Below are positions 1-38,739 of a stretch of DNA of 38,739 bases, piece by piece. Under the pieces are notes generated by a model. That model searched no databases. It was not told the origin of the DNA and saw nothing but the letters and a program-made list of their open reading frames with translations. The translations under genes and the position numbers were made by a program. This DNA comes from Verrucomicrobiia bacterium (lineage in GTDB: Bacteria; Verrucomicrobiota; Verrucomicrobiia; Limisphaerales; UBA8199). Positions within the stretch are counted from its first letter, which is position 1; every line of letters begins with the position of its first letter. The stretch is taken from positions 1-38,739 of the forward strand of contig DASYZB010000022.1 in assembly GCA_035946615.1 (NCBI GenBank). Direction: 5' to 3'.

Positions 1-219
1 CGGCCTATCGCGCGGCCAATGGATGTCGTTATGATATTCGCGCAGGTTGAACGAGGGGAACAATGCGATGGCTGACAACGCCACGAGAAACGTTGCCGCT
101 TTCACCGCCAGGGCCGCCAGCAGAAGGTTGCGCCGAGCCGGACCCCAGAACCGCGCGGCGCCAGGCCCCTCGACCGCCGCAGAGCCTGCCCCGCGGCCAA
201 CCGGCCCCTCACCAGCCAC
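1..219 (-). CDS. PIG-V-like membrane mannosyltransferase, N-terminal part only (runs off the left edge)
   Basis: An open frame on the minus strand continues past base 1. A GTG at 219 (or one at 249) gives about 73 residues: a Gly/Ala-rich start, a basic patch, a hydrophobic helix (LLLAALAVKAATFLVALSAI) and then FNLREYHNDIHWPRDRP. The last part lines up with the equivalent stretch of the complete PIG-V-like gene at 1323-2534, where a helix is followed by an FARWPPTGDR motif. I infer a second glycosyltransferase of the PIG-V/GPI-mannosyltransferase-2 type, a multi-pass membrane enzyme using a lipid-linked sugar donor. It follows the pseudopilin gene on the same strand after about 50 bp. The start codon is uncertain and the diagnostic WDxxHY motif lies outside the window. 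Confidence 0.5.
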   Translation of the reverse strand, partial: MAGEGPVGRGAGSAAVEGPGAARFWGPARRNLLLAALAVKAATFLVALSAIALFPSFNLREYHNDIHWPRDRP

Positions 220-268
220 TGGCCCGCCTATTTCGCTTTCACGTTTCACCCTTCACTTGTTCACCCAT

Positions 269-1135
269 TCAGAACGGCTCTCCTGTCACCACGTTCGACG
301 ATGTCCTCTTCTGCAGCCACAGGATGTCCTTGTTCCCGGGCTGGTTCCGGCTGCCCGCCCGCTTGATCTTCGCACCAACCGCCGTCCGCGGATCGGTCCA
401 CTTGTGAATCTCGGAATGGGCATCAGCAAAGGCGATGCCGCAGGCGAAATTATGATAGCTGCCCGGCACGTCCACCCACGCCGTCGGCATCGCCATCGAG
501 ACCGCGAACTGCGCGTCGTTGATGCTGTACTCGTCTTCGTCCAGCAACACCCAAAGGCCAGCCGGCCCGGGGGCCGTCATGTCGGCAAACTTCCCGTACG
601 TCCGCCACGGGTCATTCGCCTTGTTATGATGCTTGCCGTCCAGCCACGGAGCGTCCACGGCGGACAGCGGCGGCAGCGGCTTGGTCCCCACCGCCTGGCT
701 CATCGAGAAGGTTCGCACCCGGGGATAGCTCACACCGGCGATGATTACCGTGCTATGATCGGCCGGACAGTGGTAAAGCCCCGGGTTGTTTCCCGTGTAC
801 AGCGCCAGCTTCGCATAACGGGGGTCCGTAAGAAAAAGGGTGTTGGTTGCCTGCTCGGGAATTTTCATCGTGCCCGCGACCCAGCTCGAATTGGTGCCGT
901 GCTCCGGGTTGGGCGGCAACCAGTCGTTGTAATCCGCCGCGTACAGGTGAACGGCCCGTATCATTTGGTGGCCATTGTTCATGCAATAGACGCCCTGCGC
1001 TCTGCCCTTGGCGCGATTCAACACCGGCAGGAGCAGCGCCGCCAGGATGCCAATAATCGCAATGACCACCAGCAACTCGATCAGCGTGAAACCGCACCCC
1101 GGTCCTGCGCTTTGAACTCTGCATTTTGCCCTCAC
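269..1135 (-). CDS. Type II secretion/type IV pilin-like pseudopilin (prepilin N-terminal methylation domain)
   Basis: This 288-residue protein starts at GTG 1135. The N-terminus has a short basic leader, then G|FTLIELLVVIAIIGILAAL, the prepilin peptidase cleavage and methylation signature followed by the hydrophobic assembly helix. The body is the large globular head common in Verrucomicrobia and Planctomycetes (NRAKGRAQGVYCMNN after the helix). The C-terminal FADAHSEIHKW resembles the H-X9-DG motif of these families. It is expected to be processed by a prepilin peptidase and to sit at the inner membrane or in a pseudopilus; the actual role is unknown, because these genomes carry many such paralogues. 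It lies between two PIG-V-like mannosyltransferase genes on the same strand, so the pilin could be a glycosylation substrate, but that is a guess. Confidence 0.9.
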   Translation of the reverse strand: MRAKCRVQSAGPGCGFTLIELLVVIAIIGILAALLLPVLNRAKGRAQGVYCMNNGHQMIRAVHLYAADYNDWLPPNPEHGTNSSWVAGTMKIPEQATNTLFLTDPRYAKLALYTGNNPGLYHCPADHSTVIIAGVSYPRVRTFSMSQAVGTKPLPPLSAVDAPWLDGKHHNKANDPWRTYGKFADMTAPGPAGLWVLLDEDEYSINDAQFAVSMAMPTAWVDVPGSYHNFACGIAFADAHSEIHKWTDPRTAVGAKIKRAGSRNQPGNKDILWLQKRTSSNVVTGEPF

Positions 1136-1136
1136 C

Positions 1137-1319
1137 TCACCCCGCCCAGTTGAAGTTCACAAACTGCTTCACCGCCTCGTCGATACGCCACATCAGAGGC
1201 AGGAGCACCGCAGCCTCGACGAACGGCGCCCCATCTACGGCTGAGTTCATCATCCCATCTATCGAGCTAACATTGGCCAGCGCGTTCACGGCAGAATTCT
1301 TGGGAAAATGTTCGTCCAT
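1137..1319 (-). pseudogene. Deletion-collapsed copy of the 3' end of the adjacent PIG-V-like gene
   Basis: The 60-codon frame reads SSIDGMMNSAVDG, then AAVLLPLMWRI, then EAVKQFVNFNWAG and a stop. The neighbouring PIG-V-like protein has GSVDGMTDSALDR, LALLLPWIYRR and, about 65 residues later, WAVKELVNFGWAG at its own C-terminus. DNA similarity is visible too: around 1148-1175 versus 1335-1363, and GGCAGGAGCA at 1198-1207 matches 1571-1580. So this is a diverged duplicate that lost the intervening membrane helices, leaving an in-frame remnant whose ATG is 3 bp past the stop of the parent gene. The first 17 residues have no match in the parent. It could still be translated, but no function is suggested. 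Confidence 0.65.
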
Positions 1320-1322
1320 ACC

Positions 1323-2534
1323 TCAGCCAGCCCAGCCGAAATTGACCAACTCCTTTACCGCCCACACTTGCAACGCGGCTAACCAGGCCACGTAGTACCA
1401 GAAAATCCACCGCTGCTTTGTCTTTGCAAGGAGTTGAGCAAGCACAATAAAAACGGGAAAACAAACCATTATGTACCGCCTATAAGACATAAACCAGCTC
1501 GTGCCGGCAGGAATGAGGCCCGCTGCTAATGAATACAGGAACCATGCGCGGTTTCGGCGATAAATCCAAGGCAGGAGCAACGCTAGAAAAATGAAAAAGA
1601 GGCGATCGAGAGCCGAATCAGTCATGCCGTCCACACTGCCTATGTGGAGAAAAGTCCGAACGAAACCACCCACATTTAAGATATTCAAGACAGAGGGCGA
1701 GTAAGGATATGCCTTTTGAGCCTCAAAACCATCCAGAGCATTTCCAGTCCATGCGTACATAAGGGCAAAGTAGGAAGCGTACCCAAGCAACGGTGCCAAA
1801 ACAAGCAGCCAGTACCCCAATCCCCTTTTGCGATCATGAAGATGCCAAGCAAGGGGGACGACTGCAAAAACGCCTATCGCTTTTGTCAATGGCATCAAAA
1901 AGCTAGTGATACAAACCCAAAAATGCCGTTCGCGAGCGAGTCCCCAAAAGAACACCATTACCATGATGAAGTAAAGCGACTCGGTATATGGAAACGAAAA
2001 AAATACAGCTCCAGGAAAGGCAAGCAAAAGCACAAGCGAGTCTCCGGCTACCCTATTCCCAAAATCTCGTTCGACCAACTTGTAAAACATCCAAAAGGAC
2101 AATACTGACATTGCATTGCCGAGAATCATGGCAGCAATCAGCGGGTTTATGAAAATCCATGAGGCCGCCCGAATCGCCGCGGGCCAGAGGGGGTAGAACG
2201 CACAGGACGGAGACCCCGGCTCGTATCCTTTGGTGGCCAAAACCAGGTAATGCGCGCTGTCCCAAGCGGCAAGTCGGCTTCCAAAAGTCCGATCTCCCGT
2301 TGGAGGCCACCGTGCAAAAGCAAAAGAAAACTGTTGTATATCGAATTCCGAACACAGTCCGAGCAACACCGCTGTGGCTAGCAGGATTTTGCTGGCAACA
2401 ATGCTTTGCCATACGGGCAGGTTCCTCGCGCCCTCCCTCACACCGCATATCTCTCGACTCCTACCGAATCTTCCTGACAAAATTTTGCACAGAGTTTTTC
2501 GTTCACGCAAATGAGTGGTTATTGTCGAATGCAT
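1323..2534 (-). CDS. PIG-V-like integral membrane mannosyltransferase
   Basis: 403 residues with about 8-10 hydrophobic segments. The loop after the first helix holds LAAWDSAHYLVLATKGY followed by CAFYPLWP, the conserved signature of the PIG-V (GPI mannosyltransferase 2) family, where the Asp is the presumed catalytic residue. Bacterial members transfer a sugar from a polyprenyl-phosphate donor to an extracytoplasmic acceptor, often a protein or glycolipid. The ATG at 2534 has a poor Shine-Dalgarno. On the coding strand a TATTATAT-like -10 about 30 bp upstream suggests its own promoter. It follows the 395-residue protein gene by 75 bp. Base composition is visibly lower in GC than the housekeeping part of the window. 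Its C-terminal end has been duplicated downstream (1137-1319). The family is fairly certain, the acceptor is unknown. Confidence 0.82.
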   Translation of the reverse strand: MHSTITTHLRERKTLCKILSGRFGRSREICGVREGARNLPVWQSIVASKILLATAVLLGLCSEFDIQQFSFAFARWPPTGDRTFGSRLAAWDSAHYLVLATKGYEPGSPSCAFYPLWPAAIRAASWIFINPLIAAMILGNAMSVLSFWMFYKLVERDFGNRVAGDSLVLLLAFPGAVFFSFPYTESLYFIMVMVFFWGLARERHFWVCITSFLMPLTKAIGVFAVVPLAWHLHDRKRGLGYWLLVLAPLLGYASYFALMYAWTGNALDGFEAQKAYPYSPSVLNILNVGGFVRTFLHIGSVDGMTDSALDRLFFIFLALLLPWIYRRNRAWFLYSLAAGLIPAGTSWFMSYRRYIMVCFPVFIVLAQLLAKTKQRWIFWYYVAWLAALQVWAVKELVNFGWAG

Positions 2535-2609
2535 GATCTCAGCCTGTGCAGGACGACATATAATAGTTCCTCGCGCGTGGAGTAAGGCTTCGGCGCAACA
2601 GTTTTGTCA

Positions 2610-3797
2610 TTACCTGGGAATGTGTCGGAACGAGGTCGCTCGGTTCCACAAATAAGACAGCGCTGGAAGACACAGAAGGCCCAAGACGACGCAAGCAGCG
2701 ATAATTCTGCCCGATCGACTTTGATTGAGGACTGTGCGATGAGAATGACTCAAGCGCTGATACATCAATATGGCATCTCTGTTCGTGGACATACGCAGAA
2801 GCTCACTTGCAGTTGGGGAACGATAGCCCATAATGTACGCGAATGCATTCGAATAGCGGTACTCGTTTACGATGTAATTCAGCGGAACGTCGATTTTCCC
2901 GAGCGAGGCCGGAGACCTGTAAGTGCTCCCGTAGTTGGAGAAACGCCATAACTCTTTGTACAGGTCGGCTCCGGAAGCGCTCTGGACCTGCATTTCCGCG
3001 TTCTCGGGGACCCATCCCAGGCCATCGCGGTAGGCGGGTTCTGCGTCCCAAGTGGCGCGAGAGCCGTCGCACTGGACTGCAGAAATCCTGCGGGGAAACA
3101 AGTTACATTGGGGATCTAGAAGGATTTCCCAGTGCCCGCTACATTTCTCCCCGATTGCATCGCCGCTGAGCGTCAACAACCCGTTGGCCGCCGCAGCAAT
3201 CGCCACGTTTGTCAGTGAAAGTAGAAGATTTTCGAAGGCGGCTGGAACGATTGGATGGGGCAAGCCTAAGGATTTTGGTGGTTTGGAGCGCATCTCAACC
3301 TCGCCAGGCACGAACCTGGCACGGTCCCCGCCATATGAGTATTGCCTCACATACAAAGTTCTGGTGCTGACTTCGAAATTGTTGGACACTAGCATTTCGC
3401 CGGGCCGCGCACCGCTGACGGAGATCAACGTGTTCTCGATGGACACGCCTTCACCGAACACTCTGATCGCGCCTTCGCGGACTTCCACTCTTTCGGTAGG
3501 GAAATTCCCGGAGCGGATCATCTGCAACTGATACGCCAGGTTTGTACGGTGCGAGGGATTGGCCAAATCTTCGCCCAACTTGGAAATCAGCGAATTGCTG
3601 AGAAAGTAAGTCGTGGTCAGATCAAAGGCGACTTTCCATGCTCTCTGGTTAGTGCGTTGAATCTCTATCGCACCGACGATGCCGTCCATACCCAACGGAG
3701 CAGGAACTATTCTACTTGGCAGGTGTGCGCCGATGAGCATAATCAACCAGGGTTCCAGCCACGTGTGCCTCAGGCACCTCAGGTTTGCCTTCATCAT
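2610..3797 (-). CDS. Unknown exported protein with C-terminal membrane anchor (395 aa)
   Basis: I do not recognise a named family. The N-terminus has a hydrophobic stretch (WLEPWLIMLIGAHLPS) that could be a signal or anchor. A large presumably extracytoplasmic region of about 300 residues follows, with alternating beta-like segments. A single helix near residues 362-382 (IIAACVVLGLLCLPALSYLW) precedes a short basic tail. The layout is the same as in the 391-residue protein at 4701-5876: N-terminal hydrophobic segment, ectodomain, tyrosine- and tryptophan-rich beta segments, C-terminal helix, basic tail. Some segments vaguely recall LolA-like folds, but I cannot show homology. It is the last gene of the five-gene MauE-containing locus and starts with ATGATG at 3797, 116 bp after the Cys-rich peptide gene. 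Confidence 0.75.
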   Translation of the reverse strand: MMKANLRCLRHTWLEPWLIMLIGAHLPSRIVPAPLGMDGIVGAIEIQRTNQRAWKVAFDLTTTYFLSNSLISKLGEDLANPSHRTNLAYQLQMIRSGNFPTERVEVREGAIRVFGEGVSIENTLISVSGARPGEMLVSNNFEVSTRTLYVRQYSYGGDRARFVPGEVEMRSKPPKSLGLPHPIVPAAFENLLLSLTNVAIAAAANGLLTLSGDAIGEKCSGHWEILLDPQCNLFPRRISAVQCDGSRATWDAEPAYRDGLGWVPENAEMQVQSASGADLYKELWRFSNYGSTYRSPASLGKIDVPLNYIVNEYRYSNAFAYIMGYRSPTASELLRMSTNRDAILMYQRLSHSHRTVLNQSRSGRIIAACVVLGLLCLPALSYLWNRATSFRHIPR

Positions 3798-3913
3798 CGT
3801 CTGCTAATTAGTTCTCCGGATGGCCGCCCTCCACACTCTGGGGCTCCCTCGTCAGAAACGGGCAGCCAAGAGTGGGATGAGACCTCCTCTGCGCCCGTTC
3901 CGACCTGGCGGGG

Positions 3914-4237
3914 TTAGTAGCAAGGGGGCCCGTCAACGTGGGCAGTTTGGTAATCTTCAAGATTTGCGGTATTCCAGGCGCACGAGGTGCCTACGCAGAG
4001 CATGTCTGCAAATGTGGGCACCGATGCCGAGACGCAATTTTCCTGCGGAGTTGCTGGTCCCCAACAGCCCGCATCCGTGATCGTTCTTGAGGAGGTGCAA
4101 TTAGGGCATGCGGGGGTGCTCCAGGGTCCGATTACGCAATTTGGGTAAGACCCACATCCGTCGGCATAACCAACATCGATCAGAAAGCCCGTTGAAATTG
4201 CCGCGACCAATACAGTTAGGAGAACGTTCTGTTTCAT
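3914..4237 (-). CDS. Small Cys-rich exported protein (107 aa)
   Basis: A basic start (MKQ) and the hydrophobic stretch NVLLTVLVAAISTGFLI, ending near GYADG, form a signal peptide. The mature part of about 80 residues carries nine cysteines, with CxxC at ACPNC, and is rich in Pro, Thr, Ser and Gly. No catalytic domain is apparent. So many cysteines in an exported protein imply disulfides, metal binding or a redox role. A MauE/DoxX-like redox membrane protein is encoded four genes upstream in the same run, which fits a thiol substrate or carrier, as inferred for peptide-MauE pairs elsewhere. A perfect TATAAT lies 12 bp before the ATG, and there is no Shine-Dalgarno, so it may have its own promoter with a very short leader. 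No sequence similarity to the neighbouring Cys-rich protein apart from composition. Confidence 0.72.
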   Translation of the reverse strand: MKQNVLLTVLVAAISTGFLIDVGYADGCGSYPNCVIGPWSTPACPNCTSSRTITDAGCWGPATPQENCVSASVPTFADMLCVGTSCAWNTANLEDYQTAHVDGPPCY

Positions 4238-4249
4238 AATTTACCATTG

Positions 4250-4255
4250 ATTATA
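4250..4255 (-). promoter_or_regulatory. Perfect TATAAT -10 element before the 107-aa Cys-rich protein
   Basis: On the minus strand TATAAT lies 12 bases before the start codon at 4237. No convincing -35 is seen at 16-18 bp. If used, transcription would start only a few bases before the ATG, giving a nearly leaderless mRNA, which agrees with the absence of a Shine-Dalgarno sequence. It could also be chance in an AT-rich gap. Confidence 0.3.
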
Positions 4256-4296
4256 GATTAGTGGTTCCTCAGATTCACATTTCTCTGGTACCTCGG

Positions 4297-4695
4297 TCAC
4301 ATACAGGGGTTTGTATAAGTCCCCGCGCTTGTCGTTGTCCAGCCTGTGCACTCGCACAAGCTTACAGCGTAGTTAGAAGGAGGCACTGGCTTTACAACAA
4401 CCCAGCCACAAGAGCCGGCTTGGTTTGCAAATGAACACGTGGTTCCGCTAGGAGGCGGACAAGAGGGTTTGCTGCCGTCATCACAGTACATGCAGCCGGT
4501 GTAGATTGTCTGAAAGCAGCCGACAGCCGGAGGTGGAGGAGGCAGTATGCAACTGGTTCCAGATATGATACAGGGATTTCCAGATGTCGTGTTTGGCTTC
4601 GTATAGCAATCATACCCTGCAAAAACAGGCAGGCTGAGCAAGGCGCACACTATTAACGCCATTCTTAACAATGGCGAGCATGTTAATGACCTCAT
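4297..4695 (-). CDS. Small Cys-rich exported protein with proline run (132 aa)
   Basis: The signal peptide is clear: MRSLTCSPLLR, then MALIVCALLSLPVFAG with a probable cleavage after VFA. The mature part of about 105 residues has twelve cysteines spread in spaced patterns (CMYC, CEC) and two proline runs (LPPPPPA and CPPPSG). No enzyme motif is seen. The start codon is 5 bp beyond the stop of the 391-residue protein gene, and the Shine-Dalgarno-like AAAGGA overlaps that gene's end, so translation is probably coupled. Together with the 107-residue protein it makes a pair of Cys-rich secreted products in a locus with a MauE-like redox membrane protein. Its function is unknown; disulfide-rich structural peptide, metal binder or redox carrier are all possible. 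Confidence 0.75.
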   Translation of the reverse strand: MRSLTCSPLLRMALIVCALLSLPVFAGYDCYTKPNTTSGNPCIISGTSCILPPPPPAVGCFQTIYTGCMYCDDGSKPSCPPPSGTTCSFANQAGSCGWVVVKPVPPSNYAVSLCECTGWTTTSAGTYTNPCM

Positions 4696-4700
4696 TTAGT

Positions 4701-5876
4701 TCATCCTTTCGTTAGTGGTTTTGTTCTCATTTTGTTTAATGCGAAACAGGCCAAAGGAAACAGTAATACACAGGCGATCACTAATAGCCCGGCAGCCCGC
4801 GCAGTGGAAGAAGCACTACCGGCTCGCTTTCGTTTCAGGAAATATTTCACGCTTTCGGTTGAACTGGCCACTTTGGCGCGAAAGAGATCCGCCAACCTCT
4901 TGTCGCTTTGGGAGGGCCAGGACCCGTCGGTGCTTACGTAACCTATGAAATCAACCCCGACATCACGCTTGGAAAATCGAAAGTCGGCAATTGAAATTGG
5001 ACGATCGGATTTAGGCACCACCTCCTCCTCCGAGGCGCGAGTTACAGTCCTGGTTTTCCCTTCGAAGAGGACGACAAGCGCCGGGCCAAGATAAACAGCG
5101 CGAGGAGTATATCTTGGGTAGTATCGTCTGACCTCAAACTCGGATGGCAGCACGAGCCCGTTCCAATTTGTTGTGCGCTTCACCTTGTATTCGCCGTAAG
5201 CAAAGCCTGGAGGATATTGAAAAATCGCAGTTTCAATTGCTTTGTTAGGGACAGCGCTAAGCAGGTTATTGTTTGTGACGGCCCTCTTCTGGCAGCCCGG
5301 ATCAACGATGTAATTCACTTCCAATGGCAGGAAAGGAGGCTCGATTGACCTTTTTACTTCGCTCCCGCAGGTCCACATGTCGGCCTCATTTCTTGGCAAT
5401 CCCCAACAGCCCGGGAGAGTATCGTTTGTTCTTTGATCGAGGTAAGGGGTAGAAGCGAACGCCAGCCACGGGATAGCGGTTTGCCAGGATACATCCAGTG
5501 GATACAAACCTGGCGTAATCCAGCTTGGCCGGGGGCGTTGAGACCACGCCTCAGCCTTTTCCATGTCGTAAAGAATGGTGTATATATTCGTCCCATCGCA
5601 GCCGCTCACGGTGAAATTGGAATTTGCAAAATAACCTCGAATCTGCCACAAATTGTGCCACACAGACACCGAAAATCTCGAAGGAATTGTCTGCTGAGAC
5701 GCGCCGGTGGGTCCGAAAATCGTTGCCCGGATATCACCCTCCAGGTGGAATTGAACGGCGCAACAACAACAGGAAACGCAGCAGCCGATTGCTACTCCCA
5801 CCCAGCTCAATTTGTTTGCACTGGCGATCGCCACGACCTCGCTCAAGTGCGGCTTCTCTGGTGTATCAAATGCCAT
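4701..5876 (-). CDS. Unknown membrane-anchored ectodomain protein (391 aa)
   Basis: No named family is recognised. A hydrophobic helix near residues 25-42 contains the unusual cluster CCVSCCCC, a possible acylated or metal-facing patch. The following ectodomain has beta-type motifs (FSVSVWHNLWQIRG, then VSGCDGTNIYTI) of a kind seen in verrucomicrobial secreted proteins with LolA-like or lipoprotein-like folds; this resemblance is an impression, not an alignment. Scattered cysteines (GCWG, TCGSE, GCQKR) follow. A C-terminal helix (GLLVIACVLLFPLACFAL) leads to a basic tail. Its start overlaps the end of the MauE-like gene by 34 bp, so the two are co-transcribed and coupled. The layout matches the 395-residue protein at 2610-3797, suggesting distant paralogues. 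Confidence 0.75.
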   Translation of the reverse strand: MAFDTPEKPHLSEVVAIASANKLSWVGVAIGCCVSCCCCAVQFHLEGDIRATIFGPTGASQQTIPSRFSVSVWHNLWQIRGYFANSNFTVSGCDGTNIYTILYDMEKAEAWSQRPRPSWITPGLYPLDVSWQTAIPWLAFASTPYLDQRTNDTLPGCWGLPRNEADMWTCGSEVKRSIEPPFLPLEVNYIVDPGCQKRAVTNNNLLSAVPNKAIETAIFQYPPGFAYGEYKVKRTTNWNGLVLPSEFEVRRYYPRYTPRAVYLGPALVVLFEGKTRTVTRASEEEVVPKSDRPISIADFRFSKRDVGVDFIGYVSTDGSWPSQSDKRLADLFRAKVASSTESVKYFLKRKRAGSASSTARAAGLLVIACVLLFPLACFALNKMRTKPLTKG

Positions 5877-6325
5877 TTAGTATCAAGAATTAAAAATCCA
5901 CAGCTAAGCGATAAAAGATATGCAATAATTCCCTTCGCGATCCAATCCGTCACCTGTGGCCTCAGACCCAACCAATCCAAAGGGCCGCCAAGGCACGGAC
6001 AGGGTGCGGCATATCCGACTAGCCAAAGCCCAACCCTGTACGCCAGGAAGAGCGAAGCAAGCCAGACCAGTGAGCGGAGTTTAAACGCTACAGGCAGCCT
6101 AACGAGCAAAAGAGAGCCGATCAGCATCTCCAGTAAGGCTGCACAGGCTATGGTTATTCTGTTGCTTGCGAGGGGGACAAGGGGATCGGTTAACGCCATG
6201 TAAGGAACAGGGCGCAGAATGCCAAACAGCTTTAGACTAGCCGTGCAAAACAGAATAGCAACGGCACTATTGATGAAATACCCTTCCAAGCTTTCCGGTA
6301 GCGTCAATTTCGTGCTCGGATTCAT
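5843..6325 (-). CDS. MauE/DoxX-like redox-associated membrane protein
   Basis: 160 residues with four hydrophobic helices (about 20-37, 55-75, 85-104 and 125-150) and a CPCLGG motif at 109-114 between helices 3 and 4, with further cysteines at 27 and 61. This matches the four-helix MauE/DoxX-like family, in which paired cysteines near the membrane face pass electrons to or from exported disulfide-bonded proteins; MauE itself is needed to mature the many-disulfide small subunit of methylamine dehydrogenase. It is the first gene of a minus-strand run and overlaps the next gene by 34 bp. No mau genes are present. The two Cys-rich secreted proteins downstream are the obvious candidate clients. 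Family assignment is good, partner assignment is inferred. Confidence 0.75.
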   Translation of the reverse strand: MNPSTKLTLPESLEGYFINSAVAILFCTASLKLFGILRPVPYMALTDPLVPLASNRITIACAALLEMLIGSLLLVRLPVAFKLRSLVWLASLFLAYRVGLWLVGYAAPCPCLGGPLDWLGLRPQVTDWIAKGIIAYLLSLSCGFLILDTKWHLIHQRSRT

Positions 6326-6541
6326 ACAGCTATTATTGGGACCCGAATGGCGCGGATATCGGATACTCGGCCTTGCGCATTGCGTTGCTCCGTTTCCATC
6401 ACGCGTTCATTAACGAGCAATGTTGCCTAAAACGCAAAGCAAGAATCGGGGCAAATTAGGGTACAGGCACGGTGTTCCCATTGGGTGTGCGTCATAAACC
6501 CACAAACGATCGTCCGGTGCAGGAGCGCCTGCAAGGTTCGG

Positions 6542-7966
6542 TCAAAAGAGCATGCGCGAATACACCTCGCCCAGCCCGAGCAGGGCCGCTAACGCAATGA
6601 CAGCGAGGGCGCCCCGGCCGGCCCATCCGGCGCGCTGCCAGAAGTGGCCGCCGCCGAGCCCGAACAGGCAGGCAAACGGCACGAACGCCTGCGCGAAGAA
6701 GCGCACGTTCTGGTTGCAAGCGAATGGGAACTGGAGAGCGTAGGCGACTGTGATTGCCGTCTGGCACCCTGCCAGGTATAGGCAAACGAACCAAGCCGGC
6801 TTGAGTTCAGGCCGTGGTCGGACCAGGATGCCGGCGGCGAGCACGAGCAGCATTCCCAGGCAGCTCCAGCGGAGAAGCAATGACCACTGGAAATGATACT
6901 CCTGCATCCCGTACTCATCGTAAAGCAGGCTCGTGACCAGCGCCGTCGGGTAGGAATTCCACATCGGCGCGTCGTAATAAAAGCGGCCCCCGATGAAAGC
7001 AGGCAGGTCGAACGAGAAGATGCGCTGCAGGGAGGGGGTGTGGATGCGCAGGTAATCCGGCAAGGCGGCGTTCACATAGAGCGGGTTGCCGGTCTGCATT
7101 GTATTCCGAATCCACCAGGAAAGCTGCCAGAGCCCCGCAGGCAGGCCGGTCAGGTAGGCTTTTTGCAAAGCCAGCAACCAACCGCTACGACGCCATTCGG
7201 ACCAGCAGACCAGTAACAATGCGCCGCCGGCAATCGCCAGCGACGACCCCTTTGTGGCGAGCGCGGCGGGCAGCAGCGCCGCCAGCCACCACAACCAGCT
7301 CCTTTCGCCCGAGCGGACGAATTCCGCAGCCGCGAGCATGACACCGGCGCCGAGCAACGGCAGGAGCACGTCATTGTTAATCCGGGCGGCGAAGAACAAG
7401 TTTCCCGGCAGTAGCGCCAGGGCGGCCAGGGCAGCGGCGGCCTCCACCCCGCTGAGATGCAGGCGGCGGAAAGCAGGCAGCCCGAGAGCAATCGTAGCCA
7501 GATACAGGGTCGCCGAAAGGAACTGAACGGGACGGAACGGGTCGTCAAAGGAGTAATGTGTGAATGGGATGCGCCAGAGCGCGGCAGCGGCATAGTAGAG
7601 CGGCGGTTGCCAGGTTTCCCAGCCTTGCTGCACGCCGGGCAAGGCCAAGCGCGCGGAGAGATGATCAATGTACTCGCGATGCCCGCCTACGTCATGTTGC
7701 CGTACCGAGGGAGTGGTGACGTCCACGTACTGCAGCGCCAGCAGGCCCGCCAGCGCCACAGGCCAAGCCACCCAGGCGCCGCAACCGCACCGGCGCGCCA
7801 GCGCGAATGCCCCGGCGCCCCAGAATACCAGCACGAGCGCCTTCAACCAGGTAACGCTATGGGCCCCTTTGATGTCGAACCAGAGGAGCAGCAAGAAGGC
7901 GGTCCATAGGACAAGATTAGCGTCCCATCTATCAGCGGTTTTGCTTACAGGGCGTGGTTTTAACAT
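6542..7966 (-). CDS. Multi-pass membrane glycosyltransferase-like protein (GT39/DUF2142 type)
   Basis: 474 residues with roughly ten transmembrane helices. After the first helices there is a loop with HREYIDHLSARLALP and then WETWQPPLYYAAAALW, the PPLYY pattern typical of the first extracytoplasmic loop and helix start in dolichyl- or undecaprenyl-phosphate sugar transferases of the ArnT/PMT (GT39) and DUF2142 families. A second loop has ARINNDVLLPLLGAG, also typical of the group. It probably transfers a sugar from a lipid-phosphate carrier on the periplasmic side, but donor and acceptor cannot be read from sequence. It stands 216 bp upstream of the MauE-like gene on the same strand. GC is high, unlike the following locus, so it likely belongs to the backbone. 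Confidence 0.75.
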   Translation of the reverse strand: MLKPRPVSKTADRWDANLVLWTAFLLLLWFDIKGAHSVTWLKALVLVFWGAGAFALARRCGCGAWVAWPVALAGLLALQYVDVTTPSVRQHDVGGHREYIDHLSARLALPGVQQGWETWQPPLYYAAAALWRIPFTHYSFDDPFRPVQFLSATLYLATIALGLPAFRRLHLSGVEAAAALAALALLPGNLFFAARINNDVLLPLLGAGVMLAAAEFVRSGERSWLWWLAALLPAALATKGSSLAIAGGALLLVCWSEWRRSGWLLALQKAYLTGLPAGLWQLSWWIRNTMQTGNPLYVNAALPDYLRIHTPSLQRIFSFDLPAFIGGRFYYDAPMWNSYPTALVTSLLYDEYGMQEYHFQWSLLLRWSCLGMLLVLAAGILVRPRPELKPAWFVCLYLAGCQTAITVAYALQFPFACNQNVRFFAQAFVPFACLFGLGGGHFWQRAGWAGRGALAVIALAALLGLGEVYSRMLF

Positions 7967-8108
7967 TGTGATTCGCGGCCCGCGCTGGAGTGTGGATCGT
8001 CAGGGCGTCGAGTGTGTCTGCAGCACTTGGGCCCCCACGCTTCTTGCTCAAACGCTCCACGCTCACACGACACCGAGCCGAGAACCGAGTTTGCTGTTGC
8101 ACGATCCC

Positions 8109-8855
8109 TTACCCTAGCGCGCTGTTCAGCCGCCCGTAATAAAGCCGCCTTACGGCGCCTTGGCGGTTGTGGACGCTGAGTTTGTGGTAGAGCCGCTTGA
8201 GGTGCGTATGGAGCGTGGGATCGCGCAGCCCGATGCGCTCCGCAATTTCTTTTTCCTTCAGTGATTGGAGCAGGTACGGAGCGATGGCGCATTCCAGCGG
8301 GCTTAGGTTAAAGGAGAGCAGGCGGCCTGCCTGGGATTGGACATGCCGCACGAGCGCCTCCTGGGCCAGCTTGCAAAGAAAGCCCCTGCCGTGAGCCGCG
8401 CTCACAACGGCGCGCTCAAAATGCTGCCAAGGCGCGGTTTCGACGATGTAGCCATCCGCGCCCGCCGCGATGAACCGCGCAATCTCCGCAGGAACGCGAC
8501 TTTCGCCCAGAATGATAACCGGGAGCTCGGACGCCGCGAGTTTGACCTCACCGAAACCGCCGCGAGTGGGGCGGACCTGGGAACTTGCAAGCAGTAGCAG
8601 GCTGGCGCGCAGACCGGAGAGGGCCGCCGCGGCTTCGGACAGGCCCGGGTAATCGCGCAAAAGCCACCCGTGAGCGGCTGCTACCCGCTCAACGCGCGTG
8701 CGCGTGCCATCGCACGCCCCGGCAAGAACAACCCGAATACGCGGTCCTTTCGCGCCAGGGGAAGGCAGGACCGAGCCGGCGCCAAGCGATGCAGGGAACC
8801 TCAATGCCGCGGAGTCCGCAGACTTGCCTTTCGGATACTTTTTCCCAAGTTCCAT
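8109..8855 (-). CDS. LuxR/NarL-type regulator with degenerate receiver domain
   Basis: 248 residues. Residues ~40-160 have a receiver-like fold (IRVVLAGACDG, then LLLLASSQV, PVIILGES, AAGADGYIVET), but the phosphoacceptor Asp expected in the LLLLASS strand and the conserved Lys near the end are both missing. The C-terminal ~65 residues are a LuxR helix-turn-helix (LSPLECAIAPYLLQSLKEKE, then IAERIGLRDPTLHTHLKRLY). It should bind DNA without classical phosphorylation, being controlled by ligand, partner or amount. The ATG at 8855 has AGGA about 6 bp upstream. It is divergent from the PocR-AraC regulator with a 324-bp gap. The first ~35 residues are basic and of no clear fold. Confidence 0.82.
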   Translation of the reverse strand: MELGKKYPKGKSADSAALRFPASLGAGSVLPSPGAKGPRIRVVLAGACDGTRTRVERVAAAHGWLLRDYPGLSEAAAALSGLRASLLLLASSQVRPTRGGFGEVKLAASELPVIILGESRVPAEIARFIAAGADGYIVETAPWQHFERAVVSAAHGRGFLCKLAQEALVRHVQSQAGRLLSFNLSPLECAIAPYLLQSLKEKEIAERIGLRDPTLHTHLKRLYHKLSVHNRQGAVRRLYYGRLNSALG

Positions 8856-9179
8856 TCATTTCCTCGCTTTCTTTCCCTTCCGCCGGCCGCCGGAAAAAGA
8901 AACACTCCCGTGCGAGCGGCTCGCCCGTCGCCTGATACGCCCCATTTCTACGAAGATTTCTCAGTTCTATCAAGTCAAGAAATGGAACTCGTACTCGTCA
9001 CAGCCGATGTCGGGCATGGTTATCCACCGCAACACTCTCCCACTGGAGTTCTGCGCCTTTCCACGGCGCACTAAAACAGGCTCTAAGGGAATCCCTTAGC
9101 CCATCTGAGCCTCTCCCCCAAGTCACAATCAGGCACTACCCTAATTGTCTTGACTGCCGGCTTATCGTAATTTGCTCAT
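8856..9179. other. Divergent intergenic region between LuxR-type and PocR-AraC regulators
   Basis: 324 bp without a supported gene. It contains the 17-bp palindrome at 9083-9099, a CTCGTACTCGTC stretch near 8986 of a type also seen around 37611-37630, and a TTGACT (9150-9155) with no good -10 at the usual spacing. Promoters for both regulators must lie here. Confidence 0.5.
9083..9099. promoter_or_regulatory. 17-bp perfect palindrome, candidate operator
   Basis: CTAAGGGAATCCCTTAG has two 7-bp arms around AAT. It sits 81 bp before the start of the PocR-AraC gene and 228 bp before the LuxR-type gene. A site for a dimeric regulator, perhaps one of these two, is plausible. The arms are too short and there is no T-run, so a terminator is unlikely. 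Confidence 0.35.
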
Positions 9180-10217
9180 GTGCAAACAACAAATGTTAGG
9201 CAGGACTCCGAAACCGCATTGGCATTTAGCCCGCCCAACGGGGCTCCCAGTATCCCCGCCCCGCGTTCGGGGCAGGCTGGCGCCGCGCCGGCCGGGCTTC
9301 GGGGGCCCGGATTCAAGGCGCGCCCCAACGGCTCTGGCGACCGCGCCTTGATCGAGGCGCTGGTCAATTCGAAAATCTTTCAGGATTATGAGCGGGCGTT
9401 CACCGAAGCGACGGGCCTTCCAGTGGCATTGCGCCCGGCCGAGACGTGGCAACTGCCGCATCACGGCAAGCGCAACGAGGGTCCGTTTTGCGCGTTGATT
9501 TCCGAGAAAAGCCGCGCCTGCGCATCTTGTTTGTCAGTGCAGGAAAAGCTGTCGGAACTGGCCAGCCACGAGCCGCATACGGTTTCCTGCCCGAATGGGT
9601 TGTCGGATACCGCCGTGCCGGTTCGATTAGGAGACCGCTTAATTGGGTTCCTGCAAACGGGCCAGGTCTTTCGCAAGAAGCCGACGGAGAGCCAATTTGA
9701 CAGGACTGCCCGGCAGATTTCGGATTGGGGCGTGAACATTGAGCCGCAGGCTTTGAGGCAGGCCTATTTTGCCACGCGCGTGGTTCCAACGCGCCAACAT
9801 GAAGCAGTGACGCGGTTGCTGGCGATCTTCGCCCAGCACCTCTCAATGTTGAGCAACCAGGTCATTGTGCAGCAGGAAAATTCCGAACCGCCGGTGATTA
9901 CGCGGGCCAAGGAGTATATCCAGGAACACCAGACCGAGAACCTGCGCTTGAGCCATGTTGCCAAGGCCTGCAACACGAGCACATTTTATTTTTGCAAGAT
10001 GTTCAAAAAGGTAACCGGGATCAACTTCACCGATTACCTCTCGAGGGTGCGCATCGAGAAATCCAAAAACCTGTTGCTCAATCCCAACCTGCGGGTGAGC
10101 GAAATCGCCTTCGAGGTGGGATTCCAATCCCTGACGCATTTCAACCGGGTATTCAAAAAAATCCTGGGCCTCTCACCGACCGAGTACCGAACGCAATTGC
10201 TGGGAAAACGCGCATAA
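9180..10217 (+). CDS. PocR ligand-binding domain / AraC-family transcriptional regulator
   Basis: 345 residues. After a low-complexity Pro/Ala/Gly start of about 50 residues, residues ~55-225 form a PocR-type sensory domain: FTEATGLPVALRP, then CALISEKSRACASC and SCPNGLSDTAVPVRLGDRLI, with the spaced cysteines usual in this family, which senses small diols or hydrocarbon derivatives. Residues ~242-340 carry two AraC helix-turn-helix motifs (LRLSHVAKACNTSTFYFCKMF and VSEIAFEVGFQSLTHFNRVF). The start is a GTG at 9180; no other in-frame Met lies before the domain. An ATG two bases upstream is in another frame. No propanediol genes are nearby, so the regulon is unknown. Confidence 0.88.
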   Translation: MQTTNVRQDSETALAFSPPNGAPSIPAPRSGQAGAAPAGLRGPGFKARPNGSGDRALIEALVNSKIFQDYERAFTEATGLPVALRPAETWQLPHHGKRNEGPFCALISEKSRACASCLSVQEKLSELASHEPHTVSCPNGLSDTAVPVRLGDRLIGFLQTGQVFRKKPTESQFDRTARQISDWGVNIEPQALRQAYFATRVVPTRQHEAVTRLLAIFAQHLSMLSNQVIVQQENSEPPVITRAKEYIQEHQTENLRLSHVAKACNTSTFYFCKMFKKVTGINFTDYLSRVRIEKSKNLLLNPNLRVSEIAFEVGFQSLTHFNRVFKKILGLSPTEYRTQLLGKRA

Positions 10218-10237
10218 AGGGCGCGAATCTTGGGGGA

Positions 10238-10374
10238 ACCGCGAATGGATGCCAATGAATGCGAATTTCTTTAGTCGAAGGTTGTCGGTCGAAACGCCGG
10301 CGGTAGGACAATAACAAAGAACCGGAAGACTGCCGGGCAACTGTCTTTCGCGTCCATCGGCGTTCATTCGTGGT
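10238..10374. repeat. Inverted-repeat element with 28-bp imperfect arms
   Basis: The left arm at 10238-10265 (ACCGCGAATGGATGCCAATG and on) and the reverse complement of 10347-10374 (ACCACGAATGAACGCCGATG and on) agree at 22 of 28 positions; all six differences are transitions. The 81-bp interior shows no coding potential. This has the size and form of a REP- or MITE-like unit and could fold into a long hairpin in the transcript after the PocR-AraC gene. Confidence 0.6.
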
Positions 10375-10418
10375 TGCTAACGCCAAAGGATCAAGGATGA
10401 CTGATAAACTGCGGAACC

Positions 10419-10460
10419 CCTCATCCCTCATCCTTTCATTTCCTCCCTCATCCCTCATTC
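10419..10460. repeat. CCTCATCCCTCAT-type pyrimidine-rich repeat, copy 1
   Basis: Two CCTCATCCCTCAT units separated by CCTTTCATTTCCTC. The reverse complement of 32121-32159 at the hemL 3' end has the same motif order. The repeat ends 10 bp before the histidine kinase start. Confidence 0.55.
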
Positions 10461-10469
10461 TTTGATTGC

Positions 10470-11687
10470 ATGCGTGATCATACCGGGATGAGTCAGGGGA
10501 CCGAAGAACGGCTGCGGGCCATCTTGCAGACGGCAGTCGAAGGCATCATTACCATCGACGACCACGGAATCATCGAATCGATTAACCCCGCCGCCGAAAA
10601 GACGTTCGGATTTCGCGCTGAGGAGGTGATCGGAAACAATGTCAGCATGCTGATGCCCTCGCCGGATCGGGAACGGCATGATGGCTATTTGGACAATTAT
10701 TTGCGGACAGGTCACGCCAAGATCATCGGGATTGGGCGCGAGGTAGTCGGCCGAAGGAAAAATGGAGAATTGTTCCCGATGGACCTTGCGGTGAGCGAGG
10801 TGCGTTTGGCCGATCGCAGGTTATTCACCGGGTTTGTGCGGGACATCACCGAGCGCAAGAAGGCCGAAGCAAAACTCGCGGAGCTGGCTCAAACGCTGGC
10901 GGAAAAAAACAAAGAACTCGAAACGATTGTGTACGTCGCTTCGCATGATCTCCGCTCGCCTCTGGTCAATATCCAGGGCTTCAGCCAGGAGCTGTCGCGG
11001 GCTTGCCAGCGCCTTCAGGCGCGGCTCGAAGTTGGACCTGCCGGCTCCGGGCTCGCAGCCCCAGCCGCACAGCAGAAGCGCGGCTCCCCCCCGGCAACGT
11101 CCGACGCGGAACTGCATGCTCTCTTACAGGAGGACATCCCCGAGGCGCTGGGTTATATCCAGGCTGGTGTAGCCAAGATAGACGCCTTGCTTTCGGGTTT
11201 CCTGCGTTACTCGAGGCTCGGGCGCGCGGCCCTGAACATCGAGCGGCTCGATATGAACGCGATGATGGCTGCCATCCTCCACTCGATGGAATTTCAAATA
11301 AAGAAAGCCGGGGCGAAGTTGCAAATCCATAACCTGCCCAATTGCCTGGGCGACGCCACTCAGGTTAACCAGGTCTTTTCCAACCTGCTGGATAATGCGC
11401 TGAAGTACCTCGAGCCGAAGCGGCCCGGGGTCATTTCGGTCTCTGGCCGGACTGAAGACGGCCGCTCAATTTATGAAGTGCGCGATAACGGCATGGGGAT
11501 CGCCCGCCAGCACCAGGCCAGGGTCTTCGAAATCTTTCATCGCCTCAACCCCGATGCCGGTGAAGGCGAGGGCCTGGGACTCACCATCGCCCAACGCATC
11601 CTCGAACGGCACAATGGCCGCATCTGGATTCAATCCGAACCGGGCTGCGGAAGCGCCTTTTTTGTTTCTTTGCCTGTGGCGGATTGA
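10470..11687 (+). CDS. PAS-domain sensor histidine kinase, FixL-like
   Basis: 405 residues, no transmembrane helix, so cytoplasmic. Residues ~10-130 are one PAS domain; 131-155 a short coiled linker; the dimerisation/phosphoacceptor motif VASHDLRSPL has His159; the ATPase domain shows the N box NLLDNALKY (305-313), DNGMGI (339-344) and GEGLGLTIAQRI. The PAS domain closely follows FixL: HDGYLDNYL then IIGIGREVVGRRKNGELFPM and FTGFVRDITERK. His70 and Arg90 stand 20 residues apart, as the proximal haem ligand His200 and distal Arg220 of Bradyrhizobium FixL, so oxygen sensing is possible. An unusual Pro/Ala/Gln-rich insert (about 185-212) splits the HisKA region. No cognate regulator is adjacent; the CheY-like gene at 16214 is the nearest. 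It ends 2 bp from the convergent dsbD. Confidence 0.9.
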   Translation: MRDHTGMSQGTEERLRAILQTAVEGIITIDDHGIIESINPAAEKTFGFRAEEVIGNNVSMLMPSPDRERHDGYLDNYLRTGHAKIIGIGREVVGRRKNGELFPMDLAVSEVRLADRRLFTGFVRDITERKKAEAKLAELAQTLAEKNKELETIVYVASHDLRSPLVNIQGFSQELSRACQRLQARLEVGPAGSGLAAPAAQQKRGSPPATSDAELHALLQEDIPEALGYIQAGVAKIDALLSGFLRYSRLGRAALNIERLDMNAMMAAILHSMEFQIKKAGAKLQIHNLPNCLGDATQVNQVFSNLLDNALKYLEPKRPGVISVSGRTEDGRSIYEVRDNGMGIARQHQARVFEIFHRLNPDAGEGEGLGLTIAQRILERHNGRIWIQSEPGCGSAFFVSLPVAD

Positions 11688-11689
11688 AG

Positions 11690-13819
11690 CTATTGCCCCG
11701 CGCGATCCAGCGCCGCCACCACCATTCCGGGCGTAAGGGCTTCGGGCAAAACGCTCGGCGGGGCGTTTGGGTCCTTCGGATAAACCAGGACCAGGGGCAC
11801 TCCGGCGCGGCCATAGCGCTTGAGTTCGTCAGTAATGTCATCGGGCACGCCCGTATAATCACCCAATAAAGCAACAGCATTAAGCTGGCGAATCTTTTGA
11901 CGAACGGCGGCGCTTTCGAGGGCGGGTTTGATGATTGTATTGCAGGTCAGGCACCATTGCGCGGTAAAATCCACCAGCACAGGCCGACCTTCAGCTCGGG
12001 CGCGGGCCAGGGCCGCCGGGCTCCAGGTCTGCCAGGCAACGCCCCGGGCATTTGCCTCGATGCCAGGCTGGGCCCGGGCCAGGTCGATTGGCGCGAGCAG
12101 CCCGAGGTGGTTTTCCAACGCAAAAAAGTAAGCCGTAACAAGAAGCACCAGGACAGCGGCAATGGCAATAACTGGCCGTGCCCGATGGCGCTGGACGAAT
12201 TCTCCGTAAACCCACGCGGCAAGGGCGACCATGACGAGGAATATCGCCAACCACCACGAGCGCTCGCCATAATGCACCGAGGCCAGGCTGTAAAGCCAAA
12301 CTGCTGCAGCGAGCATCGGAAAGCCCATGGCGATTTTAAATCGCTCCATCCAAGGCCCTGGTTTAGGGAGCCCTCTTAGCCAGGCAGGCTGGCAGCTCAA
12401 TAGAACGTAGGGGAAGGCCAAACCAAGCCCAATCGTCAGAAACACCAGCACAGTTAGCGCCGCCTCTTGACCCCGGGCAAAAGCGAACCCTACGGCGGCG
12501 CCTAAAAAGGGCGCGGTGCAAGAGGTCGCCAGGACGGTGGCCAGCAACCCGTTGAAGAAGGCCCCTGCGGGTCCGTGTTTCCCGGATAATCTCGACGCCG
12601 CATCCAAGGTCCCTCCGCCCAAGTGTACCTCGAAAACGCCAAACAGATTCAACGCGATCAGGGTCACCAGAGTCGTCATGAAGACTAGAAAATAGGGATT
12701 TGCAAACTGGATGCCCCAGCCGGCCTTGTGTCCCGCTGCTTGAAGGGCGATAACCAACACGGACAGGATGAGAAATGAAACCAGCACGCCCAGGGCGTAA
12801 ATGAATCCTAATTTGCGCGCATAGCCGGGATTGGCTTTGGCCTGGCCCACGAATCCCAGAATCTTCAGCGCGATTACCGGCAGCACGCACGGCATCACAT
12901 TGAGGATAAGCCCGCCTATAAAGGCATAAATGAGCTTCTCCCAAAGGGGCGGCAGAGGAACGGCGGAAAATTCGGGAGTGCCGCTGGAACCCGCCGCCAA
13001 GGCGTTGGGCGGCCCAAGACGGGCTTGAACGTCGTAAGCCAATTTGCTTTTGGCGGTAGTTTGGACCAGCACACCTGTAATGACATCGGGCCATGGACCG
13101 CTCGATTTCTTGACTACTTTGCTAAGACTGATCTCGCCGGGAGGCGCCGGGACGCGCTGGGTCGCAGGTTGCACCCCGAACGAGTCGCTGCTGTCTGGGA
13201 AAAAGTCCGCGTCACTGGCTGGCTCCGTGGAGTTCCACTCGATGAGGAGGGTGCGCTCATCGCCTTTTGCGGGAGCTTCCCACCATGCGCGGAGGCCAAG
13301 GATGTCTCCCGATTTTGGCATTTGGTTTTGCCATTGTTCTAACAAGGCGGCAGCCGCCGAGGGGGTCGTTTGTTCCCCAATGTTAAGAACACCTTGGACT
13401 TCCTCTTTCCCAGGGATGCATAGGCTTTTGCATTCGAGCCATGACACCGTGGCTCGAATGGTGATTGGGCCGGCAGGCAAATTGGAGGACAATGTGAGCA
13501 GCGCCAGCAGGACGGCCTGGTTCTTATAAATGTAAGTCGTTAGGACTGAATCCACCAGCTTCTGGGGCGCCGGCCACTGAACAGGTCCGGCGGCAACCCC
13601 AGGGGGCAACTCCCATTCGACCTTGGTGGCGATGCCGGAATCTCCGGGATTCTTCCAATAAATGTGCCAGTCTGGGTCCATTTGGAGAACGATCCCAGCC
13701 AGCACAGTATCCCCGGGGCGGGCGTTCTGAGCCGCAAGGACCAGGCGCGCCTGAGTATGGGCCGCTTGTGCCGCCGGCACTGCCGCGTTTAAGCAGATTA
13801 TAAATAAAACCTTCAGCAT
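11690..13819 (-). CDS. dsbD: Thiol:disulfide interchange protein DsbD-like
   Basis: I place the start at ATG 13819, giving 709 residues with a signal peptide (MLKVLFIICLNAAVPAAQA); a longer frame to 14005 would begin in a palindromic element and lacks a signal. Residues ~20-270 are the periplasmic N-terminal DsbD domain, with DWHIYWKNPGDSG and the pair in LECKSLCIPG. The middle is the CcdA-like membrane domain of about eight helices with MPCVLP and TSCTAPFLGA, each with one redox Cys. The C-terminal thioredoxin-like domain has WCLTC at 622-626. The protein should carry electrons from cytoplasmic thioredoxin to periplasmic thiol proteins. It could supply the MauE-associated Cys-rich proteins, though it is not linked to them. 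Convergent with the kinase gene. Confidence 0.9.
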   Translation of the reverse strand: MLKVLFIICLNAAVPAAQAAHTQARLVLAAQNARPGDTVLAGIVLQMDPDWHIYWKNPGDSGIATKVEWELPPGVAAGPVQWPAPQKLVDSVLTTYIYKNQAVLLALLTLSSNLPAGPITIRATVSWLECKSLCIPGKEEVQGVLNIGEQTTPSAAAALLEQWQNQMPKSGDILGLRAWWEAPAKGDERTLLIEWNSTEPASDADFFPDSSDSFGVQPATQRVPAPPGEISLSKVVKKSSGPWPDVITGVLVQTTAKSKLAYDVQARLGPPNALAAGSSGTPEFSAVPLPPLWEKLIYAFIGGLILNVMPCVLPVIALKILGFVGQAKANPGYARKLGFIYALGVLVSFLILSVLVIALQAAGHKAGWGIQFANPYFLVFMTTLVTLIALNLFGVFEVHLGGGTLDAASRLSGKHGPAGAFFNGLLATVLATSCTAPFLGAAVGFAFARGQEAALTVLVFLTIGLGLAFPYVLLSCQPAWLRGLPKPGPWMERFKIAMGFPMLAAAVWLYSLASVHYGERSWWLAIFLVMVALAAWVYGEFVQRHRARPVIAIAAVLVLLVTAYFFALENHLGLLAPIDLARAQPGIEANARGVAWQTWSPAALARARAEGRPVLVDFTAQWCLTCNTIIKPALESAAVRQKIRQLNAVALLGDYTGVPDDITDELKRYGRAGVPLVLVYPKDPNAPPSVLPEALTPGMVVAALDRAGQ

Positions 13820-13888
13820 GAACCGCACGTGAATAAGATGCCTCAATTCAGCGAAATGGAAATCGTTTTCGGTTTCTGGTAATGCCTC

Positions 13889-13970
13889 AGTGACTGCGGG
13901 GCTGCCGGCTGAAGCCGGCGTTCCGGACGCGCGGAACGCCGCCTTTAGGCGGCAGCGCCCCGCCGTCACT
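13889..13970. repeat. 82-bp cruciform-forming palindromic element
   Basis: Outer arms begin AGTGAC and end GTCACT. Each half carries its own small hairpin: GCCGGCTGAAGCCGGC on the left and GCCGCCTTTAGGCGGC on the right, and the two halves are also complementary overall (GGCGTTCCG against CGGAACGCC around the centre near 13928). It lies between the divergent dsbD and cardiolipin synthase genes and extends into the over-long dsbD frame, which argues against that longer start. It resembles a REP/BIME-like dispersed element. Confidence 0.7.
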
Positions 13971-14033
13971 AACCGATTACGGTTTCTGACCTGACCTATT
14001 GCCAAGTGCTTGTGGGCATTTTACTCTTTATTG

Positions 14034-15170
14034 ATGCCAACCCAGGCAACTGATGCGACCTGCAATTGGCTTTGCACGGGCGAGGAGTTCTTTGGCGCAA
14101 TGCTCGAGGCCATCGACAGAGCGCGCGAATCGGTTTGCCTTGAAACTTACATCTACGCATCGGGCGCCCTTGGGGAAAGGTTCCTTGATAAGTTGGTCGG
14201 CGCCCGGCAGCGAGGCGCGCGTGTCCAAGTGCTGATTGATGGCCTTGGGTCCTACGGATTGTCCGAGAGTTTTTGGAAGCCGCTGCGCGATGCAGGCGGC
14301 GAGGTGCGCCAATTCAACCCGATTTCGTTGCATCGTTGGGGCATTCGCGACCACCGCAAGCTCCTGGTCTGCGACCAAGGCATCGCCTTTGTCGGCGGGT
14401 TCAATATCGCGCCTGAATATGAAGGGGATGGCGTGAATTGCGGCTGGTGCGATATCGGGCTGCGGATTGAGGGCGCGCTCGTCAGCCGGCTCGCTGCGGC
14501 GTTCGATGAGATGTTCGCCCGCGCTGAGTTTCAGCATAAGCGGTTCATGCGCCTGCGCCCCATCACGGCCTCAAAAAGCATTCTCACCCCACAGGAACAG
14601 GTCTTGTTGAGCGGACCGGGCCGGAGGCGCAATCCCATCCGGCGCGCCTTGGGGGCCGACCTGGGGCGGGCGCGCTCCGTGCAAATCATGGTTGCCTATT
14701 TCCTCCCCTCCTGGCGCATCCGCAGACAACTGATGCGCGTTATCCGCCAGGGAGGCCGTGTCCAACTCATATTGGCAGGCAAATCGGATATAACGATCTC
14801 GAGGCTGGCAGCGCAGAACCTGTACCGTCGTTTGCTCAGAGGCGGAGTCGAAATCCATGAGTATCAGCCTCAGGTCCTTCATGCGAAGCTTATCATCATT
14901 GACGGTATCGTGTACATCGGCTCGGCTAACCTGGACCACCGAAGCCTGAGCATCAATTACGAGCTCATGGTGCGTTTTGAAACCAAAGACTTCGCGCAAA
15001 AGGCGCGCGAAGTCTTTAACGCGAATCTGAAGGAATCTCGCGGAGTAACTCTGAATGATTGGAAAGAATTGTCATTCTGGCGTCGATTTAAGCAATCGTG
15101 GGCTTACTTCCTCCTGGTCCGAATCGATCCCTGGATTGCCCGATGGCAATGGCGGGCCTTGCAGGATTGA
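14034..15170 (+). CDS. cls: Cardiolipin synthase / phospholipase D family protein
   Basis: About 378 residues from ATG 14034 (a TTG at 14010 would add eight). Two phospholipase D HKD motifs are present: HRKLLVCDQGIAFVGGFN and HAKLIIIDGIVYIGSANLDH, each with the Gly/Ser-Asn ending of cardiolipin synthases. The reaction joins phosphatidyl groups of two phospholipids, or transfers one to glycerol. The usual pair of N-terminal transmembrane helices of E. coli ClsA is absent, so this is the shorter ClsB-like form, peripherally bound. The sequence is Arg-rich near the C-terminus. It is convergent with the SirB1-like gene (14-bp gap) and divergent from dsbD across the cruciform element. Confidence 0.88.
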   Translation: MPTQATDATCNWLCTGEEFFGAMLEAIDRARESVCLETYIYASGALGERFLDKLVGARQRGARVQVLIDGLGSYGLSESFWKPLRDAGGEVRQFNPISLHRWGIRDHRKLLVCDQGIAFVGGFNIAPEYEGDGVNCGWCDIGLRIEGALVSRLAAAFDEMFARAEFQHKRFMRLRPITASKSILTPQEQVLLSGPGRRRNPIRRALGADLGRARSVQIMVAYFLPSWRIRRQLMRVIRQGGRVQLILAGKSDITISRLAAQNLYRRLLRGGVEIHEYQPQVLHAKLIIIDGIVYIGSANLDHRSLSINYELMVRFETKDFAQKAREVFNANLKESRGVTLNDWKELSFWRRFKQSWAYFLLVRIDPWIARWQWRALQD

Positions 15171-15184
15171 GAACGTGCTCTCCG

Positions 15185-16060
15185 TCACCTGGCCAGGGCC
15201 ACAAGGTAACGTTGGAACCGCGTGGCGGTTTCAGCCTGGGCGAGGTGGAGATAAATCTGGTGCAGATTGCCGCAAATCCGCAAGAGCATGCGGCGCGAGG
15301 TCACCGGCGCCAGGTAATCATCCCGGACGCTGTAATTGCCCTGAAGCAAATATTGCACGCAATCAGCCTTGGTCATCAGTTTTCCGCCATCAAACGGATC
15401 GATATAAATCTCTCCAGCGGTGGACTGATAGCGGCAGATGAAATGGCCCGGAAGGCCAATGCCGACGATGGGCAACTGCAAGCGCCGGGCCAGCAGCAGA
15501 TACACCAGGCATAGATTAATCGGATTGCCGGCCCGCCGGTCCAGGACCCGGTTTAAATAGCTGTTGTCCGGGTCGTAATAATTCTCTTCGTCTCCCGCAA
15601 AGCTCAGTTCGTTAAAGAGATATTGATTGAGGCAACCAAGGACCTCCGTCGGCTCTGTGTTGCCGTCGAGGCGCTGCCGCAAATCTCGGACGTAGCTGTC
15701 CAGCAGCGCCTGGTACCCCTCGACGTTGATATCAGGATATTGCGTTTGGGCCAATAGCCACCCCCCTTGTTCAATATCCAGCTCCTCGCCATGTTTGAGG
15801 CAGAATGCCAGAAACCGGTTATCGGCGCCCTGGCGGTCAAAGCGCAGCACGATTTCCTGGGCGCGCCTTCGCAACGCGGGGTCCCGGCTTAATGTGTGCG
15901 GCCTTAGCCATTCGGCCACGGGCGGACCGAATGAAAGAATTTTTTGGCGGATGTTCTTAAAAATGAGAGGGTCGTCGTCTGCAAGCAGCGTTAGCAAAGC
16001 CCCCTTTTGACTCTCGGAGAGCGCTTCGGTTCCTGCGGCTATGGCGTCAGCCTGTTTCAT
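15185..16060 (-). CDS. SirB1 family transglutaminase-like protein
   Basis: The chosen ATG at 16060 has GAGAAGGA 6 bp upstream; the open frame continues to 16168 without a better start. The product has 291 residues. The N-terminal ~100 residues are helical repeats (LLTLLADDDPLIFKNIRQKI, then DPALRRRAQEIVLRF). The centre is the SirB1 transglutaminase-like core: NELSFAGDEENYYDPDNSYL, NRVLDRRAGNPINLCLVYLL, LPIVGIGLPGHFICRY, IYIDPFDGGKLMT. The Cys, His and Asp positions expected in that core fall in INLC, GHF and IDPF. Family members are thought to be inactive or of unknown enzymatic role, often near peptide chain release or kdsA genes. Function here is unknown. Confidence 0.85.
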   Translation of the reverse strand: MKQADAIAAGTEALSESQKGALLTLLADDDPLIFKNIRQKILSFGPPVAEWLRPHTLSRDPALRRRAQEIVLRFDRQGADNRFLAFCLKHGEELDIEQGGWLLAQTQYPDINVEGYQALLDSYVRDLRQRLDGNTEPTEVLGCLNQYLFNELSFAGDEENYYDPDNSYLNRVLDRRAGNPINLCLVYLLLARRLQLPIVGIGLPGHFICRYQSTAGEIYIDPFDGGKLMTKADCVQYLLQGNYSVRDDYLAPVTSRRMLLRICGNLHQIYLHLAQAETATRFQRYLVALAR

Positions 16061-16213
16061 CCAGTCCTTCTCCCGTACCAATAGACCAGAACCCACCCAG
16101 GATTCAATGAAGAAATGCAGCAACCTCGCGCATCGCAGGCATCGTGTGCGCGAGGGGATTCCGGACAAGGAACTTTACAGCCGACGAGGAGGAGGGAGCC
16201 GTCCAGATTGTAA

Positions 16214-16702
16214 TTAAGCGGCGACCGCAACCTCTCCAACCGGCTCGACAAAATGCTCGGGCGCGGGGATATGCGCCAGGTGCGGGCGCAAAATGGGAGC
16301 CGACCAGTACTCTTCAAGGCGCCTGACAATGCTAACCAGCTCGGCCTGGTCGGTAGGTTTCACAAAGTAATGGTCCACCCCAAGATGGCTCGCATGGCGC
16401 AGGTCCTCAGGGTCCAACGAGGAACTGAACACCGCCACTTTGGCCGGGCGAAGGCCCGGCTCGGAGGCGAGCCAATCAAGGACCTCGAAACCGCTCATCG
16501 CGGGCATCTTGAGGTCCAACAGGAGCAAAGCCGGCCAATCGCATTCGCGACGGGCTTTCTCGTGCAAGGATTGGATAACCTCGAAGCCGTTGCGGGCCCA
16601 GTCCAGGTGGACCTGTGCGCCCGCTCTCTTAAAGGCCCGTCGAAGCAGGAGTTGATCGGCTTCGTCATCCTCAGCCACAAGAATAGAAGGGGTAGCTTTC
16701 AT
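16214..16702 (-). CDS. CheY-like response regulator, Rcp1 type
   Basis: 162 residues, a single receiver domain with no output domain. Acidic pocket at 12-13 (AEDDEAD), phosphoacceptor Asp63 in LLLDLKMPAMSG, Ser93 in VAVFSSS, Lys115 in YFVKPTD. The SLDPEDLRHASHLGVDHYFVK region and the long alpha-1 loop match the Rcp1 group that serves phytochrome-like and PAS histidine kinases lacking a fused receiver. The kinase at 10470-11687 is of a matching type, but 4.5 kb away, so pairing is only a suggestion. A tail of ~30 residues after the domain is Pro/Val-rich. It starts at ATG 16702 and is 93 bp from the MFS gene on the same strand. Confidence 0.92.
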   Translation of the reverse strand: MKATPSILVAEDDEADQLLLRRAFKRAGAQVHLDWARNGFEVIQSLHEKARRECDWPALLLLDLKMPAMSGFEVLDWLASEPGLRPAKVAVFSSSLDPEDLRHASHLGVDHYFVKPTDQAELVSIVRRLEEYWSAPILRPHLAHIPAPEHFVEPVGEVAVAA

Positions 16703-16795
16703 GGCACAGTCTGGTTTAGAACTAGCGCCCAGTTTAATGAGATGAAAAAGGGATTTAAATGGGGTACGAACCCCACAAATTGCGCCGCCCTCGCG

Positions 16796-18115
16796 TTATC
16801 TGCGGTCATTTATCAATACGTCGCGGGGGGCAAAAACCAGGGCAGCGATAACTAAAAGCATGCCGGACGCCAGGTACACCACCGAGCAGAGAGAGATCGA
16901 CCAGCCCATGTTTTCCATTTCCGTTCGATAAGGGCCGTGAAGGCTCACCCAACCGACCAGCACAGGGCCCAAAGCCCCGCCACCCCAACCGACGGTGTTC
17001 ATGATGCCGGCGGCGGTGCCGCGGGCCCGGGGCCCGACCACGTCAAAAAGCGAAGCGAAAATGTTCGAGTCATAAAACCCTTTGCAGAGGCCAAACAGGG
17101 TCATCGCCGCCAGCAACACCTTGGGGCTGGTGGTCCATCCCACCAGAAAAACCCAAATCGCCCCGGCCAGAAGTCCAAGTGCCTGGACCAGGATGCGCCC
17201 GCCGCTGGTCCGCCGCGCCCAGCGATCAGCCAGCCATCCGCCAAAGGGCACACTCACGGCGCTGGCCAGGTGGATAAAGGCGCTCCCAGAAAGCCCGGCC
17301 GAGGTGAGCGTGAAGTGGAACTTTTCGACCAGGAACGTGGGAGTCCAGGTAAGGAAAATGGCTGCAACAAAATTAGCCCCAAGGAACGCCGCCAGCAGCA
17401 GCAAAGCAGTGGGCTTGCGAAAGACAAGCGCTCCAATTTCCTTCAATCGGAGAGGGAGAAGCGCCGCGTCTCTCGCAGTGTCAGGGGCTTCATCATGTTC
17501 GGCCTCACCGCGGCAGGGTTCTCGCAAAAAGCGCCACAAGAGCAGCGCCAGCATCATGCCGGCAGCGCCGAAGAAATAAAACCCGGCGCGCCACCCAAAG
17601 CGCACGGCGAACCACGCCCCCAGCCAGCCCCCGGCGACCGTGCCGATATAAACCCCAGAATTATGGATTCCCAAAGCGCGGGAACGGGTGCGGCCATGAT
17701 AATCGCTGAGCAGGGAGGTGGATGCCGGAAAATAAAAGGTTTCCCCCAACCCCTCGCACGCGCGCACGCCAATGAACTGCCCGAGGGTCGCGCAACGGCC
17801 AGTCAACATGGTGATGAAACTCCAGAAAAGGCAGCCGCCCAAAATTACGTCCTTACGCCGCAACCGGTCTCCGATGAACCCGGCCAGCGGGGCGCCAGCG
17901 GCGTAGAGCCACATAAAAGCCGAGCCGATGAGGCCCAACTGCACCAGGTTAAATCCAAACTCCTCTCGTAACTTGGGAAACACGGAGAAAATGGTCTGGC
18001 GATCGGCGTAGTTGGAGAAGCAAATAAACCACAGCATCAACAAGGCCCACCATTTGTAACCGGTGGCCAAACGCGGTGCCGCGTGGATTTGCACGTCGCG
18101 CGCCGGAGGAGTCAT
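16796..18115 (-). CDS. MFS transporter, anion:cation symporter-like (hexuronate/glucarate type)
   Basis: 439 residues and twelve predicted helices in two halves with a central loop near residue 210-230. The motif after helix 2 is GFIGDRLRRKDVILGG, the MFS signature A, and FSNYADRQTIFSVFP near the N-terminus is typical of the ACS family that takes up sugar acids with protons. A second copy, GGWLADRWARRTSGG, follows helix 8. It is divergent from the secreted xylose-isomerase-like protein across 84 bp, so the pair may share a promoter and act on the same carbohydrate. Substrate is not determined by sequence alone. Confidence 0.85.
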   Translation of the reverse strand: MTPPARDVQIHAAPRLATGYKWWALLMLWFICFSNYADRQTIFSVFPKLREEFGFNLVQLGLIGSAFMWLYAAGAPLAGFIGDRLRRKDVILGGCLFWSFITMLTGRCATLGQFIGVRACEGLGETFYFPASTSLLSDYHGRTRSRALGIHNSGVYIGTVAGGWLGAWFAVRFGWRAGFYFFGAAGMMLALLLWRFLREPCRGEAEHDEAPDTARDAALLPLRLKEIGALVFRKPTALLLLAAFLGANFVAAIFLTWTPTFLVEKFHFTLTSAGLSGSAFIHLASAVSVPFGGWLADRWARRTSGGRILVQALGLLAGAIWVFLVGWTTSPKVLLAAMTLFGLCKGFYDSNIFASLFDVVGPRARGTAAGIMNTVGWGGGALGPVLVGWVSLHGPYRTEMENMGWSISLCSVVYLASGMLLVIAALVFAPRDVLINDRR

Positions 18116-18199
18116 GGCAGCGGTATATCAGGTTGATAACGTGAATACAAAGCTTGTCTTTCCCAGCCAGCCTGCGTAGAAAACAGAAACGACGATTCT

Positions 18200-19090
18200 A
18201 TGAACATATCCCTCAAATCCACCTGCGCTCTCAGTGTCTGCCTGGCGGCTGGCGCCCTGGCGCCCGCCTCTGCTTTGCGCGCTGAAAACGCAATTCCTGA
18301 CGAATCCAAGACCGGCGGCTATTTCATTGGCTGCCAGGCCTACACTTTCAATCACTTCACCCTCTTCGAGGCCATCGAGAAGACGGCACAAACGGGCGGC
18401 AAGGTGATCGAGTTTTATCCGGGGCAGAAGCTCAGCAAAGAGGAGCCCACCGTAAGCTGGGACCATAATGCCTCGCCTGAGACAATCCAGAAGGTTAAGG
18501 ACCAACTCGCAAAGTATCACCTCAAAGCGGTGAATTACGGCGTTGTTGAAATCCCGCGCGACGAGGCGCAAGCGCGCAAGATTTTTGAATTTGCGCACAA
18601 GATGGGCCTCCGCGCCGTCACCACCGAGTCTGTGGATGCGATCGACACCATCGAAAAACTGGTGAAGGAATACGATATTATGGTGGGCTTTCACGATCAC
18701 CCCAAACGGCCCAACGACCCCAACTACCGCATGTGGGACCCGAATTATATTTTGTCGATCGTCAAGGACCGGGACCCGCGCATCGGGTCCTGTGCCGACA
18801 CCGGCCACTGGGTGCGCTCGAACTTGAAGCCAGTGGATTGCCTGCGCATTCTCAAAGGGCGCATTATCAGCAGCCATCTCAAGGACCTCAACGAGATGGG
18901 TCCCGGCGCCCACGACGTGCCCTACGGCACCGGCGTCTCGGACATACCCGGCATCTTGCAAGAGCTAAGGGCCCAGGGGTTCACCGGCAATATCTCCATC
19001 GAGTACGAGTATCACTGGGAGAACTCGTCGCCTGAGGTGGCCCAGTGCATTGGCTTTGTTCGCGGGTATGGGATGGCGAAGGGGTGGTGA
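18200..19090 (+). CDS. Exported sugar phosphate isomerase/epimerase-like TIM barrel
   Basis: 296 residues. An Ala-rich signal peptide (CALSVCLAAGALAPASALRA) is followed by a xylose-isomerase-like (AP endonuclease 2) barrel: GGYFIGCQAYTFN, KVIEFYPGQK, AVTTESVDAIDTIEK, FHDHP, SCADTGHW, ISSHLKDLNEMG, ISIEYEYHWENSS. The Glu, Asp, His and Glu residues in TTES, CADTGH, SSH and IEYEY sit where the family binds a divalent metal. Related verrucomicrobial and planctomycetal proteins are common, many are exported, and few have a known substrate; 3-keto-sugar hydrolysis or epimerisation are frequent proposals. The MFS transporter facing it may take up the product. Confidence 0.87.
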   Translation: MNISLKSTCALSVCLAAGALAPASALRAENAIPDESKTGGYFIGCQAYTFNHFTLFEAIEKTAQTGGKVIEFYPGQKLSKEEPTVSWDHNASPETIQKVKDQLAKYHLKAVNYGVVEIPRDEAQARKIFEFAHKMGLRAVTTESVDAIDTIEKLVKEYDIMVGFHDHPKRPNDPNYRMWDPNYILSIVKDRDPRIGSCADTGHWVRSNLKPVDCLRILKGRIISSHLKDLNEMGPGAHDVPYGTGVSDIPGILQELRAQGFTGNISIEYEYHWENSSPEVAQCIGFVRGYGMAKGW

Positions 19091-19163
19091 CCGCGGTTGG
19101 CCCCAGAGGGCAGCCGGACAGGCCGAAGTGGAGTCAAATGTGGAAAATTACCGGCAGGAGTAA

Positions 19164-20180
19164 ATGGCACATTTCTTTGATCCAGTTTCCAATGCGCCGG
19201 TATCCACCTTCAAGATTCCCACCGCCGGCATGTTTCAGATTGGCCTATGGGGTGGAGGACCGCCCGGCCCCCTGTGGAATGGGCGCATCGGCACTGGCAG
19301 ATTGGACGTCACTTCCCTTTACGTCGATGGCTGGACTGACCCGGTCACTGGGTTCAATCCGTTCGTCAACGACCCAGCAATAATTGGAGACTACCAAATC
19401 AGCTCGGACCGCAGGTTGCTTACCATCAGTGCCGAGCGGTTGAGGAGTTCCAGGTTGTATGGGCTTTATTATGGGTCGCCCTACGCTGAGCCTGTCAACC
19501 TGGTCCGAGTCCCGGTTCGCGGTCTGCCCAAAGTCCTCGCCTCGAATGAAGCCAATGCAAGAGCTTTGATAATCAAGTCTTTAATTAAATTTGGAATTTC
19601 CAACCGGTTTCTTCGGGTAGGGATTTTAAGTGTGGTTTCTACCGAAGGGGGGTTTCGTCCAAGAAATGAATATAGCTATAGAAATACCCCCAATCCACGG
19701 CTGCGCGCTCTATTTGGGGCAAGGCTCCCCGCTTCTGAAGCGGCTCTTGATGCTTTAAAGCGCGATGATGTCGCCTTCTACGAAGCTATCTACGGCGGTA
19801 AAAACGGGAATACGCAATACGGGGACGGTTATAAATACCGCGGGCGCGGGTTTAATGGGATAACTTATAAATCACTTTATGAAAGGTATTCCAAACTGAC
19901 CGGAGTTGATTTGGTTGAAGACCCGGATAAACTGAACGAACCCGCTGTAGCCGCCGATTGTCTCGCTGCTTACTTTGTTGACACTCTTAAAGCAGGAAGA
20001 AACGTTTGTAAGACCAGATACGGAATCTTTCCTGAAGAGGTTGATGACCTTTCAACAGCCACTAAAATTGCATTTTCATGCAATGCGGGGTGGGGTTACG
20101 CCTGGTGGAACAACAAGATTCTTAACGAGGAGAATAATAAGCAATTAAAAGCCGCATTAAACTTCGATAAATTCGTCTGA
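19164..20180 (+). CDS. GH19 chitinase/endolysin-like protein with an unknown N-terminal module
   Basis: 338 residues, ATG at 19164 with AGGAG 3 bp upstream, no signal peptide. Residues 1-~120 are beta-rich (FKIPTAGMFQIGLWGGGPPG, RLDVTSLYVDGW) and not recognised. Residues ~125-338 resemble GH19 lysozyme-like hydrolases and phage endolysins: VGILSVVSTEGGF with Glu161 as likely acid, then GDGYKYRGRGFNGITYKSLY (220-239), the YRGRG signature, and VDLVEDPDKLNEP, typical of peptidoglycan-degrading members. The target would be peptidoglycan or chitin. GC drops from 39/60 at 19261-19320 to 21/60 at 19561-19620, close to the domain boundary, so the catalytic half looks acquired. Without a signal peptide, release would need lysis or a dedicated secretion path. 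Confidence 0.72.
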   Translation: MAHFFDPVSNAPVSTFKIPTAGMFQIGLWGGGPPGPLWNGRIGTGRLDVTSLYVDGWTDPVTGFNPFVNDPAIIGDYQISSDRRLLTISAERLRSSRLYGLYYGSPYAEPVNLVRVPVRGLPKVLASNEANARALIIKSLIKFGISNRFLRVGILSVVSTEGGFRPRNEYSYRNTPNPRLRALFGARLPASEAALDALKRDDVAFYEAIYGGKNGNTQYGDGYKYRGRGFNGITYKSLYERYSKLTGVDLVEDPDKLNEPAVAADCLAAYFVDTLKAGRNVCKTRYGIFPEEVDDLSTATKIAFSCNAGWGYAWWNNKILNEENNKQLKAALNFDKFV

Positions 20181-20250
20181 TGGCTTTGCCCTAAATTACA
20201 AAAGGCAATAGTCCCGAATAATTGAGCTGGATGTCATAGGCCGCCCGGAG

Positions 20251-22869
20251 TTATGGCCCTTTCCCGGCCATTTGGCCGCGGGTGACGCCGAGCTGGTTGA
20301 ATAATTTGAGTTCGCGCCAGAGCTGGCTGCCTGTGATTTCGCCCTCGATCAATTGGCGGTACTTGCCGATGGTTTGCGTCACCTGGAGCGGTGTTTCATT
20401 GAGAAATTCCATGCGGAAATGCCGCACACCGAGTTCCCGCATCCGCGTGACGTATTCGGCGCCGGTTTGGGCCATGGAATTGAATACTGTATTGCGGCAG
20501 CCTGCATCGGCCTTAATGGGATGCTCGGTCCCCGCGCGGTCACGCAGTTTTACGTCATGCCGATCACAGGGCCGTCCGCAATTGGTAAAATCCGTTCCTT
20601 TGGAAAGGAAGGCGCAAAAGACGCAATGCTCCATGTGAAACATGGGGATATGCTGGTGAATGGTGACCTCGAACCATTCGGGTGGCGCGGCTCGCAGCAG
20701 GGCCTCCAACTGCGTGAAGTTCAAATCGTAAGAGGGCGTGAGCCGTTCAAGGCCGAACTTGCTTTTGAAGTAATCGGCAGCAAGAGAGTTGGCGACATTA
20801 AACGAATAATCCCCTATGCGCCGGTCGCTCTTGAAGAAACTAAGATGATCATAATTGCGCAGCAGGTAACCGTCCGCTTCGCACGAGCGGACTTGCTTGA
20901 GAACCCACTCCTCGCCCGACTTGAAAATGCGCGGTGGCGCAACCCAAATCGTCGAGTGCGGAGAGCGGTTTGGCGCGCAGCGGAAAAGTAGCACGGCTTC
21001 ACGATATTTCTTCGGGTCCTCGAACTCGCAATAAACGGTTTCGATGCCGCAACCAAGCGCCGCATCCAACTGGGAAAGGTTCCGAACCAAAACAATCAAC
21101 TGCGCGCCACTGCCTCGTTCTGGCTCCCGAAAGCCCTGGAAAATCGAGAACGAGGAGGAGGGCGACAATCCATTGGTAAAACGTGCTTTCAAACTCCATC
21201 GCAATGGTTGCGCTCGCAAAGCCGACAGCCGCTCGACCATCTCGCGCCGCAAGCGGTTAAGCTCGCTTAGCGGAACGAGCGCCGGGCCTTCGAGCAGGTT
21301 TTGCAGCGCCCCCAATTCAAAGGGAGTGCCTCCCAACCGGCCCAGTTGCGCGCTGAACCGTTCGGTTGTGAGGGGCTGTTGCTCTGCCTTGACTAACGGC
21401 ATCTGCGATTCCATGCGCGCCACGTGCCCCAATTCATCCCGCACAATCAAAATCAGCGGTTCGCCAATTTTGCCATAGACTTGAATCGAAACGGGTCGCG
21501 CGAACTTTGGTGTTTTTCCTTCAAAACTTTGCCGAAGGCTGCGTTCTAGCGCAGGGTCGCTGGTCTTCCACAATTTATCCCCAGGCTGGACCCGCGCGAA
21601 ATTAATGTCGCCCCGCCCGAACGTGAGGGAGGCCATCGGCGCGCCGGAAGCGCCATTCCGCGCCTTTACACCATAGACGCGCCCGCCTTCTTCAGCGTGC
21701 TCAGGTTTGCCCGCGTCGAAGACAACGCCGTCGCCGGGTTTGAGAGGTCCTTCCAGCCGGACTAGGACGGTCTCGTTATGGACATCGAGGACTTGGCCCA
21801 GGTAAACTCCGCGCTTTTTGCCGAAGCGTCCATGGACGAGTTGCTGGTTATTGATTCCGCCGAACCAGCCGGTATAAAGGCCGCGCGAGAAGGCCATCTC
21901 CATCTTGTAACGGCGGCTCGAATTCCGCGCGTTGGTTCCTGAGTCGCTGGTGGCCGTCTTCTCGCACAATTGATCCAATGCCTCGCGGTATATTCGGGTA
22001 ATGTTGGCTACATATTCCGGGCTCTTCAGCCGGCCCTCGATTTTCAGCGAGGCGACACCAAGGCGGGCCAGTTCCGGGAGAAGTTCGAGTCCCGCAAGGT
22101 CCTGCGGACTGAGGAGATATTTCCGGTCTCCCAGCGCAACCGGTTTGCCATCGGCGATTAACTCGTAAGGCATCCGGCAGGCCTGGGCGCATTCGCCGCG
22201 GTTGGCTGAACGCCCGCCCAACGCCTCGCTGGTGAGGCATTGCCCCGAGTAAGCGACGCAGAGTGCTCCGTGAACGAACACCTCGATGGGGAGGGCGCTT
22301 TCGTTAGGCACAGCCAATGCCGCACCCGTTAGCTGCGCGATCTCTTTCAGCGAACATTCCCGGGCCAGGACGACGAGGTTGCACCCGAGCTGGCGGGCAA
22401 ACTCGATGCCGGCAGCGCTGGTGACGGTCATCTGGGTCGAGACGTGAATGGGGAAATCGGATGAAAGGGCGCGCATCAATCGGCAGATTCCAACATCCTG
22501 CACGATAGCAGCATCCGCCCCAGCCGCGATGATCGAGCGCGCATACTGTTCGGCAACGGCCATTTCGTTCTCGAACACGAGCGTGTTGAATGTGACGTAG
22601 CCCTTGACGCCACGCTGATGCAGGAATTCCATGAGCTTGGGCAGGTCTGCTTCGGTAAAATTGGCCGCCCGCATCCGGGCATTGAACCTCTCGAGGCCGA
22701 AGTAGATGGCGTCGGCGCCGTTTTCAACGGCAGCCCGGGCGCATTCCCAGTCGCCGGCAGGGGCCAGCAACTCGGGAAGGCGCAACCCTTTGGGGCAGCC
22801 TTGGCCCGGGCTGCACTCCGGGCCGGGGCTGCCCTGCCCTGCTAAAACATCGGTGACATCACTGCTCAT
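20251..22869 (-). CDS. Peptidase U32 family protein with two U32-like barrels (RlhA/YdcP type, 872 aa)
   Basis: The first barrel starts at LPELLAPAGDWECARAAVEN, with GADAIYFGLERFNARM, HVSTQMTVTSAAG, then a Cys cluster CVAYSGQCLTSEALGGRSAN..GECAQAC (four Cys, iron-sulfur ligands in this family) and LKIEGRLKSPEYV. A central region (~340-560) follows, as in the DUF3656-containing U32 proteins. The C-terminal ~250 residues hold a second U32-like barrel: GDYSFNVANSLAADYF, LTPSYDLNFTQLEAL, and a second Cys group HCVFCAFLSKGTDFTNCGRPC. E. coli relatives of the first part hydroxylate C2501 of 23S rRNA (RlhA) or act in ubiquinone hydroxylation. An RNA or cofactor hydroxylase is more likely than a protease. 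Starts at ATG 22869, 216 bp after ispD. Confidence 0.85.
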   Translation of the reverse strand: MSSDVTDVLAGQGSPGPECSPGQGCPKGLRLPELLAPAGDWECARAAVENGADAIYFGLERFNARMRAANFTEADLPKLMEFLHQRGVKGYVTFNTLVFENEMAVAEQYARSIIAAGADAAIVQDVGICRLMRALSSDFPIHVSTQMTVTSAAGIEFARQLGCNLVVLARECSLKEIAQLTGAALAVPNESALPIEVFVHGALCVAYSGQCLTSEALGGRSANRGECAQACRMPYELIADGKPVALGDRKYLLSPQDLAGLELLPELARLGVASLKIEGRLKSPEYVANITRIYREALDQLCEKTATSDSGTNARNSSRRYKMEMAFSRGLYTGWFGGINNQQLVHGRFGKKRGVYLGQVLDVHNETVLVRLEGPLKPGDGVVFDAGKPEHAEEGGRVYGVKARNGASGAPMASLTFGRGDINFARVQPGDKLWKTSDPALERSLRQSFEGKTPKFARPVSIQVYGKIGEPLILIVRDELGHVARMESQMPLVKAEQQPLTTERFSAQLGRLGGTPFELGALQNLLEGPALVPLSELNRLRREMVERLSALRAQPLRWSLKARFTNGLSPSSSFSIFQGFREPERGSGAQLIVLVRNLSQLDAALGCGIETVYCEFEDPKKYREAVLLFRCAPNRSPHSTIWVAPPRIFKSGEEWVLKQVRSCEADGYLLRNYDHLSFFKSDRRIGDYSFNVANSLAADYFKSKFGLERLTPSYDLNFTQLEALLRAAPPEWFEVTIHQHIPMFHMEHCVFCAFLSKGTDFTNCGRPCDRHDVKLRDRAGTEHPIKADAGCRNTVFNSMAQTGAEYVTRMRELGVRHFRMEFLNETPLQVTQTIGKYRQLIEGEITGSQLWRELKLFNQLGVTRGQMAGKGP

Positions 22870-23034
22870 CAGCGAACCACAATCTATCCTCTACAGGAGG
22901 GCGGGACAAAGGGTATTTGGGACCCGCGAACCCGAGTTGGTGAGGGGTGGTTATCCTTCCGTTATCACCTTACCCTGCCGCTCAAATGCCGGTTGAAATG
23001 TGAATGCAATCTTGGGCGCAAGGTCAGACCCAAA

Positions 23035-23070
23035 GCGCCAGGACTGGCATAGTCCAAGACGCTTGGCGCG
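23035..23070 (-). other. Nested hairpin downstream of ispD
   Basis: GCGCCA..TGGCGC encloses GGACT..AGTCC. The position is just past the ispD stop on the coding strand. There is no T-run, so it is either a non-canonical terminator or an mRNA end structure. Confidence 0.3.
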
Positions 23071-23085
23071 GACCCGGCCAGCCGG

Positions 23086-23772
23086 CTAAGGTTGCAACCG
23101 CTTCAGCAGCAGCTCCACATAATCCAAATCCTCGGGCCGCGTGACTTTGGGATTGGGTAGGACGCTGGGGACCAGCAGGACCGGTTGGCCGATCAACTCA
23201 CATGCTGCGGTGTCGTCGGTGACCAGAATTCCCCGGTTCCGTACTTCCTCTAATGCGCGGCGGATTATGTCCACGCGAAAGGTTTGAGGGGTTTGCACAG
23301 CCCACAAACGGGAGCGATCGAGCGTGCGTTGGACCAACTTGCCATCATTGGATTCTTTAATGGTGTCGGTAATGGACTGAGCGGCTACAGCCGCCCCGCC
23401 TTGCTGGGCTGCCTGAACCGTCGCGGCAATGAGCGCTTCGGTTATACATGGCCGGGCGGCGTCCTGGATAGCCACGATTTCCGCTCGAGGATTTAATCCG
23501 GCCAAACCGTTCCAAACGGAGTCCTGCCGCTCCGGCCCACCCCTCACGAGCCGAAATGGTTTCTTGCAATCCAACTGACGAGCCAGCTCGGTAAAGGCGT
23601 TGTCCATTCCCTGGCGGATGACCAGGACGATTTCATCAATGCACTGGCTTCGATCAAAACGGCGCCAGGTATGCGCCACGACGGGCAGGCCGTTGATTTC
23701 GAGGAAAATCTTGTCCACATTCGGCCCCATCCGCATCCCCTTGCCTGCGGCTACAATGATAGTGGAGGTCAT
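23086..23772 (-). CDS. ispD: 2-C-methyl-D-erythritol 4-phosphate cytidylyltransferase
   Basis: 228 residues, the usual length. The N-terminal nucleotide-binding loop is TIIVAAGKGMRMGPNVDKIF, with the Lys expected after the Gly-rich segment, followed by INGLPVVAHTW. Later motifs are VRGGPERQDSVWNGL, IQDAARPCI, and the C-terminal TDDTAACELIG and VTRPEDLDYVE, all standard for IspD. It makes CDP-methylerythritol in the non-mevalonate isoprenoid pathway. It begins 2 bp after pncB, so it is the last gene of the salvage operon, with which it has no obvious metabolic link. No ispF is next to it. Confidence 0.95.
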   Translation of the reverse strand: MTSTIIVAAGKGMRMGPNVDKIFLEINGLPVVAHTWRRFDRSQCIDEIVLVIRQGMDNAFTELARQLDCKKPFRLVRGGPERQDSVWNGLAGLNPRAEIVAIQDAARPCITEALIAATVQAAQQGGAAVAAQSITDTIKESNDGKLVQRTLDRSRLWAVQTPQTFRVDIIRRALEEVRNRGILVTDDTAACELIGQPVLLVPSVLPNPKVTRPEDLDYVELLLKRLQP

Positions 23773-23774
23773 GT

Positions 23775-25259
23775 TTATGATTCGGTTTCGCCCCGGGCCC
23801 GCAGGACCAGCCTGGTTTTGAGCTCATGCAGGCTTAACTCGAGTCCAGCCGGATATTGATGCGGGTTAACCAAACGTTTGATGCCAGCGTGCAGTTTGCT
23901 CAGTTGCTGTTGCACCCGCGCGCGCGTCTGCTCCAAGCCGGGAAACGCATAAACCAGATTGCCACCTCGAAAGATCGGCGCCAGCAAATCTTCACTGGAG
24001 GTCTCGGGCGCGAAATGTTTGCGGCGGGTCGGGTCGAGCGGATCGACGATGGTAAAGTTGGAAGGCAACCGGCTGCTGAGGTCATAAATGGCGTCTCCGG
24101 CAAATCCCTGGTCAGTGAGAAAGCGGCGGACCTGAAGGATACCGGGGTTGGTGATTTTGGCGGCCTGCTCCGAGAGTTTGACTTTGGGTTCCCAGGCAGC
24201 GCCCGGCTTGCGGATGGCAGAGAGTTTGTACACACCGCCCAGGGCCGGTTGCTCGTAGGCGGTCACCAGGCGGGTGCCGACTCCCCAAAGGGTAATGGCC
24301 GCGTCTTGGTCCTTCAGGCTGTATATGATGTGCTCGTCCAGGTCGTTGCTGCCAAGGATGGCCGTCTTGGTGAATCCCGCCTCATCCAGGATTTTGCGCG
24401 CTTCGATGCTTAGAAAGGCCAAATCGCCCGAGTCCAACCGAATTCCAAGCAAGTCGTGGCCCTGGCTGCGCAATTCTTTGCCCACTGCCACGGCGTGACG
24501 CACCCCTTCCAGCGAGTCGTAGGTGTCCACCAGGAGAATGCAATTGTTCGGCATGGCCCGGGCATAGGCCGTGAAGGCTTCGCGCTCGTCGCCAAAAGCC
24601 ATCACCCAACTGTGCGCGTGCGTGCCGGAGACCGGTATCCCATACATCTTGCCAGCGAGCAAATTTGACGTGCCCGCGCATCCACCGATGTACGCAGCGC
24701 GGCTGGCGGTCAGCCCCCCATTCGGGCCCTGGGCACGGCGCAAACCAAATTCGATAACCGGCTCGCCCCGCGCGGCGAGACAAATCCGGGCGGCCTTGGT
24801 GGCAATCAGCGATTCAAAATTTAAAAAATTCAGCAGCGCCGTCTCGACGACCTGGGCCTGGAGGATCGGCCCCGTCACACGCAACAGCGGTTCCTGCGGA
24901 AAAACAATCGTCCCCTCCAGCACCGCATCCACGTCGCAGGTAAAGCGCAGCTTGGCGAGATACTCCAAAAAGCCGCGCTCGAACAAGGGCTTGCCGTCAT
25001 GGCCCAAGAGTGTGCCCAGGTAAGCCACGTCTGCGGGTTCGAAATGAAAGGAGCGCAGGAATTCCACAGCCGCAGCCAAACCGCACGCGATGGTGAACCC
25101 GCCGTGGAAAGGCGCCTCGCGGAAGGACAGATGGAATGCCGCCTCGACCTCCGTAAGACCTGCCTTCCAATAACCACAGGCCATCGTAATCTCATAGAGA
25201 TCGGTCAGGAGCGCTGAGCATCCCGGCCCGAAGCGAGTTGTATTTGCGTGGTCGCTCAT
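23775..25259 (-). CDS. pncB: Nicotinate phosphoribosyltransferase
   Basis: 494 residues. N-terminus LLTDLYEITMACGYWKAG, then GGFTIACGLAAAVEFLRSF, INFxSLIA-like LNFESLIATKAARI, AQGPNGGLTASRAAYIGG, GIPVSGTHAHSWVMAFGDER with the catalytic His region, and LGIRLDSGDLAFLS, the phosphate-binding signature. It condenses nicotinate with PRPP, using ATP, to nicotinate mononucleotide in NAD salvage. Its ATG overlaps the rbsK stop (ATGA, 25256-25259), so translation is coupled. Adjacent ribokinase and nucleoside hydrolase would provide ribose phosphate and free base, making a compact salvage unit. Confidence 0.96.
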   Translation of the reverse strand: MSDHANTTRFGPGCSALLTDLYEITMACGYWKAGLTEVEAAFHLSFREAPFHGGFTIACGLAAAVEFLRSFHFEPADVAYLGTLLGHDGKPLFERGFLEYLAKLRFTCDVDAVLEGTIVFPQEPLLRVTGPILQAQVVETALLNFLNFESLIATKAARICLAARGEPVIEFGLRRAQGPNGGLTASRAAYIGGCAGTSNLLAGKMYGIPVSGTHAHSWVMAFGDEREAFTAYARAMPNNCILLVDTYDSLEGVRHAVAVGKELRSQGHDLLGIRLDSGDLAFLSIEARKILDEAGFTKTAILGSNDLDEHIIYSLKDQDAAITLWGVGTRLVTAYEQPALGGVYKLSAIRKPGAAWEPKVKLSEQAAKITNPGILQVRRFLTDQGFAGDAIYDLSSRLPSNFTIVDPLDPTRRKHFAPETSSEDLLAPIFRGGNLVYAFPGLEQTRARVQQQLSKLHAGIKRLVNPHQYPAGLELSLHELKTRLVLRARGETES

Positions 25260-26179
25260 GGCAGGTGGCGAAGGGCTTTATCGGTAGCCGGCCGGCCAGG
25301 AATGGATTCTTGAGCGCCCCGCTTAAGCGTCGCCAGTCCCCCGGCGCAATTTGCCCTGCGGACAGCGCCAGGCAATTCCAGGCTTTCAGCGCGGGCCGCC
25401 ACATAAGCCCCAGCAAAGGCATCCCCTGCCCCGACGGTATCCACGGGCTTTACAAAGAGCGCAGGCACTCGCGTGATTTCTGAACAAGTAATGCAAAGGG
25501 TAGGCCGTTCGCCGCGGGTGACTATCAGGGTTTCAATGCCGCGTCGTTTCAATCGCGCCGGCCAGCGGCGTTCGTGCTCCAAGTCCTCGATGTTGAAGAT
25601 AGCCTCCGCTTCGGAATCATTCGTGATGAGCGTATCCAAACGGTATTGGCCCCAAGGAAAGTCTTTGCGCAGCGGGGAAGGATTGAGCACCACGGGCACA
25701 TTCGAGCGGTTGGCAATCTGGATGGCGGCAAAGACCGAAGGCAATGGGACCTCGAATTGCAATAACAGGATGCCGGATGACGAGATGAGGTCCCTCTGCC
25801 CCTCGACAGCTTTTGGCTTTAGCTCAGCGTTCGCGCCTGAAGAGACTACGATGCTATTCTCAGCCGAATCATCCACTGCGATCAGCGCCAAGCCGGTATG
25901 CTGGCCGATTGCCACCGAGACCCCTCTGGCATCAATGCGCTCGTTCCGCAGGCGTTTGAGATATGCCCGCCCCTCATCATCGGCCCCTACACACCCGATG
26001 AGAACAACCCGCGCCCCCTGCCGCGCGGCCGCAACGGCCTGATTCGCGCCCTTTCCGCCAAACCGGCGGACCAGGCTCGAAGCGGCCACGGTTTCGCCCG
26101 CAGCCGGCAACCTTGTCACACGCGCAATGTAATCAACATTGAGCGAACCGACGACAACCACTCTGGAGCGAGAGGGCAT
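25256..26179 (-). CDS. rbsK: Ribokinase
   Basis: 307 residues of the PfkB family. VVGSLNVDYIARVTRLPAAG and RFGGKGANQAVAAARQGA match the N-terminal PfkB signature of ribokinases. The second signature, DTVGAGDAFAGAYVA, contains the catalytic Asp (the GAGD aspartate). The middle segment LNPSPLRKDF and TLITNDSEAEAIF are typical. It phosphorylates ribose on O5 with ATP. In this operon the ribose probably comes from the nucleoside hydrolase encoded 26 bp upstream, and the product can become PRPP for pncB, whose start overlaps the rbsK stop by 4 bp. Confidence 0.94.
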   Translation of the reverse strand: MPSRSRVVVVGSLNVDYIARVTRLPAAGETVAASSLVRRFGGKGANQAVAAARQGARVVLIGCVGADDEGRAYLKRLRNERIDARGVSVAIGQHTGLALIAVDDSAENSIVVSSGANAELKPKAVEGQRDLISSSGILLLQFEVPLPSVFAAIQIANRSNVPVVLNPSPLRKDFPWGQYRLDTLITNDSEAEAIFNIEDLEHERRWPARLKRRGIETLIVTRGERPTLCITCSEITRVPALFVKPVDTVGAGDAFAGAYVAARAESLELPGAVRRANCAGGLATLKRGAQESIPGRPATDKALRHLP

Positions 26180-26205
26180 GATTCTGCACAGGAATGCAGT
26201 GGAGA

Positions 26206-27318
26206 TTATTTTTGGGTCTTACAAGGCGGCTGACTGGCTAATTGCACAAGGGCTTCCCGCACGCGGGGCGCCTGGATTTGATTGAGCGTCAAAAACCGGT
26301 CTCGTCCCTGAGGCGCTTCGGTGAACCGGGTGAACCCGTCCGGCTCGACTGTAACCTGGCCGGGGGCGGAGAGGCCAAAGTATCCGCCGTCCTCATAGAC
26401 CGCGAATAATGTGCTGGTAAGGTCCCAGGTGGGTCGTTCGTGAGGCGGAGGATTGTACAGGCAATAGGCCTCGGCCGCTGGATGGTGCGGGACGTAACGA
26501 AAATCCCGCTCGATGCTGACTGCGGGAAAGGGCACTGCAATGCCTATCTCAAATCCACTCCAGACGATGGGCGTGGGCCAGGCTCGGGCGACTTGTTTGG
26601 TGGCCGGGAGGTCCTGCGTCACGTTGTATTCGAGGTAATGCTGATTGTCACCAATTGGCCGGAAAGCCCCGGCCATCACAGAAAGCAATCGGACCTTCTG
26701 GCGCGCCAGTTCAGGACCAGTGAGCGGGGACCACTTATCAGGTTGAGTTCTGAGCAATGCCGCCAGATTCGAGAAATAGCCGACCTGCACGATGACCACC
26801 GAGCCATCCGGTTGTTGGCTCAGGACTTTGCGCAATAAATCGGTTGCCCTGGGGGCATCCGAGCTGCGCTTCAACTTGTGAGGGTAGCGCGGCTTTCCGT
26901 TGTCCGTGGTATCGGCAAGTCCCAGGAATTTGCTGGGCTCATTTTTGAGGCCCGAGCGCGTGAAACCGATGGGAATTCCTGGACGGCCATAAAAGGTGTC
27001 AATCGCATCCACAAATGGGCCAGCCAACTCGTCTGGTTTGGTAATGGTGACTGCAAGTAATTGGCAGGCGGCTCGCGTTTGCAGGCTATGGAGCATGCAA
27101 AGCGCCAGGACATCATCCACATCGTTGCCGATATCGGTGTCAAATAGGACCTTCACCGGCTCAGATGATGCCGCCGATTCCGCCTGCGCCCGCTGGGGTC
27201 TCATGGCGCAGACCCAGAGGGCGGCGAGAAGGAAGGTAACGAAAGCCGCCCGCTGTCGATGCACCCGGCTATGGGCTTGCAGGGGCGGGAAGCTCTCTCG
27301 ATTTTTGGCGGTCAACAT
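26206..27318 (-). CDS. Exported inosine/uridine-type nucleoside hydrolase
   Basis: I choose ATG 27318, giving 370 residues. An N-terminal segment FVTFLLAALWVCAMRPQRAQA looks like a signal peptide, preceded by a long basic stretch; the frame extends to 27477 but would overlap lepB. The Asp-rich VLFDTDIGNDVDDVLALCML is the nucleoside-hydrolase calcium and ribose site, here DIGNDVDD instead of the common DPGxDD. Further motifs: VDAIDTFYGRPGIPIG, RKVLSQQPDGSVVIVQVG, LSVMAGAF, EYNVTQDLPATKQV, IVWSGFEIG. It splits ribonucleosides into base and ribose, apparently in the periplasm. Gene order with rbsK and pncB supports nicotinate riboside or general nucleoside salvage. Confidence 0.85.
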   Translation of the reverse strand: MLTAKNRESFPPLQAHSRVHRQRAAFVTFLLAALWVCAMRPQRAQAESAASSEPVKVLFDTDIGNDVDDVLALCMLHSLQTRAACQLLAVTITKPDELAGPFVDAIDTFYGRPGIPIGFTRSGLKNEPSKFLGLADTTDNGKPRYPHKLKRSSDAPRATDLLRKVLSQQPDGSVVIVQVGYFSNLAALLRTQPDKWSPLTGPELARQKVRLLSVMAGAFRPIGDNQHYLEYNVTQDLPATKQVARAWPTPIVWSGFEIGIAVPFPAVSIERDFRYVPHHPAAEAYCLYNPPPHERPTWDLTSTLFAVYEDGGYFGLSAPGQVTVEPDGFTRFTEAPQGRDRFLTLNQIQAPRVREALVQLASQPPCKTQK

Positions 27319-27386
27319 GGGTGAATAAGTCGTTTGAGACGTGCCGGCAAGGTGATCTGCGCCCTTGGAAGACGCAAGATTATTAG

Positions 27387-28730
27387 TCAATGGTAGCCCC
27401 AGCCGAAGCGCTCGGTAATGGGCCAATAGACAAAGAAAGACCGGCCAATGACGTGCGTCTCGGGGAAATCGCCCCAATACCTCGAATCCAGGCTGTTCAT
27501 GGTATTGTCGCCCATGACGAAGAGACGATGCTGAGCGACCGTGAACTCATGACCGGGCGCCATGTTGCCAATCATGGCATGGCCGTAATAGTGGTTTTCT
27601 TTAAACGGGAGCACCTTCGAGTAGCGGCCCGCGCCGTAAAAAGAATAAACGTCCTCGTAATGCGGAGTCGCGGCGGTAATTTGCTTTCCATTAACGACCA
27701 AATTGCCGACCGGGACGGTGCCCATGCCAGGCACGTTGCTGACTTCATAATCCTGGTGCAAAGACAATGTTTCGCCACCCAAACCATTGAGCCGTTTAAT
27801 ATAAAACTGGTCCTGATGCAGGCCCTGGATGCCGCGCGTTTCAAACACGATGATTTCGCCGCGCTGCGGAGGGCGGAAGTTGTAGGTGAACCGATCGACG
27901 AAGAGATGGTCGCCGTTGACGATTCGCAGGCGGACGATCTCCTCTCCTTTTCGATAGACCTTGGTTGGGTTGAGATACAACCCGGCGCGCTTGTCCAGGG
28001 TTGAGCCGCCATAATCGGGAGGAAACCAGATGCGTTGCTCGACGCCCCCGACCTGGATGGTTTGGACAATGTTAAAGATAAGGAATTTGAACGGCGGCTC
28101 GATGCGTTCGAGTGGTCCGTCGGCTTCGGCTCGAACATCCAGATAGCTGACCCCGGCAAACCAGTCCCGGACCCGTTGCCACCCTGTGGGGATTTCAAAA
28201 TTTACATCCAGCGGGTTTGCCAAGGGACTTTCGGGACCCTGGCTGTAATCGGGCACGGAAGTGACGCCGTAGAGGGTCGGCTGCATCGAACCGGTAGGGA
28301 TTTTGAATGGCTGCAGGAAAAAGGTCCGAATACCCATGGCCACTGTGAGGGCGACCAGAAGCACCTCGATATTCTCGCGCCAAGCCGCGTTTGGATAGGG
28401 CTTGAGCCATTTATTGGCCGAGTTTTCGAGGTTCTCCATCTGCTTTTCCAGGGCCGCTTTATCGGCCCCGGCAGTGATGGCCGTGCCGATATCGTCCATG
28501 GCGCCCTGCAATGCCGCGCGAGCCTGCGGTGAAAGGATATCGCGCTGATGGTTGAGGAGCTTTTTGACATGGTTGCGCATGGCGGTTGCCTCGCGCACAG
28601 CGCCCGATGCAAACCAACGAGCCACCCAGGAACGACGAGGCCGCTCTTGGGCGCCGCTACTGCCGGCCGGCGCTGCGGCCGGCGCTGAAGGTTTTAGGCC
28701 AGGACCTTTGCGATTTTCAGCTTTTGACAT
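27387..28730 (-). CDS. lepB: Signal peptidase I (long form)
   Basis: 447 residues, far longer than typical bacterial SPase I. The first ~115 residues are basic then helical with coiled-coil character (ALEKQMENLENSANKW) before the membrane helix at ~121-137. Catalytic Ser148 is in IPTGSMQPTL, and Lys312 in FYIKRLNGLGGE. The box E motif FVMGDNTMNSLDSRYWGD is near the C-terminus. A ~160-residue insert separates the Ser and Lys boxes, as usual in Verrucomicrobia. It removes signal peptides from exported proteins, here including those of the Cys-rich proteins. It follows lepA by 43 bp, the standard arrangement. Confidence 0.95.
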   Translation of the reverse strand: MSKAENRKGPGLKPSAPAAAPAGSSGAQERPRRSWVARWFASGAVREATAMRNHVKKLLNHQRDILSPQARAALQGAMDDIGTAITAGADKAALEKQMENLENSANKWLKPYPNAAWRENIEVLLVALTVAMGIRTFFLQPFKIPTGSMQPTLYGVTSVPDYSQGPESPLANPLDVNFEIPTGWQRVRDWFAGVSYLDVRAEADGPLERIEPPFKFLIFNIVQTIQVGGVEQRIWFPPDYGGSTLDKRAGLYLNPTKVYRKGEEIVRLRIVNGDHLFVDRFTYNFRPPQRGEIIVFETRGIQGLHQDQFYIKRLNGLGGETLSLHQDYEVSNVPGMGTVPVGNLVVNGKQITAATPHYEDVYSFYGAGRYSKVLPFKENHYYGHAMIGNMAPGHEFTVAQHRLFVMGDNTMNSLDSRYWGDFPETHVIGRSFFVYWPITERFGWGYH

Positions 28731-28773
28731 ACTTTATTTCCAAAAAGAAAGCCCCAGCGGGCGCGACTCACCG

Positions 28774-30564
28774 TCATGTCTTGAGCACCTCGATAAATGC
28801 CTCTTGCGGAATGCTCACCGAGCCGAAGGATTTCATCCGTTTCTTTCCTTCCTTTTGTTTTTCGAGCAATTTGCGTTTGCGAGTGATGTCGCCGCCGTAA
28901 CATTTGGCAGTGACATCCTTGCGCAACGCGCCCACAGTTTCGCGCGCAACGATTTTTCCCCCAATAGCGGCTTGAATGGCCACGGCGTATTGCTGGCGGG
29001 GAATGACTTCCTTGAGCTTGGCAGCCAGGGCCCGTCCCCTGCCCTCCGCCTTTTCCCGGTGCACAATGCAGGAAAAAGCATCGACGGCCTCGCTATTGAC
29101 GAGCATATCGAGCTTGACCATGTCGGACTGCTGGTAGCCGGCGTGTTCGTAGTCCATCGAGCCGTAACCGCGGGTGATGCTCTTGATGCGGTCATGGAAA
29201 TCGATGAGGATTTCGTTCAATGGGATGAGGCCGGTCAGCATCACGCGGCGCGAGTCGATGGTCTCGGTGTGATCAATCGTGCCGCGCTTTTCAGAAATTA
29301 AGGCCATCATGTCGCCGATGTACTCGTTTGGGCAGATCACAAAAGCCTTTACCATCGGCTCTTCGATTTTTTGGATGAATGTGGGTTCGGGCAAGTAGGC
29401 CGGGTTATCCACATCCTTCACTGTGCCGTCGGTGAGCGTTACCCTGTAAATGACGCTGGGGTAAGTGGCGATGATGTCCATGCCGTACTCGCGGCGCAGC
29501 CGTTCCTGGACAATTTCCAGGTGCAACAGGCCCAGGAACCCGCAGCGAAAACCGAATCCGAGGGCAACGGATGTCTCGGGCTGAAAGACAAAGGCCGAGT
29601 CGTTCAACTGGAGCTTGGCAAGGTTGGCCTTGAGATGCTCGTAATCGGCGGTGTTGATCGGGTAGATGCCGCTAAAAACCATCGGATGGATTTCTTTGAA
29701 ACCAGGCAAGGCCGGGGCCGGATGGCGGGCGTCGGTGATAGTGTCGCCCATCTTGACTTCCTGCGGGCTCTTGATGTTGGCGGTCATGTAGCCGGTCTCG
29801 CCCACCTCCAGCCGGTCTCGCACATAGGGCTTGGGATTGAAACTGCCGACCTCTTTGACCTCGACATTCTTGCCCGAGTGAAACAATTGGACCTGGAGAC
29901 CCGGCTTCAACTCGCCATTAAAGACACGGACATGGGTAACCACGCCTTTGTAAGTGTCGAAATAGGAATCGAACCCGAGGGCCTGAAGCGAAACGGCGCC
30001 CGTGGGTTTCGGCGCTGGAATCCGGGCGACGATGGCTTCAAGAATCTCGTCGATGCCGATGCCTTCTTTGGCGCTGGCCAGGATGGCTGATTCGCCCGAA
30101 ATGGCCAGGATGTCTTCCAATTGCTGTTTGGTTTGGGGGACATTGGCGTGGGGCAGATCGATTTTGTTGATAACCGGGATGATGGCGAGGTTTTGCTTCA
30201 TCGCCAGGTGTACGTTGGCAACAGTTTGGGCCTCGACGCCCTGTGCGGCATCAATGATGAGCAAGGCCCCCTCACACGCGCTGAGGCTGCGAGAGACTTC
30301 GTAGGAAAAATCAACGTGTCCAGGCGTGTCGATGAGGTTCAGCTCGTACACCTCGCCGCTCTTGGCCTTATAGAGCATCGTCACGGGGTGGGCTTTGATG
30401 GTAATGCCGCGCTCCTTTTCCAGGTCCATCGAGTCGAGCAACTGATCCTCCATGTCCCGGGTCGAGATCGTCCCGGTTCGGTGCAACAACCGGTCCGAAA
30501 GGGTCGTTTTCCCATGATCGATATGGGCAATAATGCTGAAATTTCTAATGTGCGCTGCGTCCAT
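28774..30564 (-). CDS. lepA: Elongation factor 4 (LepA), ribosomal back-translocase GTPase
   Basis: 596 residues, the usual size. Walker motif AHIDHGKTTLSDRLL, switch I region with RGITIKAHPV, DTPGHVDFSYEVSRSL, NKIDLPHA, and the SAKEG G5 element. The EF-G-like domain III/V and the LepA C-terminal domain are seen (VMLTGLIPLNEIL, RGYGSMDYEHAGY, AKCYGGDITRKRKLLEKQKE, KRMKSFGSVSIPQEAF). It binds ribosomes under stress and helps initiation or back-translocation. It is the first gene of the run lepA-lepB-hydrolase-rbsK-pncB-ispD. The intergenic gap with hemL is 278 bp and holds an inverted repeat. Confidence 0.98.
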   Translation of the reverse strand: MDAAHIRNFSIIAHIDHGKTTLSDRLLHRTGTISTRDMEDQLLDSMDLEKERGITIKAHPVTMLYKAKSGEVYELNLIDTPGHVDFSYEVSRSLSACEGALLIIDAAQGVEAQTVANVHLAMKQNLAIIPVINKIDLPHANVPQTKQQLEDILAISGESAILASAKEGIGIDEILEAIVARIPAPKPTGAVSLQALGFDSYFDTYKGVVTHVRVFNGELKPGLQVQLFHSGKNVEVKEVGSFNPKPYVRDRLEVGETGYMTANIKSPQEVKMGDTITDARHPAPALPGFKEIHPMVFSGIYPINTADYEHLKANLAKLQLNDSAFVFQPETSVALGFGFRCGFLGLLHLEIVQERLRREYGMDIIATYPSVIYRVTLTDGTVKDVDNPAYLPEPTFIQKIEEPMVKAFVICPNEYIGDMMALISEKRGTIDHTETIDSRRVMLTGLIPLNEILIDFHDRIKSITRGYGSMDYEHAGYQQSDMVKLDMLVNSEAVDAFSCIVHREKAEGRGRALAAKLKEVIPRQQYAVAIQAAIGGKIVARETVGALRKDVTAKCYGGDITRKRKLLEKQKEGKKRMKSFGSVSIPQEAFIEVLKT

Positions 30565-30616
30565 TTTTTAATCTGCAACCTATCTGGCCGGGGCCAAGTC
30601 CTTCGCCGGCTAGGAA

Positions 30617-30660
30617 TGCGGAGAGTCCCTGCACCAGAGAGGGGTTGCCACATCTCCGCA
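30617..30660. repeat. Inverted repeat in the lepA-hemL gap
   Basis: TGCGGAGA at 30617-30624 pairs with TCTCCGCA at 30653-30660. It lies in the 278-bp divergent region and is followed by GC-rich imperfect palindromes (CGCGCTCCGCGC). No ORF or promoter is clear in the gap. Confidence 0.4.
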
Positions 30661-30842
30661 CAGACCCGCGCTCCGCGCTGCAGGTCCTAAGCCGGGAGCG
30701 CCGGTCCGCCGTGACTATCGAGCCTGTGGAATATAAGGGATTTTTGCGCGAAGGAAAGAAAATTGGGCGGGTATGAATCCCCGATGGTGGAATAGTGGTT
30801 TCTGCTTCATAATTGACGCTCAATTTCTCATCCTGGATAGGC

Positions 30843-32147
30843 ATGATTTTACGGACAAAATCGGAACGGCTTTTCTCTGAGGCATTGAGATATATTCCCG
30901 GAGGGGTTAATTCGCCTGTGCGCGCGTTTCGCGCGGTTGGCGGCACACCATTTTTTGCAGAGAAAGCCCAAGGGGCCCATATCTGGGACGTGGATGGCAA
31001 TGAGTACATCGATTATGTGGGCACCTGGGGTCCTGCGATACTGGGGCATGCTCACCCGGGCATTATCCGGGCCGTTCAGCAGGCAGCCCAAAAGGGCACC
31101 AGCTTTGGAATTCCAAATGCGTTGGAGGTGGAAATGGCCAGGCGGATCTGCTCGTTGGTGCCCAGCGTGCAGAAAGTGCGCATGTGCAATTCGGGCACCG
31201 AAGCCACCATGTCCGCTATTCGCCTGGCGCGCGGCTTTACACGTCGCGACAAAATTATCAAATTCGAGGGCTGCTATCACGGTCATGCCGATTCGCTCCT
31301 GGTCAAGGCCGGGTCCGGCGCGCTCACGTTTGGCGCTCCGGACAGCGCGGGGGTTCCGGCTGCCTTTACTCAACACACAGTCGTGTTGCCCTACAACGCG
31401 CCGGAGGCCGTCTCGGCGGCTTTTGCGGCGAACCGGAGCCAAATCGCCGGGATTATCGTTGAGCCGGTCCCCGGCAACGCCGGTCTCTATTTGCCTCAAC
31501 CCGGCTACCTGGAATTTCTGCGAGAGATTACTCGCACGGACGGGGCGTTGCTGATTTTTGATGAAGTCATGACCGGGTTTCGCCTTGCCCCCGGAGGGGC
31601 CCAGGAGCGCTTCGGCATCACGCCCGACCTGAGCTGCTTTGGGAAGGTCATTGGAGGCGGCTTGCCGGTGGGCGCTTTTGGGGGGCGAGCTGAGATTATG
31701 GATTTCCTCGCCCCCCTGGGGCCGGTTTACCAGGCAGGCACCTTGAGCGGCAATCCGCTGGCGATGGCCGCCGGAATTGCGGCGCTCGAGGAATTATCCT
31801 TAGGAAATGCTTATGCAAAACTAGAGAAACTGGGCGCGATATTGGAAGCCGGGATGACGGAGGCAGCGCGCGCTGTCGGGGTCCCCGTCCAATTCAACCG
31901 TTGTGGCTCCATGTTTTGCGCCTATTTCACCGCCCAACCCGTCCACAATCTGGCCGAAGCTATGAACAGTGACCGTGAGCGATTCAAGAAATATTTCCAT
32001 GCGATGCTCGAGCAAGGGATTTACCTGGCCCCATCCCAATTCGAAGCCGGTTTTCTTTCAACAGCGCACACCGAAGCGGACATCGAGAAGACCATAGGCG
32101 CCGCGAGGAAGGGGTTTGAGAGGATAAGGATGAGGAATGAAGGATGA
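30843..32147 (+). CDS. hemL: Glutamate-1-semialdehyde 2,1-aminomutase
   Basis: 434 residues from ATG 30843, with GGATAGG just upstream; a TTG at 30813 is less likely. Motifs: [74 protein letters not shown], and [17 protein letters not shown] with the PLP-binding Lys. It converts glutamate-1-semialdehyde to 5-aminolevulinate in the C5 heme pathway. The last codons (RIRMRNEG and the stop) are encoded by a purine-rich dispersed repeat, so the C-terminus is probably a recent extension or replacement. Divergent from lepA. Confidence 0.97.
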
Positions 32148-32255
32148 GGGATGAAGGGCACAGAATTGTTGTCTTAGGTCGTCTCAGTTGGGTTGCCTTT
32201 CATCCCTCCTTCCTTCATCCCTCCTCCTTCCTTCTTCCCTCCTCCCTGCGCCTGC
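32121..32255. repeat. GGATGAGGGATGAAGG / CATCCCTCCTTCC inverted purine/pyrimidine repeats at the hemL end
   Basis: 32121-32159 is purine-rich and carries the same motifs, in reverse complement, as 10419-10460. 32195-32255 is the matching pyrimidine-rich part. The inner arms GAGGGATGAAGGGC (32146-32159) and GCCTTTCATCCCTC (32195-32208) can pair with a 35-base loop. It may act as the hemL terminator although no T-run follows. The RNA polymerase sigma-factor gene begins 18 bp later. Confidence 0.55.
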
Positions 32256-32272
32256 TCTAAACTCTTTGGAGC

Positions 32273-32899
32273 ATGGCACTGGACGCAGAGCCCACTTTGC
32301 TTGCGCGCTGCCGCCGGGGTGAACCGGCGGCCTGGGACGAATTGTTCAACCTGCATTATGCGGCTGCTGGACGATTCCTTTTCCAGTTGAGCCATGATTT
32401 CACCCGCGAAGACGTCGAGGAGATTTGCCAGGAGACCTTCCTGTCGGTAATCAAGAGTATCGAGTCATTTCAAGGCGGCAGCCAGTTTCAGACCTGGCTG
32501 TTTCGGATAGCCGCCAATAAGGCGCGTGATTATCGCCAACGCCAGCAGGCCGCCAAACGCGGCGGCGGTCAGCCCAATTTGTCCTTGCAAGCCGAGGACC
32601 CCGAGACGGGGCTTGTCCTCGACCCGCCAAGCCCCAAGCCGGGGCCTGATTTGGCGTTGCTCAATGCTGAACGTGTCGGATTGATCCATGAGGCCCTTGA
32701 CCGTCTTGGAGAACCATGCCGCGAGGTCATTGAACTGCGCTATTTTGGCGACCTGAGCTATGAAGAAATCGCCAAAGCCCTTGAGTTAAACATCAAAACG
32801 GTCAGCTCCCGCCTGAGCAAGTGTCTGGACCGGCTTGAAGAGATTTTGCTGAAGGGATTTGCCGGGGCAAAATCGGCCCTGTTCCCGTCTAATCTGTAG
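32273..32899 (+). CDS. ECF-type RNA polymerase sigma factor
   Basis: 208 residues. Region 2 is at ~9-80: LLARCRRGEPAAWDELFNLH, then DVEEICQETFLSVIKSIESF, and FQTWLFRIAANKARDYRQRQ, the -10 binding helices. A linker of ~45 residues (Gln/Pro-rich) follows, then region 4 at ~140-195 (ALDRLGEPCREVIELRYFGD, LSYEEIAKALELNIKTVSSR), the -35 helix-turn-helix. No zinc-ribbon anti-sigma is recognised; the next gene, 6 bp downstream, encodes a membrane protein that may take that role. The target regulon is unknown. Confidence 0.92.
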   Translation: MALDAEPTLLARCRRGEPAAWDELFNLHYAAAGRFLFQLSHDFTREDVEEICQETFLSVIKSIESFQGGSQFQTWLFRIAANKARDYRQRQQAAKRGGGQPNLSLQAEDPETGLVLDPPSPKPGPDLALLNAERVGLIHEALDRLGEPCREVIELRYFGDLSYEEIAKALELNIKTVSSRLSKCLDRLEEILLKGFAGAKSALFPSNL

Positions 32900-32905
32900 C
32901 TGGAT

Positions 32906-34009
32906 ATGGAATCAGACCCCCAACGCCCCATTGAAAAGCTCCTGCGCGATTATGCCGAAAAGCGGCGCAAGGAGAGCGGCGGGCCGTTGGAAATGCGCGC
33001 GGCCACCAGGCGATTGTTGCAGGGTGAGGTATCCCGGCGCTTTCGCAAACCTGCCGCTGGGCGGCCTTCGGTCTGGAGTTTGCTAGCGCAGTACTGGCCT
33101 CGCCTGGCTTGGAGCGCCGGAACCGTGGGGCTCGTGGTTGCTGGGATACTGCTTTGGCCGGCCCATAGCGGGCGAACGCCGGAAATCCAATTGGCACAGA
33201 ATCGAGTCTCCAGCCCCGGAGCGCGGCGTGAGTTGGCCGAACGACCTGAAGAATCGGCCAAAGTAGCAGCTCCCGCCCCTCTGCAGCAGCCAAGCTCGGA
33301 CCGGTCCAGGCTCGCATTACAGATCGACTCCGTTACAAATGCAACACTGGCGCAGACCTTTGACACCGCCGCTGCGCCCGCACTCAAAGAAGCAGCTCCC
33401 CCTTCGGGCGCTGTTTTAGCTGGCGCACAGGCGAGCGCAATGAGCCTTGATGCTCCCTCGAATCAGCGATATGGCTTGAGCGCTGGTCAACAAGAGCCGT
33501 TGCAGCAGTTCGTCGCCTTGGCTGACAACGCGGGGACTAACACGGCGCTGGATAAAAAGTTTTCGACCAACCCGGTCCTGGCCTCCTTTCAATTCGAACG
33601 ACTGGGACGCCAGGTGCGCATCATCGATAAGGATGGGTCGGTGTACAGCGGCTCTTTCCAAACCGCGGATTCCAAACCCAATTCCCCAGGCTTCGCGGGG
33701 CCGGCGGGCGCGCCAGCCGATCGATTGGCCGCTCGGTCGGCTGTCCCCTCGCCAGCAACTGGAAAAGACACTGGGTCCTACTTCTTTCGAGTTGCAGGAA
33801 CAAATCTGACGAGCAACGAGCAAGTGATCTTTAGTGGCAGCCTCCTGCCCGCGATGCCACCACGGGCAGGCCAGGCCCTCGGGGCAGCGTCGGGCCTCGC
33901 TCCGGCCGCGGCCTTATCGAATGCAGTGCTTCTGTCCCCTGCGCGAATAACCGGCAAAGCGGTTGTGGGACAGAGCGAAATCGAGATTAACGCGGTGCGC
34001 TCGCCGTAA
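32906..34009 (+). CDS. Single-pass membrane protein, putative sigma-factor partner (367 aa)
   Basis: Residues 1-50 are basic and helical (PIEKLLRDYAEKRRKESGG, RAATRRLLQGEVSRRF), resembling the cytoplasmic start of anti-sigma factors but without the His/Cys zinc motif. A transmembrane helix lies at about 66-84 (PRLAWSAGTVGLVVAGIL). The rest is a low-complexity Ala, Pro, Ser and Gln-rich exterior part, with one more ordered stretch near 225-250 (FQFERLGRQVRIIDKDGSVY). The spacing to the sigma gene (6 bp) shows co-translation. I infer a membrane anti-sigma-like or signalling partner. No enzymatic motif is seen. Confidence 0.7.
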   Translation: MESDPQRPIEKLLRDYAEKRRKESGGPLEMRAATRRLLQGEVSRRFRKPAAGRPSVWSLLAQYWPRLAWSAGTVGLVVAGILLWPAHSGRTPEIQLAQNRVSSPGARRELAERPEESAKVAAPAPLQQPSSDRSRLALQIDSVTNATLAQTFDTAAAPALKEAAPPSGAVLAGAQASAMSLDAPSNQRYGLSAGQQEPLQQFVALADNAGTNTALDKKFSTNPVLASFQFERLGRQVRIIDKDGSVYSGSFQTADSKPNSPGFAGPAGAPADRLAARSAVPSPATGKDTGSYFFRVAGTNLTSNEQVIFSGSLLPAMPPRAGQALGAASGLAPAAALSNAVLLSPARITGKAVVGQSEIEINAVRSP

Positions 34010-34016
34010 TTGGCCG

Positions 34017-34442
34017 TTAATACTTTTTTGTAAACTTCTTGCGATGCTCCTCTTCGGCGTTGGAAGGGCCAGTTGCTGCTGATTCTGATGCGGGCGCGGA
34101 AGCCTTGCCTGGAGCCGCTGAATCCGGCGCCTTGGCGGCGGCTGGCTCGTGGGACTCGACCGCCTCGACGAAAGCCATCCGCAAGCTCATCAGACTCTGC
34201 TGGAGCAGGGCGGCTTCTTCCTTTGTGAGGTTGCCCCGTGTTTTGACTTCGAGCATTTCAAGCTCATCGATGAAAAAACGGGCCGCCTCGATGTCCTTGA
34301 CCGCTTGGCCCCCATCGGGATGCTCGACTTTACCCATGAGCATCATGGCCATGTTGGCCTGTTGCATGATCAATTGCGCAAAAAGCGCCGATAATCGATC
34401 TTCAGCACCGGGACGCGACTGAGCCGAAGGCGGTTCACTCAT
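34017..34442 (-). CDS. DUF1844 domain protein
   Basis: 141 residues. The central segment is the DUF1844 core: LSALFAQLIMQQANMAMMLM, then AARFFIDELEMLEVKTRGNL and EEAALLQQSLMSLRMAFVEA, a helical unit. The tail is rich in Ala, Pro and Ser and then basic (HRKKFTKKY). The domain's function is unknown; it is common in Verrucomicrobia, Planctomycetes and deltaproteobacteria. Its ATG overlaps the stop of the Lon-N-like gene (ATGA), so the two are coupled. The 3' end is only 7 bp from the convergent sigma-partner gene. Confidence 0.85.
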   Translation of the reverse strand: MSEPPSAQSRPGAEDRLSALFAQLIMQQANMAMMLMGKVEHPDGGQAVKDIEAARFFIDELEMLEVKTRGNLTKEEAALLQQSLMSLRMAFVEAVESHEPAAAKAPDSAAPGKASAPASESAATGPSNAEEEHRKKFTKKY

Positions 34443-35116
34443 AGTGATTGACCCTTGCGTTTCTTGCGGATTTCCGCCAGCAAAAACCGAATCAAACGCC
34501 GCAAACGCGCCTCGACATCCACGGTTTCCAAAATGGTCTGCCGCTCAGCCGCCCCGTGCAGCACCGCGCACGAGACCAAGTCAGCCGCCTGTTCCGGGTC
34601 GCTCAGCGAATCGAGATAATTGAGAATCTCCTTGGGCGAAAAGGCGGGTGGGGCCGATGGAGGCTCGGCTTGGCCGGGAGACATGACCGGAAAAGGAAAG
34701 GGTAATCCCAACTGGATTCGCTCTTCGAGCAACTCACGGACCTTCGCAACCAGGGCATCGACTTTGACGTTATCACAGGGTGGCGAATGCAGCGGACGGA
34801 TGCGTTGAACTCGATACGGTTTGTAACGGACGGTTTCCTCGAGGCCAACCCGGGCCAGCCCTTGCAGAATCAAATGCGAGGTCCCATCCCGATGACCTAC
34901 CGAGACCCGGATGAGCCCCAGCCCGGCAACCGCGGACGGGGCTTCTCGCGCACTGCCGGGCCGCTGCATGGCAACCGAAAACATCCGGTTGGAATGCAGC
35001 GCGTCGGCCAGCATCTGCCGGTAACGCGGTTCAAAAATATAGAGCGGGAGCAACGCCTGCGGAAAGAGCGTGGCGTTGGGCAGTGTCATTACCGGTATTT
35101 CCCGCGGTATCTTCAT
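34439..35116 (-). CDS. Lon N-terminal (substrate-binding) domain protein
   Basis: 225 residues matching the LonN domain only: IPVMTLPNATLFPQALLPLY, IFEPRYRQMLADAL, then a beta barrel with GLGLIRVSVGHRDGTSHLIL and GLARVGLEETVRYKPYRVQR. The C-terminal half is helical (LNYLDSLSDPEQAADLVSCA). There is no ATPase or peptidase part, so it is a stand-alone recognition domain. Such proteins may present substrates to proteases, but the role is unproven. It is upstream of and overlaps DUF1844. A 115-bp gap separates it from the divergent ABC ATPase. Confidence 0.9.
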   Translation of the reverse strand: MKIPREIPVMTLPNATLFPQALLPLYIFEPRYRQMLADALHSNRMFSVAMQRPGSAREAPSAVAGLGLIRVSVGHRDGTSHLILQGLARVGLEETVRYKPYRVQRIRPLHSPPCDNVKVDALVAKVRELLEERIQLGLPFPFPVMSPGQAEPPSAPPAFSPKEILNYLDSLSDPEQAADLVSCAVLHGAAERQTILETVDVEARLRRLIRFLLAEIRKKRKGQSL

Positions 35117-35231
35117 GGGGACAATGTAGGACCGGCCAGCCTTTTGGCAAGGACCCCATCAGACGGCCGGCGCACTACCTTGGCTTGCGATTAATCTGGA
35201 TTTCTTTTTTACCTGCCGAACAATCAAGCCA

Positions 35232-36371
35232 GTGGCAAGGGTGATTATCGACCATCTGACCAAGGTCTTCGAGCGGCCAGGGCGCGAACCCGTCCAGGCC
35301 CTGAGCGATTTGAATCTTTCTATCGCGGATGGGGAATTGCTCGTACTGACAGGCCCCTCGGGTTGCGGCAAGACAACCACCCTGCGGCTCCTGGCCGGCC
35401 TGGAAGAGCCGACCTCGGGCCTGATTTCGATTGACGAACGAAAAGTCAATGGCCTTTCCGCCAGGCAGCGCGATGTGGCTATGGTTTTTCAGGCTCCGGC
35501 GCTTTATCCACACATGAGCGTGCAAGAAAACCTGGCGTTTGGATTGAGGTTGCGCCGGCACAAAACTCAAGACATCCAGCGCCGGGTGCGAGAAGCGGCT
35601 GAACTGCTTGACCTGGCCGATTGCCTCGAGCGCGACCCCGCATCGCTTTCGGGTGGGCAACGCCAGCGCGTGGCTCTTGGCCGCGCCCTGGTGCGCGCCC
35701 CCAAGGTGTTGCTGCTGGATGAGCCCCTCTCAAACCTCGATGCGCACATGCGGGCGCAATTACGCCTCGAGATTTCACGCCTCCATGCCCGGTTGCGCGT
35801 CACGGTCATCTATGTAACGCACGACCAAACCGAGGCGATGGCGCTGGGCGACCGGCTGGCAGTGCTGCACCAGGGGCTGCTTCAGCAATTGGACACCCCA
35901 ATCGCGGTATATCGAAAACCGGTTAATTTGTTTGTGGCCCGCTTTTTGGGCCTGCCGCCGATGAATCTGCTGCATGGACACGTCGTAAGGACCGCTCATG
36001 CCCTGTGGTTCAAACCAGACTCAATCAGCAGCGCGGCTGGACTCCAGGTTCTGAGGCTCCGGCTGGGTGGAGAACCGCCGACGATACTGGAGTTTCCTGA
36101 GACCAAACCCCTTGTGCTGGGCGTCCGCCCCGAGGATGTAGCCATCGGCGCAAGCATCCCTCAGAAAGGTTTGGCGGATGCGACAGTGGCGACAGTGGAG
36201 GCGGTCGAGGTCACGGGCCCGGACGCGTTTGTTCGACTGCAACTGGACGGCATCTGTTTGACGGCCCGCGTGCTGGCCGGCCAGCATCACGAGCCGGGAG
36301 AGAAGATACCCATAGCGCTGGCTGCGCAGAGGGCGCACTTTTTTGACCCGGTGACCGGCGTAAGGATTTGA
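35232..36371 (+). CDS. ABC transporter ATP-binding protein, MalK/UgpC type
   Basis: 379 residues from GTG 35232. Walker A GPSGCGKTTTLRLL, Q-loop VFQAPALYPHMSV, signature LSGGQRQRVALGRALV, Walker B VLLLDEPLSNLD, His loop THDQTEA. The C-terminal ~120 residues form TOBE-type beta domains (LGVRPEDVAIGASIPQKG, then EAVEVTGPDAFVRLQLDG), as in MalK and UgpC of carbohydrate importers. No permease or binding-protein gene lies beside it, so it probably energises an importer encoded elsewhere. One ATPase often serves several sugar systems. Substrate unknown. Confidence 0.93.
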   Translation: MARVIIDHLTKVFERPGREPVQALSDLNLSIADGELLVLTGPSGCGKTTTLRLLAGLEEPTSGLISIDERKVNGLSARQRDVAMVFQAPALYPHMSVQENLAFGLRLRRHKTQDIQRRVREAAELLDLADCLERDPASLSGGQRQRVALGRALVRAPKVLLLDEPLSNLDAHMRAQLRLEISRLHARLRVTVIYVTHDQTEAMALGDRLAVLHQGLLQQLDTPIAVYRKPVNLFVARFLGLPPMNLLHGHVVRTAHALWFKPDSISSAAGLQVLRLRLGGEPPTILEFPETKPLVLGVRPEDVAIGASIPQKGLADATVATVEAVEVTGPDAFVRLQLDGICLTARVLAGQHHEPGEKIPIALAAQRAHFFDPVTGVRI

Positions 36372-36482
36372 GAAAGGCAAAATCCTTCAAAGCGCGGGAC
36401 ACGAGCGAACGCCCTTGGGACGCGACATACGGAAGGGGCTTGTCAGGGGCTTATGCTCTTCCCCGCCCGGGTTGCATTCCGG

Positions 36483-36695
36483 CTATCGTTCCGCCCAGGG
36501 CAAGTGGACCGCATGGGTTTCCGCACGACTGTGGGCCAGTTGCGCGACTAATTCTACATCCCTCAGATGATACCGGGATTCGGCCTTAACTGCCGCCATC
36601 AGCGTCGGAAAGTCATCAGCCTTTTCCGAGCTTCGCGTCCACTTCCCTGCCCTAAAAAACTCCCCTGATTCCCTGTTGCGAATCAGATGTTTCAT
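36483..36695 (-). CDS. Small protein of unknown function (70 aa)
   Basis: Starts at ATG 36695 (a TTG at 36701 is also possible) and reads MKHLIRNRESGEFFRAGKWT, then an Asp/Phe segment (SEKADDFPTLMAAVKAESRY) and LRDVELVAQLAH. The order basic start, short beta hairpin, helix, DVELV strand looks like a folded protein and I consider it coding. I recognise no named family. A triple ATTCAC motif lies 58 bp upstream on the divergent side. Confidence 0.55.
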   Translation of the reverse strand: MKHLIRNRESGEFFRAGKWTRSSEKADDFPTLMAAVKAESRYHLRDVELVAQLAHSRAETHAVHLPWAER

Positions 36696-36752
36696 TTCCA
36701 AAGCCGTTAGCGTGAAAACTGGCAGAAGTCAATGTCCTTTTTAAGAAAACTT

Positions 36753-36779
36753 ATTCACCAGGATTCACATGTTATTCAC
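36753..36779. promoter_or_regulatory. Three phased ATTCAC repeats
   Basis: ATTCAC occurs at 36753-36758, 36763-36768 and 36774-36779, spaced 10 and 11 bp, so on one face of the helix. Two of them share TTATTCACC. They lie between the divergent small genes at 36695 and 36836, the position of an operator. No regulator is obvious. Confidence 0.4.
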
Positions 36780-36835
36780 CGGAAATAAAATCCTGAAACA
36801 AATCACGGCGCTCCGGAGTAGTAACAGGAGTGAAT

Positions 36836-37048
36836 ATGAAACCGACTTTACTCAGGGCAAAATTGAATCCGGCATTTAAGAGATTTCAGATTTTGCCGGA
36901 TTTGGGCCAAAGGCGCGGTAGCAACGAATTGGTCCGGTGTTTGGGCGTCGTACCCGCTGCGATGCCGCAAATCGAGCGTCTCAGCGGCCCCGGCGCTACC
37001 CGGGGGTCCTGGCGCGGCTCTTCTTGCGCCATGGCAAATCCGGTGTAA
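36836..37048 (+). CDS. Hypothetical small protein (doubtful)
   Basis: 70 codons from ATG 36836 with AGGAG at 36826-36830, a perfect Shine-Dalgarno at good spacing. Product starts MKPTLLRAKLNPAFKRFQIL and is basic. No domain, helix or similarity is recognised, and the Pro/Arg/Gly-rich second half looks like chance. The strong ribosome site is the only argument for it, and the start of the next small gene is 10 bp downstream. Confidence 0.3.
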   Translation: MKPTLLRAKLNPAFKRFQILPDLGQRRGSNELVRCLGVVPAAMPQIERLSGPGATRGSWRGSSCAMANPV

Positions 37049-37057
37049 GCTCGGGCG

Positions 37058-37222
37058 ATGAAATTCATTTTGGCTATTGCGGCTTACCTGCTGATCGCTC
37101 TCGTGTTGGGCTGGGGCATTTTGCTGATGGTCAAAGGAGACCCCTGGCTGCTCATAGCCGGCTTCCTTGTTTACGTGGTGGCGTTTGGAAAATTGGGATG
37201 CCTTCCTGGGAAATCCCACTAA
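37058..37222 (+). CDS. Small two-helix membrane protein (54 aa)
   Basis: From ATG 37058: MKFILAIAAYLLIALVLGWG, then ILLMVKGDPW, LLIAGFLVYVVAFG and KLGCLPGKSH. Two hydrophobic helices joined by a short KGDP turn make a hairpin membrane protein. The composition is clearly that of a real gene, although shorter than most prediction cut-offs. The Shine-Dalgarno is weak. It may be translated after the upstream doubtful ORF. A repeat copy begins 2 bp past its stop codon. Confidence 0.6.
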   Translation: MKFILAIAAYLLIALVLGWGILLMVKGDPWLLIAGFLVYVVAFGKLGCLPGKSH

Positions 37223-37223
37223 G

Positions 37224-37308
37224 GCCTGATTTAAAAATACAATTGCCGCCATTCTCCTCGTGCTGGAGTATTGGGGTTTCCCACCCACTCCATCACTCCA
37301 ATACTCCA
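37224..37308. repeat. Dispersed element copy A with 11-bp hairpin
   Basis: Starts with GCCTGATTTAAAAATACAAT, matching the start of copy B at 37585. It contains a perfect hairpin TGGAGTATTGG (37264-37274) / CCAATACTCCA (37298-37308). It lies just after the 54-aa gene and before the end of the DUF883-like gene. Confidence 0.5.
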
Positions 37309-37349
37309 TCTCACGCAGGGTTCCATCGAGAGAGAGCCGGCGCAGCCCA

Positions 37350-37526
37350 TCAGTCGCGATTGGCCAGCAGCCACCCGAGGACGCAGCCTAGGATCGCCGC
37401 TGCCGCAAGGGTGCTCCAGGTGTTATCGCGCACGTATTGGTCGGTAACTTGCCCCATGTTTTTGGCCGTTTCGCCCGCGCGCCTCTGCCAGTCCTGAAAT
37501 TTGTCAGTCACTGTTTGTGTATTCAT
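37350..37526 (-). CDS. DUF883/ElaB-YqjD-like small membrane protein (58 aa)
   Basis: Chosen start ATG 37526 with AAGGA directly upstream; a longer frame to 37553 is less likely. The product reads MNTQTVTDKFQDWQRRAGET, then MGQVTDQYVRDNTWSTLAAA and AAILGCVLGWLLANRD. An amphipathic helix followed by one C-terminal transmembrane helix and the DQYVRDN..WSTLAAAA pattern match ElaB/YqjD/DUF883 proteins, which sit at the inner membrane and may bind ribosomes in stationary phase. It is bracketed by two related repeat elements (37224 and 37579). Confidence 0.7.
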   Translation of the reverse strand: MNTQTVTDKFQDWQRRAGETAKNMGQVTDQYVRDNTWSTLAAAAILGCVLGWLLANRD

Positions 37527-37578
37527 TTCCTTAAGATAAACCGGGTTCGGCAAAATCCCAACTGGGGCAGAAACCTCC

Positions 37579-37691
37579 TTTAGAGCCTATTTAAAAATGC
37601 ATTTGCCGTTACTCGTGCTCGTGCTCCTCCTCGAAAGGCCTGAACGATCGAGGAGGAGAAGGAGCTGACTATTTTCAAGAGGCGCTCTTAG
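37579..37691. repeat. Dispersed element copy B with imperfect terminal inverted repeats
   Basis: The outer ends, TTTAGAGCCTATTTAAAAAT (37579-37598) and the reverse complement of 37671-37691, are imperfectly alike. The inside has a perfect 11-bp hairpin CTCCTCCTCGA (37624-37634) / TCGAGGAGGAG (37648-37658). Its start resembles copy A. It lies in front of dtd. Confidence 0.5.
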
Positions 37692-37731
37692 GCCGTTGCG
37701 CCCCTTGGGCCCCTATGATTACCCTCCCCCA

Positions 37732-38184
37732 ATGCGCGCAATCATCCAGAGAGTTGCGGAGGCAAACGTCGTGATTGCCGGCGCGGTTACCGCCGCCATT
37801 CAACAAGGATTACTCGTGCTGTTAGCGGTCGAACCGGCGGACTCCACTGAGGACATCGAGTGGGTAAGCGGTAAAATTGTCCGGCTCCGAATTTTCGACG
37901 ATGAAAAGGGTGTGATGAATCGTTCGGTTCAGGACGTCAACGGAGCCCTTCTGGTCGTGAGCCAGTTTACCCTCTTCGCAAGCACACGAAAAGGCAACCG
38001 GCCCTCCTACAGCCGCTCTGCCGGCCCGGAGATCGCGCTGCCGCTGTATGAAAAGTTTGTCGGCCAGCTCGCATTGGATTTCGGCAAGCCGGTTCAAACG
38101 GGCCAGTTCGGCGCCCAAATGCGGGTTGGTCTGGTCAACGACGGGCCCGTGACCATTCTAATCGATTCGAAGTTGCGGGAATAG
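37732..38184 (+). CDS. dtd: D-aminoacyl-tRNA deacylase
   Basis: 150 residues from ATG 37732 (a frame to 37696 is open but not family-like). N-terminal MRAIIQRVAEANVVIAG is the Dtd start. SQFTLFASTRKGNRPSYSRS contains the Gln and Thr of the active site, and NDGPVTILIDS holds the cross-subunit Gly-cis-Pro motif. It removes D-amino acids, and glycine from tRNA-Ala, protecting translation. It is convergent with the thioredoxin-like gene (9-bp gap). Confidence 0.96.
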   Translation: MRAIIQRVAEANVVIAGAVTAAIQQGLLVLLAVEPADSTEDIEWVSGKIVRLRIFDDEKGVMNRSVQDVNGALLVVSQFTLFASTRKGNRPSYSRSAGPEIALPLYEKFVGQLALDFGKPVQTGQFGAQMRVGLVNDGPVTILIDSKLRE

Positions 38185-38193
38185 CGCTGCAAG

Positions 38194-38661
38194 TTACATC
38201 GGCCGGATGGACCGCTCGACAAAGCGTTGGATTTCGGCGGCTGGCCGCGCTCCTTCCGTTCGCCCTCGCTCGGTCCCGCCGCTGAAAACCAACAGGCTCG
38301 GCAGCGCGTGGATATTGAAGCGCTGGGCCAGCAACGGCAAACCTTCTGTGTTCATCTTTGCCACAACGAATTTGCCGCCGCTCCGGGAGGCCACTCGCGA
38401 GACCTCGGGCGCCATCATCTTGCACGGCCCGCACCAATCAGCCCAAAAATCCACCAGCACCGGCAACGGCGAACTCTCCAACAGCGACTCAAATGCCGCC
38501 TCGTCGTCAATGTCTATAGGCGAGTCCAACCCGGGCAATTCAGTCTTGCAACGCCCGCAACGGGTGGCGCTTCCCAAATGTCCAAAAGAAACCCGGTTCA
38601 TTTGTCCGCATGTGGGACAAGTCTTAATCACCCCATGGCCATCCAGTCGTGTCGCATTCAT
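38194..38661 (-). CDS. trxC: Thioredoxin-2-like protein with N-terminal zinc ribbon
   Basis: 155 residues from ATG 38661, preceded by GAAAGG. Cys pairs at 15/18 (CPTC) and 35/38 (CGRC) form a zinc ribbon as in E. coli Trx2. The thioredoxin domain follows with FWADWCGPCKMMAPE (active CGPC at 77-80) and the cis-Pro in HALPSLLVF. It reduces cytoplasmic disulfides and resists oxidative stress. It may feed electrons to DsbD. Confidence 0.9.
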   Translation of the reverse strand: MNATRLDGHGVIKTCPTCGQMNRVSFGHLGSATRCGRCKTELPGLDSPIDIDDEAAFESLLESSPLPVLVDFWADWCGPCKMMAPEVSRVASRSGGKFVVAKMNTEGLPLLAQRFNIHALPSLLVFSGGTERGRTEGARPAAEIQRFVERSIRPM

Positions 38662-38697
38662 GCCTTTCAATATTAAGCCTGCCCGCCCGATTGGCAA

Positions 38698-38739
38698 ATG
38701 GCCGGTCTTCTTTATTCGATGCCCGACTTTGAAAAACTC
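38698..38739 (+). CDS. Possible start of a gene cut by the right edge
   Basis: An ATG at 38698 (second ATG 38719) opens a frame MAGLLYSMPDFEKL that continues past the end. It is divergent from the thioredoxin gene. Fourteen codons are too few to assign anything. Confidence 0.25.
   Translation, partial: MAGLLYSMPDFEKL

Follow-up and report, generated by a model that had tools for sequence, protein, structure and literature searches.

A recurrent, fast-changing gene cassette linking MauE-like proteins, LolA-like ectodomains and cysteine-rich secreted proteins in the order Limisphaerales

Five adjoining minus-strand genes in a 38,739-bp stretch of a Verrucomicrobiia contig (the window, as the whole stretch is called here) encode a MauE-like protein, two cysteine-rich peptides and two large ectodomain proteins, and raise the question of whether these genes belong together and what they do. 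The original prediction saw in them a candidate for an undescribed thiol-redox export locus. All five open reading frames were confirmed, and are listed here with their neighbors:

6542..7966, minus strand: PMT_2-like membrane protein, upstream of the MauE-like gene (Pfam PMT_2, E 0.0039, below the cut-off)
5843..6325, minus strand: MauE-like gene, 160 aa (ORF call; Pfam MauE, E 7.2e-4, below the cut-off)
4701..5876, minus strand: BIG1, 391 aa (ORF call; predicted structure and 89-member family alignment)
4297..4695, minus strand: CYS1, 132 aa (ORF call; cognate of BIG1 by position)
3914..4237, minus strand: CYS2, a further cysteine-rich secreted protein, 107 aa with 9 Cys (paired with BIG2 by position; homologs adjoin BIG2 homologs)
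2610..3797, minus strand: BIG2, 395 aa, ectodomain and C-terminal membrane helix, with a BIG1-related C-terminus
1323..2534, minus strand: GT, polytopic membrane protein of 403 aa, a recurrent cassette neighbor
1137..1319, minus strand: apparent remnant of the 3' end of a second GT (two short BLASTP matches to GT)
269..1135, minus strand: PIL, prepilin-like (Pfam N_methyl, E 2e-6, and a weak DUF1559 match), a recurrent cassette neighbor

The predicted 34-bp overlap between the MauE-like gene and BIG1 and the 5 bp between the BIG1 stop and the CYS1 start were both found, and the genes are tightly packed in this part and more loosely further down, where 59 bp separate CYS1 from CYS2 and 116 bp separate CYS2 from BIG2. 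The predicted twelve and nine cysteines also hold, as the secreted CYS1 has 14 in total, 12 of them past the putative signal peptide, and CYS2 has nine. No RNA element reached the gathering score in the window, and both promoter-like sites (1, vs 3.6 expected from shuffles) and terminator-like sites (16, vs 11.3 expected, sd 3.9) were near the shuffled expectation.

The match of the MauE-like protein to Pfam PF07291 (20.3 bits) lies below the curated cut-off of 27; within the alignment of its family, 8 of 13 members (the window protein included) match PF07291 at E ≤ 0.1, the best at 6.6e-8. Hydropathy indicates approximately four helices, and a CPC motif at residues 109–111 is followed by LG. 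Residues C109, C111, and G113 are conserved in the family alignment, and CxCxG is kept in 88 of 104 MauE domains. A PDB sequence search with the MauE profile gave no match. The protein shares its small size, membrane location and conserved CxC with MauE of methylamine utilization, but no mau gene was recognized among the nine window proteins scanned in Pfam (269–8855), and MauE proteins of such cassettes are often fused to the LolA-like ectodomain described below. A regular thioredoxin-like partner such as MauD was not found among 640 called genes, three of which carry a WCxxC-type motif (motif only). The protein may work like MauE, here outside a mau operon.

BIG1 was modeled with AF2 at high confidence (pLDDT 91, pTM 0.83) and comprises an N-terminal signal or anchor, an ectodomain (approximately residues 38–301) and a C-terminal membrane helix with a basic tail, the long C-terminal helix of the model spanning residues 326–384. 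In this confident model the ectodomain has a LolA/LolB-like fold: each of the 26 Foldseek matches in the PDB at E ≤ 0.001 is to LolA/LolB or a relative of these, DUF1329 among them, the match to 8orn_A has E 8.7e-6, and VIA aligned BIG1 with LolA (1iwl) at Z 10.7 over 159 residues (rmsd 3.7), a re-check of Foldseek candidates, so that families absent from the Foldseek list may still fit. None of 89 family members matched LolA/LolB in Pfam or NCBIfam. BIG1 differs from the LolA/LolB carriers in being about twice as long, in its C-terminal helix and basic tail and in its pairing with a cysteine-rich protein; the LolA lipoprotein carrier is a soluble periplasmic protein, whereas BIG1 is membrane-tethered. 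The helix was called in 78 of 90 BIG1 proteins, at a looser threshold set after helices had been missed and with end-truncated ORFs left out, and a basic tail is present in 89 of 93. A V-x-D-x-R segment before the helix is conserved in the 89 aligned members. None of their cysteines is conserved (best column 28/89), and we therefore rejected BIG1 as a redox partner; the thiols that are conserved belong to MauE and the peptide. Of 320 genomes from the order, 89 encode BIG1 homologs, the window's genome being one of them; matches from an early search at three loci (L035–L037) fall outside the family by the final profile.

BIG2 is much rarer (4 of the 320 genomes, its own included) and is related to BIG1 in its last ~80 residues, where a profile-profile comparison gave a probability of 93% and E 3.4e-7 over 78 columns. 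CYS2 homologs were found at L124:2561-2920 (E 1.4e-12) and L125:1525-1878 (E 7.4e-10), each adjoining a BIG2 homolog. A further large-protein family, BIG3, showed no relation to BIG1 by sequence.

CYS1 falls in a peptide family of 58 members in one iterative search, with seven invariant or near-invariant cysteine columns, although a search seeded with CYS1 found only one other member; family size depends on the seed, the six seeds yielding 2 (CYS1, itself included), 1, 21, 53, 58, and 40. With the best of the six, 55 of 66 BIG1-linked peptides join the family, vs 3 of 27 others. Another peptide profile (A5), with matches in 12 of 196 genomes, failed to recover the peptide of the window itself at E 1e-3 and is therefore unusable for counting absences; by coordinates, 18 of its 19 matches adjoin BIG1 genes (the remaining one, G348:C5, is the weakest), a largely circular result, since most matches are alignment members. 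The CYS1 model is moderate (pLDDT 73); neither a fold search of the PDB with this model nor a PDB sequence search with the peptide profile gave a match.

Are these genes together by chance? Their recurrence in other genomes shows that they are not. In the fetched loci, 56 of 68 cysteine-rich signal-peptide ORFs (54 unique) lie on the same strand within 600 bp of a BIG1 or MauE gene, a territory of 117 kb, vs five in the 368 kb more than 3 kb away, and of the 73 loci that carry either gene only 44 have a peptide detected within 600 bp. Between the BIG1 stop and the peptide start, 23 pairs overlap, 19 are separated by 0–30 bp and 17 by 31–200 bp. MauE and BIG1 are fused in 14 ORFs (13 distinct proteins; the MauE part is partial in two), and the gene order of the window is repeated in one other genome (L124). 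In a reverse sample picked by MauE alone, BIG1 and/or a cysteine-rich peptide was found within 3 kb in 49 of 65 loci, a total unchanged by one false positive (at L140, the C-terminus of a PMT-like protein). When the BIG3 family was added and membrane proteins were excluded as peptides, 41 of 48 MauE ORFs at loci L140–L179 had a partner, three as fusions with BIG1 and one as a fusion with BIG3; seven had neither, some of them near contig ends. The fusions, the peptide enrichment and the shared order in a second genome argue for joint function, and bear out the view of the genes as a unit.

The unit is not always complete. Large proteins and peptides occurring regularly without a MauE-like gene had been named as the finding that would refute the original reading, and such cases do occur: among 90 full-length BIG1 proteins, MauE is absent from the surrounding 3 kb in 31 (10 of 12 without the C-terminal helix and 21 of 78 with it, by the looser call), and no peptide was detected within 600 bp at 29 of the 73 loci. 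With a stricter helix setting and truncated ORFs included, MauE lies within 3 kb in 52 of 73 proteins with the helix and 7 of 20 without. Distances of BIG1 and peptide correlate weakly (Mantel r 0.13, p 0.015, n 56), barely above BIG1 and MauE (0.15 vs 0.12, n 47), and co-evolution of BIG1 with the peptide is thus weak only.

The description of the locus as undescribed needs limiting. Excerpts of the decRiPPter study report that in Streptomyces mauE homologs adjoin small precursors with at least eight cysteines in candidate RiPP clusters (PMC7794033), an arrangement also found here with CYS1 (12 mature cysteines) and CYS2 (9) beside the MauE-like gene. The window differs in the Sec-type signals of its peptides and in host lineage, and the excerpts name no LolA-like partner (PMC7794033). 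Among the nine window proteins scanned in Pfam no RiPP modifying enzyme was recognized, and beyond that paper the literature matches listed include none on such a combination.

The cassette, of which the window carries one copy, recurs across the order and changes fast, and it probably makes and delivers disulfide-stabilized secreted or surface proteins. The cysteine-rich protein would leave by the Sec route, and the CxC of the MauE-like protein, which by the positive-inside rule should lie on the periplasmic side, would form or correct its disulfides, in keeping with the role suggested for MauE, in excerpts of the same study, in maturing a disulfide-rich exported protein (PMC7794033). The LolA-like ectodomain, tethered by its C-terminal helix, would bind the folding peptide and hand it outward, BIG1 presumably acting for CYS1 and BIG2 for CYS2. 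We regard it as evenly balanced whether the locus serves in this manner to export and mature disulfide-rich secreted proteins; the odd cysteine count of CYS2 is a point against it.

The cores could alternatively be competition or polymorphic effector loci, in which the cysteine-rich protein is a toxin-like effector that the LolA-like protein neutralizes or carries and MauE supplies with disulfides. Consistent with this, some arrays hold strongly diverged cores between flanks that stay similar (94–96% DNA identity in L167, lower elsewhere), and copies can be many, with 12 MauE matches in one genome (G504) and none in 9 of 12 relatives of the same family. Nevertheless, no supported Pfam toxin or immunity domain was found in BIG1 members or peptides (although small toxins may have no domain described so far), the window proteins gave no match in PADLOC, and the would-be immunity protein is fused to MauE; we consider this reading unlikely. 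A viral or defense origin was also rejected, as PHROGs and PADLOC gave no match.

The cysteine counts bear on a second alternative, that MauE is reducing or the cysteines bind metal, so that disulfides would not be formed in the peptide by MauE. Peptides adjoining BIG1 have an excess of even counts (49 even and 18 odd, n = 67, p 2e-4) that is not seen in coreless peptides (14 even, 11 odd) or in the small BIG3-linked (8 of 14 even) and MauE-only (7 of 12) sets. The odd counts and the CxxC pairs would suit this alternative, and the direction of MauE is unreadable from sequence; against it stand the even-count excess, the extracytoplasmic location of the peptide and the MauE precedent, which, in excerpts of its source, is disulfide formation and is itself called speculative (PMC7794033). 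We consider it quite unlikely.

It is very unlikely that the LolA-like protein, anchored in the membrane, acts as a sensor in the manner of RseB, with the cysteine-rich protein as periplasmic ligand and MauE reporting or resetting redox state. RseB shares the LolA-like domain (Z 7.2 to BIG1 in VIA), the membrane helix with its basic tail and the conserved V-x-D-x-R segment would fit, and an AraC-type and a response-regulator family are found repeatedly within 3 kb of the core (at 5 and 4 loci). These regulators are present at a minority of loci, however, the tail is short, basic and domain-free, and no anti-sigma family was found among the 11 recurrent neighbor families, one or two representatives of each being scanned.

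The neighborhood of the cassettes is enriched in pilin-like, GtrA, and glycosyltransferase-type genes: PIL reaches 8.0 per 100 kb within 1.5 kb of the cores vs 1.6 at 3–5 kb, and GT, which has no Pfam match and which we take to be glycosyltransferase-like, 4.7 vs 0.8, with no enrichment of GT2 genes. That the genes merely share a variable surface-glycan or pilin region, as these neighbors, the gathering of unrelated genes in variable loci and the BIG1 loci without peptide or MauE could suggest, is very unlikely given the stop-start overlaps, the tie of one peptide family to one large-protein family (55/66 vs 3/27) and the MauE–BIG1 fusions, which largely refute it. The PMT_2-like gene shows 77% DNA identity to a copy at L140, a second locus of the same genome; it was rejected as part of the core, since it is not enriched near cassettes elsewhere, and is possibly a frame gene in the window's genome only. 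The stretch 1137..1319 matches GT residues 292–330 and 392–403 (BLASTP, each E 2e-4 in a single comparison) and is a possible scar of cassette exchange.

Returning to export and maturation, the pilin-like and glycosyltransferase-type neighbors suggest a variable cell-surface product, and cores may be exchangeable, given the similar flanks around diverged cores in some arrays. We advance only tentatively, as a rather doubtful extension, that the order has a diversity-generating surface system in which cores, each with its own redox protein, tethered LolA-like carrier and disulfide-rich secreted protein, would be exchanged while the pilin-like and glycosyltransferase-type frame genes on either side stay conserved, so that strains display changing disulfide-rich proteins. 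The low GC of the five genes (0.526 in 2610–6325 vs 0.579 in window bases 8001–38739), originally taken to suggest transfer as a unit, is a weak argument for such transfer: in 69 of 76 loci the core has a lower GC content than the DNA around it, so that low GC is the usual state of cores, and we rejected it as evidence of recent transfer. The earlier interpretation is thus upheld as to a recurrent unit, and weakened by the BIG1 loci that lack MauE or the peptide and by its GC argument.

With these findings, large protein families that go unrecognized in Pfam and NCBIfam acquire a likely function, and MauE is tied, testably, to a substrate outside methylamine metabolism. They suggest that LolA-like proteins can act as membrane-tethered carriers of cysteine-rich proteins, and that disulfide-rich proteins secreted by this little-studied order of bacteria turn over fast.

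The five minus-strand ORFs of the original prediction were recovered by ORF calling at 2610-6325 of the window, and the genes beyond them continue on the same strand:

Genes in and around the cluster (window coordinates)
8109-8855, minus strand, LuxR-type regulator (Pfam GerE, E 2.3e-9), upstream of a PMT-like gene
5843-6325, minus strand, ORF, MauE-like membrane protein; overlaps BIG1 by 34 bp
4701-5876, minus strand, ORF, BIG1, large anchored ectodomain protein
4297-4695, minus strand, ORF, CYS1, secreted Cys-rich peptide; begins 5 bp past BIG1; 14 Cys, of which the mature peptide holds 12
3914-4237, minus strand, ORF, CYS2, secreted Cys-rich peptide; 59 bp after CYS1; 9 Cys
2610-3797, minus strand, ORF, BIG2, second large anchored protein; 116 bp after CYS2
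1323-2534, minus strand, glycosyltransferase (GT)-like membrane protein, same strand as the five ORFs
269-1135, minus strand, prepilin-like protein, same strand as the five ORFs

BIG1, BIG2, CYS1 and CYS2 have no Pfam or NCBIfam match at E ≤ 1, and for the MauE-like protein there is a weak PF07291 match (E 7.2e-4) that falls short of the Pfam cut-off. The LuxR-type gene may be a regulator. A 60-aa ORF at 1137-1319, similar to two pieces of the GT C-terminus, looks like a decayed second copy of the GT gene, lying at the border of the low-GC block.

We fetched 16 loci around matches of a single-BIG1 search and 60 around BIG1-profile or BIG2 matches (974 kb including the window; a few loci overlap or derive from sister genomes). 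Profiles identified 104 BIG1 ORFs in these loci, a count that takes in fragments, together with 62 MauE ORFs, and 68 Cys-rich ORFs have a signal-like start. The latter are concentrated at the core, i.e., the BIG1/MauE genes: 56 (54 unique sequences) lie on the same strand within 600 bp of a core gene (117 kb of territory), five at 600-3000 bp on the same strand and one there on the other strand, five beyond 3 kb (368 kb) and one in a coreless locus (48 kb), which gives densities of approximately 48 per 100 kb beside the core and 1.4 far from it. At least one core-linked Cys-rich ORF is present in 44 of the 73 core-bearing loci. MauE and BIG1 are also fused, in 14 ORFs (13 distinct proteins, two with only part of MauE), including an 878-aa MauE-BIG1-BIG1 double fusion (L104, 1404-4040). 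The gene order of the window recurs in L124, with a fused MauE-BIG1 (399-2000), a Cys-rich ORF in the CYS1 position (2014-2484), and homologues of CYS2 (2561-2920) and BIG2 (3001-4203); a CYS2 homologue is likewise paired with BIG2 in L125, and the BIG2 homologue of L126 has a Cys-rich ORF upstream. Other domain fusions were seen as well: GtrA with BIG1 (L024, 12944-14557), and MauE with a prepilin-like domain in 453-aa ORFs (L022, 15236-16597, with two CxxC pairs between the domains; L072, 6881-8242).

In the reverse test, loci were chosen by MauE alone, and the 65 fetched of 75 matches were examined. Within 3 kb, 25 had BIG1 and a Cys-rich peptide, eight BIG1 only, 16 a peptide only and 16 neither. 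BIG3, the third family of large proteins (22 members), occurs at some loci without BIG1; no sequence relation to BIG1 was found, and 14 members have MauE within 3 kb as well as a Cys-rich peptide within 700 bp. With BIG3 added and the peptide tally restricted to non-membrane proteins, the 48 MauE ORFs of loci L140-L179 comprise 24 with both partners, nine with a large protein only, eight with a peptide only and seven with neither.

The expectation that the large proteins do not regularly occur without MauE was contradicted in part. Among 90 full-length BIG1 proteins, MauE lies within 3 kb of 57/78 with the C-terminal helix versus 2/12 without (Fisher p 3e-4; 52/73 and 7/20 at a stricter helix setting), and a peptide within 700 bp of 49/78 versus 3/12 (p 0.025). 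Solitary BIG1 proteins thus do exist, mostly without a membrane anchor; they are perhaps a separate soluble class with another role. Helixless BIG1 with neither MauE nor a peptide at these distances was seen in L093, L109, L111, L113, L119, L123, and L130.

A single-sequence BIG1 search matched 15/286 genomes of the class at E ≤ 0.01 (own included, several marginal), and a 20-member profile matched 89/320 genomes of the order, again counting the window's own. Of 288 genomes drawn from the phylum, three matched: the window's own, a second from the same class (5.8e-23) and a marginal third (9.8e-4). BIG2 is rare (4/320 genomes of the order, own included). A search with MauE alone matched 36 of 97 genomes of the order (75 matches), with five genes in the window's genome. 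A genome of the same family (G504) has 12 MauE matches; 9 of 12 searched same-family relatives have none.

At a permissive threshold (E 0.05), the best of six seeds united 58 peptides including CYS1, taking in 55/66 BIG1-linked peptides but only 3/27 others; the remaining seeds gave 53, 40, 21, 2, and 1 members, the window's own seed giving 2. Cys is invariant or almost invariant at seven alignment columns. Even Cys counts prevail in BIG1-linked mature peptides (49/67, p 2e-4, weakened by relatedness); elsewhere they occur in 8/14 BIG3-linked, 7/12 MauE-only and 14/25 peptides with no nearby core. The CYS1 structure was predicted with moderate confidence (pLDDT 73), and neither fold nor sequence comparison gave it a relative in the PDB. 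The correlation between BIG1 and peptide distances is weak (Mantel r 0.13, p 0.015, n = 56); for the 47 sets with MauE the coefficient is 0.15 for BIG1-peptide and 0.12 for BIG1-MauE.

The BIG1 structure, modeled with 89 sequences, was predicted with pLDDT 91 and pTM 0.83. All 26 Foldseek matches in the PDB with E ≤ 0.001 (best 8.7e-6) are LolA, LolB or related chains such as DUF1329, and the model aligns with LolA (1iwl) in VIA at Z 10.7 over 159 residues (3.7 Å). To this fold BIG1 adds a hydrophobic helix at the N-terminus and a long one at the C-terminus, with a proline within or adjoining the latter in 74/93 and a tail of net charge +2 or more in 89/93. The last ~80 residues of BIG2 are common to BIG1 (profile-profile E 3.4e-7, 78 columns). 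The BIG1 alignment contains no conserved Cys (best column 28/89). In MauE, CxCxG is kept in 88/104 domains, and hydropathy and the positive-inside rule place the CxC pair in a probable outer-face loop between helices 3 and 4.

Several flanking families are denser within 1.5 kb of cores than at 3-5 kb (per 100 kb): prepilin-like (8.0 versus 1.6), GT (4.7 versus 0.8), GTB (3.9 versus 0.4; no Pfam match), GtrA (3.6 versus 0.8) and Wzy-type (3.9 versus 1.2). GT2 and the PMT-like family of the window show no such enrichment. An AraC-type family recurs in five loci and a response-regulator family in four. Internal DNA repeats (67 to 97% identity) are present at least once in 8/9 multi-core loci. In L167, GtrA and prepilin genes are repeated at 94-96% DNA identity, the frame repeat at 1846-3099 and 8428-9681 (94%) standing around diverged cores; the MauE and BIG1 proteins between the repeats are at most ~36% identical or of different families, and one 85% repeat extends into the 5' ends of two large-protein ORFs. 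Similar frame repeats are found in L024 (GT/GtrA, 81-84%) and L126 (prepilin 89%, GTB 75-90%); in L088 and L144, by contrast, the repeated part is MauE itself. The PMT-like gene of the window is 77% identical in DNA to that of L140, a second locus of the same genome, and no DNA similarity was found between the cores of the two loci. GC is lower in cores than in their surroundings in 69/76 loci. From these sequence comparisons we infer that cores are exchanged between conserved flanks.

Clusters in Streptomyces pair mauE with precursors that contain at least 8 Cys, and the paper describing them terms the MauE disulfide role speculative (PMC7794033). Beyond it, the combination described here was not found in open-licence papers among the matches listed. 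The association, fusions, predicted fold and conserved thiols are observed steps of what we consider the most likely reading, with about an even chance of being correct: MauE would set the disulfides of the exported Cys-rich peptide, and the tethered LolA-like protein would serve the peptide as a dedicated carrier or chaperone. The direction of the redox reaction, binding of the peptide, its delivery and its display at the surface are the inferred steps. On a bolder reading, the cluster would be a surface system with an exchangeable core.
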